From Chloroflexota bacterium (GTDB taxonomy: Bacteria > Chloroflexota > Anaerolineae > UBA4142 > SHND01): 64,000 nt of DNA. Below the pieces are notes generated by a model that worked only from the letters and a program-made list of their open reading frames with translations, did no database searches and had not been told where the DNA came from. How positions within the stretch are numbered: position 1 is the first letter of the stretch; every line of letters starts with the position of its first letter. Of this stretch, positions 1-64,000 are shown piece after piece. A program made the position numbers and the translations under genes. The stretch spans positions 1 to 64,000 of the forward strand of contig JACQWQ010000066.1 in the NCBI GenBank assembly GCA_016209205.1. Reading direction: 5' to 3'.

Positions 1-214
1 GCTGACGTAGTGACGAATTCATTCGTAGTGTGCTGACGTAGTGACGAATTCATTCGTAGTGTGCGCGCGATAAACGATTGAGGCGATGAAAGGCGATGTG
101 CGATGAACTTTATCGCCTACCTCGCACATCGCACGTTACTACGGTGTGCGCGGCGTAGTGACGAATTGATTCATCTCGGCGCGCGGGAACGATTGAAATC
201 GTTACTACGCTTGT
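1..214. repeat. Cluster of dispersed palindromic repeats upstream of the HAD gene
   Basis: A 31-base unit is present twice in perfect tandem (1-31 and 32-62). It contains the self-complementary core ACGAATTCATTCGT. After it come GGCGATG/CATCGCC units (about 83-140) and a further copy of the ACGAATT...ATTC and GTTACTAC elements (about 150-210). The same elements recur near 4671, 18826, 26586, 56578 and 60703, so this is a dispersed family and not a gene. Confidence 0.8.
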
Positions 215-222
215 ATGTTGAT

Positions 223-978
223 ATGATTCGCGGAATTATTTTTGATCTGGGCAATACGCTAATGTACTTTGACGGCGATTGGGAAAGCGTATCGGCGCGC
301 GGGGCAAATGCGCTGGAGCAGTACCTGATGGCGCGCGGTTATCCGGCGCCGGAGGGATTTGGACAGGCGTATTTGGAAACGCGCACGCAGGGTTTTGCGC
401 GGAGCAGGCAAACGGGTGTGGAATACACCGCCGAACAAGCATTGGTGGATACGTTGATGCGGCAGGGCGTGTGTAATGTCCCCGCCGCAGAGATTCCACG
501 TGCCGTCGAAAAATTTTTCGAACCCGAAGAACTGCACTGGGTATCCTATCCCGACGCGATTGCGACTCTGGAGATTTTGCGCGAGCGCGGTTTAAAACTC
601 GCGCTCTTGTCGAATGCGACAGATCACGCGTGGATTGAACGAAATACGCGCAAGAGCCAGCTCGCCGGGTTTCTCGATCCGCTGCTGAGCAGCGCGAAAA
701 TTTCATTTCGCAAGCCCGACCCACGCGCGTTCCAACCTGTATCCGACGCGTGGCAAATACCACCGCACGAAATCGTCATGGTTGGCGATGCGGCGAGTTT
801 TGACATTTTGGGCGCGCATCGCGCGGGCATGCGCGGTGTTTTGATTGAGGAGCGTTGGGCAGAACCGTTGAAACCGCATGCCGATTTTGCGGACGCACAT
901 TTGATGCAGCCCGACGCGACGATTCGCCAACTTGGCGAATTACCCTCTGTCATCGCGGCATGGAACGAAGTAGTATAG
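223..978 (+). CDS. HAD-superfamily hydrolase
   Basis: A 251-residue haloacid-dehalogenase fold hydrolase, probably a cytosolic phosphatase acting on a small phosphorylated metabolite; the substrate cannot be read from the sequence. Motif I is IIFDLGNT near the N terminus; its first Asp would be the nucleophile, and the usual second Asp is replaced by Asn (DLGNT), as in several HAD branches. Motif II is LLSNAT, motif III the Lys of FRKPDPRAF, motif IV VMVGDAASFDILGA. A cap domain lies between motifs I and II. An open frame runs further upstream to 103, but that part is translated repeat DNA, so the ATG at 223, directly before MIRGIIFDLG, is preferred. It precedes the glycogen gene by 73 bases on the same strand. 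Confidence 0.85.
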   Translation: MIRGIIFDLGNTLMYFDGDWESVSARGANALEQYLMARGYPAPEGFGQAYLETRTQGFARSRQTGVEYTAEQALVDTLMRQGVCNVPAAEIPRAVEKFFEPEELHWVSYPDAIATLEILRERGLKLALLSNATDHAWIERNTRKSQLAGFLDPLLSSAKISFRKPDPRAFQPVSDAWQIPPHEIVMVGDAASFDILGAHRAGMRGVLIEERWAEPLKPHADFADAHLMQPDATIRQLGELPSVIAAWNEVV

Positions 979-1051
979 CCGCTTGTCGGCGTTGCACGCA
1001 CACACACGCGCACAAGGCGCTATGCTACACAGGCGGAGAAGGAAAAGGTGA

Positions 1052-4000
1052 ATGGATAATCTGAATGCGCTGAAAATTTTGCTGCTGGCATCCGAAGTTT
1101 CACCGTTCGTCAAAACGGGCGGCATCGCGGATGTCGTCAGCGAGTTGGCGCGCGCGCTCAAAAGTTTGGGCCATGACGTACGCGTCGCGCTGCCGCGCTA
1201 TCGCGTGATTCGCGTGAATGGCGCGCAGCAGGTTGTGGACGCATTTCCGGTTCACCTCGACGGGTTGACAGAGAACGTCAGCATTTTGCAGGGTGCGCTC
1301 GGCGACGTGCCCGTTTATTTTATCGAGAACGCGCGCCTCTTTGACCGCGATGGGATTTACATGTATCCCGACGACGCGGAGCGCTTTTTGATTTTTTCGC
1401 GCGCGGCATTGGAAATGCTGCCGCATCTGCAATGGCAGCCCGATATTATTCACGTCAACGATTGGCAGACCGCGTTGATCCCGAATTGGCTCAAGACGTT
1501 GTATGCCAATAACCCGTTCTTTGAAAACATCGCGTCGGTGTACACGATTCACAATCTCGCTTATTTCGGCGCCTTTGGACAGCGCATCCTCGAGATCGCG
1601 GGACTGGCGCAATTCGGTTTCATTGCGCATCCCGGCGTGTCCAACGAAATCAATCGCGAATTGAATTTTATGGCGCGCGGCATTTTGTTCGCGGACGCGA
1701 TGAATACCGTGAGTCCGACCTACGCGCAAGAAATTCAAGCGCCGGAATTTGGCGAAGGGCTGGATCCGGTTTTGCGAATGCGCGCCGCGCGCCTGCGCGG
1801 AATTCTGAATGGGATTGATTATGCGGAAGCGAACCCGGCGCAAGATGCCGCGCTGGCGAGCCGGTACGACGTTGAGCATCTCGAGGCCCGTGCGTCCAAC
1901 AAACGCGCGCTGCAAAAGCAAGCAGCGTTGGACGACTCTGACGCGCCGCTGTTTGCCATCATTTCGCGTTTGAACGACAACAAGGGGTTGGATTTGGTGA
2001 TACAAGTCATCGAACCGGTGTTGGCGTCGGGCGCGCAATTGGTCGTCATGGGCGCGGGGGAGGAAAAGTATCACACCGCGCTCAAGGCGCTCGAAACGAA
2101 ATTCCCGCGCCGCGCGCGCTTTTTCCAAACGTTCGATCAGGCGCTGCGCCATCAAATCGTCGCGGGCGCGGATATTTTGCTCATGCCGTCGCGCGTCGAG
2201 CCGGGCGGAACCACACAGCTGTTGGCGATGCACTATGGCTGTGTGCCCATTGTGCGGCGCGTTGGCGGACTGGCGGATTCGGTCGAGGACTATGACCCGC
2301 GCGCGCGATCCGGCGCCGGGTTTGTCTTTGACCGCGCGGACTTGCTCAGTTTGTACGGCGCAATCGTCCGCGCGCAGGAAACCTACGCGCGTCCGCACGA
2401 ATGGCGCGCCTTGCAGGAACATGGAATGCGCGCGGATTTGACGTGGAGCCATTCGGCGCTCGAATATGTGGCGATGTACGAATTCGCCCGCCGCGAAAAA
2501 GCGCAAGTGGTGGAACGCGAAGCCGCGCTGCAGCGTGAAATCGAACGCACCGCGAAAATCATGCGCGAGTTACCGCCGCGCATTCGCGAACTGGGCGATT
2601 TAGTTTATAACTTGTGGTGGAGTTGGAATCCCGAGGCGACAAATCTGCTGGAACGAATTGATGACGCGTTGTGGCAAGCGACCGGACACAACCCGATCAA
2701 ACTTGTACGCGCGGTTTCGCCGGAGCGTTTGAACGATTTGGCGGCGAATGCGGATTTTCTCGCACAGTACGATCGCGTCATCCGCGCGTTGGACGAATAT
2801 ATGCGCGGCGAAGGCACATGGTTTGAGGCGACTTATCCGTACGCCGCCGACCATTCCATCGCGTATTTTTCCGCCGAGTTCGGCATTCACGAATCGCTGC
2901 CGATTTATTCGGGTGGTCTCGGTATTCTGTCGGGGGATCATGTCAAGGAAGCGAGCGACATGGGCATTCCGCTCATCGGCATCGGCTTTTTGTATCCGCA
3001 GGGCTATTTTCGTCAGGAAATTGACGCGCAGGGCAATCAGCTCGCGCGCTACGACAAACTCGATTTTTCTCAGGCGCCCGCGCTCGCGGCTCAAGACAAG
3101 AACGGAAATGAGGTCATTGTCAGCGTAGACTTGCCGGGCCGGACAGTGTATGCCAAAGTGTGGCTGATTCAGGTCGGGCGCGTTTCGTTGTATTTGATGG
3201 ATACGGACATCGAGCGCAACGCGCAAAATGATCGCGTGCTGGCAGCGCGTTTGTACGGCGGCGATCACGAATTTCGCATCATGCAAGAAATCGTGTTGGG
3301 CATCGGCGGCGTGCGCGTCTTGCGCGCGTTGGGTTTGACGCCTACCGCGTTTCACATGAACGAAGGGCATTCCGCATTTCTCACGCTCGAACTGACGCGC
3401 GAGCTGGTCGCGCAAGGCATGTCATTCGACGACGCGAAGAAAACGGTTGCGGCGCATTCCATCTTTACGACGCATACGCCGGTGCCGGCGGGCAACGACG
3501 CGTTCGGCGCGGATCTGATTGACAAGTACTTGTACGCGTTCTATCCGCAATTGGGATTGTCGCGCGAACAATTCTTGGCGCTCGCCGACGATCATGGGTT
3601 GTTTAGCATGACGGTGCTGGGCTTGCGTTTTTCCGATCAGCGCAACGGCGTGAGCAAATTGCACGGCGAGGTTTCGCGCAAAATGTGGACGCACGTTTTC
3701 AAAACCTCCGAACCGGAGACGCCGATTGGTCACATCACCAATGGTGTGCACACCGCCAGTTGGATCGCGCCCGAACGTTCCAAGTTCTACGGCGAAGTAT
3801 TGGGCAGCGATTGGTATGCGCGCCTGGACGACCTGAAATTTTGGGAAGGGTTCAAGAATGCGCCGAACGCGCGTGTGTGGGAAATTCAAAACGCGCGTAA
3901 ACGTGCGCTGGTCGAATTTACGCGCGCGGTCTGGTCGAACCAATTGAAACGGCTCGGTGCGAACGATGCCGCCATCGCACGCGCACAGCAGGTTCTCGAC

Positions 4001-4693
4001 CCGCACGTGTTGACGATTGGCTTTGCGCGGCGTTTTGCCACCTACAAGCGCGCGACGCTTTTCTTGCACAATCCTGCGCGGCTCAAGCGAATTCTTAACC
4101 ATCGCGAGCGCCCCGTCCAAATCGTTTTTTCCGGCAAAGCGCATCCCGCCGACATTCCGGGGCAATCGTTCATTCGTTCGGTGTATCAAGCCGCGCTGGA
4201 CCATGAACTCGAAGGCAAAATTGTTTTTATCGAGGATTATGATATTGACGCCGCGCGCATGTTGGTGCAGGGGGTGGATGTGTGGCTCAACAACCCGCGC
4301 CGTCCGTTGGAAGCGAGCGGCACGAGCGGGGAAAAAGCCGCCTTGAACGGCGTACTAAATTTCAGCGTCCTCGACGGTTGGTGGGCAGAAGGATACAATG
4401 GCAAGAACGGCTGGGCCATCGGCGATCCAACCAAGCAGTACACGAGCGAAGCCGATCAAGATAGCGACGACGCGCATTCGCTCTATGACGTCTTGGAGAA
4501 TCAAATTGCGCCGCTGTATTATGAACGCGGCGCGGACGGACTGCCGCACGCGTGGTTGGAATTCAGCAAGGCGAGTATTATGACGCTCGCGCCGATGTAT
4601 TCCATGCGCCGCATGTTAAAAGAATATTGCCAGTACTATGTCAAAGCCATCACGGCGGAACAAACGAATAAATTCGTTACTACGCTAACGTAG
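1052..4693 (+). CDS. Fused glycogen synthase (GT5) and alpha-glucan phosphorylase (GT35)
   Basis: One uninterrupted 1213-residue frame joins two enzymes of opposite direction in glycogen metabolism. Residues 1 to about 480 are a GlgA-type starch/glycogen synthase: KTGGIADVVSE near the N terminus (ADP-glucose site), THNLAYFGAFG, VSPTYAQEI, LNGID, ISRLNDNKGLDLV and the retaining-GT motif PSRVEPGGTTQL, where the usual FEPCG Cys is Gly. A short charged linker (about 480-510) leads to a short-form bacterial phosphorylase starting PPRIRELGDLVYNLWWSWNPEA. It carries HMNEGHSAF, THTPVPAGND, the region ITNGVHTASW, and the pyridoxal-phosphate lysine in EASGTSGEKAALNG. A purine-rich site (GGAGAAGGAAAAGG) precedes the ATG. 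The last residues (NKFVTTLT) are encoded by a dispersed intergenic repeat. Both halves look intact by motif; the fusion itself is directly visible. Confidence 0.93.
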   Translation: MDNLNALKILLLASEVSPFVKTGGIADVVSELARALKSLGHDVRVALPRYRVIRVNGAQQVVDAFPVHLDGLTENVSILQGALGDVPVYFIENARLFDRDGIYMYPDDAERFLIFSRAALEMLPHLQWQPDIIHVNDWQTALIPNWLKTLYANNPFFENIASVYTIHNLAYFGAFGQRILEIAGLAQFGFIAHPGVSNEINRELNFMARGILFADAMNTVSPTYAQEIQAPEFGEGLDPVLRMRAARLRGILNGIDYAEANPAQDAALASRYDVEHLEARASNKRALQKQAALDDSDAPLFAIISRLNDNKGLDLVIQVIEPVLASGAQLVVMGAGEEKYHTALKALETKFPRRARFFQTFDQALRHQIVAGADILLMPSRVEPGGTTQLLAMHYGCVPIVRRVGGLADSVEDYDPRARSGAGFVFDRADLLSLYGAIVRAQETYARPHEWRALQEHGMRADLTWSHSALEYVAMYEFARREKAQVVEREAALQREIERTAKIMRELPPRIRELGDLVYNLWWSWNPEATNLLERIDDALWQATGHNPIKLVRAVSPERLNDLAANADFLAQYDRVIRALDEYMRGEGTWFEATYPYAADHSIAYFSAEFGIHESLPIYSGGLGILSGDHVKEASDMGIPLIGIGFLYPQGYFRQEIDAQGNQLARYDKLDFSQAPALAAQDKNGNEVIVSVDLPGRTVYAKVWLIQVGRVSLYLMDTDIERNAQNDRVLAARLYGGDHEFRIMQEIVLGIGGVRVLRALGLTPTAFHMNEGHSAFLTLELTRELVAQGMSFDDAKKTVAAHSIFTTHTPVPAGNDAFGADLIDKYLYAFYPQLGLSREQFLALADDHGLFSMTVLGLRFSDQRNGVSKLHGEVSRKMWTHVFKTSEPETPIGHITNGVHTASWIAPERSKFYGEVLGSDWYARLDDLKFWEGFKNAPNARVWEIQNARKRALVEFTRAVWSNQLKRLGANDAAIARAQQVLDPHVLTIGFARRFATYKRATLFLHNPARLKRILNHRERPVQIVFSGKAHPADIPGQSFIRSVYQAALDHELEGKIVFIEDYDIDAARMLVQGVDVWLNNPRRPLEASGTSGEKAALNGVLNFSVLDGWWAEGYNGKNGWAIGDPTKQYTSEADQDSDDAHSLYDVLENQIAPLYYERGADGLPHAWLEFSKASIMTLAPMYSMRRMLKEYCQYYVKAITAEQTNKFVTTLT

Positions 4694-4756
4694 TAACGTG
4701 CGATGTAGGCGATGGAATACATCGCACATCGCCTACATCGCACATCGCCCCAATCG
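4671..4756. repeat. Dispersed palindromic repeat after the glycogen gene
   Basis: The core ACGAATAAATTCGTTACTAC overlaps the end of the glycogen gene. It is followed by CGTAGTAACG and GCGATGTAGGCGATGG / CATCGCCTACATCGC units in inverted orientation. Same family as at the left end of the window. Confidence 0.75.
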
Positions 4757-4766
4757 TTCTACAAAC

Positions 4767-5192
4767 ATGCCAAAACGCGCGCTGATTATTCGACGGTTTG
4801 CTTTGGGTTCGCTCGCACAATGGGGCTTTGTGTCGGGCGCGTTGATCGCCTGCTTACCCGCGTTCGTGTGCAGTTGGGGATTCTTTACCTTGATTCAAGC
4901 CGCGCGCGGTTTGCTCGCGAGTTGGCGCGAGGTGGGTTTTGAGATTTTGGGGCAGCGGCTCAGTTTCAATATGGTGGAGGTATTGAACCTGAAGGACCTT
5001 TTGCAGCTGCTGACGAACGTCGCGAGCGTAGGCGTTCTTGGTATTGTAGTGCTCGCTATGTTGGGCGCGGTCGCGTTGGGCATCTTTGGCGCGTTGGTGT
5101 TGATGTTACTCGGCGCGTTTTACAATCTGACAGGACGCTTGCGGGTCGAAGTAGAAGAGGTCAGCGCGGACACCCATGTTCAAGCGCCTTGA
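4767..5192 (+). CDS. Small membrane protein, DUF3566-like
   Basis: A 141-residue protein with two predicted membrane helices, one near residues 12-40 (GALIACLPAFVCSWGFFTLI) and one near 88-118 (VGVLGIVVLAMLGAVALGIFGALVLMLLGAF). It ends with a short polar tail after AFYNLTGRLRVEVEE. The order helix, central polar region, helix and FYN(L)xGRL(x)VE resembles the DUF3566 transmembrane family, whose function is unknown; that assignment is by eye. The start at 4767 (MPKRALIIRR) is chosen because the open frame before it is translated repeat DNA. Confidence 0.6.
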   Translation: MPKRALIIRRFALGSLAQWGFVSGALIACLPAFVCSWGFFTLIQAARGLLASWREVGFEILGQRLSFNMVEVLNLKDLLQLLTNVASVGVLGIVVLAMLGAVALGIFGALVLMLLGAFYNLTGRLRVEVEEVSADTHVQAP

Positions 5193-5277
5193 GACCCTCC
5201 AAATTCAGTTGGATGCGACCGTCGCGCGGTGGAACACATCGCTGCGGCGGTTTTCTGTTTTCGAGATAGGGGAACGC

Positions 5278-5742
5278 CTATGGCGTGTTGCGCTTGCGTA
5301 AATCGTCCGTGTCGAGCATGATCGTCACGGGACCATCGTTCCAAATTTCGACGCGCATTTTGGCTTGGAACTGTCCGCGGGCGACGCGTAAACCGGTGGC
5401 TTCCAGATTACGCGCAAAGGTTTCAACCAACGGCGCGGCAATTTCAGGACGCGCAGCGGCGATGAAATCCGGACGCCGTCCGCGCCGCGCATCGGCGTAT
5501 AACGTGAATTGGGAAATGACGAGCAGCTCGGCGTTCACGTCCAACGCGGAGAGATTGAATTTGCTCGCGTCGTCTTCAAAAATGCGCAAGTTCGCCACTT
5601 TTTGCGCGAGGAATTGCGCGGCAGCGACGTCGTCCGTATGGGTCACGCCGACGAATACGACCAAGCCGCGCGCGATTTCGCCGACGACTTGATTTTCCAC
5701 ACGGACTGCGCCGCGCGTGGCGCGTTGAATCAGTGCGCGCAT
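5278..5742 (-). CDS. dtd: D-aminoacyl-tRNA deacylase
   Basis: A 154-residue DTD-family enzyme that hydrolyses D-amino acids (and glycine) mischarged on tRNA, a cytosolic proofreading step in translation. It begins MRALIQRATRGAVRVENQVVGEI, has GLVVFVGVTHTDD, the family motif SQFTLYADARRGRRPDF (substrate pocket) and the C-terminal NDGPVTIMLDT carrying the Gly-cisPro element. Length matches the family (about 150). An upstream in-frame ATG at 5802 would add 20 residues not seen in the family, so 5742 is chosen. Confidence 0.95.
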   Translation of the reverse strand: MRALIQRATRGAVRVENQVVGEIARGLVVFVGVTHTDDVAAAQFLAQKVANLRIFEDDASKFNLSALDVNAELLVISQFTLYADARRGRRPDFIAAARPEIAAPLVETFARNLEATGLRVARGQFQAKMRVEIWNDGPVTIMLDTDDLRKRNTP

Positions 5743-5815
5743 CGGTTTGCCAAAAGCCCTTTCCTTTGCTATGATTTTTTGGATGCGTAGGACGAGTGGC
5801 AATTCGTCTTACGCG

Positions 5816-5836
5816 GGGCGAATTGCCAATTCGCCC
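5816..5836. repeat. Short perfect inverted repeat
   Basis: GGGCGAATT and AATTCGCCC are separated by GCC. A partly related block (GGCAATTCGTCTTACGC) lies just before it. It sits in the 117-base gap between dtd and the divergent small barrel protein, shortly upstream of a possible TATATT -10. Confidence 0.6.
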
Positions 5837-5859
5837 TATATTTAGGGGAATGGAAATTT

Positions 5860-6159
5860 ATGATCAAACTTTTAATGTCGTGGGATATTCGACAAGGCAA
5901 AGAGTCCGAGTATTTTGAGTTTGTGGTCCAAGAGTTTGCGCCGAAATTGCTTCGCCTGGGCATTCAGCCGACGGAAGCGTGGTACACGGTCTATGGGAAC
6001 GGACCTCAAATCTTGACGGGTGGCGTTACCGAAGACCGCGCGGCCTTGGACAAGATTTTGGCGGGCGATGAATGGGCGCGTCTGAAAAAGAAATTGCTGA
6101 CGTACGTCACAAATTTCAGTTACAAGATCGTGCAGCACACGGGAAATTTTCAAATGTGA
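5860..6159 (+). CDS. Small dimeric alpha/beta-barrel-like protein of unknown function
   Basis: A 99-residue soluble protein. The pattern MIKLLMSWDIRQGKESEYFEFVVQEFAPKL, then WYTVYGNGPQILTGG, then a helix LDKILAGDEWARLKKKLLTYV and a last strand FSYKIVQ fits the ferredoxin-like dimeric alpha/beta barrel (Dabb/NIPSNAP-like) fold. No catalytic residue can be named. A purine-rich site (AGGGGAATGGAAA) precedes the ATG. It converges on the FmdB-like gene and shares a terminator with it. Confidence 0.6.
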   Translation: MIKLLMSWDIRQGKESEYFEFVVQEFAPKLLRLGIQPTEAWYTVYGNGPQILTGGVTEDRAALDKILAGDEWARLKKKLLTYVTNFSYKIVQHTGNFQM

Positions 6160-6170
6160 TGGAAACGACG

Positions 6171-6205
6171 ACTGCGGCAAGTGGAACACTTGCCGCAGTT
6201 TTTTA
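6171..6205. terminator. Bidirectional intrinsic terminator
   Basis: A 13-base perfect stem, ACTGCGGCAAGTG / CACTTGCCGCAGT, with a GAA loop is followed by TTTTTTAA on the plus strand. It lies between convergent genes and overlaps the stop codon of the minus-strand gene. Confidence 0.85.
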
Positions 6206-6520
6206 ATCCGATGATTTGCTTGCATTACTGCCCGCTGAGCTTTTTGTATCGCTCGCGGTCTTGTCTTTGGTTTCGCTCGCCGGCTCGCTCTTGGCAGTGC
6301 TGGGGGTCTCGCTTTTGCCTTCGGACTTGCTCTCGCTCCCGGACGATTTGCGATTGTCGGTAATGTACCATCCGGAACCTTTGAAAATAATCCCGGCCGG
6401 GTGAAAAATTTTCCGCACTGCGCTGCCGCACGTCGGGCATTCGGTCAGCGCGTCATCTTTGATGGACTGCCATTTTTCAAAGCGATGTTTATTATCACAT
6501 TCATATTCGTAAATGGGCAC
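6203..6520 (-). CDS. FmdB-family zinc-ribbon protein
   Basis: A 105-residue protein. It opens VPIYEYECDNKHRFEKWQSI and has CPTCGSAVRK, together a single zinc ribbon of the FmdB/CxxC_CXXC_SSSS regulatory-protein family, then FHPAGIIFKGSGWYITD. The C-terminal 45 residues are a Ser/Lys/Glu-rich low-complexity tail, common in this family. The GTG at 6520 is taken as start because a GGGGAG site lies about nine bases upstream and PIYEYEC is the family N terminus; an ATG 18 bases further up is less likely. The role is unknown; regulatory or metal-related functions are only suggested for relatives. Confidence 0.85.
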   Translation of the reverse strand: MPIYEYECDNKHRFEKWQSIKDDALTECPTCGSAVRKIFHPAGIIFKGSGWYITDNRKSSGSESKSEGKSETPSTAKSEPASETKDKTASDTKSSAGSNASKSSD

Positions 6521-6556
6521 TTGGTCTGCTCTCCCCAAAATGTAGGATCCAATAAC

Positions 6557-7528
6557 TTAGCGCTGGCGGCGGTCGTAAACCACCTGACTGCCGGGCAGCG
6601 TTTTCAAATACCGTTTTACTTCAGCCGCAATTTGCGCAACCTGCACGGGATGTTCCAGCACACGATGTTCATTCGTGACGACGGCTGCACCTAAACTGAC
6701 GAAGGGCACCTGCCGCAGTTCGCCCTGCCGATCCGTGGTCTCGATGTATCCGCGCTCCCGATCCGCAGGCACATAATAGCTTGGAATGACTTCGTCAAAG
6801 CGGTGAATGGCTTGGCGCGAAACGGGCTCGGCAAACTCCGGTCGCGTGACCACCACAAAATCGTCGCCGCCCACATGCCCTACAAAAATATCCTTGTCTC
6901 CGCATTGCAGCGCTGCCTCGACAATGAGGGCGCTCATCTGTTTGATTACTTCGTCCCCGGCGAGCCAGCCATAGAGATCATTGTATGACTTGAAATTACT
7001 GAGGTCAAAATAAATCACCGCAATGGGTTGGCGCGTTTCCAAACGCGACTTGATGACCTGATTGATCGCGTGATTTCCCGGCAAATTCGTCAGGGGGCTG
7101 CTTTGGAGATATTGTTCGCTGCGCTTGAGGTGCGTTTGAACGCGGGCGCGCAGTTCGCGCGGGTCGAACGGCTTGGTCATATAATCATCCGCGCCCAATT
7201 GCATCCCATGTACTTTTTCCGTCATCTCACCCAATGCCGTGAGCAAGATGATTGGCACGGTCAGGGTCATGGGGTGATTGCGCAGGCGGCGAATGACCTC
7301 GAACCCATCCATCTCCGGCATCATCACGTCGAGCAAAATCAAATCGGGGTGCTGCTCGATGGCGCATTGAATCCCCGCCGCGCCCGATTCAGCTTCCAGC
7401 AGCTCATACGTTGAGCGTTCGAGACTCTGCGTGACAATGCGCCGCATCAGGGGATCATCGTCCACGATCAAAATCCTGGGTTTAGGTTTTTCCCAATCGG
7501 CGTTAAAGGGGGGTGTTGAAAACGTCAT
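6557..7528 (-). CDS. Response regulator with degenerate GGDEF domain
   Basis: A 323-residue PleD-like signalling protein. Residues 17-135 are a receiver domain with acidic pocket IVDDD, phospho-acceptor Asp67 (LLDVMMPEMDGF), TAL near 97 and Lys119 (YMTKPF). From about 145 to 310 lies a GGDEF domain: FDLSNFKSYNDLYGWLAGDEVI and then GGDDF at 220-224, where the catalytic Glu of GG(D/E)EF is Asp. No RxxD inhibitory site was recognised. It may make c-di-GMP weakly or act as a sensor only. It stands alone after the FmdB-like gene (36-base gap, same strand), with no kinase adjacent. Confidence 0.88.
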   Translation of the reverse strand: MTFSTPPFNADWEKPKPRILIVDDDPLMRRIVTQSLERSTYELLEAESGAAGIQCAIEQHPDLILLDVMMPEMDGFEVIRRLRNHPMTLTVPIILLTALGEMTEKVHGMQLGADDYMTKPFDPRELRARVQTHLKRSEQYLQSSPLTNLPGNHAINQVIKSRLETRQPIAVIYFDLSNFKSYNDLYGWLAGDEVIKQMSALIVEAALQCGDKDIFVGHVGGDDFVVVTRPEFAEPVSRQAIHRFDEVIPSYYVPADRERGYIETTDRQGELRQVPFVSLGAAVVTNEHRVLEHPVQVAQIAAEVKRYLKTLPGSQVVYDRRQR

Positions 7529-7648
7529 AGACTGCTCTAAATTCTTGCCGGGACAATTCGCAATACGGCGCCCGTTTCGAACACTCGAGTAGATTGGATT
7601 CTACAACCGTTTAGACGCACAATCAAAATAAAGAGGCGCGCAAATTTT

Positions 7649-8497
7649 TCAAGGCAGGCGGCTCTGCTCGAATCCCCGCGCCAGCTGCGCCCACTCCGCG
7701 AGGTTCAACGTTTCGGCGCGGCGCGCCGGATCCACCTGTGCGCGCGCCAAAAGCCGCTCTGCCTCTTCCCGCGAAAGGTGCAAGCCGTTGGCGAGCGCAT
7801 TCCGCAACTGCTTGCGTTTGGTACCGAACCCGGCGCGCGCGACTTGAAAAAAGAGCTGCGGAGCAATAGCCGGTTGCGCCGAATGCGTTTGAATGTGGAC
7901 AATAGCGGAATCTACCTTGGGGGGAGGATAAAACGCGCCCGCGGGAACAACCTCGACGACGCGCGGCGCGCCATAAAACTGCACACTGACCGCGAGCAGA
8001 TTGGAATGCGGCGGCTGGGCGGTCATTTGCTGCGCCACCTCGCGCTGCACCATGACGACGAGCCGCGTCGGCGGTGTGGGCGCTTCAAGCAAGTAACGCA
8101 GAATGGCAGAGGTAATGTAATAAGGCAGGTTCGCCGCGACGAGATACGGGGGACGGCATTGCGCCTCGGCGAGCCACGCTTCCGGTGATTGACTCAGAAT
8201 ATCGCCTTGCAAAATTTTTACGTTCGGCGCAGACAATTCCTCAGGCAAGCGCGCCGCCAAATCGCGATCCACCTCGACGGCAACAACCTGCGCGCCGGTT
8301 TCACTCAACGCGCGTGTCAAGTCCCCCCTGCCCGGTCCAATTTCGAGCACCGTATCCGACGGTTGAATTTCTGCAGCACGGACTAGTTTGTCAAGGATGT
8401 TACGGTCTCGCAAAAAATGCTGTCCAAAACGCTTGCGCGGCGTATGCTGTCCACCGGGACGCTTGGGCGAATGTTCAGGCGACGTAAAGCGCGGCAT
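7649..8497 (-). CDS. rsmA: 16S rRNA (adenine1518-N6/adenine1519-N6)-dimethyltransferase
   Basis: A 282-residue KsgA-type methyltransferase that dimethylates two adjacent adenines in the 3' terminal hairpin of 16S rRNA, using S-adenosylmethionine, late in 30S assembly. It shows the family N terminus RKRFGQHFLRDRNILDKLVRAAEI, SAM motif I VLEIGPGRGDLT, motif II acidic residue (VAVEVDRDLA), and catalytic motif IV NLPYYI. A proline-rich C-terminal domain starts at FYPPPKVDSAIV. Length is normal. It lies downstream of the G5/3D-domain gene, as in the Bacillus yabE-rnmV-ksgA order, but with a strong terminator between them. Confidence 0.97.
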   Translation of the reverse strand: MPRFTSPEHSPKRPGGQHTPRKRFGQHFLRDRNILDKLVRAAEIQPSDTVLEIGPGRGDLTRALSETGAQVVAVEVDRDLAARLPEELSAPNVKILQGDILSQSPEAWLAEAQCRPPYLVAANLPYYITSAILRYLLEAPTPPTRLVVMVQREVAQQMTAQPPHSNLLAVSVQFYGAPRVVEVVPAGAFYPPPKVDSAIVHIQTHSAQPAIAPQLFFQVARAGFGTKRKQLRNALANGLHLSREEAERLLARAQVDPARRAETLNLAEWAQLARGFEQSRLP

Positions 8498-8506
8498 AAA
8501 GCAAAG

Positions 8507-8537
8507 AAAAAAACTGACAGAGCTATCTGTCAGTTTT
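8507..8537 (-). terminator. Intrinsic terminator between the 3D-domain gene and rsmA
   Basis: Read on the minus strand, AAAACTGACAGA / TCTGTCAGTTTT with a TAGC loop is followed by a run of T. It lies directly after the stop of the 3D-domain gene and ends about 10 bases before the rsmA start, so it should limit read-through into rsmA. Confidence 0.8.
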
Positions 8538-8539
8538 TG

Positions 8540-10207
8540 TTAGCGAGAACTCTTGCGCTCGACCGGATAATCAGGCAGGACGATATTCAATTGCGTTTTG
8601 GGAGGCGCAGGCGTGAGCAAATATACATCTATCCAACGATACCAATCTTCCATGGCATCTTCGGGAAATCCCAGGTCAATTCGTTTGCCCTTGATCCCGC
8701 CACCCGTGTCTCCGGCGAGGGCGATGCCGTAGCCGGGCACAAACACATTCGCGCCGAGATTGACGACGCGCGGATCAACCGCGACGATGCCGCGCCCGGC
8801 TTGCAGCCCCAAACGCGTTCTGCCATATTGCGGATGACTCTTGTCTTTGCCCGAAGTCGCGGCGGAATACGCGGTGGCGAGCATTCGCACCTTACGCCAA
8901 TACTGCACGACCGATCCATCGGGCAGGGTCAAATCGTGCACCACCACCTTGGTCCCGTAATTGATAATGTGGTCTTGCGGTGGATGGTCGATCCACTCGC
9001 GCTCCAAACCCGTCGAAATCAATTTCCCATTTTCGTACACCGATTTGAACAGACGATTTTTGATGCCCCTGGCGCCGGCTTGCGCGACGACGCGTTGATC
9101 CAGTTCCAGCTCCGCGCTGGGCAGCCATTTGGTTTCAAACGCCAACTGTTCCGTTTCGGTGATAAATTCTTCCCGCACACGCGTAACATTCACCGCGATA
9201 TAGTCAATGATCGGCGAGGTGGGCGCGGGCACGGCGAAATCCTTGCCTTCGAGCTGTATGCCTTCTTGCGACAACAACTTGGCGACGGTATCCGCGCGCG
9301 TGCGGGTTTGAATGGAGCGACCATCCACCGCGATCGAGGCGGGACGTGAGCGCCGGATAAAAATGGATGCACCGCTCGTGACCGGCGTCGTGAGATCGGG
9401 AGAGACGGAATCGCCCAGATAGATTTGTACTCCCGCGCGCGCCAGGGCTGTGCCGAATGTGTTTTCGGTTGTGTACAGAGTTAAAATCGTGCCATTGTCG
9501 TTGATCGTAATCGGCAGGGCGCGCGTTACAGAAATGTGAACCGTTCCATTCGTGGGCGCATAGAGCGCGGGTTCACCTGCGCCGTTAAAGGAGGACGGCA
9601 ATGCCGCATCTGCCCGCACCAAGCGTCCGTCGAGAAACACCTGATCTTGGGGCTTGAGCTCGATTTTGTTTTCGGCAAGCACCTCGCGGACCGTGGTGGA
9701 TTGTGTCCGGCGTTCGATGATGTTGCCATCGGCAGACAAGACAATGGGCGTCGCCAGGCGAATCGAAATGATGCCATCGGCAGGAAGCGGCGCAGTTGGC
9801 GCGGGGCGTACAATATCTTCGGCGTTCCATGTAATGCCTGCTTCGGTCAACGCGCCGCCGACGGTTTGCTGTCGCGTCCACAGTGTTGTCTCTTGGTCGT
9901 TGATCCGCACATTCAGACGCACCAGCCCGGCGACAAAAAAATACGCCATTGCTGCGAGCACAACCGCGACGAGCGCCGCCAGGATCAGATTGGGGTCAAA
10001 AGAAAAGGGTAGCACTCGCGCCCAAACACGCGGGCGCGCGGACGCGGGAGCAGGTGAGAGATAGCGACGACCCGGACGCGGTAGCGCACGTGGTCGTGCA
10101 GAATGCGCTGGCGCGTGAGGGGTCACATTGAGCGCGCGCGCGGAGGGTGCTGGAGGAATCGAGGTGCGCGGCACGCTCGAAGTGGTTATGGCGGGATCAG
10201 ACTTCAT
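8540..10207 (-). CDS. YabE-like protein: DUF348 repeats, G5 domain and 3D domain
   Basis: A 555-residue envelope protein, probably a cell-wall-active enzyme. After a Pro/Ser/Arg-rich cytoplasmic segment (1-70) comes one membrane helix (LILAALVAVVLAAMAYFFVAGLV). It is followed by three DUF348-type ubiquitin-like repeats (starting at LNVRINDQETTLWTRQQTVGGAL), a G5 domain (from about YIAVNVTRVREEFITETEQL) and a C-terminal 3D domain. The three Asp of the 3D fold are visible in VAVDPRVVNLG, ALAGDTGG and RIDLGF, the arrangement of MltA/Rpf2-like muralytic enzymes. The ATG at 10207 (MKSDPAITTSS) is preferred; an upstream ATG would add 21 residues. The pairing with rsmA resembles yabE-ksgA of Firmicutes. 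Confidence 0.88.
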   Translation of the reverse strand: MKSDPAITTSSVPRTSIPPAPSARALNVTPHAPAHSARPRALPRPGRRYLSPAPASARPRVWARVLPFSFDPNLILAALVAVVLAAMAYFFVAGLVRLNVRINDQETTLWTRQQTVGGALTEAGITWNAEDIVRPAPTAPLPADGIISIRLATPIVLSADGNIIERRTQSTTVREVLAENKIELKPQDQVFLDGRLVRADAALPSSFNGAGEPALYAPTNGTVHISVTRALPITINDNGTILTLYTTENTFGTALARAGVQIYLGDSVSPDLTTPVTSGASIFIRRSRPASIAVDGRSIQTRTRADTVAKLLSQEGIQLEGKDFAVPAPTSPIIDYIAVNVTRVREEFITETEQLAFETKWLPSAELELDQRVVAQAGARGIKNRLFKSVYENGKLISTGLEREWIDHPPQDHIINYGTKVVVHDLTLPDGSVVQYWRKVRMLATAYSAATSGKDKSHPQYGRTRLGLQAGRGIVAVDPRVVNLGANVFVPGYGIALAGDTGGGIKGKRIDLGFPEDAMEDWYRWIDVYLLTPAPPKTQLNIVLPDYPVERKSSR

Positions 10208-10305
10208 TGGTGATATAGAACTCGCGCACCGCAGAGAGAATCTACCTCTCCCAAAACGGAGCGCGAACACGGCACGCGGATTCTATAATCTTCTGGTTCC
10301 GGATT

Positions 10306-10603
<298 letters not shown>

Positions 10604-10630
10604 GTTTATAGAAATGGAGCGGATTGTCAA
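10604..10630 (-). promoter_or_regulatory. Probable promoter of the SRP RNA
   Basis: On the minus strand a perfect TTGACA (10625-10630) is followed after 14 bases by TATAAA, or after 17 by a weaker hexamer that starts in the same AT-rich patch. It sits immediately before the mature 5' end. Confidence 0.55.
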
Positions 10631-10691
10631 GGTGATGGCATGGGAAAAATGGGCTTTAGTTACACAAGGGATCAGTGGGACTGGGAGAAAT

Positions 10692-10815
10692 TAGACAAAT
10701 GCAGGGGAAGTGCGATAGTGCGTGTAGTGCGATAGTGCAATAGTGCGGCAGCGCGGATAGTGGAGTGATGTGACACCAACTATCGCACTACTTACTATTG
10801 CACTATTGCACGACC
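10692..10815. repeat. Short repeat cluster of TAGTGCGAT-type units next to tRNA-Ser
   Basis: Several copies of AGTGCGATAGTGC-like units run one way (10692-10755), and their complements (ATCGCACTAC, TATTGCACTATTGCAC) return at 10779-10812. The whole block could fold into an imperfect hairpin. No coding signal. Confidence 0.75.
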
Positions 10816-10817
10816 AA

Positions 10818-10906
10818 CGGAGAGAGGGGGATTTGAACCCCCGGTGGTCTTGCGACCACACACGACTTCCAATCGTGCGCACTAGACCGGACTATGCGAC
10901 CTCTCC
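10818..10906 (-). tRNA. tRNA-Ser (anticodon GGA)
   Basis: Minus-strand cloverleaf with acceptor GGAGAGG / TCTCTCC, anticodon stem CACGA/TCGTG around loop TTGGAAG (anticodon GGA), a long class II variable arm, and T-arm GGGGGTTCAAATCCCCC. Discriminator base is G; CCA is not encoded. Confidence 0.96.
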
Positions 10907-10993
10907 AAAAAGTGCGTTAGTGATTTAGTGCGATAGTGCGATAGTCAGGGCCAACTATTGCACTATCCAACTATTGCACTATAGCACTAACAA
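10907..10993. repeat. Second repeat cluster of the TAGTGCGAT type
   Basis: TTAGTGCGATAGTGCGATAG, followed by the reverse-oriented units ACTATTGCACTATCC and ACTATTGCACTATAGC. It separates the two tRNA-Ser genes and repeats the arrangement seen before the first one. Confidence 0.75.
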
Positions 10994-11080
10994 CGGAGAG
11001 GGAGGGATTTGAACCCCCGGTGGCATGAACCACACGCGATTTCGAGTCGCGCGCACTAGACCGGACTATGCGACCTCTCC
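10994..11080 (-). tRNA. tRNA-Ser (anticodon CGA)
   Basis: Minus-strand class II tRNA with 5' acceptor GGAGAGG, anticodon loop CTCGAAA (anticodon CGA) on a CGCGA/TCGCG stem, long variable arm and T-arm GGGGGTTCAAATCCCTCC. D-arm and acceptor sequences are nearly identical to the neighbouring tRNA-Ser, suggesting duplication. CCA is not encoded. Confidence 0.96.
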
Positions 11081-11189
11081 AGACAAGTTACAAGTTCCAA
11101 GTCGCAAGGCACACTAGCAAATTCGTGCGACCTGTGACTTGAAACCTGTGGCGGCATTATACCACATTCAACGCGCCGACAAAATTTTT

Positions 11190-11218
11190 TTCACGTTTTT
11201 TGTCACCCTCGCTATAAT
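11190..11218 (+). promoter_or_regulatory. Probable promoter for the small protein and FAD oxidoreductase
   Basis: TTCACG and a perfect TATAAT (11213-11218) are 17 bases apart. The small gene starts 19 bases after the -10 and has an AGGAGG site in between. Confidence 0.6.
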
Positions 11219-11237
11219 CTCCCACAGGAGGCAGGCA

Positions 11238-11483
11238 ATGCCGTATTATGTTCCGCATATACAGGACATTCTCGACGAGATCGGGATTCCGCCCGTGCGC
11301 GCGTTCCACGTACGGGTGGATGAATACGTTCAGGAGATCCTCGGGACCAAGGATTTGGACGCCGACGCGGTGTGGAAAATACTTGGTCCTAAACTGCGAG
11401 ACCCCGTCTACAGAAAACAATTCATTGCGCAACTACGCGCCAAGTGGGAAGAGCGCGACTATCGCACGGAAGGATTGGGCTGA
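11238..11483 (+). CDS. Small unknown protein coupled to the FAD oxidoreductase
   Basis: An 81-residue soluble protein, not recognised. It is charged and mostly helical by composition, with EIGIPPVRAFHVRVDEYVQEILG and a Lys/Arg-rich C-terminal third (YRKQFIAQLRAKWEERDYR). No cysteines, signal peptide or membrane segment. Its start is well supported by AGGAGG at 11226. Its stop codon abuts the ATG of the oxidoreductase, so the two are almost certainly co-translated. It could be a small partner subunit, but that is inference from position only. Confidence 0.75.
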   Translation: MPYYVPHIQDILDEIGIPPVRAFHVRVDEYVQEILGTKDLDADAVWKILGPKLRDPVYRKQFIAQLRAKWEERDYRTEGLG

Positions 11484-12593
11484 ATGAGAAATACAGCAGA
11501 AGTTGTCGTCATTGGCGGCGGGATTCAAGGATTGTCCTGCGCGTATCATCTCGCCGCAAAGGGAATCAGAAACGTTTCCCTCGTCGAAATGGAATTTTTA
11601 GGTAGTGGTTCTTCGGGACGCAGCGCGGCAATGCTGGTGCATGCCATGTGGAGTCCTCAAACGATTTTACTCTCGCGGCTTTCTGCGCAAGAGTATTTCG
11701 CCTTTGAGCAAATCGTCGGCGAGAAATTTGACTACAAGCCCATCGGACACATGACTGTTGCAACGCAAGCGGCGGAACACGCGCTGCGCGAAGAAATCGC
11801 AATGCAGCAAAACATGAATGTGCCGCTGGAAGTGCTCGATCCCGACAGTATCAAAAAAGCCGTGCCCGCGTTGAACGTTGAGGATTTAGTGCTCGGCGCA
11901 GTGTGTTGGAAAGACGGCGTGATTGATCCGCACGCCGTAATGCAAGGATACGCGCGCGCCGCGCGCGCGCGCGGCGCAGAAATCAACGAAATGGTGCACG
12001 CAACCGGCATTGTTTTGGAAAAAGGGCGCGTCGTTGGTGTCGAAACCACTGGAGGCGGAATTGCAACGCCGTTGGTGGTCAATGCGACCGGCGCGCGTGC
12101 CAAAGAAGTGGCATCTTGGGTCGGGCTGGATTTGCCCATCACAAATTACAAACGCCACATCTTTATCACCGATGAATTTCACGAAATCCCCCAGAACACA
12201 CCATTCGTCATGGACAGTGAAGTCGAATGGTATTTTCGCAAAGAGGGCGAAAACGTCTTGATGGGCATGGGACGTGAAGAATCCACGTCGTTCGAGCCGC
12301 AGTTCGAACCCGAATTCTTGGAAAAGATTATCGAACGCGCGGAATTGCGTGCGCCGATCTTGCTCAATGCCAAAATACTGCGCGGCTGGGCAGGATTGCG
12401 CGCGTTGACGCCGGATGATTTGCCCGTATTGGGTTACGCGCCGGGCGTTGAAGGATTTGTGAATTGCTGCGGGTGGGGTGGGCACGGCGTCATGCACGCG
12501 CCCGCCGGAGGGATTCTTACCTCCGAAGTGATTGTGGACGGCAAAGCGACGAGCATGGACATTATGCCCTTTCGCTACGAACGGTTCATGTAA
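11484..12593 (+). CDS. FAD-dependent oxidoreductase, DAO (sarcosine oxidase beta-like) family
   Basis: A 369-residue flavoprotein with an N-terminal Rossmann dinucleotide site, EVVVIGGGIQGLSCAYHLAAKG, then GSSGRSAAMLVHAMW. The C-terminal half has the DAO-type substrate domain and the closing GWAGLRALTPDDLPVLGYAPGVEGFVNCCGWGGHGVMHAPAGG that contacts FAD. Family members oxidise secondary or methylated amines such as sarcosine, glycine or proline derivatives; the substrate here is unknown. It lacks the C-terminal extensions of multisubunit sarcosine oxidases. It is preceded directly by an 81-residue protein and followed by a strong terminator. Confidence 0.88.
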   Translation: MRNTAEVVVIGGGIQGLSCAYHLAAKGIRNVSLVEMEFLGSGSSGRSAAMLVHAMWSPQTILLSRLSAQEYFAFEQIVGEKFDYKPIGHMTVATQAAEHALREEIAMQQNMNVPLEVLDPDSIKKAVPALNVEDLVLGAVCWKDGVIDPHAVMQGYARAARARGAEINEMVHATGIVLEKGRVVGVETTGGGIATPLVVNATGARAKEVASWVGLDLPITNYKRHIFITDEFHEIPQNTPFVMDSEVEWYFRKEGENVLMGMGREESTSFEPQFEPEFLEKIIERAELRAPILLNAKILRGWAGLRALTPDDLPVLGYAPGVEGFVNCCGWGGHGVMHAPAGGILTSEVIVDGKATSMDIMPFRYERFM

Positions 12594-12632
12594 AAAAACC
12601 GCACAGGTCTGCAAGACCTGTGCGGTTTTTTT
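12592..12632. terminator. Strong bidirectional intrinsic terminator
   Basis: A 19-base perfect stem whose core is CCGCACAGGTCT / AGACCTGTGCGG, flanked by A7 and T7 with a GCA loop. It separates the convergent FAD oxidoreductase and panC and overlaps both stop codons. Confidence 0.92.
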
Positions 12633-13461
12633 ACAACAGAAAATTATCAATCAACCGCGTCGAGCCGATGCGCACCGCCATTGATAGCAAGACGCTATTC
12701 TCGACCACCTCCAATTCTTGCAATGTGTTTGGGTCCGCCGCGCTCACATATTCTACATGTGCGCGCGGTTCTTGTTTCAAAACGTCGCGCATCGCCGCGC
12801 GTAATTTTTCGGCGTCGCGTTCGCCGCGTTGAAACGCGTCGCGCGCGGCGCACAACGCGCGGTACAGCACCGGCGCCGCCTTGCGCTCCTCGTACGACAG
12901 ATACGTGTTGCGCGACGACATTGCCAGTCCATCGGCCTCGCGCACGGTTTCGCCGACAATGATTTCGACCAGGATGTTCAAGTCGCGCGTCATTTGTTTG
13001 ATCACCGCGACTTGCTGCCCGTCTTTTTGCCCAAAATACGCGCGGTCGGGCTGGACAATGTTAAAGAGCTTTGTGACGACGGTGGCGACCCCGCGAAAAT
13101 GTCCGGGACGCATCGCGCCTTCGAGTGGCTGCGTTACCTCTTCCACCGTGACGTAGGTTTGAAAATGCGGCGGATAGATCTCGTCGCTCGACGGTGCGAA
13201 AACCACATCTACGCCGTATGGTTCGAGCAATTGCATATCACGTTCGAGCGTGCGCGGGTACTTGGCCAAGTCGCCGCCCGCAGCGAACTGCGTCGGGTTC
13301 ACAAAAATGCTGACGGCGACGTGATCGTTTTCGCGACGCGCGCGTTCGACGAGTGACAAGTGTCCTTGATGCAGCGCGCCCATCGTCGGTACGAGTCCCC
13401 ACGTGCCGCCAAGTTTTTTGCGGTGCGCGCGAAAATCTGAAATGGTTTCTACGAGGATCAT
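12631..13461 (-). CDS. panC: Pantothenate synthetase
   Basis: A 276-residue ATP-dependent ligase joining pantoate and beta-alanine, the last step to vitamin B5. Visible signatures are the HIGH-like LVPTMGALHQGHLSLVERAR, VSIFVNPTQF, FAPSSDEIYP, the pantoate/ATP pocket YFGQKDGQQVAVIKQM and the KMSKS-like AMSSRNTYLSYEER. The ATG at 13461 (MILVETISDFR) is preferred over an ATG 93 bases upstream because the extra part is translated repeat. It is last in the panB-panE-panC order; no panD is in the window. Confidence 0.96.
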   Translation of the reverse strand: MILVETISDFRAHRKKLGGTWGLVPTMGALHQGHLSLVERARRENDHVAVSIFVNPTQFAAGGDLAKYPRTLERDMQLLEPYGVDVVFAPSSDEIYPPHFQTYVTVEEVTQPLEGAMRPGHFRGVATVVTKLFNIVQPDRAYFGQKDGQQVAVIKQMTRDLNILVEIIVGETVREADGLAMSSRNTYLSYEERKAAPVLYRALCAARDAFQRGERDAEKLRAAMRDVLKQEPRAHVEYVSAADPNTLQELEVVENSVLLSMAVRIGSTRLIDNFLL

Positions 13462-13497
13462 CGAAGATTCCAAACGCCGCGAATCCCTCAATCCTTC

Positions 13498-13620
13498 GTG
13501 CGATGAAGGCGATGGGTACGATGTATTCTCATCGCCTACATCGCACATCGCCACAGGTTCTGTCCGAACCTACGGAAATTCGGGGTTTGATTCGCGTAGA
13601 TTCGCATAGATTCGCGGTTG
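13498..13620. repeat. Dispersed repeats between panE and panC
   Basis: Two repeat types occur: an inverted GCGATGAAGGCGATGGG / CATCGCCTACATCGC pair (13498-13553) and a short tandem series of GATTCGCGTAGATTCGC-like units (13587-13616). The second type also occurs inside the membrane protein gene at 17555 and near 63537. Confidence 0.75.
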
Positions 13621-13625
13621 GTTGT

Positions 13626-14558
13626 TTACGCGGTAATGGGCGCAACGCGATGTTGCTCGAAACGCGGGTTGGCAATCACGCGCAATAGTTTTTCGTTCAC
13701 CGGCGTCGGGATGCCGAGCCGTTTGCCTTCGCGCACGACCGCGCCGTTGATGCGTTCCAATTCCGTCGGCGCGCCGCGCAAAACATCTTGCAGTGTTGAC
13801 GATTTGTTGGATGCGGTTGCCTTTGCAACTTGCAGCGCGCGTTCAACGGGATCAGTGTACGGCAAGGTGATGCCGAGCGCGTTGGCCACATTCGCCGTTT
13901 CTTGCGCCGCAGCGCTCATCAACGCGCGCGTTTCGGGATGTTCCACCAACCAGCCATTGGGCACGCGGTAAATCGCGGTCAATGCGTTGATCGCGCTGTT
14001 GACGACCAATTTGCCCCAGATCAAACTCGCTATGTCGTTAGCAAGCTGCGTTTCAATCCCCGCGCGATTGAACAAGCGTGTCACCCGTTGTAACGCGGCG
14101 TGTGTCGCCGCCGTTGCCGCGAGCGTGGTCATGCCGCGCCCTGCGTGACGTACATGCGCGGGACCGAGCAGCGTCGCGCCTTGCATGGTCACACCCACCG
14201 CCGCGCGTTCCGCACCGACGTGCGCCGCGAGAATTTCGTAATTGCCCAGTCCATTCTGCAAAGTGAGTGCGATGCCATCCGGTTTCAGGATGGCGTTTGC
14301 CCATTGCGCCGCGCGTTCCGTCTGATGCGCTTTTACCGCCACAAGTGCGAGGTCCACCTGTGCGACGGTGTGCGGGTCGTCTGTCGCGTGAACGCGAATG
14401 ATTTGCGCGACGCCATCACGCTCGATGCAAATGCCGCGCGCATTGATCGTCTCAACGGCTGTGTGCCACGTTCCCAGTACGGTCACATCGGCGTGTGGTG
14501 CGAGATACGCCGCGAGCAGTGACCCCATCGCGCCCGTGCCAAGAATTCCAATTTTCAT
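13626..14558 (-). CDS. panE: 2-dehydropantoate 2-reductase (ketopantoate reductase)
   Basis: A 310-residue NADPH-dependent enzyme reducing ketopantoate to pantoate, the second step of pantothenate synthesis. The Rossmann motif is MKIGILGTGAMGSLLAAYLA. VAVKAHQTERAA contains the catalytic-region Lys, LTLQNGLGN follows the family pattern, and the helical C-terminal domain carries the Lys/Asn of IWGKLVVNSAINALTAIYRVPNG. Length is typical. It lies between panB and panC on the same strand, so the pathway order is complete from ketoisovalerate to pantothenate. Confidence 0.95.
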   Translation of the reverse strand: MKIGILGTGAMGSLLAAYLAPHADVTVLGTWHTAVETINARGICIERDGVAQIIRVHATDDPHTVAQVDLALVAVKAHQTERAAQWANAILKPDGIALTLQNGLGNYEILAAHVGAERAAVGVTMQGATLLGPAHVRHAGRGMTTLAATAATHAALQRVTRLFNRAGIETQLANDIASLIWGKLVVNSAINALTAIYRVPNGWLVEHPETRALMSAAAQETANVANALGITLPYTDPVERALQVAKATASNKSSTLQDVLRGAPTELERINGAVVREGKRLGIPTPVNEKLLRVIANPRFEQHRVAPITA

Positions 14559-14562
14559 ACCT

Positions 14563-14845
14563 CACCCCCGGCCCCTCTCCCAAAGGGAGAGGGGAGAAAA
14601 ATCACTCTGCGCATGGCGTCACCCTCCCCACAGGGAGAGGGGAGAAAAATCACTCTGCGCATGGCGTCACCCTCCCCACAGAGAGAGGGGAGAAAAATCA
14701 CTCTACGCATGGCGTCCCCCCCCCACAGCGAGAAGGGAGAAAAATCAGTCTACGCATGGCGTCACCCCTCCCCTACAGCGAGAAGGGAGAAAAATCACTC
14801 TACGTATGGTGACTCCCCTTCTCCGGTTCGGAAAGGGAGACAAAT
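14563..14845. repeat. Imperfect tandem array, unit about 48 bases
   Basis: About five diverging copies of a unit containing GAGAAAAATCACTCTGCGCA and CCCTCCCCACAG. The array begins with the palindromic motif CCCCTCTCCC AAA GGGAGAGGGG. Divergence rises towards panB. Three reading frames are open through it, but only as translated repeat. It fills the whole gap between panB and panE. Confidence 0.9.
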
Positions 14846-15756
14846 CAATACACGCGTGATGTGTCGGCGTGCGCGTCAGCAAACGCGAACGGCACTTGCG
14901 TCGAATGCTCATCCTTCATTTGAAGGAACGCTTCCCATTCTTGATCTTGAATCGCGAAGGTGTGTTCGGGCGCGGGAAACGTACGCGTTTCCACTTCGGT
15001 CTTGTACTCGTTCAGCGCTTGCGCGATGAGACCGTGCAGCTGCGCGTACTGTTTTGCGAATTTCGGGAGAAACCGGTCAAACAGCCCGAGCAAATCGTGA
15101 ATGACCAGCACCTGTCCGTCCGTGTGGGTGCCTGCGCCAATGCCAATGGTCGGGATGTGCAAGCGTTTGGTGATAAATTCCGCGACGCGGTCGGGAACTT
15201 TTTCCAAGACAATCGCAAAACAGCCCGCTTCTTGGAGCGCGAGCGCATCGTCCAACAATTCGTGCGCGGCAGCAGCGGTTGTGCCTTGCGTACGATAGCC
15301 GCCGAGTTGACTGATGCTTTGCGGCGTAAGACCAATGTGCCCCATCACGGGAATGCCCGCGTTCGTGATCGCGCGTACGGTGTTGGCGACCTCGCGTCCG
15401 CCTTCGAGCTTTACCGCGTCCATGTTGGCTTCTTTGATGAAACGTCCCGCATTGCGTACGGCTTCCGCTACATCGGCTTGATACGACATGAACGGCATGT
15501 CGCCGATGAGAAACGCGCGGCGCGCGCCGCGCGCAACGGCTTGACACGCGGTCAACATTTGTTCCATCGTAACCGGCACGGTGCTGTTGTAGCCGAGCAC
15601 GACCATGCCATACGAATCGCCGACGAGAATCAGGTCAATGCCCGCCTGATCCACTGCTTGCGCGAGCGGATAATCGTACGCCGTCAACATCGTGATCGGA
15701 ATGCCCTGTTCCTTTTTTCTGGACAGGTCGGGCAAGGTCACTTTTTTGCGTTCCAT
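14845..15756 (-). CDS. panB: 3-methyl-2-oxobutanoate hydroxymethyltransferase (ketopantoate hydroxymethyltransferase)
   Basis: A 303-residue enzyme that transfers a hydroxymethyl group from 5,10-methylene-tetrahydrofolate to ketoisovalerate, the first committed step of pantothenate synthesis. Motifs: PITMLTAYDYPLAQ, LILVGDSYGMVVLGYNST (metal-binding Asp), FLIGDMPFMSY, AVKLEGG (metal and catalytic Glu/Lys), MGHIGLTPQS and PTIGIGAGTHTDGQVLV. The ATG at 15756 has a strong GAAGGAGGAAATC site. The gene is first in panB-panE-panC and has a long leader with a perfect promoter. The extreme C terminus (about 20 residues after FPAPEHTF) is divergent and runs up to the repeat array. Confidence 0.96.
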   Translation of the reverse strand: MERKKVTLPDLSRKKEQGIPITMLTAYDYPLAQAVDQAGIDLILVGDSYGMVVLGYNSTVPVTMEQMLTACQAVARGARRAFLIGDMPFMSYQADVAEAVRNAGRFIKEANMDAVKLEGGREVANTVRAITNAGIPVMGHIGLTPQSISQLGGYRTQGTTAAAAHELLDDALALQEAGCFAIVLEKVPDRVAEFITKRLHIPTIGIGAGTHTDGQVLVIHDLLGLFDRFLPKFAKQYAQLHGLIAQALNEYKTEVETRTFPAPEHTFAIQDQEWEAFLQMKDEHSTQVPFAFADAHADTSRVY

Positions 15757-16017
15757 GATTTCCTCCTTCGACACAGCGACAAACGCGGCGGGGAAAATAA
15801 AACGCGTCCGCCGAAAACGGGGACGCGTCGCGATGAACTCTATCGCAGAACTCGCCGTGATCCTCCGTCTCGGTCGCGCCGACAAGGGCGCATGATCCAA
15901 GCGGTTGTCGCACATCTACTCATTTTTGCACCTGCATTAACGAGCGGATGTGCGATTTGTCAGATTGTCGAAATCGTTGCGCTCAATGCTGTAACACAAG
16001 CGTTAGCAGTCACTGGC
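15757..16017 (-). promoter_or_regulatory. Long structured leader of panB
   Basis: About 260 transcribed bases separate the predicted start site from panB. A stem-loop is visible around plus-strand 15944-15982 (minus-strand CGATTT / AAATCG core, extended by GCG/CGC across an internal loop). A terminator-like hairpin, ACGCGTCCCCG-TTTT-CGGCGGACGCGT followed by TTATTTT, lies at about 15796-15832, some 40 bases before the start. This suggests leader-based control. The pan RNA motif, known from panB-type leaders in Chloroflexota among others, is a candidate but was not confirmed. Confidence 0.45.
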
Positions 16018-16023
16018 AAAATG

Positions 16024-16051
16024 ATTATATGTTTGAAATCATAATTGTCAA
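16024..16051 (-). promoter_or_regulatory. Perfect-consensus promoter of the pan genes
   Basis: On the minus strand TTGACA (16046-16051) and TATAAT (16024-16029) are both exact and separated by 16 bases. Confidence 0.85.
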
Positions 16052-16328
16052 TAGTTTTTGGCAGCGTGCGTGCGCGTGCGACGGGATCGGGCGAATAGAA
16101 TTCGCGGCAACGAAAACACAAAACGTGCCTGTGCACGTTGGGAACGTGACTAACCCAAAAACGTGACGCACACCCTGGCAGCGTGGCACGTTACGGTGCG
16201 GAACGTTACGACGAACGTTTGCTACATTTCACGAGTGGCAATCAGAAACGTTACGGCGAACGTTCCCTACATTTTGGATTTGACGTTCGACGTTTCACGT
16301 TCCACCTTTTCGATTTCGCAACTATTCG
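16052..16328. other. Intergenic stretch with ACGTTACG/GAACGTT repeats
   Basis: No gene is supported. From 16180 to 16270, units such as ACGTTACGGTGCGGAACGTT and AACGTTTGCTACATTTCACG recur as AACGTTACGGCGAACGTTCC and CTACATTTTGG, an imperfect duplication of about 60 bases. It is followed by TTTGACG/TTTCACG units at 16279-16302, the family that forms arrays at 25697, 26489 and 56636. Confidence 0.6.
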
Positions 16329-16334
16329 TATAAT
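16329..16334 (+). promoter_or_regulatory. -10 element predicting a leaderless transcript
   Basis: Exact TATAAT ends eight bases before the ATG at 16343. No clear -35 was seen and there is no ribosome binding site between them. Confidence 0.55.
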
Positions 16335-16342
16335 CTGGTGCG

Positions 16343-18811
16343 ATGATGCGCAAACATCTTACAGCGGCAGCGATCTTTGTCGTGCTGACGGTGGCGCTGA
16401 CGAATCCGTTGGCGCTGCACGTGTGGAACGCGGTCGAGGATAAACAAGACGGTTTGTTGAATACGTGGATCGTTGCGTGGGTCGGTCATGCCTTGACCAC
16501 GGACCCGCTGAATTTGTTCAACACCAACATCTTTTATCCGTATCCCAACACATTAGCGTTTTCAGAAATTCTCTTGCCGCCAAGTCTGTTTGCAACGCCA
16601 ATCACACTCGCGACCAACAATCCGGTATTCGGATACAACCTCGCGCTGCTCGCGATGTTATGGCTTGATGCGTTTGGCATGTATTTGTTTGTGTACGATG
16701 TAACGCGACGTGTCGAAGCGGGATGGGTCGCGGGCGTGGTGTATGCGTTCAATCTGTTCAACCTCGGCAATCTCGCGCAAATGCAGTTGTTGACGCTGGG
16801 GTTTTTACCGTTGGCGTTACTGGCGTTAAGGAAATTGCTGCTCGCTCCTAGACGCCCACAAGGGGCTATACTACTTTTCTCGCTTTTCTTTGTCTTGCAA
16901 TCGCTATCTTCTTTTTATTACGCGCTGCTCGCCGGATTTGCGGTGGCGTTGTATTTGCTGTGTTGGTTGTGGACGCGACGCGCGGACATAATGGGCGCGC
17001 TGCGTCGCGTAATTCTTCCGCTCATCGCGGCGTTTGTAATTATCGCGTTGGTATTGACGCCATTCTTGCTGCCGTATTTTAGTGTGCAGCGCGAACTCGG
17101 TTTTTCGCGCCGCGTAGAGGAAAGTGAACCGTTCAGCGCATCTTTGAAACAATTCAGCGAGGTCGCGCCAGAAAATCTTGTTTATGGAAAATTTCTTGCG
17201 CCGAACCCGGTGGTGAAAATCGGCGGGTATCCGCTGGACAATTTATTTCCCGGTGTCATCGCGATCCTGCTCGCTGCGTGCGGTTTGTTGTTTTACAAAC
17301 GCGCGCGAGAAAACTGGTTTTTGGTGTTGCTGTTGGTGGGCGCATTCGTTCTCGCGCTCGGACCCCGTTTGTATGTGACGCATACGCAGGCGACGGACAT
17401 TATTTTACCGTATCGCTGGCTGTATGACCTTTTGCCGCCGATGCGGGCGCTGCGCGCGCCGGTGCGTTTTGACGCGCTCGTAAATTTCGCGCTGGCGGGA
17501 TTGACAGGGATGGGTGCTGCGGCGTTGATGGAGAGATACGCGAATCAGGGGAAAAATTCGCGTAGATTCGCGCAGATTCGCGGTTTCCTGTTTTGGTTTC
17601 GGCTTGTCCGGGTTAGGGTTTCGCTAGCTGCATTGCTTGGGATTGCCTTGATTTGTCTCATTTCCCTCGAATCCTTGTCACTCCCTGCTGCGCACACCGT
17701 AACACTCCCTGTCGCGAATGAGATTCCCGAAGTGTATCAATGGCTTGCGCAGCAACCGCCGGGCGTGGTGTTGGAACTGCCGATGATGGGTCCGAATGAA
17801 AACGGCGAGCTGGATATTTCGACGCAGTATTTTTCGACGTATCACTGGCAGAAAACGCCCGACGGCTACAGCGGGTTTGTGCCGCCGCGCCGCGGGGAGA
17901 TTGCGTACGAGATGGAGTACTATCCAAATTCGCGTTCGCTTGCTTTATTGCGCGAGCTCGACGTTCGTTTCGTTTTGGATCGAACGAGTGGCAGTTGTGG
18001 GACGTTTGGCAAGCCGTACGATTTTGTGAAACCTGTCGGGACAGGACGAATCGGTCAGACGTGTGTCTTTAAAATCTTGCCCCAAACGCAACAGCTCCCG
18101 CAACTCGACAAACGTTTGTACGTGCCGTCAACTGTGGCAGCGGGCGCGCCGTTTGACGCGTATTTGATATTGGCAAATCACGCAGCAGAGCCATATGCTG
18201 TCAAGCCAACGGATAGGGTCACAGCGGAAGTGCATTGGAGCGACAATCGTATCGAACAAGTTTCGTTTCCGCTGCCGTTGGTCACATCTTCCGCGTCGGT
18301 AGTGCCAATTCGTTTAACGGCCCCGCCGCGCGCGGGGGATTTTGAAGTACGTTTGCAAACGCTCGACCCGCTGATTGGCGCGACAGAAGTTGAAACGGCA
18401 GTCCACGTGGGCGACGCGCGGGCGAACGAAGTGGTGATTCCCGCGTCGGTGCGATTGAATGCGCCGTTACCGGAGAGTTCCGAGCGCGGCAAATCGCTGC
18501 CCGTGTACTTGACGTGGCTGCCGTACAACAAAATTGACGCGTATTACTCCGCGTCGGTGCGTTTGGTGAAAGAGGATGGCGAAAAGGTTGCGAATGCGGA
18601 CCGCCAGCCGATTGTGCCAACACTGCTGTGGAGACCGGACACTGAAATCAACGACGATTTTGAGTTGACCGTGCCGCCGGATGTTCCGCCGGGAAAATAT
18701 CGCGTCGAAATTTTAATGTATCAAGCGGATACAGATACCGACGCGTTGATGTTGGACAAGGAATACGAACCGCAGCCCACGATTCCGTTGGGAAGCATTC
18801 AGGTGAAATAA
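16343..18811 (+). CDS. Large GT-C-like integral membrane protein
   Basis: An 822-residue protein with a dozen or so hydrophobic helices in residues 1-450, then a soluble beta-rich region (about 455-822) with a Pro-rich end. The N-terminal pattern NPLALHVWNAVEDKQDGLLNTWIVAWVGHAL, with an acidic pair in the first outside loop, resembles the polyprenyl-phosphate-sugar-dependent GT-C families; DUF6311-like and YfhO-like proteins look similar. The likely role is transfer of sugar to an envelope product, but donor and acceptor are unknown. Around residues 404-415 the loop is encoded by a dispersed repeat (QGKNSRRFAQIRGF), an in-frame insertion. The -10 element eight bases before the ATG predicts a leaderless message. 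Confidence 0.7.
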   Translation: MMRKHLTAAAIFVVLTVALTNPLALHVWNAVEDKQDGLLNTWIVAWVGHALTTDPLNLFNTNIFYPYPNTLAFSEILLPPSLFATPITLATNNPVFGYNLALLAMLWLDAFGMYLFVYDVTRRVEAGWVAGVVYAFNLFNLGNLAQMQLLTLGFLPLALLALRKLLLAPRRPQGAILLFSLFFVLQSLSSFYYALLAGFAVALYLLCWLWTRRADIMGALRRVILPLIAAFVIIALVLTPFLLPYFSVQRELGFSRRVEESEPFSASLKQFSEVAPENLVYGKFLAPNPVVKIGGYPLDNLFPGVIAILLAACGLLFYKRARENWFLVLLLVGAFVLALGPRLYVTHTQATDIILPYRWLYDLLPPMRALRAPVRFDALVNFALAGLTGMGAAALMERYANQGKNSRRFAQIRGFLFWFRLVRVRVSLAALLGIALICLISLESLSLPAAHTVTLPVANEIPEVYQWLAQQPPGVVLELPMMGPNENGELDISTQYFSTYHWQKTPDGYSGFVPPRRGEIAYEMEYYPNSRSLALLRELDVRFVLDRTSGSCGTFGKPYDFVKPVGTGRIGQTCVFKILPQTQQLPQLDKRLYVPSTVAAGAPFDAYLILANHAAEPYAVKPTDRVTAEVHWSDNRIEQVSFPLPLVTSSASVVPIRLTAPPRAGDFEVRLQTLDPLIGATEVETAVHVGDARANEVVIPASVRLNAPLPESSERGKSLPVYLTWLPYNKIDAYYSASVRLVKEDGEKVANADRQPIVPTLLWRPDTEINDDFELTVPPDVPPGKYRVEILMYQADTDTDALMLDKEYEPQPTIPLGSIQVK
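17555..17583. repeat. Dispersed repeat inserted in frame in a membrane protein gene
   Basis: ATTCGCGTAGATTCGCGCAG followed by ATTCGCGG. The same unit occurs in the panE-panC gap (13587-13616) and near 63537, both intergenic. It adds about ten residues between two membrane segments. Confidence 0.75.
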
Positions 18812-18819
18812 TAATGTGG

Positions 18820-18952
18820 GAGGTAGTAACGAATTTATTCGTTGAGGTTCGCGTGCGGTGCACGTGAACGATTGAGGCGATGCAGGCGATGGGTGCGATG
18901 TAGGCGATGAGAATACATCGCACTCATCGCCTACATCGCACATCGCACGTTA
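18820..18952. repeat. Dispersed palindromic repeat cluster
   Basis: GTAGTAACGAATTTATTCGT (18825-18844), then GGCGATGCAGGCGATGGG and GCGATGTAGGCGATGAG, and the inverted partner CATCGCCTACATCGCACATC ending in GTTACTAC. Same elements as at the left edge. The block separates convergent genes. Confidence 0.8.
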
Positions 18953-19729
18953 CTACTGCAAACTGGCTGCCCACACCGCATCAGCGTCATCTAGCGGCGG
19001 TTCGGTGGGCTTGGAATAGTCAATGCTCAGATCGTAACGCGCGCGATCGTACACCGCGGCTAAGGCGGATTGGAGGTCAAGTGGCACATCGGGATCCGGG
19101 GCGCGCAGTGGGACCGCAATGGTTGGCAAGCGTTCGCGCAATGGAATTGCCCACACTTGAACCTGTTTGCGATTTTGCGCGCGCGTCAAGAACGCGTAAT
19201 ACGGTGCGCGGGGTGCGACCGCTGTGGACACATGACGCCGCCCGCGGCGCAGCAAATCAATTTCTACAAGATGCGCTTGGGCTTGCAGGACTTGTACGCG
19301 TTTGATTTGATACTCATTCCAACCATTGCCCCGTTTATTCGTCGGCGACAAAATTTCGATGCTCGTGACCAACATACCGCTTGCGGTGTCGCGGATTTCC
19401 ACCGACGGAATATCCACCTCAACAGTGAGCGGTTGCGGAACGGTGACTGTAGCAGGCGTGATGATTGGAGCTTCGCGGAGCTGTGCGCTTTGTGGAACGG
19501 CGCGCCCTGCGTCGCGTCCGGAAATAACTTCGACGTCGGGAACAATCACGCGCACGGCTTCGCCCGTTTCAATTTCTTCGAGAACCGTTTGGATGACGAT
19601 GCGCGCAACATAGCGCGGCACAAGCAGCGGCATCAGTTGGTCGCTAATTTGTGTTGCCAGACGATGATGAACATCGGGCCACAAGTATCCTTCCAGGTAC
19701 GGGTCCATGCCGGGAAATGGAGATGGCAT
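18953..19729 (-). CDS. DUF4058 family protein
   Basis: A 258-residue soluble protein with the DUF4058 hallmark N terminus MPSPFPGMDPYLEGYLWPDVHHRLA, followed by LVPRYVARI, VIVPDVEVI, the region VEIRDTASGMLVTSIEILSPTNKRG and YQIKRVQVLQAQAHLVEIDLLRRG. The conserved E/D and K residues in IEILSPTNK and VEIDLLR resemble restriction-endonuclease-like folds, but no activity is established for the family. The ATG at 19729 has a strong GAGGAGGATATTGTT site; the open frame continues upstream past the promoter and should not be used. The gene has its own promoter. Confidence 0.88.
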   Translation of the reverse strand: MPSPFPGMDPYLEGYLWPDVHHRLATQISDQLMPLLVPRYVARIVIQTVLEEIETGEAVRVIVPDVEVISGRDAGRAVPQSAQLREAPIITPATVTVPQPLTVEVDIPSVEIRDTASGMLVTSIEILSPTNKRGNGWNEYQIKRVQVLQAQAHLVEIDLLRRGRRHVSTAVAPRAPYYAFLTRAQNRKQVQVWAIPLRERLPTIAVPLRAPDPDVPLDLQSALAAVYDRARYDLSIDYSKPTEPPLDDADAVWAASLQ

Positions 19730-19797
19730 AACAATATCCTCCTCAACAAGTTCATCCCATAACCAATACCTTGAGAATTTCTGCTGCACCTGCGCCG

Positions 19798-19825
19798 ACT
19801 GTATCACAAATGTTCCGCGTGTCAA
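19798..19825 (-). promoter_or_regulatory. Promoter of the DUF4058 gene
   Basis: On the minus strand, exact TTGACA (19820-19825), a 16-base spacer and TACAGT (19798-19803). Confidence 0.65.
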
Positions 19826-19834
19826 TCTTCTTTT

Positions 19835-21004
19835 TTATTGACCCTTGCCGTTATTTTGTCCTTCCATGCGGTCGAGGACTTTGCTGACGCCGGAATCTAC
19901 GCGGCGCAGCACGCGATGGCCGAACGATTTGAGATTCGCCCAGCGATAACGCAATTGGCTTTGCGCCGCGCGCTGCGGCGTGATTTGACGTTTGATCGTC
20001 GGCTGGCTCCATTCAATCGCGCAGCTCGCCCACGTCAAACCCGCGCCGAATCCGACCATGACCAGATGATCGCCGGGATTTACCCGCTGGGCTTGAATCG
20101 CTTCGACGAGCGCGATGGGAATGGATGCCGCCGACGTGTTGCCGTACCGTTCGACGTTTTGAAAAACTTTGTCCGGCGGCAAGTTCAACGCTTTCGCCGC
20201 GTAATCAATAATGCGCGCGTTGGCTTGGTGCGGAATGAGCATGTCGAGTTCGTCCAGCGAGATGTTTGCCTTTTGCAGCGCCTGCTTGGTGGCATCCACC
20301 ATTACGCGTGTGGCGAAACGATATACTTCGCGCCCGTTCATGCGCACCGTGTGCAGGTTCGCCATAACCGTTTCGAGGGACGCGGGGTTTTTCGAGCCGC
20401 CGGCGGGAACCTCCAACAACTCACCGCCAGAACCATCGGAACCGAGAACCGCAGAGAGAATACCGCCATATTCTGGACTGCCGCGCAAAAGGACCGCGCC
20501 CGCGCCGTCGCCGAATAAGATGCACGTTCCGCGATCTTTCCAGTTGATGATTTTGGAAAAGGTCTCCGCGCCGATGACCAAGACCGTTTCGTATTGTCCC
20601 GCGCGGATCATGTTTGCGCCCACCGCGACGCCGTACACAAAACCCGAACACGCCGCGCTCAAATCGAACGCCGCCGCGCTTGACGCGCCGAGTTGGTCCT
20701 GAACCAGACACGCGGTCGAAGGGAAAACATAATCGGGCGTTGAAGTGGCGACGATGATCAGGTCCACTTGCTTTGGATTGACATCCGCGATTTCCAACGC
20801 ATCCTGCGCGGCGTGCAGCGCCATGCTTGCCGTTGTCTCTTTGGTCGCGATGCGACGTTCGACGATGCCGGTGCGTTCTCGAATCCACGCGTCGGAAGTG
20901 TCTACGCGTTTTGCCAATTCTTCATTGGTCAAAACATTCGGCGGCGCATACATGCCCCAACCGACAATGTGCGCGTAACGCGGTTGATGATTAGTTGCAC
21001 TCAT
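19835..21004 (-). CDS. fabH: Beta-ketoacyl-ACP synthase III
   Basis: A 389-residue condensing enzyme that starts fatty acid synthesis by joining acyl-CoA with malonyl-ACP. The catalytic triad is visible: Cys119 in DLSAACSGF, His in LIPHQANARI and Asn in YGNTSAASIP. The N terminus (VGWGMYAPPNVLTNEEL...RTGIVERRIA) is typical. The C terminus extends about 50 basic residues beyond the normal FabH end (after GFGAGLTWASCAIEW), an unusual tail rich in Arg and Gln. It lies downstream of fabF with a 112-base gap. Confidence 0.92.
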   Translation of the reverse strand: MSATNHQPRYAHIVGWGMYAPPNVLTNEELAKRVDTSDAWIRERTGIVERRIATKETTASMALHAAQDALEIADVNPKQVDLIIVATSTPDYVFPSTACLVQDQLGASSAAAFDLSAACSGFVYGVAVGANMIRAGQYETVLVIGAETFSKIINWKDRGTCILFGDGAGAVLLRGSPEYGGILSAVLGSDGSGGELLEVPAGGSKNPASLETVMANLHTVRMNGREVYRFATRVMVDATKQALQKANISLDELDMLIPHQANARIIDYAAKALNLPPDKVFQNVERYGNTSAASIPIALVEAIQAQRVNPGDHLVMVGFGAGLTWASCAIEWSQPTIKRQITPQRAAQSQLRYRWANLKSFGHRVLRRVDSGVSKVLDRMEGQNNGKGQ

Positions 21005-21116
21005 TCCAGTACACGGCGTGAATCAATTCATCCAATACGAAAAACGCAATTCGTCGGACGCGTGGGCAAGCGGCGACGCGACGCGAATTGCGTTTGTGGA
21101 CTTGGCATTGCTGTGC

Positions 21117-22361
21117 TCAGTTATAACGCGAAATAACCAGTGAGGCGTTGTGTCCACCCAAACCGATCGAGTTGGACATGGCGTGGTCAAAGCGTTTCGG
21201 GCGCGGCGTATTGGGTACGTAGTCGAGATCGCAGTTCGGGTCGGGCGTGGTGTAATTGATCGTCGGTGGAATAATTTCTTCGTACATGGCGAGCGTGGCA
21301 AAGATGGCTTCCGCCGCGCCGGACGCGCCCATCATGTGCCCGGTCATGGATTTGGTGGAACTGATCGGGATGTTGTACGCCTCTTCGCCGAAAATCATTT
21401 TGATGGCGGTGGTCTCGGTGACGTCGTTGAGTTTGGTGCCGGTACCGTGTGGATTGATATAACCAATGTCTTTTGGTTCGAGGCGCGCTTTTTTCAGCGC
21501 CCACTTCATCGAACGCGCAATGCCGCCCGCTTCGGAATCCATCGCGGCAAAATGCACGGCATCCGCGCTGGTGCCGTAACCCGAAAGCACGCCGTAAATG
21601 CGCGCGCCGCGCGCCAACGCGTGCTCCTCGTTTTCCAATACCAGCACGCCCGCGCCTTCGCTCAAAACAAATCCGTCGCGATTTAGATCAAAGGGCCGCG
21701 ACGCGCGCGCGGGTTCCTCGTTCGCGCGTGACAGAACACCCATGATATTAAAGCCCGCGATGCCGACGGCAAAAATCGGCGCATCGGTCCCGCCGCACAA
21801 CGCCACATCGGCGTCGCCGCGTTTGATGTATTCGGCGGCTTCGCCAACCGCGTTCGTTCCCGTCGCGCACGCAGACACGATGGCAAAATTCGGACCGCGA
21901 ATGCCGAGATCAATGGCGACCAACGCGCCTGCCGTATCCACCAACATCATTGGCAAAAAAATCGGGCTGACCCGCCGCGGACCTTTGGTCTCGTACACTT
22001 TGACGTTATCACTGACTGCCAACACCGCCCCACCCGCGCTGCCGATCAAGACGGTGATGCGTTCGCTGTTCGCCTCGGTGATTTCTAATTGCGCGTCCTT
22101 GACCGCTTCCCGCGCGGCGACGATGGCGAGTTGGCTAAAGCGTTCCATGCGGCGCGCTTCTTTGGGATCGAGATGTTGTTTGGGATCAAAATTTTTCACT
22201 TCCCCCGCAATCTTGGTCTCCAGATTGCGCGCGTCAAAAAAAGTAATGGACGCAATCCCCGAGCGCCCGTTCTTGATATTGTCCCAAGAGGTCTTGACGT
22301 CATTGCCTGTGGGCCCAATCAAACCGAGTCCAGTGATGACGACGCGTGGTGGTTGGCTCAT
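21117..22361 (-). CDS. fabF: Beta-ketoacyl-ACP synthase II
   Basis: A 414-residue elongating condensing enzyme of type II fatty acid synthesis. The catalytic Cys165 lies in VSACATGTN, the two His in NPHGTGTKLND and SMTGHMMGASGAAE, and the C terminus has GGHNASLVI. The family N terminus is RVVITGLGLIGPTGND. ATG at 22361 is preceded by GGGAGC; an ATG 39 bases upstream is less likely. Together with fabH it forms a minus-strand unit divergent from plsX. Confidence 0.94.
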   Translation of the reverse strand: MSQPPRVVITGLGLIGPTGNDVKTSWDNIKNGRSGIASITFFDARNLETKIAGEVKNFDPKQHLDPKEARRMERFSQLAIVAAREAVKDAQLEITEANSERITVLIGSAGGAVLAVSDNVKVYETKGPRRVSPIFLPMMLVDTAGALVAIDLGIRGPNFAIVSACATGTNAVGEAAEYIKRGDADVALCGGTDAPIFAVGIAGFNIMGVLSRANEEPARASRPFDLNRDGFVLSEGAGVLVLENEEHALARGARIYGVLSGYGTSADAVHFAAMDSEAGGIARSMKWALKKARLEPKDIGYINPHGTGTKLNDVTETTAIKMIFGEEAYNIPISSTKSMTGHMMGASGAAEAIFATLAMYEEIIPPTINYTTPDPNCDLDYVPNTPRPKRFDHAMSNSIGLGGHNASLVISRYN

Positions 22362-22500
22362 GTAGTTGCTCCCTTGTGCAAGGTGATTTGTAGTAAACAC
22401 TGTTTGCAGAAATCGCCCTACGCGGCGCGCTTGATCTTTTCGGGCTGGCGCGCGGCAAGGCGGATGGGCAATTCCTCACAAGTGTCGTTAAATTTCCGCC

Positions 22501-22528
22501 ATTATATGTGCCTATGCTATAACACCAA
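22501..22528 (-). promoter_or_regulatory. Probable promoter of fabF-fabH
   Basis: Minus-strand TATAAT (22501-22506) is exact; TTGGTG lies 16 bases upstream. It would give a leader of about 135 bases in which no further structure was recognised. Confidence 0.5.
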
Positions 22529-22566
22529 ACTGGGCAAGAGGTTCTATAGAGACGATTGCGGGAAAT

Positions 22567-22594
22567 TTTGCCGTAAAGGGCGGCGGACTATAAT
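22567..22594 (+). promoter_or_regulatory. Probable promoter of plsX
   Basis: Exact TATAAT at 22589-22594 with a weak TTTGCC 16 bases upstream. It lies back to back with the fabF promoter. Confidence 0.5.
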
Positions 22595-22627
22595 CGGAAT
22601 GTTGAATCTGCAAACGGAGGCAGCACG

Positions 22628-23629
22628 TTGAAGATTGCACTGGACGTAATGGGCGGCGATTATGCGCCGCGCGAAATTTTGCTGGGCGCGGTGCAGGCAA
22701 AACGCGCGTTGGACGTGGAGCTGATTCTCGTCGGGCAACGCGCGGCAATCGAGCAGGAATTGGCGGACATTGAAGCGGCGGACAGTTTGGGTCTGCCGGA
22801 ATTTGAAATTGTGGACGCGCCCGACGTGATTCACTTTGATCAAAATCCATCTTCGGTCAAGGAACGGCGCGGCGCTTCCATTCGCGTAATTTGTGATCTG
22901 GTGCGCCAGGGCCACGCCGACGCGTGCTTGACCATGGGACACACGGGCGCGGGGATTGTCGCGTCGCTGATTACCTTTGGGCGTTTGGGCAACGTGTTGC
23001 GCCCGTGCGTAGGCATTCCGTATTTTGGTCTACAGCCGAACACGCTGCTGGTGGACGCGGGCGCGATGGTGGACTGCAAACCGGAATATCTCGCGCAGTT
23101 CGCGCAAATGGGCAGCATTTATGTCGAAAAAATTTGGGGCATCGCGCGCCCGACGGTCGGTTTGATGACGAACGGACGCGAGGACAACAAAGGCAATGAA
23201 TTGACGCGCACGACGTTCGCGTTGTTGAAAAACAGCGAACTGAATTTTATCGGCAATTTGGAAGGATACGATTTGCCGAATGGGACGGCGAATGTCGTCG
23301 TGATGGATGGTTTGTGGGGCAACGTCGCGCTCAAATTGACAGAGGGACTGAGCGAGCAATTGTTGGGGCGCATTGCGAAACGGTTTAGCGACGCGGGTGT
23401 TGCTCATGCCGTGCAAAACATCCTCGACGAATTCCATGCGATGATGGATTACGCGCGCATCGGCGCGATTCCGGTTTTTGGTGTGGACGGTTTAATGCTC
23501 ATCGGGCACGGGCGTTCCCGCGCGGCAGCGGTGGTCGGCGGTATCAAAAGCACGATGCAAGCAGTCCAAGTGGACTTGTTGAATTCTTTGCGTCAAGGAT
23601 TGACGGACCAATTACCCGAAGGGGCATAA
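22628..23629 (+). CDS. plsX: Phosphate acyltransferase PlsX
   Basis: A 333-residue enzyme making acyl-phosphate from acyl-ACP, the first step of phosphatidic acid synthesis with PlsY. The N terminus MKIALDVMGGDYAPREILLGAV is diagnostic; other conserved parts are SSVKERRGASIRVICDLVRQGHADACLTMGHTGA, LVDAGAMVDCKPEYLAQFA, and the closing VFGVDGLMLIGHGRS. It uses a TTG start, supported by GGAGG eight bases upstream and by the family N terminus. Its position beside fabF and fabH fits the common plsX-fab linkage, here split into divergent units. Confidence 0.96.
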   Translation: MKIALDVMGGDYAPREILLGAVQAKRALDVELILVGQRAAIEQELADIEAADSLGLPEFEIVDAPDVIHFDQNPSSVKERRGASIRVICDLVRQGHADACLTMGHTGAGIVASLITFGRLGNVLRPCVGIPYFGLQPNTLLVDAGAMVDCKPEYLAQFAQMGSIYVEKIWGIARPTVGLMTNGREDNKGNELTRTTFALLKNSELNFIGNLEGYDLPNGTANVVVMDGLWGNVALKLTEGLSEQLLGRIAKRFSDAGVAHAVQNILDEFHAMMDYARIGAIPVFGVDGLMLIGHGRSRAAAVVGGIKSTMQAVQVDLLNSLRQGLTDQLPEGA

Positions 23630-23630
23630 A

Positions 23631-23660
23631 AAAATCGTCGTCCGCGCGGATGACGATTTT
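23631..23660. terminator. Terminator-like hairpin after plsX
   Basis: AAAATCGTCGTCC / GGATGACGATTTT around a GCGC loop, one wobble pair. The T-run is strong only on the minus strand, so it may serve mainly the convergent GTPase gene. Confidence 0.7.
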
Positions 23661-23665
23661 GGCTT

Positions 23666-23724
23666 GCAAAGTTGCCACGCACTCGCGCCGTTCTTTGGCG
23701 CAAAAAGTAGCGTGGCAACTTTGC
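23666..23724. repeat. Perfect 15-base inverted repeat with nested hairpin
   Basis: GCAAAGTTGCCACGC (23666-23680) and GCGTGGCAACTTTGC (23710-23724), with CGCC...GGCG inside the loop. It lies between convergent plsX and the GTPase gene, next to the terminator hairpin. Confidence 0.8.
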
Positions 23725-23753
23725 ACTCGTTCTAGGGATGAGCCACGATTTTT

Positions 23754-25466
23754 TTATGCAAAGGTCTTCTCTACATCATCTTGGATCGTTTCCAAGCCCT
23801 TGCGCGCGTCTGCCAATTCCGCTGCGGTGTTGGCGACGCGCTCTTGTTCGCCTTTGACGAAACGGACGTACGGCGCAACACCTTCTTTCATCCGCGTGAT
23901 CGTGCGGTCGGCTTCCGCGCCAAATTGCGCGCGCAAGACATTGCCCAGACGCGTGCGGAGGACGATAATTTTTTCCTTGAACTTGGCTTTGGCTTGCTGG
24001 CGTTTGTAGGGAATGATAAACAAGCCCAGCACCGCGATCACTCCCGCCAACAAAATCCCCGTTACGTCGAGCGCCGCGACGGTGACAGAGGTCGCAACGA
24101 TGGCGCCCAAACCAATCGCGCCCGCTTCGGCGATTCCCGTCTGCACCACTGCCATCTCGACATGATTCCCCATTTCACGCGATTCCTTTTCGGCGTCATA
24201 GGTTGAAACCACGGACTGCGCGGCTTCGGTCGTGGAGGTGAGCAGCGCTTGACGTCGCATGTCGAATGAGGTGGTCAATTCACCTACGAGCGCGTCGGAG
24301 GGCACACGGCGGCGCTGTAAATAGGTGAGAACGTTTTGCCATTCGCGCAAATCTTTTTCGACCAGCCAATCCACAACCGCGCGTGTGCGATTGTCAATTT
24401 CCTGCGGCACTCCGGCGAGCACCTGCTGCTCGAACATGGCGCGGAATTTATCGCCGCGCGCCAGGTCGGCGATTTTGGTGAGCCGTATATTTTGATCAAA
24501 GAAATCGTTGCCGCGCGCTTCGAGTTTGTAGAGCAGGTTGTCCACTTCGGCGATGCGCGGTTCCATTTCGCTGCGGACATCTTTTTCGTACGACGCTACT
24601 TCGCGTTCGACGTGGTCGGCGGTCTCGACGTCCTGCGCCATTTGTTCGCGTTCGCGCAGCGCGCTTGTCTCGGCGCGTTTGAGCACTTGGTCGGCGACGC
24701 CGAGCGGCGTTGAAAATTTTACGCGCAACCGCGCGTCCTGATCGAGCCACGAGCGGATGTATTGATTCAAAACCTCCATGCCCCCCCTGAGCGTATCGTC
24801 CACCACCTCGCGTTTCGCGGACACGAAAAACAATTCGGGAGTGACGCTCAACAACTGGGTCGCGTTGCCGGAGACAAAACGGTACACGTCGTCCAGCGAT
24901 TTTTGGTCTTCCAGCAAATCGCGCTTGTTGACGACGAGGACGATTTTCTTGCCCCACTCGCGAATGTGCTCCATGAACTGCCGCTCGCTTTCGGTGAACG
25001 GACGGTCGGCGGAGGTGACGAACAACACCAAATCGCTGCGCGGAATGAAATTGCGCGTCAATTCTTCGTGGCGGCGAATCACGGCGTTGGTGCCGGGCGT
25101 GTCCACGATGTTGATTTCGCGCAAGAGGTCGAGCGGGTACGCCACTTGCGCGAGGTCGTCCGCCGAAACGGTTTCGTGCAGCGTGTCGCCGTATTTCAAG
25201 AGTGTGACGCGTGTCGTTGTAGGAATCGCGCCTTCTTGCAAAACTTTGGCGCCGAGCAAGCCGTTGATGAGCGCGGATTTGCCCGCGTTGAATTCGCCGA
25301 CGACGACGATGAGAAACAGTTCTTCCAAACGCACGATGGCGTCTTGCAGTGCGCTCAAATCGCCCGGCGCGCTGTTGAGCTCATTCAACGTCGCATAGAG
25401 GTCGGTGAGATATTTTTTTTCATCGCGCAGCAGCGCGGCTTGGGGTTCGGTGAGGATGAGGGGCAT
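23754..25466 (-). CDS. Dynamin-like GTPase
   Basis: A 570-residue bacterial dynamin-family protein. The GTPase domain has P-loop VVVGEFNAGKSALINGLLG, switch Thr in AIPTTTRVT, G3 INIVDTPGTN and G4 VVNKRDLL. A long helical stalk follows (about 250-450), and near residues 458-505 a hydrophobic hairpin, AIGLGAIVATSVTVAALDVTGILLAGVIAVLGLFIIPY, then a basic patch KRQQAKAKFKEK and a final helix. This layout fits a membrane-binding or remodelling protein acting at the inner membrane. It is a single gene here, unlike the paired dynamins of some bacteria. The ATG at 25466 is preferred because the sequence upstream is repeat DNA. Confidence 0.85.
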   Translation of the reverse strand: MPLILTEPQAALLRDEKKYLTDLYATLNELNSAPGDLSALQDAIVRLEELFLIVVVGEFNAGKSALINGLLGAKVLQEGAIPTTTRVTLLKYGDTLHETVSADDLAQVAYPLDLLREINIVDTPGTNAVIRRHEELTRNFIPRSDLVLFVTSADRPFTESERQFMEHIREWGKKIVLVVNKRDLLEDQKSLDDVYRFVSGNATQLLSVTPELFFVSAKREVVDDTLRGGMEVLNQYIRSWLDQDARLRVKFSTPLGVADQVLKRAETSALREREQMAQDVETADHVEREVASYEKDVRSEMEPRIAEVDNLLYKLEARGNDFFDQNIRLTKIADLARGDKFRAMFEQQVLAGVPQEIDNRTRAVVDWLVEKDLREWQNVLTYLQRRRVPSDALVGELTTSFDMRRQALLTSTTEAAQSVVSTYDAEKESREMGNHVEMAVVQTGIAEAGAIGLGAIVATSVTVAALDVTGILLAGVIAVLGLFIIPYKRQQAKAKFKEKIIVLRTRLGNVLRAQFGAEADRTITRMKEGVAPYVRFVKGEQERVANTAAELADARKGLETIQDDVEKTFA

Positions 25467-25680
25467 AGGCAGTAGTGACCAGTCATCAGTCATCAGTCAT
25501 CAGTCATCAGTCATCAGTGATCAGTCATCAGTGACCAGTGACCAGTGACCAGTGATCAGTCATCAGTGACCAGTGATCGGTCATCAGTGACCAGTGATCG
25601 GTCATCAGTGACCAGTGATCAGTCATCAGTGACCAGTGATCGGTCATCAGTGATCAGTCATCAGTCATCAGTGTTGGCGA
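25467..25680. repeat. Tandem array of CAGTCATCAGT / CAGTGACCAGTGATC units
   Basis: About 20 close variants of a 7-10 base unit (AGTCATC, AGTGACC, AGTGATC) run for roughly 200 bases without interruption, directly before the GTPase start. Related short runs (ACTGATTACTGATTACTG) occur at 45711 and 57822. Confidence 0.92.
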
Positions 25681-25696
25681 TTTGCGATTTGGGATA

Positions 25697-25790
25697 GTGC
25701 GTTTGACGTTTGACGTTTCACGTTTCACGTTTCACATTTCACGTTTCACATTTCACGTTTCACATTTGACGTTTCACGATACGCGATTTC
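25697..25790. repeat. TTTGACG/TTTCACG heptamer array at the end of the HAD gene
   Basis: About twelve 7-base units (TTTGACG, TTTCACG, TTTCACA). The distal part encodes the last residues of the HAD hydrolase on the minus strand (SNVKREM). Confidence 0.85.
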
Positions 25791-26444
25791 AAGATGTTCG
25801 CGAACTTGCCGCAAATCTCTCAGCAGCAAGTCGGCTGCGGAAAAATCTTGCATCTTGGTATAGTCATTCGGCACGGCAATCACTGTCAGACCGGCGGCTT
25901 TGGCGGCGCGTACGCCGCTGGAACTGTCTTCGAGTGCGAGGGTTTCTTTTGGGCTGGCGCCGAGTTGTGCCAATGTGCGCAAATATACGTCGGGCGCGGG
26001 TTTCGGTTTCAAGGTGCCGTCGTTGCCGACGATGGCTTGAAACGTATGGTGCAAATTCAACCCGCGCACGATGGTGTGAATTTGTTCGGGGCGTGAACTG
26101 GACGCGATGGCAGTGCGAATGTTTTGCGCGGCAAGATAGGCGAGCAGTTCCGTCAATCCCGGCATCGCCTGGATATTTTCCGCGTCGGCGATCAACAGAT
26201 TGAACATGGCGCGATGCCCGTCGGCAATTTCTTGCGCGTTTTGTGCCAAGCCGAAGCGTTCACGAAGGCGTTCGGCATTCTCAAAAATCGCGCGCCCCGT
26301 AATGGTACGTCCATATTCGTCTAAACCATATTCATAGCTCGCGCCGCACGCGGCAAGGACAATGTTAAAGGCGCGGCGGTGCAGCGGTTCAGTGTCCGCC
26401 ATCAGTCCGTCAAGATCGAAAACGACTGTCGTGTATCTGCGCAT
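25746..26444 (-). CDS. HAD-superfamily phosphatase, beta-phosphoglucomutase-like
   Basis: A 232-residue HAD hydrolase with motif I VVFDLDGLMADTEPLH (nucleophile and acid/base Asp), helical cap, motif II IASSSRPEQI, motif III Lys in GTLKPKPAPDVYL and motif IV ALEDSSSGVRAAKAAG. This is subfamily IA, close to beta-phosphoglucomutase and sugar-phosphate phosphatases; substrate unknown. The start at 26444 lies six bases after a -10-like TACGCT and 17 bases from TTGACG, so the message may be leaderless. The C-terminal seven or so residues come from a TTTCACG repeat. Confidence 0.85.
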   Translation of the reverse strand: MRRYTTVVFDLDGLMADTEPLHRRAFNIVLAACGASYEYGLDEYGRTITGRAIFENAERLRERFGLAQNAQEIADGHRAMFNLLIADAENIQAMPGLTELLAYLAAQNIRTAIASSSRPEQIHTIVRGLNLHHTFQAIVGNDGTLKPKPAPDVYLRTLAQLGASPKETLALEDSSSGVRAAKAAGLTVIAVPNDYTKMQDFSAADLLLRDLRQVREHLEIAYRETSNVKREM

Positions 26445-26450
26445 GGTGCT

Positions 26451-26479
26451 AGCGTAATCAAGAAAACGAAAAACGTCAA
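26451..26479 (-). promoter_or_regulatory. Promoter of the HAD gene with repeat-derived -35
   Basis: Minus-strand TTGACG (26474-26479), 17 bases, TACGCT (26451-26456), then six bases to the ATG. The TTGACG is an inverted copy of the heptamer that forms the neighbouring array. Confidence 0.5.
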
Positions 26480-26488
26480 ACGGCATTT

Positions 26489-26586
26489 TGACGTTTGACG
26501 TTTGACGTTTGACGTTTGACGTTTGACGTTTGACGTTTGACGTTTGACGTTTGACGTTTGACGTTTGACGTTTGACGTTTGACGAA
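26489..26586. repeat. Perfect TTTGACG heptamer array
   Basis: Thirteen or so consecutive identical copies of the 7-base unit TTTGACG. It lies between the divergent end of the HAD promoter and a copy of the ACGAATGAATTCGTTACTAC repeat (26589-26609) at the end of the protease gene. Confidence 0.95.
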
Positions 26587-26609
26587 GAACGAATGAATTC
26601 GTTACTACG

Positions 26610-28688
26610 TTATTGAATCTGATATTCATAATCGGCTAGCTGCCACGTGACGGGCGTGCTGCCGGAAACGACGATTACGACGCGTGAGATATTCTTGCCG
26701 AAACCCTGTGTTCGGTACGTACCGCGATTTTGCGCGTCGAGTTGAAGCGGGACGACGCGCGGGGTCCGACCGAATTCGATAGCTTGGACGATAAAGCGCT
26801 GCGGCAAAACATTGTCAATCCGCGCGAATCCCGCTGCCGTCCACGCCGCGTCGTTTTGTTCCGCGTCGTCCTTGAAACCGATCTCGGGAATTTCGATATC
26901 GTCAACCGCAAGCCCGCTGCCGGTGTACACTTCGTCGGTGATTTGTTCAAAGCGCAGCAAGATTTTTTGTCCTGCGTACGGTGTCAAATCCATTTCTTCT
27001 TGAATCCACTGCGGTTCGGCTTGCCAATCGCCGCAGCCCGCGCCGGATTTGCACGTCAGCCCGTTGCCGTAATTGGTCGCATTCAAATCGCGGTCGGTGG
27101 TCGTGTCACCCTGGAGGGGTTTCCAGGTTTTGCCGCCGTCGGTCGAAACCGCCACGTACGCGAAATCGAAATCGTCTTCGATGTCGTACCACGTCCAAAA
27201 TTTCAGCGTCGCATTTTTCGCGCTGCTCAAATCCATTTCGCGCGTCAGCGTCGCATCCGAAAGGTCGGTGCGCCCGCTCCACCAAAACGAGTTGCCGCTG
27301 TGGGCGTCGGTGGGAATGACGCGCACGGTATCCGAGCCGTCGAACGAAAATGAGATGTCTTTGCCGTCGGGCAGCAGTTGAATGTAATCCGCACCGTATT
27401 GATGAATCGTATCGCTGCCGCGCGCGGGAAAAGCGGAATAGCCGACGGTCGGGCGAATGTCCAACCTTTCCGTGCTGTAATTGTAGCGCGTATCTTGCGC
27501 CGCATCTTGCATAAAATTCGCGGCGACCCAATCGGCAAAAACATCGTCGAACGTCATGCCGGGCTGAAACTTGTCGAGCGCCTGTTGAATGGACGGAATG
27601 CCCGTCGTGTTGCTGGAAAACACGCTGCGGATGTAATCAATGCCAAAGCGATTCAATTGATACGAAAGAAAAAGATATGCCGCGCCGTAATGCGGAATCG
27701 AAGCGCCGGGCGGTTCCACTTCCCAGGCGTTGATTTGGATATCGGGATTTTGCGTAAAAGATTCTTGATGCCCCGCCGAAAATCCGTTCAACTCCATGCC
27801 CAAATCGCCGAACCCTTCGGTGATCCAAGAACTCTCGCCGCGTTCATTGGCGTAACGATGAATCATGTGCGCGAACTCGTGCGCCAAAACGGAATTGTAA
27901 TACTGCGTGCCCGGCTTGGTACTGACCAAACTCATGTAAAACATTTCGCGCTGATTGGAATGGCTGTGAATTTCTTTCGGGAGCGAATCGGATTGTCCAT
28001 AGTAACCGGCGATGCCCCCGCCAATCCGCGCGTTCAAGATATTTAGGTGCGGATCATTGTCCACACCGGGGATCGCTTCCGAGCCGAGATATTTGTGATG
28101 CGTCGGATAAATGTTCGCTGCGAAAAAGTCGGCAGATTTTTTGAGCGCGGCGTCGTCCGCTTTTTCCCCGTCTTCGACCCACATATACGCGACGTTGTTG
28201 ATGTAACGCAGCGTCGCGGTGGTTTGTTCGTTTTCGCTGTGGTTGGGGTCGCGCGAAACCCAAAACGTTTCTTTGTCGCCGACCTTGTATTGGCGCGGCG
28301 CGGCGGGCGTGGCAAGATTCGGAATGATTCCTTTGAATGCTTGCGCCAAACGTACGCGATCATTGACGGGTACGTCATTGTTGAGCAGCATGTCAAGCGT
28401 TGAATCATTGCCGCTAAGTGACGGTGTGGGCGCAGCCAGGGTGGGCGCAGCCAGGGTGGGCGGCAGTGGCGCCGTGGTGGTTGCCGGTGCGTCGGTTGGG
28501 CGCGCGCGCGTGGGGGGCGCGCTGGACGGCGCGTCGGTGACTTGCTCTACGATTTGAATTTGCGGCGAGGGCGGAACTGTTACCGCTGTTGTCTGTGAGA
28601 TCGTAAGGAAAAAATACGCGCCGCCAACCGCGACGACGCACAGAGCCAGAGTGAGGAGCGCAATGAGCGCGATTAAAAGTGTTCGCAT
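26610..28688 (-). CDS. Secreted zinc metalloprotease with immune-inhibitor-A-like C-terminal region
   Basis: A 692-residue exported protein. An N-terminal signal anchor (residues 2-30, LIALIALLTLALCVVAVGGAYFF) is followed by a Thr/Pro/Ala-rich linker (about 40-100). The catalytic region has HEFAHMIH near residue 268, with a downstream Glu in SSWITEGFGDLG, a HExxH-plus-Glu arrangement like M30-type and other gluzincins. After about 430, a beta-sandwich part (FWWSGRTDLSDATLTREMDLSSAKNATLKFWTWYDIE, VSTDGGKTW) is typical of the M6 immune inhibitor A C-terminal region. It probably degrades extracellular protein. The ATG lies eight bases after an extended -10. Confidence 0.8.
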   Translation of the reverse strand: MRTLLIALIALLTLALCVVAVGGAYFFLTISQTTAVTVPPSPQIQIVEQVTDAPSSAPPTRARPTDAPATTTAPLPPTLAAPTLAAPTPSLSGNDSTLDMLLNNDVPVNDRVRLAQAFKGIIPNLATPAAPRQYKVGDKETFWVSRDPNHSENEQTTATLRYINNVAYMWVEDGEKADDAALKKSADFFAANIYPTHHKYLGSEAIPGVDNDPHLNILNARIGGGIAGYYGQSDSLPKEIHSHSNQREMFYMSLVSTKPGTQYYNSVLAHEFAHMIHRYANERGESSWITEGFGDLGMELNGFSAGHQESFTQNPDIQINAWEVEPPGASIPHYGAAYLFLSYQLNRFGIDYIRSVFSSNTTGIPSIQQALDKFQPGMTFDDVFADWVAANFMQDAAQDTRYNYSTERLDIRPTVGYSAFPARGSDTIHQYGADYIQLLPDGKDISFSFDGSDTVRVIPTDAHSGNSFWWSGRTDLSDATLTREMDLSSAKNATLKFWTWYDIEDDFDFAYVAVSTDGGKTWKPLQGDTTTDRDLNATNYGNGLTCKSGAGCGDWQAEPQWIQEEMDLTPYAGQKILLRFEQITDEVYTGSGLAVDDIEIPEIGFKDDAEQNDAAWTAAGFARIDNVLPQRFIVQAIEFGRTPRVVPLQLDAQNRGTYRTQGFGKNISRVVIVVSGSTPVTWQLADYEYQIQ

Positions 28689-28696
28689 CGAAGGCG

Positions 28697-28705
28697 ATTA
28701 TAGCA
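28697..28705 (-). promoter_or_regulatory. Extended -10 element of the metalloprotease gene
   Basis: Minus-strand TGCTATAAT ends eight bases before the ATG. No -35 match was found. The identical nonamer precedes the solute-binding protein gene at 60667-60675. Confidence 0.6.
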
Positions 28706-28773
28706 TATCCGAATTTAGTGGCGGGTTAGGCGGGGGTGAGGAGGCGCGAATAAATTTTGCACGGGAGCGCGGA

Positions 28774-29235
28774 CTAGGCGTTATTCTTGCGCGGCAAAAA
28801 CTTGTCGAGGAATGTTTCCTTCGTGGGCTGATAACTGGTGACGTTGATTTGCGGCTGGACGGCACGCGCGGCTGCCCAGTAAATGACGAGCGCGCCGTGC
28901 GGGCGCAAACTCTTGAGCGAGACGGTCGCGAAATTATGACGCTCGCCGCCGCTGCGCAAAATCGCGTTTTCCGCGCCTTTGACCTGAAGGTGATGAATCA
29001 TCGTCGCGGCTTGCGGATCGAATTGAATCGTGATTTTTACATTGGGCGCAGGTTGGCGTCCGCGATTTTCCACGACGAGTCCGCCGACCAGAATAACGTC
29101 GGGAATTTCGTACGGCGGCAGCGGCGTATGTTTGAGAATGGGGATATTGAGGCGAGTTTGCCAATAATAGAACGCGACAGCAGCGGCGATGGCAATGACG
29201 ACGAGGGCGAGGATGAGAATGAGCCAGGGCAACAT
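28774..29235 (-). CDS. Membrane-anchored unknown protein
   Basis: A 153-residue protein with one N-terminal helix (LPWLILILALVVIAIAAAVAFYYW) and an outside beta-rich domain containing VGGLVVENRGRQPAPNVKITIQFDPQ, the pattern of CARDB/DUF11-like adhesion folds. Family not recognised. The ATG lies nine bases after TGCTAAAAT, so the message may be leaderless. It precedes the metalloprotease on the same strand; whether the two work together is unknown. Confidence 0.65.
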   Translation of the reverse strand: MLPWLILILALVVIAIAAAVAFYYWQTRLNIPILKHTPLPPYEIPDVILVGGLVVENRGRQPAPNVKITIQFDPQAATMIHHLQVKGAENAILRSGGERHNFATVSLKSLRPHGALVIYWAAARAVQPQINVTSYQPTKETFLDKFLPRKNNA

Positions 29236-29244
29236 AGTGCGTGC

Positions 29245-29253
29245 ATTTTAGCA
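29245..29253 (-). promoter_or_regulatory. Extended -10 element of the membrane-anchored protein gene
   Basis: Minus-strand TGCTAAAAT, nine bases before the ATG; same context as at 28697 and 60667. Confidence 0.5.
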
Positions 29254-29289
29254 CAGCGCGGAATGCGCCGCAAGGGGAAATCTTGACAA

Positions 29290-29450
29290 GATGGAGAGCG
29301 GGAGAGTGGGAGAGATTGAGTGAGAGAGAGATTGAGTGAGAGAGAGATTGAGTGAGAGAGAGATTGAGTGAGAGAGAGATTGAGGGAGAGATTGAGGGAG
29401 AGAGAGATTGAGGGAGAGAGAGAAAGAGGGAGAGAATCGCTCCATCGCTC
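29290..29450. repeat. Tandem array of a 16-base GA-rich unit
   Basis: Copies of GATTGAGTGAGAGAGA, four exact, then shortened and altered to GATTGAGGGAGA. All six frames read as low complexity. It lies downstream of rimO, before the membrane-anchored protein gene. Confidence 0.92.
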
Positions 29451-29469
29451 CATCGCTCTATCACCATAC

Positions 29470-30873
29470 TTACAATGGTTCGCCGAGCAAATCGTACTCG
29501 CTCGCCTGTGCGATCTTTACGCGCGCGAATTTTCCAACGGGCAATTCATTTTGCACGATCACCACGCCGTCCACTTCGGGCGCGTCGCGATAACTGCGCC
29601 CGATGCTGACGCAGTTGCCGCATTCGAGTTCGGGGTCGCGACGCGCATTGCGCGTGTGCTGCGCGTTCGGCGCGAGTTCGCCGACGCCTTCCACGAGCAC
29701 GTCGAGTGTCCTGCCGACCAGCGCGCGATTTTTGTTGAGCGAAATTTTTTGCTGGAGCACCATCGCTTCGTGTCGCCGCCGCGCCCGCACTTGACGCGAT
29801 ACTTGCGGCTGCATCGTCGCCGCGGGTGTGCCTTCTTCCCGCGAATACTCGAACACGCCCACGCGGTCAAATTCCTGCTCTTCTATAAATTCAAGGAGTG
29901 CATCAAATTCATCTTCGGTTTCGCCGGGAAAGCCGACGATGAACGTCGTGCGCAGCGCGAGGTCGAGCATTGCCGCGCGCAAATCCTCCAACATCCGTCG
30001 CGTCGTCACAAGGTTGGGGCGTTTCATGCGTTGGAGCACTTGGGCGTCGGCGTGCTGCAAGGGAATGTCGAGATAGTGGACGATTTGTGGGTAACGCGCC
30101 ATGGTTTCAATCAAACGCGGGGTCACGTGACCGGGATACGCGTACATCAAACGCAGCCACCGCAACCCTTCCACCTCACTGCACAGGCGCTCCATCAAGG
30201 TTGCCAACACATCGCGCTGGTTCCAGTCCCACCCGTACGCCGTCGTGTCCTGCGCGACCAACACAATTTCTTGCACGCCTTGCGCGACTAACTCGCGCGC
30301 TTCGGCAATCACGTCCTCCATCGGCTTGCTGCGGTGTGTGCCTTTGATCGCGGGAATGATGCAAAAGGTGCACGGGCGATCACAGCCATCCGCGATTTTC
30401 AAAAACGCACTGGGTCCGTGCGCGTGGCGCGGAAAATGCTCGATCACAGAACGCGCGTGCAGTTGTTCGCGCGGTAAACCCAGAAAAGCTTCGTCCAACC
30501 AATTCCCGTCGTGGTTCCCGTGTTCGCGCAGGTACCGGATGAAACGCGGCATGGCGATCCATTTGCCTGCATCAATCACGCCGTCCACTTTTGGCACTTG
30601 ACGTTTGACATTCTCGCCGTACCGCGAAATCAAGCAGCCCGCTGCGATCAAAAGTTGATCCGGCTGTTTGATTTGTCCCAGTGCGCGCATGGCTTCGAGC
30701 GATTCCTCACGCGACGCTTGCAAAAAGCCGCACGTGTTGACAATCATTACATCGGCGTCTTCGGGCGTCTCGACGCCTTGAAACCCGGCGCGTTCCAACA
30801 CCGCGCCGATGCCGTCCGAGTCCGCCGTGTTTTTGGCGCAGCCGAGGGTTTGAATGAAAAAGTGATTCGACAT
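29470..30873 (-). CDS. rimO: Ribosomal protein uS12 methylthiotransferase
   Basis: A 467-residue radical-SAM enzyme that adds a methylthio group to an Asp of ribosomal protein S12. N-terminal cluster cysteines appear in TLGCAKN, VNTCGF and AAGCLISRYG. The radical-SAM motif is CDRPCTFC (about 164-171) in LKIADGCDRPCTFCIIPAIKG. Further on are HYLDIPLQHAD and TTFIVGFPGETE. The C-terminal TRAM region carries a longer than usual insert (NAQHTRNARRDPELECGNC). The HYLDIPLQH signature and context favour RimO over MiaB. rodZ lies directly upstream, a common pairing. Confidence 0.95.
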   Translation of the reverse strand: MSNHFFIQTLGCAKNTADSDGIGAVLERAGFQGVETPEDADVMIVNTCGFLQASREESLEAMRALGQIKQPDQLLIAAGCLISRYGENVKRQVPKVDGVIDAGKWIAMPRFIRYLREHGNHDGNWLDEAFLGLPREQLHARSVIEHFPRHAHGPSAFLKIADGCDRPCTFCIIPAIKGTHRSKPMEDVIAEARELVAQGVQEIVLVAQDTTAYGWDWNQRDVLATLMERLCSEVEGLRWLRLMYAYPGHVTPRLIETMARYPQIVHYLDIPLQHADAQVLQRMKRPNLVTTRRMLEDLRAAMLDLALRTTFIVGFPGETEDEFDALLEFIEEQEFDRVGVFEYSREEGTPAATMQPQVSRQVRARRRHEAMVLQQKISLNKNRALVGRTLDVLVEGVGELAPNAQHTRNARRDPELECGNCVSIGRSYRDAPEVDGVVIVQNELPVGKFARVKIAQASEYDLLGEPL

Positions 30874-30885
30874 GACGATTATGGT

Positions 30886-32184
30886 TCATGGCGCAGGTGT
30901 CGCCGTGGTTGTTCCAACTGTCGTACTTGTACGTGTTGCGGTCAAGGTCGGTGTGAAAGTTAGCGTGCTGGTTATCGTGCGCGTGTGCGTTGCCAAAGCC
31001 GTCGGTGTGTTGGTGGGAATCGGTGTTAAACTGGGTAGCGCGGTCGGCGGCCTGGTCGGGGCAATCGTCACGGGAAACGGCGTTGGTGGAACGGCGACCG
31101 GAGTGCCCTGTGCATTCATCAGCCAGGCGCGCACGAGGTTGGTTCGTTCTTGTTGATTGCGCGGCAAGATGCGTTTGTCATTAAAGGCAACTCGTCCGCG
31201 CGAGATATTTTTCACCTGCAAAAACATACCCGTATGTGCAGTCCAGGTATGCGTTTCGTTTTGCAGGGGGGCATTGAATACTTCTTGTCCATCCGCCAGA
31301 ACCCACGCCTCCATTTGACCTTCGGCTTGAATGGTGAGCGTCATTTTCGCATCCGCCGGAATTTGAAGCGTAGGGGAAATGAGGTCAGTGGTTGGCGTGG
31401 CTGTAAAAGCAGGCGTCACTGTTACTTGGGCCCCGGTAAAAGACAGCGGCGTCGCGGCTTCGAGCGTTCTTGGGAGCGTGGGAATTCCCGTCGGCGTGCT
31501 GCCGGGCGGAACGGTCGGCAATGTGGTTGCGGTTGGACGCGGGGTAGGCGCGTTGCCGAACAGATTGGTCAGGCGGTCGAATTGAGCAAAACCTGCTGAG
31601 AGCAAACCCGCTAACGCGACGGCAAGGGCGATAAGGGCAATGATTTCAGGAATCCGCGTGCTGCCGATTTTTTGCGCCAACGTCGGTGGTTCTTGGGGAA
31701 TGTTGAGCGGCACAGTCGGTGGTGGAACTTGCGATTCGATTTCAGAGGCAATGAACAGCGCCGGTTCGGGTTCCCCTTGGGGCAAATTGACCTGATTACC
31801 GGCATCGCGCGTGGTGGTCGGAATTTCAAATGGGGGAAAGACTTCCTCTTGACGCGCGGGCTGCGGCGGGGCAAATGGCTCGTACAGAGGCGCATCTGTT
31901 ATCGGCGGGGCAGACGGTGGTTCGATTTCAATGCGCGGAGTAGAGGCGACTTTGAAACCTGTGATAACATCATATTCATCCAACACGCTCTCGGCGTCGA
32001 GATTCAAATACTGTGCATAGTTGCGCAATAGTCCGCGCAAAAAGGGACGCGGCGGCAGCGCCGCGTAATCGTCCCGTTCGAGCGCCTCCAGCACGCTGGA
32101 GCGAATGCGCGTTTCGAGCGCTGCTTGGTTCAGACTGATCCGGCGTGCGGCGCGCGCTTGCTGTAACATTTCTCCGAGTGACAT
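30886..32184 (-). CDS. rodZ: RodZ-like cytoskeletal helix-turn-helix protein
   Basis: A 432-residue bitopic membrane protein. Residues 1-75 form a HTH_25 domain (GEMLQQARAARRISLNQAALETRIRSSVLEALERDDYAALPPRPFLRGLLRNYAQYLNLD). A Pro-rich cytoplasmic linker follows, then a membrane helix (EIIALIALAVALAGLLSAGFA), and outside a DUF4115 domain (MTLTIQAEGQMEAWVLADGQEVFNAPLQNE...). The C terminus is a long Thr/Pro-rich stalk. In other bacteria RodZ links MreB to the membrane and helps set rod shape. Start ATG at 32184 is seven bases from the -10, so upstream ATGs are not transcribed. It is followed by rimO 12 bases on. Confidence 0.88.
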   Translation of the reverse strand: MSLGEMLQQARAARRISLNQAALETRIRSSVLEALERDDYAALPPRPFLRGLLRNYAQYLNLDAESVLDEYDVITGFKVASTPRIEIEPPSAPPITDAPLYEPFAPPQPARQEEVFPPFEIPTTTRDAGNQVNLPQGEPEPALFIASEIESQVPPPTVPLNIPQEPPTLAQKIGSTRIPEIIALIALAVALAGLLSAGFAQFDRLTNLFGNAPTPRPTATTLPTVPPGSTPTGIPTLPRTLEAATPLSFTGAQVTVTPAFTATPTTDLISPTLQIPADAKMTLTIQAEGQMEAWVLADGQEVFNAPLQNETHTWTAHTGMFLQVKNISRGRVAFNDKRILPRNQQERTNLVRAWLMNAQGTPVAVPPTPFPVTIAPTRPPTALPSLTPIPTNTPTALATHTRTITSTLTFTPTLTATRTSTTVGTTTATPAP

Positions 32185-32191
32185 CAGAGAG

Positions 32192-32219
32192 AGTGTATGC
32201 TGAAATGCGTACAAGTCAA
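32192..32219 (-). promoter_or_regulatory. Promoter of rodZ-rimO (predicted leaderless)
   Basis: Minus-strand TTGACT (32214-32219), 16 bases, TACACT (32192-32197), then seven bases to the ATG. No ribosome binding site is possible. Confidence 0.7.
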
Positions 32220-32248
32220 TTTGGGCGCACGTCCAACCTAAATTCCTG

Positions 32249-32277
32249 TTGACAGTCCTTTCGTGGGCGTGTACACT
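32249..32277 (+). promoter_or_regulatory. Promoter of the two-kinase operon
   Basis: Exact TTGACA (32249-32254), 17 bases, TACACT (32272-32277). It is divergent from the rodZ promoter 30 bases away. A TTG in frame at 32280 would lie at or before the start of transcription, so the ATG at 32325 is the start of the kinase. Confidence 0.75.
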
Positions 32278-32324
32278 AATTGGCATTGCACAAATTTTGC
32301 CAAAAGGACAAGAGTCAGGCAGAC

Positions 32325-35300
32325 ATGAAAGAAACTTTTTTGCGCATGTATGAAAAGCGGCACGCGAACCTGCGACTGCGCTGGACCGGTTGGGTCGCGA
32401 TAACGCTGGGACTGGCGGTGGCGCGCTGGTTCATTTACTATGACCTTATTCCGGTGTTTCAGATTGCAGCTTGGTTCGTGGTCGAATTGGTCATCGTGCA
32501 AATTCTGTTGGAGCGGTTGCGCGGCTCGACGAACTATACGTCTGCAATACGGTTTCTCAAGGGCTTGGGGCAATTCCAGGTGCTTGCCGAATTGGCGCTG
32601 CTCTCCTGGATCATTTATTACACCGGCGGAATTACCAGTCCACTTGTCCCGCTCTATTTCATTTACATCTTTGGCGATGGTCTAACCTCGTCGGTGCGCA
32701 CGCTGGTCATCCATGCGCTGTTCGCGACGTTGCTCATCGCCGGGATAACGGTGGGAACGTATTACGGCTTTCTGCCGCGCTATAACGTTTTTCAATTTCT
32801 GGAAACCGAGTTGTGGCGCAATCAGGCGTATGTAGATGGCACGCTGATCGTTTTTGGCGCACTGATGGCGTTGACGCTGGTGGTTGCCATTACATTTAGT
32901 CGGCGCAGTGCAGAGCGGGAGCACGAGCTGGGTGAATCCGCCGGACAACTTTCGATGCGCGTCGCGCAAGTCAATACCCTGCGCGACATCGGGCAGCGGC
33001 TTGCCTCATCACTGGATTTGAATGAGGTTTTGGATGCCGTATGCGAAAGCGCGCTGCGCATCGTCAACGCCACCGACGCGCATATTTTCCTCTATGACGA
33101 AGACCTCGAACAATTCTCCAAGGGCATCGGCGTTTGGCGCGACGGGCATCGTGGAACGGTTGTCAACACGCCCCGCCCAGAAGGACTCTCGGCTTATGTT
33201 GCGCATACCAAACAACCCCTCATCTTGAATGACGCCGAAAACCATCCACTCTTTCAATCGCTCCAAGCGCGTGCCTGGACCGTTAAAGCCATTGCCGGTT
33301 TCCCCGTCATCAAATCCGACCGCTTGATCGCAGTGATGAACATCGCGTTTTTGGAACCGCACGAATTTTCAGCGGACGAACAGCAGGCCCTGCACGTGCT
33401 CGCCGATCAAGCCGCCATCGCGATTGACAATGCGCGTTTGTACCTCCAAGTCCAACGCAAGATTCAAGAACTTTCTGCGCTCAATGCAGTGACGCAATCG
33501 GCGGCGCAGTTGACGGATATTTCGGCGCTGCTGAATGATGCGCTGACGGCAGTCCTTTCGGCGATTACGGCGGATGCGGTTTTGGTTGCCACATGGGTTC
33601 AACACAAGGGCGTTTTGGAATTGGCGGCGCATCGGGGGTTGTCTTCGACGTCCGTGCATGAAATCAAAATGCACCCGTTCAAAATTGGGGAAGGGTTCGC
33701 GGGACAGGTCGCCAAAACGGGACAACCGTTGGCGGTGCTGGACATGTCTGCCGACCAAGAACGCGTTCGCAAAAACAATGTCGAAGCCTATTCCTCTTCC
33801 TACACCGTCCCCTTGCGCGCGTATGATCGCGTGATTGGCGTCCTCCAGCTCTTGTGGGAGAAAACGCATCAGGTCACCCAAAATGAAATCAGTTTGACGG
33901 GCGCGATTGCGCCGCAGTTGGCAGTGGCGATGCACAACTCGACCCTGTATTTTGAGACCAAGCGGCGCGCCGAAGAATTGTCCACCTTGCGCTCGATCGG
34001 CCTCGCCACCACTTCGACGCTCAACTTGCGTGAACAACTGCGCTTGTTGTACGAAAACGTAAACCAATTACTGCGCGCCGATACCTTTTTTGTCGGTTTG
34101 TACGACGAGACGCGCGACGAGTTGCGCGTCGAATATGTCGTCGAAGAAGGTTGGTTCTTGCGCCCGGTCCAGGTGCCGCTGGCGCAAGCCGGTTTGTCCG
34201 CGTGGGTCATCCGCAATCAAAAATCATTGGTGCTCGCGGATTTGCAAAACGATGCCACACTGCCTGTAATGCCCCAACACATCACGCGCCCCGCGCGCAG
34301 TTGGCTGGGTGTGCCGTTGATGCTCAAGGATCGTATCATCGGACTGATTTCGGCGCAGAGCTTTCAGCCCAATGCCTTTAATCCCGAAGACGAACGCTTT
34401 TTGATTTCGGTGGCGCAGCACGTCGCGCTCGCGCTCGACAATGCGCGGCTCTTTGCGGAATCCGAGCGGCGCACGCGGGAATTGACTTTGTTGAATGAGA
34501 TCAGCCGCACGATCAGCGCCTCGCTCGATTTTGATGTGGTGGCAGACCGGACAGCCCACGCGCTGTCGGACCAACTCGGTTATCGCTATGTTTCCGTTTA
34601 TCAATTTGAAGGCGACCAATTGATTTGCAAGGCAAGCGTTGCCGATCGGGAAAAGGGAGATGTGTTCGACACGACGCAGGGCATTATCGGGCGCGTCGCG
34701 CGCACCGGGCGTTCTGCCTTTGTCACGAACGTGGCGAATGATTCCGATTATGTACAGGGACACGAGGATGTGGTTTCCGAGATTTGCGTGCCGATTGTGC
34801 GCGAGGGCCGCGTGCTCGGCATCGTGAATGTTGAAGAGCCGCATCTCGGCGCGCTCAAAGAAGATGACCTCGCCCTGCTAACTTTGTTGAGTGACCAGCT
34901 GGCAATTGCGGCGACGAACGCGGCATTGTATCGCGAAGCATTGGGCCGCGAACGCTTTGCGACGCGCCTCGGTCAATTGGGGATGACGGTGACCGCGACG
35001 CTCGAATTGGCGCCGTTGATTGAAATTCTGTGCCGCGAATCCTTGACCCTGTTCGGCGTTGATTCCGCGGCGATTTATATTCGTGAAATGCTGACCGAAC
35101 CGTTCCGGCAAGAGCCCCTGAGTGGAGCGCCCGCGAATGATACCGGCGCAGCGGTCCTCACGGGCGCGCCGAAAGGAGTACGCGCCCAGCTCGTGTGCCG
35201 CGCGGCGGCCGGGCGCGGGCGGGATCAGCTGCTGGGCAATACCGTAGATGTTGATCAATTGGGCAATCTGCTCGCGCGGGCGCTGCGCCTGGCGCGCGGC

Positions 35301-37814
35301 TTTATCCTCCACGAGGCGCGCACGTCGCCGCAACTCACACCCGAGCTGCGACAATGTACCGAGTGCGAAGCATGTCTGGTCGTGCCCATTATGAAAGAGC
35401 GCGACGTGATTGGCGTGCTGCTTTTGTCAGATCGGCAGGATGCCCAACGCTTTGGCGAACCGGAATTGGCGCGCGCGGCGATTGTGGCGTCTCAGGCGGG
35501 CTTGGCAATCTCGAATGCGCGGTTGTATTCGGAAGCGCAGCGGCGCGCCAAAGAACAGAGTTCACTCTATGAGATTGGTCTTGCCGTCAGTTCCACGTTG
35601 GACCTTGACGAACAGCTGCGCATCATCTATGCCCAGATTGCCAGGCACTTTGAGCTGACGGGTTTTGACATTGCGCTGCGCGAGGATTTTGAGCAACTCA
35701 ACTTTGCGATGTTCATTGATCAGGGCAAGCCCTTGGCGCCCTTCACCAAACCGATGGCGCAAGCCGGTTTCGCGGGGTGGGTGGTCAGCAATCGGCGCGC
35801 GCTCGTGATTGACGATATAAAACGCCAGTGGGATAGCTTGCCGGTGATGCCCGGCGAGCATGGCGCGCCGCAAGAAACGGCATCTTACATCGGCATTCCG
35901 CTCATGATCAAGTCGGAAGCCATTGGCACAATGGCGCTGCAACGCGCACCCGTCGAACCGTTTACCGAAGATGAGCAGCGTTTCTTGTTCGCACTTGCCC
36001 AGCAAGTCGCATTCGCGGTGGATAATGCGCGGCTGCACCGGCAATCGCAACGCAGCGCCGATCAACAAGCGCTGTTGTATCAGGCGAGTCGCCGTATGGC
36101 GGGCGCGTTAAACTTGGATACCCTGCTCAAGGGAATCGTGGATGGGCTGAGTCAGGATTTCGGTTTCTATGCCGTACTGGTCTTGCTGCTCGACCCGGAT
36201 ACCAGCGAATTGTTCCCTGCCGCAGGTTCCGCGGACGTCATGAAAATTCTGACGCCCGCGTACCGCCAACCGGTCGGCAGAGGGTTAATTGGCGCGGCGG
36301 CGGAAACGGGACAAACCCAAATCTCGAACGACACCTCCCAAGATATACAATTCTTTTCGATGCCGGGGTGGAAACCGACTTCGGAAGTGGCGGTGCCGAT
36401 CAGAACCGGCGAGCGAGTCATTGGCGTGCTCGACGTCGAGAGCATGGAGCGGAATGCTTTTGCGGATGACGACGTGCGCATGTTCGAAGCCATCTCCGGT
36501 CAATTGGCGGTCGCGATAGAGAACGCGAAATTGTTTGCGAGCGCCCAAGAACGTCTGGCGCGCATCAACGCGCTGCAAAACATCGAAGTGGCGATTCTGA
36601 CGACGATGAATTTGACGGACCGTTTGGACCTGATTCTCGAACATGCGGTCACCCAAATGCGCGCGGACTTGGGCGTGGTGTTTATGCGCGACCCACAAAC
36701 GCGCGAACTGTACGGTTTGCGTCAACGCGGGGCGCGCGATCTGAGAGCGTTCCGCGAGCTGCGCATCAAACCCGGCGAGGGCGTGGTGGGCTGGGTCCTG
36801 GCGCATGGGGAACCGTTGTACATTCCCGATGTGCGACTCGATTCCCGTTGGGCTTCACCCGCCGCCCCGGACAGCGAGGGCATCGTCTCGTATCTGGGCG
36901 CGCCGCTCAAAGTCGAAGAGCGTCCCATCGGCGTGCTCGTGGTCAGCACGCGCCAAGCGCGTTTGTTCTCGGCGGAAGAAATCAACTTTTTCTACACCTT
37001 GGCGAGCCACGCCGCGGTGGCGATTGAGAATGCGCGTTTGTATGAACAGACCCGCACGCAGCTGGAGCAATTGCGCGCGACCCAGGACCGCTTGATTGAA
37101 AGTGAACGTCGCGCCGCCATCGGCGAATTGGTGGCGGGTTTGGCGCACGAAGTCAACAATCCGTTGACCGCGATTATGGGCCACTCGCAGCTGTTATTGG
37201 AAAGCGTGCCGGAAGGCGACATGACAGACGGCTGGCGCAACGAGCTGGATACCATCAGCATCGCCGCACAGCGGATCGCGCGGATTGTCCAAGAATTCAT
37301 CAAACTGTCGCACGTCGAAGGTGGACATACCGACAAGGTGGACTTGAACGAGGTTGTGACTGCGGCGCTGACAAAATTTGAAGCGCGCCAAGATAGTCTC
37401 GATGTGGCTGTCCAAGCCGTGCTGCCGCCGGAACCGGCGGTGGTCATTGCCAATGCACAGCTGATCGATCAGGTCTTGAACGAGATTTTGTTGAACGCGT
37501 TGGAAGCGATGCCGCACGGCGGGAGCATTGATGCGGAGGTGGGAATCAAGGATGAAAACTTGATGTACTGCACCATTCGCGACAGCGGCTATGGCATTCC
37601 GGCGAGCGATCTAAAACGCGTGTTTGAACCGGGCTATACGACGAAGATCGAAGCCGGCGTCGTACGCGGGATTGGCTTGGGCTTGTACACGGCAGAGCGG
37701 ATCATCAAGGGGCACGGCGGCGCGATTTGGTTGGACAGCGAAGAAGGCAAATACACTGCTATCACATTTACGCTGCCGCGTCAAAAAGGAGGCGAGCGCG
37801 GCGATGCCAACTGA
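32325..37814 (+). CDS. Membrane histidine kinase with eight tandem GAF domains
   Basis: An 1829-residue sensor kinase. Residues about 20-200 contain five or six membrane helices (MASE-like sensor region). Eight GAF domains follow, beginning near residues 211, 383, 552, 720, 879, 1078, 1248 and 1415. Each starts with a Leu-rich helix such as STLRSIGLATTSTLNL and ends with a helix of the type QLAVAIENARLY. A coiled coil leads to a HisKA domain with phospho-acceptor His in GELVAGLAHEVNNPLTAI (about 1608), then a HATPase with N-box LNEILLNALEAMPHGG, G1 DSGYGIP and G2 GIGLGLYTAERII. GAF5 carries an insert and a CxxCxxC (QCTECEAC) that could bind metal. Its stop overlaps the next gene by 11 bases. 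Confidence 0.9.
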   Translation: MKETFLRMYEKRHANLRLRWTGWVAITLGLAVARWFIYYDLIPVFQIAAWFVVELVIVQILLERLRGSTNYTSAIRFLKGLGQFQVLAELALLSWIIYYTGGITSPLVPLYFIYIFGDGLTSSVRTLVIHALFATLLIAGITVGTYYGFLPRYNVFQFLETELWRNQAYVDGTLIVFGALMALTLVVAITFSRRSAEREHELGESAGQLSMRVAQVNTLRDIGQRLASSLDLNEVLDAVCESALRIVNATDAHIFLYDEDLEQFSKGIGVWRDGHRGTVVNTPRPEGLSAYVAHTKQPLILNDAENHPLFQSLQARAWTVKAIAGFPVIKSDRLIAVMNIAFLEPHEFSADEQQALHVLADQAAIAIDNARLYLQVQRKIQELSALNAVTQSAAQLTDISALLNDALTAVLSAITADAVLVATWVQHKGVLELAAHRGLSSTSVHEIKMHPFKIGEGFAGQVAKTGQPLAVLDMSADQERVRKNNVEAYSSSYTVPLRAYDRVIGVLQLLWEKTHQVTQNEISLTGAIAPQLAVAMHNSTLYFETKRRAEELSTLRSIGLATTSTLNLREQLRLLYENVNQLLRADTFFVGLYDETRDELRVEYVVEEGWFLRPVQVPLAQAGLSAWVIRNQKSLVLADLQNDATLPVMPQHITRPARSWLGVPLMLKDRIIGLISAQSFQPNAFNPEDERFLISVAQHVALALDNARLFAESERRTRELTLLNEISRTISASLDFDVVADRTAHALSDQLGYRYVSVYQFEGDQLICKASVADREKGDVFDTTQGIIGRVARTGRSAFVTNVANDSDYVQGHEDVVSEICVPIVREGRVLGIVNVEEPHLGALKEDDLALLTLLSDQLAIAATNAALYREALGRERFATRLGQLGMTVTATLELAPLIEILCRESLTLFGVDSAAIYIREMLTEPFRQEPLSGAPANDTGAAVLTGAPKGVRAQLVCRAAAGRGRDQLLGNTVDVDQLGNLLARALRLARGFILHEARTSPQLTPELRQCTECEACLVVPIMKERDVIGVLLLSDRQDAQRFGEPELARAAIVASQAGLAISNARLYSEAQRRAKEQSSLYEIGLAVSSTLDLDEQLRIIYAQIARHFELTGFDIALREDFEQLNFAMFIDQGKPLAPFTKPMAQAGFAGWVVSNRRALVIDDIKRQWDSLPVMPGEHGAPQETASYIGIPLMIKSEAIGTMALQRAPVEPFTEDEQRFLFALAQQVAFAVDNARLHRQSQRSADQQALLYQASRRMAGALNLDTLLKGIVDGLSQDFGFYAVLVLLLDPDTSELFPAAGSADVMKILTPAYRQPVGRGLIGAAAETGQTQISNDTSQDIQFFSMPGWKPTSEVAVPIRTGERVIGVLDVESMERNAFADDDVRMFEAISGQLAVAIENAKLFASAQERLARINALQNIEVAILTTMNLTDRLDLILEHAVTQMRADLGVVFMRDPQTRELYGLRQRGARDLRAFRELRIKPGEGVVGWVLAHGEPLYIPDVRLDSRWASPAAPDSEGIVSYLGAPLKVEERPIGVLVVSTRQARLFSAEEINFFYTLASHAAVAIENARLYEQTRTQLEQLRATQDRLIESERRAAIGELVAGLAHEVNNPLTAIMGHSQLLLESVPEGDMTDGWRNELDTISIAAQRIARIVQEFIKLSHVEGGHTDKVDLNEVVTAALTKFEARQDSLDVAVQAVLPPEPAVVIANAQLIDQVLNEILLNALEAMPHGGSIDAEVGIKDENLMYCTIRDSGYGIPASDLKRVFEPGYTTKIEAGVVRGIGLGLYTAERIIKGHGGAIWLDSEEGKYTAITFTLPRQKGGERGDAN

Positions 37815-39399
37815 ACGCGTGCTGGTCGTGGATGACGACCCGGTAATCCTGACGCTTTGTCAACGCATCCTCGAAGTGGATGGCTATCACGTCACGAGTG
37901 TCAAACGCGGCGAAGACGCGCTGGCCAAACTCGACAGCGAGACGTTCGATGTACTGTTGACCGACATTCGCTTGCCGGGGTTAAACGGGTTAGAGGTAAC
38001 AACGCGTTTGCGTGAGCGTGGTCTCGAACTCGTCGTCATTACCATGACCGGCTATAGCAATATGGAGATGGCGATTCAGGCGCTGACGCTCGGCGTGGAT
38101 GAATTCATCATCAAGCCATTTTCACCGGATACACTGCGCGTGCACGTCGCGCGCGCACTCGAGAAAGCGTATTTGCGCCGCGAGAATTTGCGTTTGCGCA
38201 CGCTCGTTCCGCTTTTGCAGACCGCGCAGGCCTTTGCCGAAGCGCGCACGCGTGACCAAGTTATCGAGATTTTGTTCGACGCGGTGGAAACCCAGCTGCA
38301 TGTAAAGGACATGACGCTCGCGTTGCTGAACGCGGACGAAAACACGTTGACGGTCTCTGCCGTACAGGGCGCGCATTTGGCAGAATCGCTGCATCACACC
38401 TTTCTGGTCTCGCAACTTGTGGAACCCGAAATGTTGTTATCAAACGTTTTGCAAGTGTGGGACCAATCCGTGCAGCCGCGTCTTCCGTTGAAAGCGGCAA
38501 TTGTCGGCTGGCTCACGAGCGTAGCATTGCAAACGCGTGATCGCACGTTAGGACTCCTCTTGCTGGAAACACCCGCGCTTTCGCCCAGCAATATGGAATG
38601 TTTGCACTTGATTGCCGCGCAGGCCGCGGCGGCGATGGAAAGTGTAGATTTAATCGCCGAAATCAGCCGCACGCTGGTCACGGTGCGTGAACTGGGTCAT
38701 CTCAAAAGCGAATTCATCAACATCGCCGGACACGAGCTGCGTACGCCGCTCGCTGTGATTCTTGGCTATGCCAAACTGCTCCAGGACCGTTTGGACGGTG
38801 AGCCCCGCGAGTTTGCTGGCGAAGTCATGCGCAATGCAGAACGCTTGCATCGCATTACCGACGACATGCTCAATTTGAAATATCTGGAGAACGGGCTTGT
38901 GCAGCCGAATCTCGAGCCCTGTGGAATCAAAGAGATAGTCCGCGATGTCGTCAACGCCTATCGTCCACTCGCCGCCGAAAAGGAGCAATCCATCGAAGTG
39001 AACATCGCCGAACAGGTGGGTGAATTGAGCGCCGATCGCGCGATGTTAGATCTCATTTTAGGCAGTGTGTTGTCCAACGCGATCAAATTTTCGCCACGCA
39101 AAACGCGCGTCTGTGTGGGCGCCGAAGGGAATGCCGACGTGGTCACCCTGATTGTTCAGGACCAGGGTAAAGGTTTGACCCCCGAAGAGGCGGCGCGCGT
39201 TTTTGAGCCCTTTTATCAAGCAGGCGATTCGCTCACGCGGCAAGAAGGCGGCATCGGTTTGGGGCTGACGCTGACGCGCGAAATGGTTCATGCCCACGGT
39301 GGAAAAATTTGGGTCGAGAGCCAATACAATCGCGGCAGCTCGTTTTATATCATGCTCCCCAGAAATGGGCACCCCAGAAAAGGGCACAGATTGTTGTAA
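37804..39399 (+). CDS. Hybrid REC-GAF-histidine kinase
   Basis: A 531-residue cytoplasmic signalling protein. Residues 5-120 are a receiver domain (VVDDDP, phospho-acceptor Asp54 in LLTDIRLPG, Thr near 82, Lys in FIIKPF). A short coiled coil and a GAF-like domain (about 135-290) follow, then HisKA with His near 310 (INIAGHELRTPLAVILGYAKLL) and HATPase (N-box LGSVLSNAIKFSP, G1 VQDQGKGL, G2 GGIGLGLTLTREMV). ATG at 37804 has an AAGGAGG site inside the previous gene. Overlap with the eight-GAF kinase suggests a phosphorelay: the first kinase may phosphorylate this receiver. No output regulator follows, so the final target is unknown. Confidence 0.9.
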   Translation: MPTERVLVVDDDPVILTLCQRILEVDGYHVTSVKRGEDALAKLDSETFDVLLTDIRLPGLNGLEVTTRLRERGLELVVITMTGYSNMEMAIQALTLGVDEFIIKPFSPDTLRVHVARALEKAYLRRENLRLRTLVPLLQTAQAFAEARTRDQVIEILFDAVETQLHVKDMTLALLNADENTLTVSAVQGAHLAESLHHTFLVSQLVEPEMLLSNVLQVWDQSVQPRLPLKAAIVGWLTSVALQTRDRTLGLLLLETPALSPSNMECLHLIAAQAAAAMESVDLIAEISRTLVTVRELGHLKSEFINIAGHELRTPLAVILGYAKLLQDRLDGEPREFAGEVMRNAERLHRITDDMLNLKYLENGLVQPNLEPCGIKEIVRDVVNAYRPLAAEKEQSIEVNIAEQVGELSADRAMLDLILGSVLSNAIKFSPRKTRVCVGAEGNADVVTLIVQDQGKGLTPEEAARVFEPFYQAGDSLTRQEGGIGLGLTLTREMVHAHGGKIWVESQYNRGSSFYIMLPRNGHPRKGHRLL

Positions 39400-39422
39400 A
39401 CCCAACCGCTCTATGCTATACT
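39394..39422 (+). promoter_or_regulatory. Promoter of the NBR1-Ig lipoprotein gene
   Basis: TTGTAA (39394-39399), 17 bases, TATACT (39417-39422). The -35 overlaps the end of the kinase gene. Confidence 0.65.
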
Positions 39423-39458
39423 CGTAGACAACATAAATTCAGCAACGAGGAAAGCATA

Positions 39459-41252
39459 GTGCGTCGCCCAGTCGTATTTGCGTTATTTTTCGCGTGTTTG
39501 GGGTTTGTCATAATCGCCTGCCAAGGTTTTGGCGCGCCATCGAGCAAGCCGACGGTAATTATTGCCTCCCCACCAAGCGGCAGCGTCTACACCGTCGGCG
39601 AACAAGTCGTCGTCCAATCCACTTCGACCGATCCGGCGGGCGTTCAGCGCGTGGCATTGTTAGTGGATGGGAATGTCGTACGCGAAGACCCCAGCCCGGT
39701 CACACAGGGTCAAGCGCAGTTTTCTTTGATCCAATCGTGGGTGGCGGAAAGCGCCGGACAACATACGCTGACCGTTCGCGCCACCAACAGTCAAAATGCT
39801 TCCGCTGAAAGTGGAATCATCATCAATGTACGCGAACAGACCGGTTTGCAGCCCACGACCATCATCGCGATTGCAACCGCAGTGCCTTTGGCAAGTTCGA
39901 CTCCCCTGCCCACAAATCAACCGACCACTGCGCCGACAAACACCGCCGTAACCATTGTCGTAACCGCGACCTCTGCGCCGCCAACGAATGCGCCGCCGAC
40001 CGTCCAGCCGCCCTGCGTGGACAACAGCAAATTCATCGCGGATTTGACCATTCCCGATCACACGATTTTTTCACCCAATGCCGTTTTCAACAAGAGCTGG
40101 CGCGTGCAAAACACCGGCAATTGTACGTGGGAGAATTTTTCGCTGGTGTTTGTAAGCGGCACCCAAATGGCGGCAAGCGGACTGTATCCGGTACCGAACA
40201 CGCCTCCCGGTGCGACCGCCGATTTGCTGGTTCCGATGACCGCACCCGCAAATTACGGCGCGTATCACGGCACATGGCGTTTGCGCAATGCCAAGGGACA
40301 ATTGTTTGGCGCCAACTTGACAGTGGTGATTGACCTTCCCGCGCCTGCGACCGTCGCGCCTCCTACCAATACAGTTCAACCGACGAGTCAAACCGGATGC
40401 TCCGGTCAGCCGAATGATTTCACATTCAATGCCTCGGCGACGACGATTACTGCGGGGCAATCCGTGACGCTGAGCTGGTCGGGCATAACCAATGCCAGTG
40501 AAGCGCGCCTTGACGGCGGCGAGTTCACCAACGACGGCGTTGAAACGCCGGGCAATCGCACCGTTTCGCCCGCCAGCACGACGACCTATACTTTGACCGC
40601 GAAATGCAACAACGGCGGCGCGACGCGTCAAAAATCTATCACGATCACGGTGAACAGCGGCGGGTCGGTGGCGAACTTTGCCGGAACCTGGAATCACAAT
40701 TTCGGTAATATGGTCCTGGCACAATCCGGATCGAACGTAAACGGCTCTTACAATAATGGCTTTGGCGGCAGTGGGACTATTGATGGCGTCGTGACGGGGA
40801 ATACTTTGAACGGGCAGTGGCACTTTGGTCCAAGTAACGGAACGATACAATTTGTTATGGGCGGGAGTGGCAACACATTTACTGGCAATTGGGATGGAAC
40901 GAATCAATGGTGCGGCGCGCGCACGGGACAATTATTCCCCAATGGTTGCGCCTTTGACGGAAAATGGAAAACCAAGTATCCGAGCAACAGCAATTGCAGT
41001 ATGGAACTGAATCAAAATGGCCCAGTGGTGTCAGGTACTTATTGCAATGGAACGATTGAAAACGGATCCATTTCTTATGCGGCTGGCTATGTCATTTTGA
41101 ATGGTACGTGGAAGATCAGTCCTACCATTAATGGCCCTTTTATCTTCTACTTGCCTGCATTTACCAGTTCCCAGTTTCAGGGCAACTACAGCGGCACTGA
41201 ATGGTGCGGCTGGCGTTCAAGTTCTTCCGCACCAAGTCCATGTTTGAAATAA
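39459..41252 (+). CDS. Lipoprotein with Ig-like and NBR1-Ig-like domains
   Basis: A 597-residue surface lipoprotein. The GTG start with GAGG upstream begins a lipoprotein signal (RRPVVFALFFACLGFVIIAC, lipobox IIAC). Next come an Ig-like domain (about 30-130, PTVIIASPPSGSVYTVGEQ), a Thr/Pro linker (130-185), and an NBR1-Ig-like domain (IPDHTIFSPNAVFNKSWRVQNTGNCTWENF to about 295). A further Ig-like part has SVTLSWSGITNASEARLDGG. The C-terminal region (about 405-597) has two copies of a Gly/Asn-rich beta pattern, one around FAGTWNHNFGNMVLAQSGSNV and one around GKWKTKYPSNSNCSMEL, each ending in a Trp-Cys-Gly motif. A binding or adhesion role is inferred. Confidence 0.85.
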   Translation: MRRPVVFALFFACLGFVIIACQGFGAPSSKPTVIIASPPSGSVYTVGEQVVVQSTSTDPAGVQRVALLVDGNVVREDPSPVTQGQAQFSLIQSWVAESAGQHTLTVRATNSQNASAESGIIINVREQTGLQPTTIIAIATAVPLASSTPLPTNQPTTAPTNTAVTIVVTATSAPPTNAPPTVQPPCVDNSKFIADLTIPDHTIFSPNAVFNKSWRVQNTGNCTWENFSLVFVSGTQMAASGLYPVPNTPPGATADLLVPMTAPANYGAYHGTWRLRNAKGQLFGANLTVVIDLPAPATVAPPTNTVQPTSQTGCSGQPNDFTFNASATTITAGQSVTLSWSGITNASEARLDGGEFTNDGVETPGNRTVSPASTTTYTLTAKCNNGGATRQKSITITVNSGGSVANFAGTWNHNFGNMVLAQSGSNVNGSYNNGFGGSGTIDGVVTGNTLNGQWHFGPSNGTIQFVMGGSGNTFTGNWDGTNQWCGARTGQLFPNGCAFDGKWKTKYPSNSNCSMELNQNGPVVSGTYCNGTIENGSISYAAGYVILNGTWKISPTINGPFIFYLPAFTSSQFQGNYSGTEWCGWRSSSSAPSPCLK

Positions 41253-41268
41253 GAGCGAGTTGCGCGTT

Positions 41269-41889
41269 ATGGCAGATAAGAAAACCAGAACACGATCGAA
41301 ATCCAAAACAACCAAATCAAAAGGTGTGGTCGGGCTGTTGAAAAAAATTGTCCAGCGCAAACCGCAAGCGGTAGAGGCGAAAGCAAAAACCGCCCCGCGC
41401 AAGACACGCGCAGTGGAACCCAAGGCAGCAAAAACGCTTGCTTCCAAACAAGCGGCGCCCAAAATACCCGTACCGCCGCCAAACGGAAAGCGCAAACCGC
41501 CGTCCATCACAATCACGCGCCCCGAAGTGACGCGCCCGCCGCTGGTCATCCTTCCCCCACGCAAAGTGGAAGCGCCGATTGGCGCGCCCAGCATTTTGCT
41601 GCCCAAGGGCGGACAGCCCATTACTTCGCTCACGCCAATCTTTCGATGGATGTATGTCGGCGGTGCAACGCGCTATGAAATAGAATGGTCGCACGACGCG
41701 CACTTTGGCCGCGGGCACAGCACTACGGTGATTTCCGAGCAGACGCTGATCAACGTTGACTCATCCCACGCGCTGAAACCGGGCACGCTGTATCAATGGC
41801 GCGTGCGCGGAGGGAATGATGCCGGGTGGGGCCCCTGGTCGGGCGCCGAATCCTTTCGGTCTCCTGAAAATGTGACAGGGGATAGGTGA
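41269..41889 (+). CDS. Basic protein with fibronectin type III-like domain
   Basis: A 206-residue protein without signal peptide. Residues 1-80 are Lys/Arg/Ala/Pro-rich and disordered-looking. Residues about 105-200 form a fibronectin type III-like beta sandwich (SLTPIFRWMYVGGATRYEIEWSHDAHF ... LKPGTLYQWRVRGGNDAGWGPWSG). It starts 17 bases after the lipoprotein gene and may be co-transcribed. An in-frame TTG nine bases upstream is possible but less likely. Function unknown. Confidence 0.7.
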   Translation: MADKKTRTRSKSKTTKSKGVVGLLKKIVQRKPQAVEAKAKTAPRKTRAVEPKAAKTLASKQAAPKIPVPPPNGKRKPPSITITRPEVTRPPLVILPPRKVEAPIGAPSILLPKGGQPITSLTPIFRWMYVGGATRYEIEWSHDAHFGRGHSTTVISEQTLINVDSSHALKPGTLYQWRVRGGNDAGWGPWSGAESFRSPENVTGDR

Positions 41890-42291
41890 CGCGTGACCCT
41901 TCGCTTTACTCAGGGCAGGCTCAGTGACGGGGGCACTGTTCGGTCGCCGTTGACGATGTTGGGTCGCAATTGATGATGTTGGGTCGCAGTTGGACTGCGA
42001 CCCGTGAATGGTAGCACAACTGACTCGCAGTTACAGATTGCCGCGACATGTTCGCGGCATTTTTTTTTGCGCCACGTTCGGTCTTTGTTCTGTCGCAGTT
42101 AGACTGCGACTATTTTTCTTGGTGCGCCAAAATTACTTGGCGCCGCTCGCGGCGGATGCGAATGAACGCCGATGAACTGCATCGGAGCATTCGAGTAATC
42201 CGCATTTTCCCGTCGGGATCACGAATCCCGCGCGAGCAAGAGGGAATTGACGAAGGTATTGTTTTGACAAAGGTATTGTAAAATGCGCGCC
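41890..42291. other. Intergenic stretch with hairpin-forming repeats
   Basis: No gene is supported. A hairpin GGGTCGCAGTT/GGACTGCGACCC occurs at 41980-42004, preceded by two related GTTGGGTCGCA units; a sister copy TCGCAGTTAGACTGCGA lies at 42092-42110. Similar CAGTCCAACTGCG units lie near 63717. Just before the acetyltransferase gene a 17-base unit (TTGACGAAGGTATTGTT / TTGACAAAGGTATTGTA) is duplicated. Confidence 0.6.
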
Positions 42292-42960
42292 ATGAGTGAA
42301 TCCGAGTCCATCGAAATCCGCTTGTGCAAAGCGTGGGACGAGTGTGTGCAATGCGAACAGGTGCAGCGCGAAGTTTGGAACATGCCCGATTTTCGCGATG
42401 TGGTGCCAGCGAGTTTTCTCATCACCGCTGCAAAAAACGGGGGCTTGCTCGTCGGCGCGTTTCAAGGCGCGCGCATGGTTGGCTTTGCATTTGGCGTGCT
42501 CGGCAGTGAGGGAACTGGCGAAACGCGACGCTTGAAACATACCTCGCACATGCTCGGTGTTCTCCCCACTGCGCGCGTCAAGGGTTTGGGCGCGCAATTG
42601 AAATGGCGGCAGCGGGAGGAAGCGCTCAAGCAGGGCTTGGATTTGATGACCTGGACGTACGATCCGCTGCAAGCCGTCAATGCGTATCTTAACATTGGGC
42701 GACTCGGCGCGCTGGCGCGGCGGTACACGCGCGACGCGTACGGCGAAATGACCGACGGTGAAATCCTTTGCGTCGAAATTCCCGCCGACCTCAACGCCCT
42801 AAAAGCGGAGGATCGCGCGTTAGCGGCGGCTTGGCGTGAACACACACGCAGCACCTTCGAACGCGCGTTTGCGGCGGGGTACGCGGCGACGGACGCCGTG
42901 CGCACGCGCGACGCGGCAGGCCGTTTGCGCGTATATTACGTGTTGAGCAAACCTGACTGA
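42292..42960 (+). CDS. GNAT-family acetyltransferase (COG3375-like)
   Basis: A 222-residue protein. VPASFLITAAKNGGLLVGAFQGARMVGFAFG and LKHTSHMLGVLPTARVKGLGAQLKWRQREEAL give the GNAT acetyl-CoA binding pattern (VxxxxRxxGxG-like, here VLPTARVKGLG). DLMTWTYDPLQAVNAYLNIGRLGALARRY is a strong signature of the uncharacterised COG3375 group. Substrate unknown. The ATG at 42292 is chosen over 42283 because the latter lies inside a TAAAAT -10 element (42279-42284). Confidence 0.82.
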   Translation: MSESESIEIRLCKAWDECVQCEQVQREVWNMPDFRDVVPASFLITAAKNGGLLVGAFQGARMVGFAFGVLGSEGTGETRRLKHTSHMLGVLPTARVKGLGAQLKWRQREEALKQGLDLMTWTYDPLQAVNAYLNIGRLGALARRYTRDAYGEMTDGEILCVEIPADLNALKAEDRALAAAWREHTRSTFERAFAAGYAATDAVRTRDAAGRLRVYYVLSKPD

Positions 42961-42963
42961 AGC

Positions 42964-43033
42964 GAGACCCCAAGTGTTTTTACCGCGCCGCGCGACTCGA
43001 TGAGCTATATCGTTGAAAAACACTTGGGGTCTC
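42964..43033. repeat. Perfect 18-base inverted repeat
   Basis: GAGACCCCAAGTGTTTTT (42964-42981) and AAAAACACTTGGGGTCTC (43016-43033), 34-base loop. It starts three bases after the acetyltransferase stop. It could act as a terminator in RNA, though the T-run lies inside the stem. Confidence 0.85.
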
Positions 43034-43046
43034 AAGCCCTTGGGTT

Positions 43047-43075
43047 TTGACACAATTCGTACGGGCGCGTATAAT
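43047..43075 (+). promoter_or_regulatory. Perfect-consensus promoter of rpsU
   Basis: Exact TTGACA (43047-43052), 17-base spacer, exact TATAAT (43070-43075); the predicted leader is about 45 bases. Confidence 0.9.
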
Positions 43076-43128
43076 CGCGGCGCATTTGCCCCCTCATGAA
43101 ATCAGGCACAGAAAGGGGGGATTTCATT

Positions 43129-43332
43129 ATGACACAAGTCGTCGTTGACAAGAACGAGTCGTTTGAAGCGGCGTTGAAACGCTTCAACAAAAAAGTCCAA
43201 GAAGATCGCATTTTGTCCGAGGTGCGCCGCCGTCGTTTTTTTGAACCGGCAAGCGTGGAACGGAAAAAGAAAAAAGCTGCGAAACGCCGCAAGAGTTTAA
43301 AAGAGACCATGCGCAATGAAGAACGCGATTAA
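43129..43332 (+). CDS. rpsU: Small ribosomal subunit protein bS21
   Basis: A 67-residue basic protein of the 30S subunit near the anti-Shine-Dalgarno end of 16S rRNA. It has the family pattern VVVDKNESFEAALKRFNKKVQEDRILSEVRRRRFFEPASVERKKKKAAKRRKS. An AAAGGGGGG site precedes the ATG at 43129; an upstream in-frame ATG would add eleven residues foreign to the family. It has the best promoter in the window, its own terminator, and is followed by pgpH and ybeY, a neighbourhood resembling that in Firmicutes. Confidence 0.96.
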   Translation: MTQVVVDKNESFEAALKRFNKKVQEDRILSEVRRRRFFEPASVERKKKKAAKRRKSLKETMRNEERD

Positions 43333-43395
43333 ATTGTCGGATGGTACGCGCAGCGCGCGCGCGGTGTGTGCGCTCAAGTCGCGCGAGTAATACAC

Positions 43396-43439
43396 CGGCA
43401 CGCCGGGCATTGCAGACGCTTGCCCGCGTGCCGTTTTTA
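43396..43439 (+). terminator. Intrinsic terminator after rpsU
   Basis: CGGCACGCCGGGCA / TGCCCGCGTGCCG with one bulge, followed by TTTTTATTT. Confidence 0.8.
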
Positions 43440-43450
43440 TTTCCGTAAAG

Positions 43451-45646
43451 ATGTCCTACCTTGATCGGTATCCCGAACGGACCGAACTGCAATTGACGCG
43501 GCGCGAAATCGGAATGGCGCTGGGCATTGCAGCAGTGACCGCGCTGCTGCTGGGCGCCATTCTCGGCGCGCAATGGACGTTCTTTACGCCGGGCACGCCC
43601 GCGCCCAACGAGTTGGTGCTCGGCAAGGCGAGTCCGCTGACGCTCCTCGCCTCGCAGCGCGCGACGTTTGTGAGCGCGTTAGAGACGGGCAAGGCGCGCG
43701 AGCAGGCGGCGAGTCAAGTTGCCGATGCGTATGATACTCCCGACGCCAACATTGCGCGCGAACAGGTGCGGCGCGCGACGCGGTTGGTCAATTTTCTCGA
43801 TACCGTGCGCGCGGACCCGTACGCCTCGCTCGACGACAAAGTGAATTGGGTGCGCGCGCTGCCCGGCATCCAAATTTCGCGTGACGTGGTCAGCCGCACG
43901 CTGGGCTTGGAAGACGCGGCGTATCGCCAGGTCATGAGCGAAACGTTGTACGTGATTGACGCGGCGATGCGCGAAGAAATCCGCGAACGAGATCTCGCCG
44001 CCGCGCGCCAAAAAATTTCTTCCCGCATTTCCCTCGTCCTCTCCGCCGCCCAAGCCGATCTGGTCAATCAATGGGCGCAGCCCTTTATCGTCCCCAACAC
44101 AAAACTGAATGTCGAACGCACCGAACGCGCGCGCCAACAAGCGCGCGAGCAAGTGGGCGTGGTCTATCGCACACTGGAGCAAGGACAAGCCATCGTGCGC
44201 GCGGGCGAAGTGATCACGCCGGAAACGCTCGAAGCGCTGCGCGAGTTGGGCTACTTGCAGCCGCAAAACGATTATCAAGCCATCCTTGCCGCGTTCTTGT
44301 TTGCCGCGCTGGTGATTGCGCTGGGGGCAATCTATCTAGTGCGTGTCGCGCTGCCGATCGTCCGCGAACCGCGTGTCTTGATGATTCTCGCATTCTTGCT
44401 CTTGGTGACGGCGCTTGGCGCAAAAATTGTCACGACCGGACAAACCATTCCCGCGTATCTTTTTCCCTTTGCCGCGGCGGCAATGTTGGGCGCGGCGCTG
44501 TTGAGCGTCAACATCGGCGCGGGCATGGCGTGGATGGTCGCGTTGACGGTCGCGTTCAGCACACGCGGCGGAGTCGAGTTGACCACCTTTGCCTTGATTG
44601 GCGGATTGGTCGCGGTAGTAAGTTTGCGGCATCGCGAACGCCTCACCAGTTTTCTGGTCACGGGTGCGTACGTCGCGTTCGCGAATGTGGGGCTGGTGTT
44701 TGTTTTTCGATTGCTCGGGCGCGAACAAGACTGGTCGGACCTGGTGCGTTTGGCGCTCGCCGCGTTTGGCAGCGGCGCATTAACGGGGTTGATTGCGTTG
44801 AGCAGTCAATTTTTGCTGGGCAAAGCGGCGGGCATTACGACGGCGTTGGAATTGATTGACCTGTCGCGCCCCACCCATCCGCTGCTGCAAAAAATTTTAC
44901 GCGAGGCGCCGGGCACCTATCATCATTCGTTGATCATCAGCAATCTGGCGGAACATGCCGCGCAGGTGATCGGCGCGGACGCGTTGTTGTGCCGCGTGGG
45001 CGCGTATTATCACGATGTAGGCAAGACCCTCAATCCGCAATTTTTTGTCGAAAATCAGTTCGACGGGGTGAACCCACACAATGCGATTGACCCGCGCACG
45101 AGCACCAAGATACTGCACGAGCACGTCACCGAAGGCGCGAAACTGGCGCGCAAGTACGGCGTCTCCACGCGCATCGTGGATCTGATTTTGCAGCACCATG
45201 GGACGACGCTGCCGCTCTATTTCTTTGAAAAGGCGCAGGCGCAAGCTCCCGGCGCAGCGCTGGACGAAACAGAATTTCGGTATCCGGGTCCCAAACCGCA
45301 AACGCGCGAAGCCGCGATCATGATGCTCGCGGACGGCGCCGAGGCGACGACACGCGCGGAACGCCCCGCGAATGCCCAAGAGATTCGCGCGATCATTGAC
45401 CGCATCATCGAGATGCGCATTCGCGAAGGACAGCTCGACGAGTCTGCGATTACGCTGCGCGACCTTGAACAAATCCGCATCGCGTTCCTCCAGGTGCTGC
45501 AAGGGCTGTATCACCCGCGCGTCAAGTATCCGACGCCGCGCCCGCCCGCGCCGGTCATTGCGTCAGAGAATATCGCGACGCTGCTCGCTGAAGTCAGTGC
45601 AGAAAAGGTGCGGGAGAGAGGGAGTGAGGGAGAGAAAGAGAGATAG
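43451..45646 (+). CDS. pgpH: 7TM-HD family cyclic-di-AMP phosphodiesterase (PgpH/YqfF)
   Basis: A 731-residue membrane enzyme predicted to hydrolyse c-di-AMP. N-terminal helix (IGMALGIAAVTALLLGAILGA), then an external 7TMR-HDED domain (about 50-275), seven membrane helices (about 280-460), and a cytosolic HD domain. The HD residues are visible: APGTYHHSLIISNLAEHAA, VGAYYHDVGKTLNP, HEHVTEGAKLARKYG, ILQHHGTT and ADGAEATTRA. The last dozen residues (VRERGSEGEKER) are encoded by a GA-rich repeat. No clear ribosome binding site. ybeY follows after a repeat-filled gap. Confidence 0.92.
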   Translation: MSYLDRYPERTELQLTRREIGMALGIAAVTALLLGAILGAQWTFFTPGTPAPNELVLGKASPLTLLASQRATFVSALETGKAREQAASQVADAYDTPDANIAREQVRRATRLVNFLDTVRADPYASLDDKVNWVRALPGIQISRDVVSRTLGLEDAAYRQVMSETLYVIDAAMREEIRERDLAAARQKISSRISLVLSAAQADLVNQWAQPFIVPNTKLNVERTERARQQAREQVGVVYRTLEQGQAIVRAGEVITPETLEALRELGYLQPQNDYQAILAAFLFAALVIALGAIYLVRVALPIVREPRVLMILAFLLLVTALGAKIVTTGQTIPAYLFPFAAAAMLGAALLSVNIGAGMAWMVALTVAFSTRGGVELTTFALIGGLVAVVSLRHRERLTSFLVTGAYVAFANVGLVFVFRLLGREQDWSDLVRLALAAFGSGALTGLIALSSQFLLGKAAGITTALELIDLSRPTHPLLQKILREAPGTYHHSLIISNLAEHAAQVIGADALLCRVGAYYHDVGKTLNPQFFVENQFDGVNPHNAIDPRTSTKILHEHVTEGAKLARKYGVSTRIVDLILQHHGTTLPLYFFEKAQAQAPGAALDETEFRYPGPKPQTREAAIMMLADGAEATTRAERPANAQEIRAIIDRIIEMRIREGQLDESAITLRDLEQIRIAFLQVLQGLYHPRVKYPTPRPPAPVIASENIATLLAEVSAEKVRERGSEGEKER

Positions 45647-45758
45647 AGAGAGGGAGTGAGGGAGAGAGGGCGCAAGAGGGCGCGAGGGAGATTGGAGATT
45701 GGAGATTGATAACTGATTACTGATTACTGATTACTGATTACTGGTTACTGACCACTGG
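45606..45758. repeat. GA-rich and TACTGAT repeat block between pgpH and ybeY
   Basis: GGAGAGAGGGAGTGAGGGAG units (overlapping the pgpH end), then GATTGGAGATTGGAGATTG, then four or five copies of ACTGATT. These belong to three of the families seen elsewhere in the window. Confidence 0.85.
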
Positions 45759-45760
45759 AC

Positions 45761-46180
45761 ATGGATATTCAAATCGTCGTCGCGGAAAAATATGCGCGCC
45801 GCGTTTTGCACAAGGAATTGCGCGGGGCAGCGCAGCGCGTGCTCGCGCTCGAACGACCCGATACGGAAGCGGGGTTATCCATCGTGATCGTGAGCGACCG
45901 CGCGATGCGTGATTACAATCGCCGTTTTCATCATGTGAACGCAGCCACCGACGTGTTGTCTTTTCCGTCCGCGATGGGCGATGAGTATTTGGGCGACGTG
46001 ATTATTTCGTACGACACGGCAAAGGCGAATGCGAAACACGCGGGCTGGCGTGTGTGCGACGAACTGGAACTTTTGGTAACGCACGGCGTACTGCACCTAT
46101 TGGGCTATGACGACGCGACGCCGGACGCGCGCGAAATGATGTGGAAACGGCAGGCGGAGATTTTGGACGCGATGCTCTAA
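45761..46180 (+). CDS. ybeY: Endoribonuclease YbeY
   Basis: A 139-residue metal-dependent RNase involved in 16S rRNA 3' maturation and ribosome quality control. It has SIVIVSDRAMRDYNRRFHHVNAATDVLSFP, EYLGDVIISYDTAKANA and the metal site THGVLHLLGYDDATPDARE. The canonical third ligand in HGxLHLxGYDH is Asp rather than His here. Length is normal, so this is a substitution and not a truncation. It follows pgpH, a conserved neighbour. Confidence 0.93.
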   Translation: MDIQIVVAEKYARRVLHKELRGAAQRVLALERPDTEAGLSIVIVSDRAMRDYNRRFHHVNAATDVLSFPSAMGDEYLGDVIISYDTAKANAKHAGWRVCDELELLVTHGVLHLLGYDDATPDAREMMWKRQAEILDAML

Positions 46181-46220
46181 CAAGTTGCAATGTGCCGTCC
46201 CGTACATAGGAGTTGACTTC

Positions 46221-46742
46221 ATGATTACTTGGAAGGAATTTGCCGCCGCACGTCCTGACCTCGCTGGAATTGGTAAACGTCTGCTGTATCAGTATCAAGT
46301 CGGCTATGCGTTTCTAGCCACCGTCCGCAAAAATGGCGCGCCACGTTTGCATCCTGTCTGTCCCGCTCTCGCCGATGACCATTTGTACGTCTTTATCTCC
46401 GAGTCTCCCAAGCGGACTGACCTCCTCCGCGATGGACGATACGCTTTGCACACTTTCCCTCCCGAACAAGGAGATGAAGAGTTCTATTGCAGTGGACGCG
46501 CCGAACCCGTAAGTGATGCACAGATTCGCGCAGGAGTGATAGCCGCTTACCATCGTCGTCCGCACGACACGGAAATGCTCTTTGAACTCAAGCTTGACCG
46601 TGTTCTGCACACAACTTGGAGAATTGGGCTACACCCAAGAGTCGCCCGCATCGTACATGGTGGCACGCGGCGACATGAGAGTACACCGTGTTATAATCAC
46701 ATCACGTTTACACAGTCCTCATCCCTCATCCCTCATCCCTAA
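46221..46742 (+). CDS. Pyridoxamine 5'-phosphate oxidase-family (split-barrel) protein
   Basis: A 173-residue protein with a flavin-binding split barrel: YQVGYAFLATVRKNGAPRLHPVCPALADDHLYVFI, SPKRTDLLRDGRYALHTF, EFYCSGRAEPV. It could bind FMN or F420 or another cofactor; true pyridoxine oxidation is unlikely without the C-terminal dimer domain. TAGGAG precedes the ATG at 46221. The last residues (SSSLIPHP) are translated CATCCCT repeats. Confidence 0.78.
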   Translation: MITWKEFAAARPDLAGIGKRLLYQYQVGYAFLATVRKNGAPRLHPVCPALADDHLYVFISESPKRTDLLRDGRYALHTFPPEQGDEEFYCSGRAEPVSDAQIRAGVIAAYHRRPHDTEMLFELKLDRVLHTTWRIGLHPRVARIVHGGTRRHESTPCYNHITFTQSSSLIPHP

Positions 46743-46754
46743 CTGGAGTCGCGC

Positions 46755-48191
46755 ATGAATTTCATCGAAAAGAATCGCAACGTCGAACCGCATGACGAAA
46801 GCATTTTGTTTCTCTATTTGCAAGATGCGAACGGCGTGCCCGTGTCCAACAAAAAAATCAAAATCTATGCGGGTCCGCCGCCGACGGGCGAACCGCCCTA
46901 TTTTGTGGACGACGATCCCGACAATCCGAATCGCCGCACCGACGCGGGCGGAAAATTTCAATTCATTGTCGCGAACGGCGCGCCCGCGCAGCGTCTCGAT
47001 TTTTTCGTGCGCGTCATGGGCAGCGACGGCAATCCCGAAAGCGCGCCGATTCAATTTCCGTTCCCGGCGGGACAAGCGCGTTGGCTCATTGTGACGTTAG
47101 GGCAGGAAGGCGCGCCCGCGACGGGCGATGGCGGCGCCGCGCCAAACGCTCCTGCCATTCCCGATTTGAACGTTGACTCGCGTCTCGCGCAGGAATTACG
47201 CGTCATGGTGAACGCGCTCGCGCCAACCCCGGGCACACGCTATTGGAAATTGATTTCCGCGCAGTACCAAAATCCCGACGAATCGGGCGGCGGCGTCAAC
47301 ATTGTCTGTTTTGTGCAAGACGAAAACGGAAATCCAATGCCCGGCACGCGCGTCACCCTGCGCACATCGGCGGGCGACACCGCGACACAAATCACCGACG
47401 AGCGCGGGCACGCCGATCATCCGATGGGCGCGGGTTCCAGTTTCGCGCCCGACCGTGACGAACGCGGACCGCTGACCGTTTTTGTGGAAGGACTGCCGAG
47501 CGACGACGTGAACGGGATGGGACTTCCATTGCGGCGGCATGTGCAATATATTTTGATGTGGCGACGCGTCACCGCGCAAGACCAAGCGACGCCCACCCCG
47601 CAACCACAACCGCAGCCACAACCACAGCCACAACCGCCGCCGCAGCCAAGCGGAATGATTCGCGGACGCATCAGCAACGCGACGGCTGGCGCGCGTCTCG
47701 TTCTGAGATCGCCCGTACGCACGCTCGACGCGCTGGTGGCATCCGATGGTTTGTACAGTTTCACGAACGTGCCCGTCGGGACGTACACGCTCGAACTCGC
47801 GGGCGTCGGCGTCGTCAATCCCGCGTTGAACGTCGTCGCGAATCAGGCAACCGTGTTTGATTATCCGCCTGTGACGAGCGCGCCCGCGAAAAAAGTATTG
47901 AAACATTATTTGCTGTTTGGTCCCGGCACCCAGCCCGGTACCATGACGAATTTAATTCTCGCGCTCGATTACATTGTGCATTTCGCGCCCGTCGTCGGGT
48001 TCTCGATTGACGAAGCCCTGAACGCGGAACGCGTCACCATTGTCGGCGGCGCGAGCGCGGTGAGCGTGCAAGACGAACAACGTTTGCGCGACGGCGGCGG
48101 CGTGGTCGCGCGTTTGCAAGCGCCGGACAGTTACGCGTTGGAAAATCTCTTTCAACAACTGCTCGCGTCGGGTTCACCGTTTTTGTCGTAA
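46755..48191 (+). CDS. Modular protein with carboxypeptidase-regulatory-like domains
   Basis: A 478-residue protein with no signal peptide. Two Ig-like beta domains (about 15-120 and 155-270) start with LFLYLQDANGVPVSNKKI and IVCFVQDENGNPMPGTRVTL. A (Pro-Gln) linker follows (about 278-298), then a carboxypeptidase regulatory-like domain (IRGRISNATAGARLVLRSP...YSFTNVPVGTYTLELAG) and a C-terminal alpha/beta region (KHYLLFGPGTQPGTMTNLILALDYIVHFAP...VTIVGGASAVS). It could bind a ligand or carbohydrate. The next gene encodes a TIM-barrel hydrolase-like protein, which hints at a shared role. Function unknown. Confidence 0.7.
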   Translation: MNFIEKNRNVEPHDESILFLYLQDANGVPVSNKKIKIYAGPPPTGEPPYFVDDDPDNPNRRTDAGGKFQFIVANGAPAQRLDFFVRVMGSDGNPESAPIQFPFPAGQARWLIVTLGQEGAPATGDGGAAPNAPAIPDLNVDSRLAQELRVMVNALAPTPGTRYWKLISAQYQNPDESGGGVNIVCFVQDENGNPMPGTRVTLRTSAGDTATQITDERGHADHPMGAGSSFAPDRDERGPLTVFVEGLPSDDVNGMGLPLRRHVQYILMWRRVTAQDQATPTPQPQPQPQPQPQPPPQPSGMIRGRISNATAGARLVLRSPVRTLDALVASDGLYSFTNVPVGTYTLELAGVGVVNPALNVVANQATVFDYPPVTSAPAKKVLKHYLLFGPGTQPGTMTNLILALDYIVHFAPVVGFSIDEALNAERVTIVGGASAVSVQDEQRLRDGGGVVARLQAPDSYALENLFQQLLASGSPFLS

Positions 48192-48199
48192 AACCCGCC

Positions 48200-48300
48200 A
48201 GACCTGACAGGTTTTCAACGCGTTGCCTTGGGAATCACATTTGTTTGGTACATCGCGAACGCGAAATGTGACGCGAACGTTCGAAAACCTGTCAGGTCTC
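48200..48300. repeat. Inverted repeat flanking the gap before the TIM-barrel gene
   Basis: AGACCTGACAGGTTTT (48200-48215) and AAAACCTGTCAGGTCT (48285-48300), a perfect 16-base pair with a 69-base interval. The arms themselves contain ACCTGACAGGT, an imperfect palindrome. Confidence 0.8.
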
Positions 48301-48308
48301 TCTCAACC

Positions 48309-49730
48309 ATGAGCAAGCTTTCCCTTCACATCAGCGACTGGCTCAATCCCGAGCTCACGTACGATTTCATCGAACGCACGCGCCCGCCAATGATCAAAGT
48401 GTTTGGCGACGCGGGACTCGACGATGCCAAAATTCGGGAAGCCAAACAGCGCTCGCCCGCGACAGTTTTTGTGGGACGCATGTATTTTCCGTCGCAAGGC
48501 ATCGAGCGCGATGAGCGTGTGCCCGTAGACACGGTATTGAATTATGATCCGCTTGCGGATGCGCGCAGCGCGTTCAATCAAATGCGCGGCATCCTGGAAA
48601 AAATGCGCGGGCTGGTGACGGTATGGGAAGGGTACAACGAAATTCCGATTGATACGGAGCAGCCGCTGACCGAACGTGAACGCCAAAAAGCGCGCAACTA
48701 TAATGCATTCACCGTCGAGTTGGCGCGTTTGATGCACGATGCCGGATTGCAATACGCGGCGTATTCGTTCAGCACCGGCAACCCCGTGCACGTCGAGTTG
48801 TGGGATTTGCTGTTGGACGGTTTGCGCGCGAGCGATTATCTCGCGCTGCACGAATATATTGCGCCAAACGAACCGTGGAGCGATTTCGATTTCGGCATGT
48901 GCAATCGCTATCGCGAAATTTACGCGCGCCTTCCCGAAAATGCGCGTAAACCGATCCTCATCACCGAATGCGGCGCGGACTATTTGGGACAGCAAGGGTT
49001 CAAAGGCAAAATCGGCGTGGCGCAGTATTTGGCGATGTTGAACAGGTACGATCAAGAACTGATGCGCGATCCGTACGTCGTCGGCGCGACGATTTATTGT
49101 TACGGCATCAACGCCCCGCAGTGGAAAACGTATGACATTGGCGGCGACTTGGCCAAAACCCTACGCGAGTACATTCGCAATACGCCAACCCCGCCGCTCG
49201 ACAATTCCATCGTCATTGTAAAACCCGACGACAAAACGCGTGTGCCCGGACTGCTGCTGCTCGCCGAAATTCTCGCGTTGGCAAAACAGGCGCTGGACAA
49301 GTTGATCAACGACGAAGGCGAAATCGCGCGCACGTTGTTAAAAGACACGATCATTCCCTGGTTCTACCAATCCGCGCCCGAACATTCGACCGATTTGGCA
49401 AACGCGCAGGCGCACACTGCCGCGCGCTGGTTCGCCGAAGAAACGACGCGCCGCATCGAAGCCGGAAAATTGGATCAAGCCATACAGTTGTTGATGGACA
49501 ATGTGTTAGCGTGGCTCGAATCGCCGGGTCCCCGCGCGCTGGGCATTCTCTCGGTAGAATACCAAGCGAAACGCAAGAAGAAATCCGTCAAGAAAAAATC
49601 CGCGCATCCGTCGCTGCTGCTGGGGATGGAATCGTCTCCCGAAACAAAACCCAAACGCACGCGCGCTAGAAAAAGAACGCGCGCGCGAAAAAACACGCGA
49701 CAAGATCCAAATCCAAGTAAAGCTCCTTGA
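48309..49730 (+). CDS. Glycoside hydrolase-like TIM-barrel protein
   Basis: A 473-residue protein. Residues 1-300 follow a clan A glycosidase pattern: HISDWLNPELTYDFIERTRPPMIKVFG, LVTVWEGYNEIPI (candidate acid/base Glu after Asn), SDYLALHEYIAP, and KPILITECGADYLG (candidate nucleophile Glu). Residues 300-440 are helical, and the C terminus is a Lys/Arg-rich tail (KRKKKSVKKKSAH, RTRARKRTRARK). No signal peptide was found, so a cytoplasmic or non-catalytic role cannot be excluded. It overlaps the next gene by four bases. Confidence 0.72.
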   Translation: MSKLSLHISDWLNPELTYDFIERTRPPMIKVFGDAGLDDAKIREAKQRSPATVFVGRMYFPSQGIERDERVPVDTVLNYDPLADARSAFNQMRGILEKMRGLVTVWEGYNEIPIDTEQPLTERERQKARNYNAFTVELARLMHDAGLQYAAYSFSTGNPVHVELWDLLLDGLRASDYLALHEYIAPNEPWSDFDFGMCNRYREIYARLPENARKPILITECGADYLGQQGFKGKIGVAQYLAMLNRYDQELMRDPYVVGATIYCYGINAPQWKTYDIGGDLAKTLREYIRNTPTPPLDNSIVIVKPDDKTRVPGLLLLAEILALAKQALDKLINDEGEIARTLLKDTIIPWFYQSAPEHSTDLANAQAHTAARWFAEETTRRIEAGKLDQAIQLLMDNVLAWLESPGPRALGILSVEYQAKRKKKSVKKKSAHPSLLLGMESSPETKPKRTRARKRTRARKNTRQDPNPSKAP

Positions 49731-51751
49731 CCACCGCCGCTGACCAAATTGCTCCGCCCCCGCAAAACGGCGCATACGCTGCGCCGTTTTTGGCGCGCCC
49801 GCGCGTACGCCGTTGGGCTATCGTCATTGTCATTTTGTGGCTCGCGTTGTTTTTGCGTGTCTGGCAGTTGGACACACTCCCGCCCGGCTTGCATTACGAC
49901 GAAGCGTTCAATGGCACGATGGCGCGCGAGGTGTTGCGCGGCGTCCAGCGTCCGATTTTTTTTGTGGATAATTTTGGCGAAGAACCGCTGCACATGTACA
50001 TCGAAGCCGTGGTCTTTGCGCTCGTCGGCGAATCGCCGTGGAGCATTCGTCTCACTTCCGCGCTGTTTGGCGTTTTGTTTGTCGCGGCGATCTATGCGTG
50101 TGCCCGCGCCTTTTTTCCGCGTTCCGCGCTTGTCGCGCTGGTCGCCGCGTTTCTCGCCGCGACTCTGTTGTGGTCGCTGATGTTTGCGCGCATTGGCATC
50201 GAGACGACGACGCTGCCAACCATATTGACGTTGAGCGCGGCGGCGTTGGGTTTCGCGTATCGGCGTTGGAGTTGGCGTTGGGTCGTCGGCGCGGGCTTTA
50301 TGCTCGGCGCGGTGATTTACACGTATCTCGCCTCGCGCGTATGGCTTTTGGCTGTTCTACTTTGGTTTTTGTATTTGGTGATGTTTCACCGCGCAATGGT
50401 GCGACAGCACTTTGCGAAATGGGTTGCCGTCGCGACGGTTGCAATGTTAACCATCGCGCCGCTTGCGTTGTTCTTTGTACAAAATCCGCTTGCATTGAAT
50501 GGACGCTCGGGAACCGTGTTCACACCCGAAACATTTGGCGCGAATTTGCTGCGCACGGCGGGCATGTTTTTTTTCGCGGGCGATGCCGACCCGCGCGACA
50601 ATTTGCCCGGACGCGCCGCGTTGGACGTTATCCTCGCCGTCTTTTTTTCAATCGGGTTCATTGTGTCACTGGCGCGTTTTCGCAAACCGTTTTACGCGCT
50701 GCTACTCATTTGGTTTATCGTCATGTGCTTGCCCTCCGCGCTGACCGAATTCGCGCCCAATTTTCGCCGCGCGATTGGCGCGCTGCCCGCGACGATCTTG
50801 TTTTGCGGCTTGGGCATCGAGTGGACATGGGCGAGCATTTCCAATTTTGAATTTCGAATTTTGAATTTCCAATTCAAACGGCTTGCGTATGGCTTGCTGC
50901 TTGCGCTGCTCGGCGTGAGCGCATTCTGGAGCGCACGCGCCTATTTTGTCGAGTGGGCGAGCGGGACGGGATTGTTTTATTCGTTCGACGCGGGATTGTT
51001 ACAGGTCGCGCAAACATTGGCACACCGCCCGCCTGGCGAACAAATCTATTTGACGCCGAATTACGCGGAACATTACACCGCGATCTGGGCCCTCGATGGT
51101 CGTCCCATTTCATCCTTTGACGGACGGCGCGTGCGCGTGCTGCCGGATTCAAGCCGCGCGGCGAGTTATGGTATCATCACGCACGAGGATCGGACGACAC
51201 AAGACGCGTTGGCGCACGCGTTTTCGACGTGGGAATCGCCGCAAGAATTTTTTGATGCGCAAGGGGAACGCTATGCTACCCTGCTTACTTTTCCCAAGAA
51301 CGCGCGCGCGGGGATAACACCGGAACACGCGTTGAAAATTCGCGCAGGTGATTTTGCGTCGCTCGGCGGATTTGATCTGGCACCGACATCTCCACAGCGC
51401 GGCGATACGCTGCGCGTGCGGTTGTACTGGCAGGTAGAAAAAGCAGCACCGAAAAATTACACGGTCTTTGTGCACCTCGTCGGCCCGACCAATCCCGCGA
51501 CAAATTCGCCGCTGTGGGCGCAGGAGGACAAGCAGCCCGGCGGCGGAACCTATCCGACGACGCGCTGGCAAGCGGGCGAAACGATCATCGAAGAGTACGC
51601 GTTCCAAGTGCCGCCGGAAGCGTTAGGCGGCGAATACACGATTCAAACGGGTATGTATCTTTTGGAAACGGGTGAACGCAGCGCTCTCACGGAGGGCGGT
51701 TCACGTGTGCAAAACGATACCGTTGCGCTAAATACATTTCGATTGCCATGA
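49727..51751 (+). CDS. GT39-family membrane glycosyltransferase
   Basis: A 674-residue PMT/ArnT-like protein that would transfer a sugar from a polyprenyl-phosphate donor outside the membrane. After a short cytoplasmic end, the first helix is WAIVIVILWLALFLRVWQL, followed by the catalytic-loop pattern TLPPGLHYDEAFNGTMAREVLRG with the expected acidic pair. About ten more helices follow to residue 410, then a soluble domain with a beta-sandwich (VRLYWQVEKAAPKNYTVFVHLVGP). The TTG start overlaps the preceding stop and is the only plausible start. At residues 372-384 an AATTTTGAATTTCGAATT repeat encodes an in-frame insert (SNFEFRILNFQF). Confidence 0.83.
   Translation: MTTAADQIAPPPQNGAYAAPFLARPRVRRWAIVIVILWLALFLRVWQLDTLPPGLHYDEAFNGTMAREVLRGVQRPIFFVDNFGEEPLHMYIEAVVFALVGESPWSIRLTSALFGVLFVAAIYACARAFFPRSALVALVAAFLAATLLWSLMFARIGIETTTLPTILTLSAAALGFAYRRWSWRWVVGAGFMLGAVIYTYLASRVWLLAVLLWFLYLVMFHRAMVRQHFAKWVAVATVAMLTIAPLALFFVQNPLALNGRSGTVFTPETFGANLLRTAGMFFFAGDADPRDNLPGRAALDVILAVFFSIGFIVSLARFRKPFYALLLIWFIVMCLPSALTEFAPNFRRAIGALPATILFCGLGIEWTWASISNFEFRILNFQFKRLAYGLLLALLGVSAFWSARAYFVEWASGTGLFYSFDAGLLQVAQTLAHRPPGEQIYLTPNYAEHYTAIWALDGRPISSFDGRRVRVLPDSSRAASYGIITHEDRTTQDALAHAFSTWESPQEFFDAQGERYATLLTFPKNARAGITPEHALKIRAGDFASLGGFDLAPTSPQRGDTLRVRLYWQVEKAAPKNYTVFVHLVGPTNPATNSPLWAQEDKQPGGGTYPTTRWQAGETIIEEYAFQVPPEALGGEYTIQTGMYLLETGERSALTEGGSRVQNDTVALNTFRLP
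50841..50878. repeat. AATTTTGAATTTCGAATT repeat inside the GT39 gene
   Basis: CCAATTTTGAATTTCGAATT is followed by TTGAATTTCCAATTC. Very AT-rich against a GC-rich gene; it adds about 13 residues in a loop just before the helix LAYGLLLALLGVSAFW. Confidence 0.75.
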
Positions 51752-51752
51752 T

Positions 51753-52742
51753 ATGACCAATCATCAGCCGCACGATCATCAGGCACACGATCACACACAC
51801 GCGCATCAGGCGTACGCGCACACACATGGCATCGTTGACCCGTCGCTGTATTCCACCACCCGCGGCATTTGGGCGCTGAAGGTTTCGTTTGCTGCATTGA
51901 TGGCCACCGCGCTGTTTCAATTAGTGGTCGTCGCTGTGTCCGGCAGCGTTGCCTTGCTTGCCGACACGATTCACAATTTCGGCGACGCGCTGACGGCTGT
52001 CCCATTAGCTCTGGCGTTCGTTCTGACAAAACGTCCACCGAATCGGCGCTTTACTTATGGCTATGGTCACACGGAAGATTTGGCGGGACTGGCGATTGTC
52101 GTTTTGATTGTCGTCTCGGCAATCATCATTGCGTACGAATCCATTAACCGATTGTTGAACCCACAGCCCGTTACGAACGTTTTCATTGTAGCGTTTGCGG
52201 CGATCATTGGCTTTATCGGCAATGAAGCTGTCGCGATGTTTCGGATTCGCATCGGAAACGAAATCGGCAGCGCGGCGTTGGTCGCCGACGGGTATCATGC
52301 ACGCGTAGACGGTTTGAGTAGTCTTGCCGTCTTGGTAGGTGCGCTTGGCGTGTGGTTCGGTTTTCCGTATGCCGATCCACTTGTGGGGTTGGGCATTGCG
52401 ATATTGATTGGGCGCATTGCTTTTGATGCGGGACGTTCGGTAATTACGCGAATGCTGGGCGGCGTTGACCCGCAGGTGGTTGACGAGATTGAACGCGCGG
52501 CGCAGGAAACGGCGGGCGTTCTGCGTGTCGGCAATGTGCGTGTGCGTTGGGTCGGGCATCGTCTGAATGCGGAATTGAATATCGCCGTAGACGATGCACT
52601 GTCAATCCGACAAGCGCACGCCATCGCCGCGGAGGTGCAGCACAATTTGATGCATCATCTCTCGTATCTGTCGAGTGCGACGATTCACGTGGACCCCGAC
52701 AGCGCGAGCGCGAATCATCATCACACGGATGGACACACATGA
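51753..52742 (+). CDS. Cation diffusion facilitator family transporter
   Basis: A 329-residue CDF exporter for divalent cations such as zinc. A His-rich N terminus (NHQPHDHQAHDHTHAHQ) is followed by six helices. The transport-site residues are ADTIHNFGDA in helix 2 and ADGYHARVDGLSS in helix 5, giving HD-HD, a zinc-type site (with cadmium or others possible). A cytosolic C-terminal domain (VGNVRVRWVGHRLNAELNIAVD) ends in another His cluster. It starts one base after the GT39 stop, in the same run of genes. Confidence 0.92.
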   Translation: MTNHQPHDHQAHDHTHAHQAYAHTHGIVDPSLYSTTRGIWALKVSFAALMATALFQLVVVAVSGSVALLADTIHNFGDALTAVPLALAFVLTKRPPNRRFTYGYGHTEDLAGLAIVVLIVVSAIIIAYESINRLLNPQPVTNVFIVAFAAIIGFIGNEAVAMFRIRIGNEIGSAALVADGYHARVDGLSSLAVLVGALGVWFGFPYADPLVGLGIAILIGRIAFDAGRSVITRMLGGVDPQVVDEIERAAQETAGVLRVGNVRVRWVGHRLNAELNIAVDDALSIRQAHAIAAEVQHNLMHHLSYLSSATIHVDPDSASANHHHTDGHT

Positions 52743-52796
52743 CGAATGGCACAAGCAGCTGCAAAGAATTTTTCTTGCTTTGAACATGGAGGATGA

Positions 52797-53450
52797 ATGA
52801 GCGACTTGGGAAGTTATCGCGTACCGCGTGAAGCGGAACTGGGACGCGAAATTCGAATGGACCAACGGCGCAGCGCGAACCGCACCGCCTTGTTGGCATT
52901 GGGCGGGATTTTGGTCTTGTGCGTTTGTATGTGCCTTGGCGTTGGCGTGCTGGCAACCGCAACGGGCAACAATCCATTCATCACCGCCGATTTGGGACTC
53001 GACTCGCTGTTTGCCAGCGCAACCGCCACGCCGCGCGCGTCGGCGAGAGGCACGCCGACACTGGTCCCGTACGGCAAGGGCGGCAAGAGCGACAATGGGC
53101 TGCGCGTGACGGTCACGGCATATCAACGTCCGCTGCCCACCGAAGACGTTGAAATTCCCGACGAACAAGAATTGGTGTTGGTCACGGTGCGCATTGAAAA
53201 TACGCGCACGACCGGCGCACCCATCAAATTCAGCCCCGATGACTTCGCGCTGGTCTCGCCCGACGGCGACAGGTTCAACGTCAATATCGGCGGCATTACC
53301 ACCGGCGAAAATCTCAAAGACGGCGAACTCTCGCCGGGCAAAACAGCCAAAGGTGATTTGATTTTCTTTGTCTATTCCGATGCGGCTGATTTGCAGTTGG
53401 CGTGGACTTCGGCGGACGGCAAGACGCGTTTGTTCCGCCTGACGCGTTAA
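52797..53450 (+). CDS. Membrane-anchored DUF4352-like protein
   Basis: A 217-residue protein with an N-terminal cytoplasmic part, one helix (TALLALGGILVLCVCMCLGVGVLAT), a Thr/Ala/Pro linker and an outside beta domain: VTVTAYQRPLPTEDVEIPDEQELVLVTVRIENTRTTGAPIKFSPDDFALVSPDGDRF, the DUF4352/telomeric-repeat-like immunoglobulin fold. An ATGGAGGATGA site precedes the start. It lies between the CDF transporter and the YfhO-like gene. Role unknown. Confidence 0.75.
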   Translation: MSDLGSYRVPREAELGREIRMDQRRSANRTALLALGGILVLCVCMCLGVGVLATATGNNPFITADLGLDSLFASATATPRASARGTPTLVPYGKGGKSDNGLRVTVTAYQRPLPTEDVEIPDEQELVLVTVRIENTRTTGAPIKFSPDDFALVSPDGDRFNVNIGGITTGENLKDGELSPGKTAKGDLIFFVYSDAADLQLAWTSADGKTRLFRLTR

Positions 53451-53463
53451 AAGAAACCGGAAA

Positions 53464-55821
53464 ATGATATTAATCGCTGCGGCATTCGTCTGGCTGCTCA
53501 CGTTTGTCGTTGTCACATTTACGCCGCGTCTCGGATTCGAGGCGCGGCGTAACGCGCAGCTCGAGCTTGCCGCATTCGGCGCGCTCGGCATTCTGACGGC
53601 GGGCTTTTTTTGGCAGCTGTTGTTTGCGCAAGATGTCTGGATGCCCGTGGGGGGGGGCGATCTCGCGGGCTTTTTGTATCCCACCTATTCGTTCACGCAA
53701 ACGTGGATTACGCGCGGCGTTTTGCCGCTGTGGAATCCATACATTTTCGGCGGTACGCCCTTTGTCGGCGACATCCAGACTGCGTTGTTTTATCCGCCCA
53801 ACCTCCTCACATATTTCCTCGCGAATCCGCTCACGTATCGCGATCTCGAATACCTCGCCGTGCTGCATTTTTATATCGCGGGCGCGGGCATGTACGCGCT
53901 GCTCCGTTACGCGCCGCTGCGCGCGGACGGGCAACCGCTGAACCGTTTCGCCTGTCTCGCGGGCGCGCTGGCTTTCGAGTTTTCGGATTTGTTCATCACG
54001 CATTTTGGCAATCTGAATTTGATTGCAACGGCGTCGTGGCTCCCGCTCATCTTTTTGTTTTTCATGCGCGCTCTGCACACACAAAACTCTGCATCTGCTG
54101 CGTCTCTGCGTGAGATTCTTACAGAGAAATCTGCACTCGCGTTTGCGCTCTGGAGTGGAATTTTTCTCGCGCTCGCCTTTTTCGCGGGACACATTCAGCC
54201 GTTCTTGTTCATCGTGCTCGCCCTGGGGCTGTACGGGGGATTTGTCATTTTCACGCAACGCGCGCAGTGGAAACGCGTCGCGTTGTTGTTTGGCATCACG
54301 CTTGCCATCGCCGTCGGACTGAGCGTAGTTACTTTGCTGCCCGCGTTGGAATTGACGCGCCTTTCGATGCGCAGCGCGTATACATATCAAGACGCCGCGC
54401 AGTATTCGCTGCCGCCGCTCGAATTGGTCGGAATTTTCGTGCCGGGCTTTTTTGGGCGCAGTCCGGAAAACGCGTGGGGTCCGTGGTCGCGCGTCGAAGT
54501 CGGTTATCTCGGAATTTTCCCGCTCATCCTCGCCGCGTTCGCGCTGCTGCTGCGACGCAATCCGAAAACAATTTTTTTCGCGCTGCTCGCGCTCATCGGC
54601 TTGATCCTCGCGCTTGGCGGCTATGCCATTTTGCACGGCTGGTTGTTTCAATTCGTTCCGGGCTTTGGACAAATCCGTGCGCCCGCGCGTTTCGTATTTC
54701 TGTTCGATTTCGGTCTGGCAGTCCTCGCCGCAATCGGTTTCGACGCGCTCGTGTCGCCCATGCACGACGCGCTGCGTCACACCCTGCGCCGCGTGGTGAA
54801 ATACAGCGCGTGGATTGCGTTCGTGGTCGCGTCGGTCAGCGGCGCGCTGGCATTGGGCATCTTGATTCTCGGGCAGGGGCAAGACCCCGCGTTGTTTCAA
54901 CGCATCGCGAATGCGGCGAACGCGCTGGGCTTTTTTATTTTGCTGCTCGCGTTCTCCATCGCGCTGCTGCTCGTGTGGACGCGTCAGTGGCTTTCGGCGC
55001 GCGTGTGGTCGCTGCTCGCGCTCGCGTTGATTGCGTTCGATTTGTTTTCACTCGGCGCGTACGTAGATGTTGGCACGAGCGACCCGACGCTGGGGTATCA
55101 ACGCGCGGATGTTTTAGCATTCCTAAAAACGAACACCGGACTCGCGCGCATTGATTCGCGTACGGACGTGGAAGGGTTGTGGCGTCCCGACACGGGCTTG
55201 CTGCACGGATTACAGGACGTGTACGGCGACAACCCGCTGGTGCTGAATGACTTTAATACGTACTGGGAAAATCTCGGCGGACGCGACCGCGCGGCGTATC
55301 AATTGTTGAATGTGAAATTTGTTTTGACGCGACGCGGCACGCCCATGCCCGCAAACTTTGTCAAGGTGCTGGACGGCGGCGGGGGCATCACGGTGTATGA
55401 AAACAGAACCGCCGCGCCGCGCGCGTGGCTCGCGACAAACGCGCCGCGTACCGCCGATGGCATTGACGTTGCGAATTTGCCACGCGATGGGGAGGGTGTC
55501 ACGATTACCGGATACGGACCGAACGAAGTCGTCGCGCAGGTGAACGCGGCGAATGCTGGTTACTTGATATTGAGTGAAGTGTTCGTCCCCGGTTGGCGCG
55601 CGTTCGTGGATGAACAGGAAGTCGGTATCGTACGCGCAAATAACCTCCTGCGCGCGATTCCACTTTCGCAAGGGCAAAGTCAAGTGCGCGTGGTGTATGA
55701 TCCGCTCTCGCTCAGGCTCGGCGCATGCATCAGCGGGATTACGATGTTGATCGTGTTGGGCGCATTCGGTTGGATTGTGCTGCGCAGAAATGAGAAACGC
55801 AAATTGCCCTCGCGGAACTAA
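53464..55821 (+). CDS. YfhO-like integral membrane protein
   Basis: A 785-residue protein with twelve or more helices (1-520) and a C-terminal outside domain (about 540-755) closed by a last helix. VGGGDLAGFLYPTYSFTQTWITRGVLPLWNPYIFGGTPFVGDIQ matches the YfhO/GT-C group (first-loop Asp, GxPxxxD). The end, LSEVFVPGWRAFVDEQEVGIVRANNLLRAIPLSQGQSQVRVVY, is a strong YfhO-family signature. Some relatives glycosylate lipoteichoic acid; substrate here is unknown. Residues about 207-226 (HTQNSASAASLREILTEKSA) come from a CTGCGTCTCTGCGTGAG-type repeat, an in-frame loop. Confidence 0.84.
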   Translation: MILIAAAFVWLLTFVVVTFTPRLGFEARRNAQLELAAFGALGILTAGFFWQLLFAQDVWMPVGGGDLAGFLYPTYSFTQTWITRGVLPLWNPYIFGGTPFVGDIQTALFYPPNLLTYFLANPLTYRDLEYLAVLHFYIAGAGMYALLRYAPLRADGQPLNRFACLAGALAFEFSDLFITHFGNLNLIATASWLPLIFLFFMRALHTQNSASAASLREILTEKSALAFALWSGIFLALAFFAGHIQPFLFIVLALGLYGGFVIFTQRAQWKRVALLFGITLAIAVGLSVVTLLPALELTRLSMRSAYTYQDAAQYSLPPLELVGIFVPGFFGRSPENAWGPWSRVEVGYLGIFPLILAAFALLLRRNPKTIFFALLALIGLILALGGYAILHGWLFQFVPGFGQIRAPARFVFLFDFGLAVLAAIGFDALVSPMHDALRHTLRRVVKYSAWIAFVVASVSGALALGILILGQGQDPALFQRIANAANALGFFILLLAFSIALLLVWTRQWLSARVWSLLALALIAFDLFSLGAYVDVGTSDPTLGYQRADVLAFLKTNTGLARIDSRTDVEGLWRPDTGLLHGLQDVYGDNPLVLNDFNTYWENLGGRDRAAYQLLNVKFVLTRRGTPMPANFVKVLDGGGGITVYENRTAAPRAWLATNAPRTADGIDVANLPRDGEGVTITGYGPNEVVAQVNAANAGYLILSEVFVPGWRAFVDEQEVGIVRANNLLRAIPLSQGQSQVRVVYDPLSLRLGACISGITMLIVLGAFGWIVLRRNEKRKLPSRN
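54083..54138. repeat. CTCTGCGT-type repeat inside the YfhO-like gene
   Basis: CTCTGCATCTGCTGCGTCTC then TGCGTGAGATTCTTACAGAG. The composition differs from the flanking gene. Interpretation as a dispersed repeat rests on its likeness to repeats known in other bacterial genomes; no second copy was found in this window. Confidence 0.5.
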
Positions 55822-55822
55822 A

Positions 55823-55852
55823 TTGACGCGCGCAAGCGAGAGACTGTAAAAT
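55823..55852 (+). promoter_or_regulatory. Promoter of the toxin-antitoxin pair
   Basis: TTGACG (55823-55828), 18 bases, TAAAAT (55847-55852), then a GGAGGAGG site before the ATG at 55880. Confidence 0.6.
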
Positions 55853-55879
55853 AGGCCGGATTCTGGAGGAGGTTAGCGC

Positions 55880-56194
55880 ATGAAAACAGAAACATCCTTG
55901 GATCTCAAAACCCTGGAAACGTCGCTGATTGAGACAATTCGGACACTGCACCCACGCCGTGTGGTCGAAGTTCTTGATTTCGCGCGTTGGCTGCAAACCC
56001 AACCTGCGGTTGACGAATTTTCGACCGAGCAACTTTCTGCCGAAGAACTTGAAGCCGAAGACCAAGCATGGCAAGCTGCTTACACCGCCAGGCGTGACGA
56101 ATTCCGCGCCATGGCGCGCGAGGCGCTCCAAGAATTGGACGCGGGCGAAACATTGGGCATGGTTGTACGACAAGGCAAAATTCATCCGCAATGA
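55880..56194 (+). CDS. Putative antitoxin of a type II module
   Basis: A 104-residue acidic protein with ETSLIETIRTLHPRRVVEVLDFARWLQTQPA near the N terminus, the DUF2281-like helical pattern seen in several antitoxins, then an acidic Glu/Ala-rich stretch (FSTEQLSAEELEAEDQAWQAAY). Its last four bases overlap the start of a RelE/ParE-like protein, so it is the expected partner. Confidence 0.7.
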   Translation: MKTETSLDLKTLETSLIETIRTLHPRRVVEVLDFARWLQTQPAVDEFSTEQLSAEELEAEDQAWQAAYTARRDEFRAMAREALQELDAGETLGMVVRQGKIHPQ

Positions 56195-56454
56195 AATCCA
56201 GGACGACCAAGCGCTTCTGGGAACTCTATCACGCGCTGCCAGTTGAAATCCAAGAGCGCGCCGACAAGGCGTATGTGCTGTGGCATCAGGCGCCGCACAG
56301 TCCCGGTCTGCAATTCAAGCGCGTTGACTCTGAAGACCCGATTTATTCCGTGCGTATCAGCCGACAATACCGCGCGCTGGGCATCTTGCGTCGAGATACC
56401 ATAACATGGTACTGGATTGGCAAGCACGAGGTCTATGATCGCTTGCTCGATTGA
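56191..56454 (+). CDS. RelE/ParE-family toxin
   Basis: An 87-residue basic protein: TKRFWELYHALPVEIQERADKAYVLWHQAPHSPGLQFKRVDSEDPIYSVRISRQYRALGILRRDTITWYWIGKHEVYDRLLD. The order helix-helix-strands, with LQFKRV, YSVRISRQYRALG and the closing WIGKHEVYDRLL, is the RelE/HigB-like toxin fold; such proteins cut mRNA at the ribosome or, in ParE, inhibit gyrase. Which of these applies is not clear. The ATGA overlap with the antitoxin gene indicates translational coupling. Confidence 0.85.
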   Translation: MKSRTTKRFWELYHALPVEIQERADKAYVLWHQAPHSPGLQFKRVDSEDPIYSVRISRQYRALGILRRDTITWYWIGKHEVYDRLLD

Positions 56455-56577
56455 AATCGCCCCATGCGATTTCTCTTTTTCCAGACGGCGCCTCCCAACC
56501 GCTGCTTGGCGCAAAAAAGCCCCGTCTCGATTGGATGGGGCATGTCGTTCGACGCGCGTAAAATGGTATCCTTTGGC

Positions 56578-56706
56578 ACAACGAATGAATTCGTTACTAC
56601 GACATCACATTTCACCCTTCACGATGTTCAGGGCAGGCTGTTTGACGTTTCACGTTTGACGTTTCACGTTTCACGCTTCACGCTTCACGTTTCACGCCTC
56701 ACGCCT
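56578..56706. repeat. Palindromic repeat and heptamer array after the toxin gene
   Basis: ACGAATGAATTCGTTACTAC (56580-56599) followed by about nine TTTCACG/TTTGACG/CTTCACG heptamers (56640-56704). The array ends at the stop codon of the TlpA-like gene. Confidence 0.85.
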
Positions 56707-57290
56707 CACTGTCTCAACATCTCTTCAATCCGCGCATTCAGTACCTCTTCAGGCAGCGGTCCGATCCAATTCCCCTTGACGCGTCCTTTATCGTCAATGC
56801 CTTGCAGCAGTTTGCCGTCTTTGCCGACAAAGTATGTTTCGGGCACTCCTGTAATCTTGTACGCTTGCGAAATGCGCGTGGCAAGGTCGGGACCGTTTGG
56901 ATACGTTTGTTTAAATTCGGCAATGAATTTACGCGCGTCCGTTTCGGTGTCCACGTAATCCACACCCAGAATCAGTACGCCGCGATCCTTGTATGTCTCC
57001 CACGCACGCTGCAAACCCGGCGCTTCATCGCGACAGGGAACGCACCACGACGCCCAAAAGTTAATGACGACCGGTTTGCCCTTGAGTTTCGACAACGTAT
57101 AGGTCTGTCCGTCAAAAGTGGTCAATGTAAAATCGGGCGCGTCACCGGTTGCGAGTGGACCGGCGCCGCGTTGACGCACGGCAAACGCTAGCAGTACGAG
57201 CAAACCTACGACGATGACGCCGATGACGGCAAAAGTGATCAAGACCCCGGTACGTCGTTTCGGGGGCGCGGAGGCAATGCTTTCACTCAT
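56706..57290 (-). CDS. Membrane-anchored thioredoxin-like protein (TlpA/ResA/CcmG type)
   Basis: A 194-residue thiol-disulfide oxidoreductase. One N-terminal helix (GVLITFAVIGVIVVGLLVLLAFAV), then a thioredoxin fold facing outward with APDFTLTTFDGQTYTLSKLKGKPVVINFWASWCVPCRDEAPGL (active-site CVPC) and the cis-Pro in TGVPETYFV. In cytochrome c maturation such proteins keep apocytochrome or heme-ligase thiols reduced. Its neighbour is CcmH, with which it overlaps by eight bases, so this role is likely. Confidence 0.92.
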   Translation of the reverse strand: MSESIASAPPKRRTGVLITFAVIGVIVVGLLVLLAFAVRQRGAGPLATGDAPDFTLTTFDGQTYTLSKLKGKPVVINFWASWCVPCRDEAPGLQRAWETYKDRGVLILGVDYVDTETDARKFIAEFKQTYPNGPDLATRISQAYKITGVPETYFVGKDGKLLQGIDDKGRVKGNWIGPLPEEVLNARIEEMLRQ

Positions 57291-57789
57291 CTTGTTTCAA
57301 CTCTTGTTCGATCCGGGAGCGATATTCATTTGCGACTGCCGATGCCGCAGGCGCAGCCGCGGGCGTCTGTTTGACGCGACGCGCCGCAAAAAGATACAAC
57401 AGCGCAACGCCTGCTGACACGGCGAACGCGGGCAGCGCATACACCATGATATTGATGCCCTGCGCGCGCGGCGCGCCCAAGACGCGCTCGCCGTACTGCT
57501 GGACAAAGTAAGCTTCGATCTCGGCAGGGGTTTGCCCCTGACTCAATTTTTCTTTGATGAGGTCGCGCCATTGTTGGCACGCTTGCGTTTCGCACACGTC
57601 GAGCGGTACGCCCGCGCATACGGGACAATACAACCCTTTTGCCACTTGGAGCGTCTGCGCGTCGAGATCACCGGAAAGGTTCGCGCCCGCACTCTGTGCG
57701 CCCGGCGAGATAAAAACCGCCAACAGCGCAAACAACACCAGGCCGACAATCAGGAAAATCGCCAATGCAAGCAAATATTGTCTGTTCAT
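57283..57789 (-). CDS. ccmH: Cytochrome c-type biogenesis protein CcmH
   Basis: A 168-residue membrane protein. An N-terminal helix (LLALAIFLIVGLVLFALLAVFI), then the CcmH domain GLYCPVCAGVPLDVCETQACQQWRDLIKEKLSQGQTPAEIEAYFVQQYGERVLGAP, and a second helix (INIMVYALPAFAVSAGVALLYLF). The redox Cys pair CPVC is present; two further Cys (DVCETQAC) replace residues that are often Ser/Ala. It reduces apocytochrome c before heme attachment. It precedes the TlpA-like gene; ccmF and the other ccm genes are not in the window. Confidence 0.92.
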   Translation of the reverse strand: MNRQYLLALAIFLIVGLVLFALLAVFISPGAQSAGANLSGDLDAQTLQVAKGLYCPVCAGVPLDVCETQACQQWRDLIKEKLSQGQTPAEIEAYFVQQYGERVLGAPRAQGINIMVYALPAFAVSAGVALLYLFAARRVKQTPAAAPAASAVANEYRSRIEQELKQDE

Positions 57790-58040
57790 CGCAAATCGCC
57801 TATCGCGCATCGCCTATCGCGCACTGATTACTGATAACTGACTACTTTCTCCCCCTCACTCCATCACTCCCTCTCTATCACTCCATCACTCCCTCTCTCC
57901 ATCACTCCATCATTCCCTCTCTCCATCACTCCATCACTCCCTCTCTCCATCACTCCCTCACTCCCTCTCTCCATCACTCCCTCACTCCCTCTCTCCATCA
58001 CTCCCTCACTCCATCACTCCCTCTCCAACTTCCAACCTCC
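57790..58040. repeat. CCATCACTCCCTCTCT array and related repeats
   Basis: CGCCTATCGCGCATCGCC units (57786-57820), then ACTGATTACTGATAACTGAC (57821-57843), then about 175 bases of CCATCACTCC / CTCCCTCTCT units in irregular order. No coding signal. It occupies the gap between ccmH and the glycosyltransferase gene. Confidence 0.92.
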
Positions 58041-58042
58041 AA

Positions 58043-59308
58043 TCACCTAACCCCCTCCCACGCCCACGGCACGTACGCATTCCACAAATTTACGAGATAA
58101 GGTTTTTCAGTGGCAAATTCCTGGGCTTGCGCCAGCACGGCTTTTTCAACCGCTTCGGGCTGCAGGTTGGTCTCGCGCATGATCGTGGCGCAGCGCGCAT
58201 AATACAGCGGCAGCAGCGCCGCGACAATCTTATCGGGATCGCCTTCGCCTTGATTGTACACCGTCGTGAAATCGTACACGGTACGCGCCCACAATTTTGC
58301 GCCAAAGTTGGTTGCGCCGCCGGGGGCTTCGCTCAATTCCTTGATCGCCAGCCGTGTAGAAGGAGTTAACGCAGTGCGCCACAAACGTTGATAGCGCCGC
58401 GTGCCCGCGACAAACGCGTCGCCCAAAGCCGCAGCCGTCACGCCGGGCATCCACGCCCGCGGCGGGTCGGCGACGTACCCGTTGCCGTAAAAAGGCGCGC
58501 TGCGCTGCTGCATTCCGTCCATCCACCGCCGTTTGTAAATGTCAATCATGCGGAACAAGGTGCCCATCGCTTGCACGAACGTTGGATCGAACGACAACAA
58601 AAGTTCGCGGCTGTCGTCGAGTTTCACCCCAAGGTACACCTGGCACATTTTTACACTTTCGTTGATCGCCACCGTCGTGAGCCAAATGTCCACGCCGTGC
58701 CGCGCGACGTCCGTTTCCCACACATCGCGCATGCTCAACTTGTACGCCAGGTCGGCGCTCACCGCGTATTCGCCGCCCATCGGCTGGCGCACATCCGCGC
58801 CGTACAACAAACGCGTGAGCGGGTACGCCAACAAATCCGTCATCGCGCCGTCGGGCAGCGGACGCAAATAGTACGGGACGGCAAGTTCATATTGCTTGTC
58901 CAAAATCGGGCGCACAAGGCGCGTGACCCAATCGGGTGTGATGGATTGAAGATCGGCTTCGAGAATGACGACCGCGCGGGCGTGCATGAAACGCGCCATT
59001 TCAAATAACGCGCGGACGGCGCTGCCTTTGCCTTGCACGCCTTGATAAGGCATCACCAACCGTTTCACGCGCGGGGGCAGCGTGACTTGATTCGCCGCTG
59101 CGACTGTGTCGTCAGGCGAGCCGCCATCAATGACCGTAAGGACCGATTTCAACGCGCCGCAATCGCGCGCCAGTCCTTCGGCGGCGACACGCATGACGTT
59201 CGCAATTGTCCGCGCGTTTTTGTAAGTTGGAATACCCACTACAATGTCAGCACTGCCTATTTCGGCAAGGCGGCGCTGGGCATCCACGCGAAAGGACGTT
59301 TCAAGCAT
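58043..59308 (-). CDS. Glycosyltransferase (GT2/GT81/GT78-like)
   Basis: A 421-residue cytosolic GT-A enzyme. IVVGIPTYKNARTIANVMRVAAEGL starts the nucleotide-sugar domain. VLTVIDGGSPDDTVAAA, YQGVQGKGSAVRALFEMA and VVILEADLQSITPDW (metal site, EAD) follow, then LPDGAMTDLLAYPLTRLLYGADVRQPMGGEYAVS. This resembles glucosyl-3-phosphoglycerate synthase and mannosylglycerate synthase, which make compatible solutes or methylglucose primers; the true product is not proven. The end, VNLWNAYVPWAWEGV, is a clear conserved tail. It lies 43 bases after the solute-binding protein gene and is probably co-transcribed. Confidence 0.78.
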   Translation of the reverse strand: MLETSFRVDAQRRLAEIGSADIVVGIPTYKNARTIANVMRVAAEGLARDCGALKSVLTVIDGGSPDDTVAAANQVTLPPRVKRLVMPYQGVQGKGSAVRALFEMARFMHARAVVILEADLQSITPDWVTRLVRPILDKQYELAVPYYLRPLPDGAMTDLLAYPLTRLLYGADVRQPMGGEYAVSADLAYKLSMRDVWETDVARHGVDIWLTTVAINESVKMCQVYLGVKLDDSRELLLSFDPTFVQAMGTLFRMIDIYKRRWMDGMQQRSAPFYGNGYVADPPRAWMPGVTAAALGDAFVAGTRRYQRLWRTALTPSTRLAIKELSEAPGGATNFGAKLWARTVYDFTTVYNQGEGDPDKIVAALLPLYYARCATIMRETNLQPEAVEKAVLAQAQEFATEKPYLVNLWNAYVPWAWEGVR

Positions 59309-59351
59309 GTAGGTCCATCACAGAAACAAGCGCTGTACTGGCTAGTTCGTT

Positions 59352-60659
59352 TTACTGCGTGATCGTTTGCAACGCACGAAACGCCGCGTCCTCCGGCGAA
59401 AGCTGTCCGTTCAACACGGCTTGCACCGCAGTGTGCCACGCGCTCGCATAAGGCGCTTGTGCGCTAAAACTTGGCGCGACGATTGCATTCTCCAACAGTT
59501 TGCTCAAAGCATCGGCGTATTCTGGAGCCATCCCGGCTTGCGCAAACGCGCTCTTGCGCGCCGGCGCCAGGCGCGCCGCCTGCGTCCATTGCGCCAGAAA
59601 CTCTGCATCGTTCAACCACTCGAGATAATCCGCTGCGGCGCGCCGGCGCGCCGGATTGCTTGTGAGAATGACGTACGACCAGCCGGACGCGAGCGTGGTC
59701 GCGCGTCCATCGCGCGTGGGAATCGGCGCCGCCGCGGCATTGGGCATGCGCGTACGTTCACTCAAATAATCGCGCGCGCGAACCTGCGCCAGCGGCGCTT
59801 GGCCCCCGAGGAACAAAGGAAACACCTCACGCGCCGATTTCATCATCGCCGCCGCCTCGTTCAAATTGCCGTTGGCGCGTGTGCGTTGGTAATAATCCAA
59901 CACGGCTTGCATGACCCCCGAATCGAGCGCGGGATGTTCCGCCGGTGACAGCGACCCGCCGTTTTCCAAATAGTGGAGCAGAAATGTGTCGGTGCTGTCC
60001 GCCGCAAAGGCAAACTCTGTCCTATCGGCGAGTACGGCTTGCCACGTTGCAGGCGGCGTGGGCACGCGCTTGGTGTCGTAAAGGAGATGTTCTACATCCA
60101 AAACAAGCGGTTGATTTGACCACACCCCGCCCTGCCGCGCGATCAGCTGTGCGGGGGCAAACAAATCCCAAAACGCGCCCGACGGCAAGTCGTGATTCAG
60201 TGGTTGCAGCAAGCCAAGTTTTTCGAGTTGGTCGAGTTCGCGCGAATCTACAATCGCCGCATCCGGCAAACGCTCGGGCATCAATTCTTGCAATTGCATC
60301 AACCAGTCTACGATGCCGCCTTTGCCGTACGGCGCTTTGAGCACATAGTTTACCGTAACGCCGGAATGAGCCGCTTCAAATGCCGCCGCGCGCGCTTCCA
60401 AGATATCGCCGCCGCGTTCCGCCCCCGGCGCGAATTCTTCCGGGACCCACAGCATCAGGGTCAAGGGCTGCGCTGCATCCAATTCAACTGCCGGCGTTGG
60501 CAGGGTGCGCGTCGGAAAAGCTGGCTCATTCAAAACAGGTGGCGTAGCGACCACATCGGGTGTAGCTAGAACTGGAGATGGAAACGGAGGAGCAGGTGCG
60601 CCGCACGCCGCCAGCAAGAGAACCATTCCCGCGGAGACCAGCATGTTCCACGCGCGCAT
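59352..60659 (-). CDS. Extracellular solute-binding lipoprotein (family 1)
   Basis: A 435-residue ABC-transporter binding protein. Lipoprotein signal MRAWNMLVSAGMVLLLAACG with lipobox LAAC, a Pro/Thr linker (20-55), then the two-lobe fold: LTLMLWVPEEFAPG, AAAFEAAHSGVTVNYVLKAPYGKGGIVDWLMQL, DAAIVDSRELDQLEKLGLLQPL, and late DYLEWLNDAEFLAQWTQAARLAPARKSAF. It probably binds a sugar. No permease or ATPase lies nearby. The ATG at 60659 is seven bases after an extended -10; a longer open frame upstream would precede the promoter. Confidence 0.88.
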   Translation of the reverse strand: MRAWNMLVSAGMVLLLAACGAPAPPFPSPVLATPDVVATPPVLNEPAFPTRTLPTPAVELDAAQPLTLMLWVPEEFAPGAERGGDILEARAAAFEAAHSGVTVNYVLKAPYGKGGIVDWLMQLQELMPERLPDAAIVDSRELDQLEKLGLLQPLNHDLPSGAFWDLFAPAQLIARQGGVWSNQPLVLDVEHLLYDTKRVPTPPATWQAVLADRTEFAFAADSTDTFLLHYLENGGSLSPAEHPALDSGVMQAVLDYYQRTRANGNLNEAAAMMKSAREVFPLFLGGQAPLAQVRARDYLSERTRMPNAAAAPIPTRDGRATTLASGWSYVILTSNPARRRAAADYLEWLNDAEFLAQWTQAARLAPARKSAFAQAGMAPEYADALSKLLENAIVAPSFSAQAPYASAWHTAVQAVLNGQLSPEDAAFRALQTITQ

Positions 60660-60666
60660 AAACGCG

Positions 60667-60675
60667 ATTATAGCA
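60667..60675 (-). promoter_or_regulatory. Extended -10 element of the solute-binding protein gene
   Basis: Minus-strand TGCTATAAT ends seven bases before the ATG; identical to the element at 28697. Confidence 0.6.
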
Positions 60676-60702
60676 TGGACGATGGGGGGGGCAAAAAAAA
60701 AT

Positions 60703-60748
60703 AGTAGTAACGAATTTATTCGTTGAACGATTGAAATCGTTACTACCT
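60703..60748. repeat. Dispersed palindromic repeat
   Basis: GTAGTAACGAATTTATTCGT followed by TGAACGATTGAAATCGTTAC and TACC, overlapping the end of the SpoIID-type gene on the minus strand. Same family as at 18825. Confidence 0.8.
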
Positions 60749-63439
60749 TGTCACAAAGGGCAGCCACACGCGCGGCGTGAGGACTGGCGTGGGATTTGGG
60801 TCGAAAAGAATGCTCGCCACCGCGTCGGGGGAAACGTTCCCCGCACCGTCGGCGAATTTGGCAATCACGCGTTTTGTACCCGCGCCTGCGCTCAACGTCC
60901 ACGCAGCGGCGGCGGCATACGACGCGGGATAACTCACCAGTAAGATGCGGTCAAGCCACAACGACGCGGTAGCGCGATACGCTACGCGAAATTCCAACGC
61001 ATTCGTAGTAAAGCCGTCATACGCAAAATCCACATAGAATTCCTGATATTCGTTCGCGCTCTTGAAATCCACGCCGTGCAAGCGTTTCAAGCCCAAAACA
61101 TTCGCGCCGCCGTCTGCAACCACGTCGAGCATGGCGATTTCGTCGGTCGTCGTGACGTTATCGGTCTTGAGGCGAAAATACGCGCGATAATTTTTCTGCG
61201 TCGGCAAAATGTCGGTGTACGGTCCGTACCACGCGCCCGGGGGATTCGCGCCGATGAGACCGCGCAGCGCGCTGCCATTCAACGCGTCCGCGTCGCTCAC
61301 AACGGTACCGCTGTTCGTTTGCACAGACTGATTCTCGCCTTGCCATTCCCACGCATTGCTAAACATCATCGTATCAAGCCCGCTGCCCCCATTGTCCGAC
61401 GCATCCAGCGCGAGCGAAACATTGCGTGTCGTCGTCGTCGCGGGCGCGTTCAGTGTCCCTTGCGGTTTTTTGCGATCCAAATCGAACGAAATGCTGTTTG
61501 CGATAAAAGTGTTGCCATTCGCATCGTGAATCGTCGGCGTCACGAGAATGCCGGTCTGATTCGGCAGCGCAGAAAGATCCCAAACAAAATCGCGTTCGGT
61601 CCCATTCAGCGTCGCAATCAAGTGATTCTGCGTCGTCGCGCCGTCAAAAAATTGCGCGTTCAAATCAATGGACGCGATGCCCGACGCGTCATCGCTCGCG
61701 TTCACGCGCAGCCACACCCGATTCGACGGGATGCCCCAATTCGACCACGGCGCGACGAGTGCGCCTATCGGCGCGGCGCCATCTGGCGACGCGCCCGCGC
61801 TCGCTTCCAGCGTCACGTCCGTGTAATAGTGCCGCAGAATTTGCTGATAACTCCAATCGTATTGCGTCGCCCACCGCTGCGCGCCCCACTGCGAATAACC
61901 GATGCCATTGCCGGCGCGCGTTTGCGCAAACCCTACCGGATCATCCACGCCGAGTAGATACGGATTACCCCACGTATTTGTCAGCGTCGGGTCGCCGTTC
62001 TCTGCGCCGTACGCGGCAAACACCACGTAGCCCGCGTAATCCAGATACTGCCCGCGCGTCGCTTCCGTCGCGTTGTCGGTGGACGCGTAACGCGTGTCGC
62101 ACATGTATTGATACGCGGTCGAATCGGTCACATCGTACTCCCACGCGTCGTGCTGCAAGATCCAAAACCACGCGTAGGAACGCGCGGCGACGGCTTGGGT
62201 TTTTAACGCGTCGTCGTCCCACGACGCGTACACTTCGGCAGGCACAACGCGTTTCACGTACGTTTCAAAATCCAGCGTATCAATTTGCCCAATCGGCGCA
62301 CTGCGACACGCGTTCGCCGCGTCATGTTTTACCCGAATCGTCGCGGGCGGCGTACGCTGCGCATTGGGCGAGCGCGGCGTTTTGTAATCCAGCGCGATAG
62401 TTTGCGCTACATCGCTCGAATCTATCGGCAAACCGTCCGCGCCCAAGTCCATTACCCAGGCATCACCCTCGCGCAAGAACGCGATGGATTTTCCATCCGG
62501 TGAGAATTGCGGCAGTGTTTCTGCGGCATGATTGTGAGTCAACGCGCGCATCTCTGAGCCGTCTACGCGGGCGCGCCAAATCTCGGAGGTGTTTGCATTG
62601 GAACTACCCGTGGGCGTGCGCGTGAAAATCACAAACGCGTCGTCGGGCGACCACGCGAGATTCGCCAAGTATTCCAACTCGCCCCGCGCGATTTTTTTCG
62701 TCGCGCCGCGCGTTGTGTCGGCAATCCACAGTTCGGGCTGGAATCCGTTGTGCGTCACGACGAATGCCAGTTTGTCGCCCGCGTTCGACCAGACGAATTG
62801 GGGCAGAATCGTCACACCGTTTTCACTGCGCGCAATCACCCGTCTCGAATCTTCTTGTGTAACCCATAGCCCCATGGCGTCGAGAAACACCACGCGGTCG
62901 CCGGACGCTGAAACGCGCGCATTGTCGGGAAACGTTTGGTTTGCAAAAAGCGTCGCGCGTTCCGTGCGCGTCGCGCGGCGCATTTTGCCATCTTGCAGCA
63001 AGTACAGCGTCCCCCCTTCCCGCTTCCACTGCGGCAGCGCGCCGAAGATAGTTTCGCCCACGTCGAGTTCTTGTTGTGCACGTGTGTCGTACACTATTGC
63101 ACGCGCCGAACCAGATTGATTCAAACGCGTGAACGCGATTTCATCGTCCGATGGCGAGGGACGCGCGTGGTTTGCGTTCTGCGCCAAGAGTTCGTTTTGG
63201 GCATTCGCGAGGGTAACCCGATACAAGTCCCCGGTCATTTGCGTGCGCGTCGACGACAGATTCAATGCCCTGCCCGCGCGCGTAACATATAGAGCATCCC
63301 CGCGCGGCGCCCAGACGAATTCCAGCACATCGCCCGTTGTCGTCAGACGACGCAATGAAACTTGGGCGTTCGCGTGCGGGAGAAACTGCCCAAGCGACAT
63401 TACGATGAGAATTGCGACGACATAAGGGATTCGCAGCAT
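60743..63439 (-). CDS. TolB-like propeller protein with SpoIID/LytB domain
   Basis: An 898-residue exported protein. Signal peptide MLRIPYVVAILIVMSLGQFLPHANAQ. Residues about 30-370 form a WD40-like (PD40/TolB) beta-propeller with repeats such as SPDDAFVIFTRTPTGSSNANTSEIWRARVDGSEM and PQFSPDGKSIAFLREGDAWVMDL. Residues about 410-590 are a SpoIID domain: LDFETYVKRVVPAEVYASW (catalytic Glu), LKTQAVAARSYAWF and GYSQWGAQRWA. The rest is Ig-like and lectin-like beta structure. SpoIID enzymes cut denuded glycan strands of peptidoglycan; a wall-remodelling role is likely. ATG at 63439 is preferred over the adjacent 63442, given AAAGG spacing. Confidence 0.85.
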   Translation of the reverse strand: MLRIPYVVAILIVMSLGQFLPHANAQVSLRRLTTTGDVLEFVWAPRGDALYVTRAGRALNLSSTRTQMTGDLYRVTLANAQNELLAQNANHARPSPSDDEIAFTRLNQSGSARAIVYDTRAQQELDVGETIFGALPQWKREGGTLYLLQDGKMRRATRTERATLFANQTFPDNARVSASGDRVVFLDAMGLWVTQEDSRRVIARSENGVTILPQFVWSNAGDKLAFVVTHNGFQPELWIADTTRGATKKIARGELEYLANLAWSPDDAFVIFTRTPTGSSNANTSEIWRARVDGSEMRALTHNHAAETLPQFSPDGKSIAFLREGDAWVMDLGADGLPIDSSDVAQTIALDYKTPRSPNAQRTPPATIRVKHDAANACRSAPIGQIDTLDFETYVKRVVPAEVYASWDDDALKTQAVAARSYAWFWILQHDAWEYDVTDSTAYQYMCDTRYASTDNATEATRGQYLDYAGYVVFAAYGAENGDPTLTNTWGNPYLLGVDDPVGFAQTRAGNGIGYSQWGAQRWATQYDWSYQQILRHYYTDVTLEASAGASPDGAAPIGALVAPWSNWGIPSNRVWLRVNASDDASGIASIDLNAQFFDGATTQNHLIATLNGTERDFVWDLSALPNQTGILVTPTIHDANGNTFIANSISFDLDRKKPQGTLNAPATTTTRNVSLALDASDNGGSGLDTMMFSNAWEWQGENQSVQTNSGTVVSDADALNGSALRGLIGANPPGAWYGPYTDILPTQKNYRAYFRLKTDNVTTTDEIAMLDVVADGGANVLGLKRLHGVDFKSANEYQEFYVDFAYDGFTTNALEFRVAYRATASLWLDRILLVSYPASYAAAAAWTLSAGAGTKRVIAKFADGAGNVSPDAVASILFDPNPTPVLTPRVWLPFVTR

Positions 63440-63448
63440 CATGCCTTT

Positions 63449-63477
63449 AACATAAACGCGAGTTCGCGTCGTGTCAA
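63449..63477 (-). promoter_or_regulatory. Promoter of the SpoIID-type gene
   Basis: Minus-strand exact TTGACA (63472-63477), 17 bases, TATGTT (63449-63454). The first ATG follows six bases after the -10. Confidence 0.65.
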
Positions 63478-63902
63478 TGACGCTCTGGGATGAAGAATTG
63501 TTTCGGCAAATAGCATGCGCGCGTCGGGCTTTTTTATTCGCGCCGATTCGCGGTTTCCCTTTTACAGCGCGGCGAGTTGCGTGAGATGATTGATGGAAGC
63601 GCCTTCGCTGAGACCCAAAGGGTGTTGCACTCGGGACTCTGAATGACAAACCGCAGAAAAGTACTGGTGGTTAGCCACAATTGTTAGGAGGCAGTCGTAC
63701 TGCCGTCGGGGGAACGCGCAGTCCAACTGCGCTATAACAAGCTGTGAGTAATCGCCAGAAAAGTTCTCATTGATGCGCCTTTGCACTTGTGCTACAATCG
63801 CGCGCGAGTACAAGTCCTACGCTTGTTTCACCTCGGGGGGGTGTCATACGCGTCGCCTTTCTCCCCGCATTTTTCCCCGGCGCCCGGGCGCAATGGGATA
63901 TT
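63478..63902. other. Intergenic stretch with short repeats and a plus-strand promoter
   Basis: No complete gene is supported. ATTCGCGCCGATTCGCGG at 63537-63555 belongs to the family seen in the pan region and in the gene at 16343. GGCAGTCGTACTGCC and GCGCAGTCCAACTGCGC (63692-63732) form short hairpins like those near 41980. The rest shows no recognisable structure apart from the promoter listed separately. Confidence 0.6.
63770..63798 (+). promoter_or_regulatory. Probable promoter of the partial gene at the right edge
   Basis: TTGATG (63770-63775), 17 bases, TACAAT (63793-63798). The leader to the ATG at 63903 would be about 100 bases and includes a GC-rich hairpin-prone segment (CCCCGGCGCCCGGG). 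Confidence 0.55.
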
Positions 63903-64000
63903 ATGAGCAACCCGCTGCAAGCGCCCGAAAAGCACAAGTTAATTCCGCGTATCGAGTGGAATGCACGCAACGTCTACGGAGACGAAACCTCACTATACTT
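63903..64000 (+). CDS. Partial gene, N-terminal 32 residues only
   Basis: An ATG at 63903, nine bases after a TGGGA site, opens a frame that runs off the end of the window. It reads MSNPLQAPEKHKLIPRIEWN and continues with ARNVYGDETSLY. Too little is present to name the family. Support is the good promoter upstream and the absence of stops. Confidence 0.4.
   Translation, partial: MSNPLQAPEKHKLIPRIEWNARNVYGDETSLY

Follow-up and report, generated by a model that had tools for sequence, protein, structure and literature searches.

A single gene of this Anaerolineae bacterium encodes a glycogen synthase joined in frame to an alpha-glucan phosphorylase, and the conservation of both parts makes it likely that the product is a genuine bifunctional alpha-1,4-glucan synthase-phosphorylase, with both halves active on one alpha-glucan pool. 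The gene lies in the 64,000-nucleotide stretch analysed here (hereafter the window), of which positions 1052-4693 (+) form one uninterrupted, ATG-started open reading frame of 1213 aa. The two enzyme families are known; their architecture is new and conserved. In full-text searches of openly licensed PMC papers, no description of a GT5-GT35 fusion was found.

One reading frame for two enzymes

The chain begins with a GT5 glycogen synthase (aa 1-477), followed by a 30-residue bridge and by DUF3417 with a GT35 alpha-glucan phosphorylase (aa 507-1196). An earlier note on this DNA had placed synthase and phosphorylase in one continuous frame, and the profile searches bear this out. Residues 8-477 score 529 bits against NCBIfam TIGR02095 (glgA), over the full domain and above the cutoff of 328; residues 603-1196 score 828 bits against TIGR02094 (alpha-glucan phosphorylase), for which the cutoff is 192. 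The Pfam domains of the fusion are Glyco_transf_5, DUF3417 and Phosphorylase; DUF3417 is the usual N-terminal domain of the TIGR02094-type phosphorylase subfamily. The features of the locus are as follows.

223..978 (+): HAD-family phosphatase-like gene, directly upstream of the fusion (Pfam PF00702; synteny)
1035..1042 (+): Shine-Dalgarno-like GGAGAAGG, read from the sequence, about 9 nt 5' of the fusion ATG
1052..2482 (+): GT5 glycogen synthase (GlgA) half, aa 1-477 (TIGR02095, 529 bits)
2483..2572 (+): bridge, aa 478-507 (predicted helix; fixed spacing)
2570..2899 (+): DUF3417 (PF11897), aa 507-616 (Pfam, 126.7 bits)
2858..4639 (+): GT35 alpha-glucan phosphorylase catalytic half, aa 603-1196 (TIGR02094, 828 bits; conservation)

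Third-position GC is alike on either side of the synthase/phosphorylase junction. Separate glgA or glgP genes were sought in the window's genome (6.38 Mb, 94% complete), where no further GT5 or GT35 homologue was found, the sole extra being a weak GT4-like match. An internal restart at codon M504, an in-frame ATG, was considered and rejected; this ATG is present in the genus and replaced in most other fusions. Since the codon lacks both conservation and a Shine-Dalgarno sequence, separate translation of the phosphorylase from it is unlikely.

Distribution and origin of the fusion

The fusion was found in 19 sampled Anaerolineae genomes, namely all six of the genus, 11 others of the order and two from a different family of the same class. 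Five congeneric species carry full-length fusions with 73-79% identity to the window protein. Eight of the 11 fusions from the rest of the order are full length; that of G010 lacks the last ~40 residues, and those of G012 and G015 are ended by contig ends. In the other family, G030 has a full-length fusion and G065 one that is cut and misses its start. These partial proteins are included among the 19 aligned fusions, and residue counts are given for 18 aligned fusions. Elsewhere in the class (396 genomes searched in all) the matches listed, among which a fusion would outscore single halves, covered only one half and included no further fusion. Similarly, in 301 genomes of the phylum the strong matches listed outside the fusion group were to the phosphorylase only. 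Two genomes of the order, G013 (88% complete) and G014 (69%), yielded no fusion, and no re-split gene was found among the 19 fusion genomes. Two look-alikes were set aside. A match on a Cupriavidus oxalaticus plasmid covers 98% of the query and consists of two ORFs that share a frame but are separated by a stop, and a 1133-aa open frame around GlgP in G477 owes its extra part to an upstream low-complexity open frame, not to a synthase.

As the plasmid match illustrates, adjacent same-frame glgA and glgP genes with an intervening stop can be mistaken for a fusion when translated sequences are searched, and the earlier note had asked whether a missing stop or an assembly join near 2500-2600 might explain the long frame, or whether relatives might lack it altogether. 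The fusion is conserved in 18 relatives. Because it recurs in congeners, in the order and in another family, a missing stop or false join of neighbouring genes is excluded at this position; with identical spacing in 19 genomes from many separate assemblies, an artefact of assembly or annotation has virtually no chance of being the explanation.

In quick maximum-likelihood trees, one per half, the fusions form one clade both for the GlgA half (SH-aLRT 68) and for the GlgP half (SH-aLRT 93). A single origin of the fusion is favoured by these trees, the modest support in the GlgA tree being counted against the main explanation. Most fusion loci in the order have a HAD phosphatase, DTD, FmdB, a response regulator and KsgA as common neighbours, and the unfused glgA of genome G036 sits between the same HAD and DTD-FmdB-KsgA genes. 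A HAD-family gene is found near most fusions, and in two further genomes one precedes an unfused glgA. Given the HAD-GlgA-DTD-FmdB-KsgA synteny with G036, the fusion probably lies at the old glgA locus, into which glgP moved. The genes were probably joined after glgP had come to lie beside glgA, in an ancestor of the fusion lineage.

Conservation of the two active sites

Alignment to E. coli GlgA placed the catalytic residues of the window's synthase half at E15, K21, D27, D137, H167, N253, R306, K311 and E383, corresponding to E. coli E9, K15, D21, D137, H161, N246, R300, K305 and E377. None of them is changed in any of the 18 aligned fusions for which the position is sequenced. The phosphorylase half has its PLP lysine, K1095, in EASGTSGEKAALNG. 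The lysine, which the earlier note had correctly picked out as kept, is retained in 18/18 fusions together with the phosphate-site residues E1087, R993/R994, K999 and H808 and with H773. The glutamate of the PLP motif GTSGEKAALNG (GEKA) was considered as an unusual feature and dismissed, as it is ordinary in the subfamily and occurs also in the Segatella copri enzyme (PDB 9l6i). Invariance of at least 97% among unfused relatives marks 56 sites in GlgA and 132 in GlgP; of these, 53 and 124, respectively, are retained in at least 90% of fusions.

Both halves are under similar purifying selection, with dN/dS of about 0.11-0.19 in both among the pairs listed and pN/pS within the genus of 0.26 and 0.24 for the two halves. 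In Foldseek comparisons, the GlgA half matched 1rzu with a target-normalised TM of 0.90 and the phosphorylase half matched 9l6i with a target-normalised TM of 0.77.

An altered donor loop in the synthase half

In GT5 enzymes the catalytic Glu sits in the loop EPCGLxQ, which in E. coli GlgA structures also contacts the distal phosphate of the donor. The earlier note had counted VEPGG among the kept synthase motifs. The usual form is EPCGL, however, and in the loop of the window's synthase, EPGGTTQ (aa 383-389) instead of EPCGLTQ, E is kept and both C and L are replaced. This change is lineage-specific, EPCGL having become mostly EP[S/G/A]G[T/S/F/A] in the fusions. The Cys, present in 47/50 unfused GlgAs, gives way to S, G or A in 16/18 fusions (Fisher p about 1e-10, with relatedness not corrected for). 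All 18 fusions have T, S, F or A in place of the Leu (L381), which is replaced in few unfused GlgAs. Because EPCGL is usual rather than required, a few unfused members varying too, the synthase half, whose window sequence departs from EPCGL, is classed as a variant member of GT5 GlgA. With Cys and Leu replaced, synthase activity or donor could be changed, which counts against the main explanation; the altered residues presumably contact phosphate, not base. The earlier note was silent on the alteration of this loop, as it was on the exact bridge spacing and on the frequent lack of GlgC, seen in about half of the fusion genomes.

A bridge of fixed length

From the end of the GlgA domain (aa 477) to the LP of DUF3417 (aa 508), the spacing is 32 residues in 19/19 fusions, with no indel and no proline, yet the fusions are ~55% identical overall. 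Bridge identity to the window falls to 23-33% in the f2 and f13 fusions, versus 54-58% over the domains. Bridge length, rather than sequence, seems to be constrained. In an AlphaFold2 model of the fusion (38-row alignment, mean pLDDT 88.8, pTM 0.73), the final GlgA helix runs on to the phosphorylase as one predicted helix, aa 465-505.

Substrate supply and branching

The classical GlgC-GlgA-GlgB-GlgP pathway has GlgC present and linked to the synthase; here GlgC was absent, or beside another transferase wherever this could be checked. It is absent from 10/19 genomes with a fusion or fragments (G000-G012, G015-G019 and G030, with G065 outside the sample; G016 has fusion fragments only, and G001, one of the ten, is 79% complete). 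Classical ADP-glucose supply would therefore be missing in these ten, which counts against the main explanation. In the nine GlgC-positive fusion genomes, GlgC adjoins a different glucosyltransferase wherever contigs allow a check. This neighbour is a ~590-aa protein with no Pfam domain in G002, G003, G004, G008, G018 and G030, and a second GlgA in G009; in G000 and G005 the ~590-aa transferase lies at the end of another contig. Profile comparison of the ~590-aa protein with GlgA aligned the EPxG region alone, at a probability of 7%, and an AlphaFold model of it was discarded (pLDDT 46). Among genomes with unfused GlgAs, GlgC occurs in 2/11 of those with the type closest to the fusions and in 9/9 of those with other types, often adjacent (Fisher p = 0.0003 for the two sets, with relatedness not corrected for).

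A GalU-like UDP-glucose pyrophosphorylase, scoring below the curated cutoff, was found in 12/14 f2-family genomes, among them most of those lacking GlgC, and in 0/6 f1 genomes at E <= 1e-60. Sucrose synthase was sought as a source of ADP-glucose and gave no match at E <= 1e-30. This distribution suggests that the fused synthase is independent of GlgC, and that it may use UDP-glucose, at least in f2. As neither GlgB (GH13, TIGR01515, at E <= 1e-40) nor a GH57 enzyme was found in the window's genome, the glucan may be linear, or may owe its branches to an enzyme not recognised as such, for example a GH13-like protein of ~1165 aa in the GlgC cluster; this too counts against the main explanation.

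Relation to known enzymes and fusions

The synthase half resembles the GT5 GlgAs of E. coli (2qzs) and A. tumefaciens (1rzu) in fold (target TM 0.88-0.90), catalytic residues and full domain. It differs from them in being fused at its C-terminus, in the change from EPCGLTQ to EPGGTTQ (mostly EP[S/A]G in the other fusions) and in belonging to genomes often without GlgC. The phosphorylase half is 40% identical to S. copri 9l6i, a TIGR02094 GT35 enzyme with DUF3417, and has DUF3417 and the PLP motif EASGTSGEKA in common with it; in contrast to 9l6i, it begins as a continuation of the GlgA helix and ends near aa 1200-1213, ~150 aa shorter C-terminally. Adjacent glgA and glgP genes in Cupriavidus, Enterococcus and Leuconostoc plasmids provide the same two functions, but as two polypeptides. 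Similarly, the phosphorylase gene of Bacteroides is next to one for a glycogen/starch synthase, again for two polypeptides, unlike the fusion. The nearest described case found was the GlgA-GlgB fusion of Waddliaceae/Criblamydiaceae, where a glycogen synthase likewise lies N-terminal to another glycogen enzyme and the branching-enzyme half was reported inactive (PMC7935935). The partner here is a phosphorylase with intact residues instead of an inactive branching enzyme. The parts of a 2024 review that we consulted mention TreS-Mak and GlgB-MalQ, and no GlgA-GlgP fusion (PMC11046441). These are bacterial fused alpha-glucan enzymes too, but for consecutive or cooperating steps and not for opposing elongation and phosphorolysis.

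Alternative explanations

The precedent of the inactive branching half in Waddliaceae GlgA-GlgB (PMC7935935) and the altered EPCGL loop give some ground for the suggestion, made in the earlier note, that one half could be inactive, in which case it would serve as a glucan-binding or regulatory module. We regard such a silent half as improbable, given that neither half has lost any of the catalytic residues examined in any fusion, that dN/dS is equally low in both, and that no second copy was found in most fusion genomes. Somewhat more credible, if still rather unlikely, is that the fusion has no special mechanism and only ensures co-expression, having followed loss of an intergenic stop and been fixed by drift. 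Its one apparent origin in one lineage would fit this, as would the frequency with which glgA and glgP are neighbours elsewhere. However, the spacing is exact while the bridge sequence drifts, which suggests that geometry has been selected, and the gene has nowhere been found re-split among the 19 fusion genomes.

A change of donor deserves more weight than either, although we place it a little short of an even chance. The synthase half would then take UDP-glucose or another nucleotide sugar in place of ADP-glucose, and the ADP-glucose that GlgC makes in some genomes would serve another transferase. The fusion would thus be a GlgC-independent glucan enzyme, which is a variant of the main explanation and not exclusive of it. 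The lack of GlgC in 10/19 fusion genomes and in 9/11 with the closest unfused GlgA type, against its presence in 9/9 with other types, argues for such a change, as do the company that GlgC keeps where it co-occurs with the fusion (contigs permitting), the GalU-like protein of f2, the failure to find sucrose synthase at the threshold given and the alteration of the donor-phosphate loop specifically in fusions. On the other hand, the window's own genus has GlgC and no GalU-like match at the threshold used, the GalU matches elsewhere fall under the curated cutoff, and the altered residues presumably touch phosphate and not the base. Furthermore, a ~840-aa nucleotidyltransferase-like protein present in nearly all these genomes could make ADP-glucose.

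Proposed function and significance

Ordinarily, glycogen is made and broken down by distinct enzymes whose regulation is opposed, so that futile cycling is avoided. In the bifunctional enzyme that we favour, the N-terminal half would extend an alpha-glucan at its non-reducing ends with glucose taken from a nucleotide sugar, and the C-terminal PLP half would take glucose off such ends as glucose-1-phosphate. The bridge would hold the two catalytic modules at a 1:1 ratio and on the same glucan. The fusion may, as the earlier note had imagined, bring both active sites to one glucan end or allow a controlled futile cycle. With both halves running, the net reaction would be NDP-glucose + Pi -> NDP + glucose-1-phosphate, with the glucan as intermediate, and its direction would be set by the levels of Pi, glucose-1-phosphate and NDP-glucose. 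Because no other GT5 or GT35 was found in these genomes (with the exception of G009, which has a second GlgA), the fusion would set glucan turnover, and could act as a buffer between nucleotide-glucose and glucose-1-phosphate.

A narrower and more speculative version, which we hold to be unlikely, is a GlgC-independent glucan-cycling machine in which a synthase using UDP-glucose, or another NDP-glucose, and its tethered phosphorylase work on the same chain ends. If that were true, the phosphorylase would release glucose-1-phosphate from those ends, and the protein would turn NDP-glucose + Pi into NDP + glucose-1-phosphate by way of a short alpha-glucan held close to it, as a tunable buffer or phosphorolytic shunt and not as a storage pathway. 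In this lineage, a single chain carries the two active sites with constant spacing, and the enzyme that makes ADP-glucose is often absent. Such a lineage makes it possible to ask directly whether it can be useful to couple opposing reactions on a polymer, and which donor a synthase of this kind uses.

Neighborhood of the Fusion and Other glgA Copies

A HAD-family phosphatase-like gene lies immediately upstream of the glgA-glgP fusion (window 223-978), and such a gene is also found close to most other fusions and upstream of the unfused glgA in both G036 and G034; a sugar phosphate is a plausible substrate of this putative phosphatase. The long ORFs antisense to the fusion, at window 1100-2506 (-) and 3422-4204 (-), are most likely shadows of codon bias.

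Besides its fusion, genome G009 carries a second, divergent glgA (~43% identity) adjoining glgC. A Baikal Chloroflexota contig holds a 231-aa glgA remnant, lacking the N-terminal part, immediately 5′ of a glgP frame, possibly a neighbor pair in decay.

G009:C73:44545-47106 (L135), second glgA
L031:9986-13287, Baikal glgA remnant and glgP frame

Nucleotide-Glucose Supply

Within this one order, nucleotide-glucose supply is near-complementary between the window's genus (f1) and family f2: a GlgC pair occurs in five of six genomes of the former and a GalU-like UDP-glucose pyrophosphorylase (matches at E <= 1e-60, below the curated cutoff) in none of the six, whereas 12 of 14 genomes of the latter have the GalU-like enzyme. 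A GlgC paralogue pair is found together with a ~590-aa GT-B-like protein that has the motif SIYEPFGIxQLEPL and no family match in Pfam or NCBIfam.

C108:6610-9824 and C242:14236-16002 (L134, L195), GlgC pair/~590-aa protein, window's own genome
L137, L219, L221, further loci

Some genomes have, alongside these, a gene resembling phosphoglucomutase as well as a GH13-like protein of ~1165 aa. Together the cluster may constitute a separate glucan route using ADP-glucose in these Anaerolineae.
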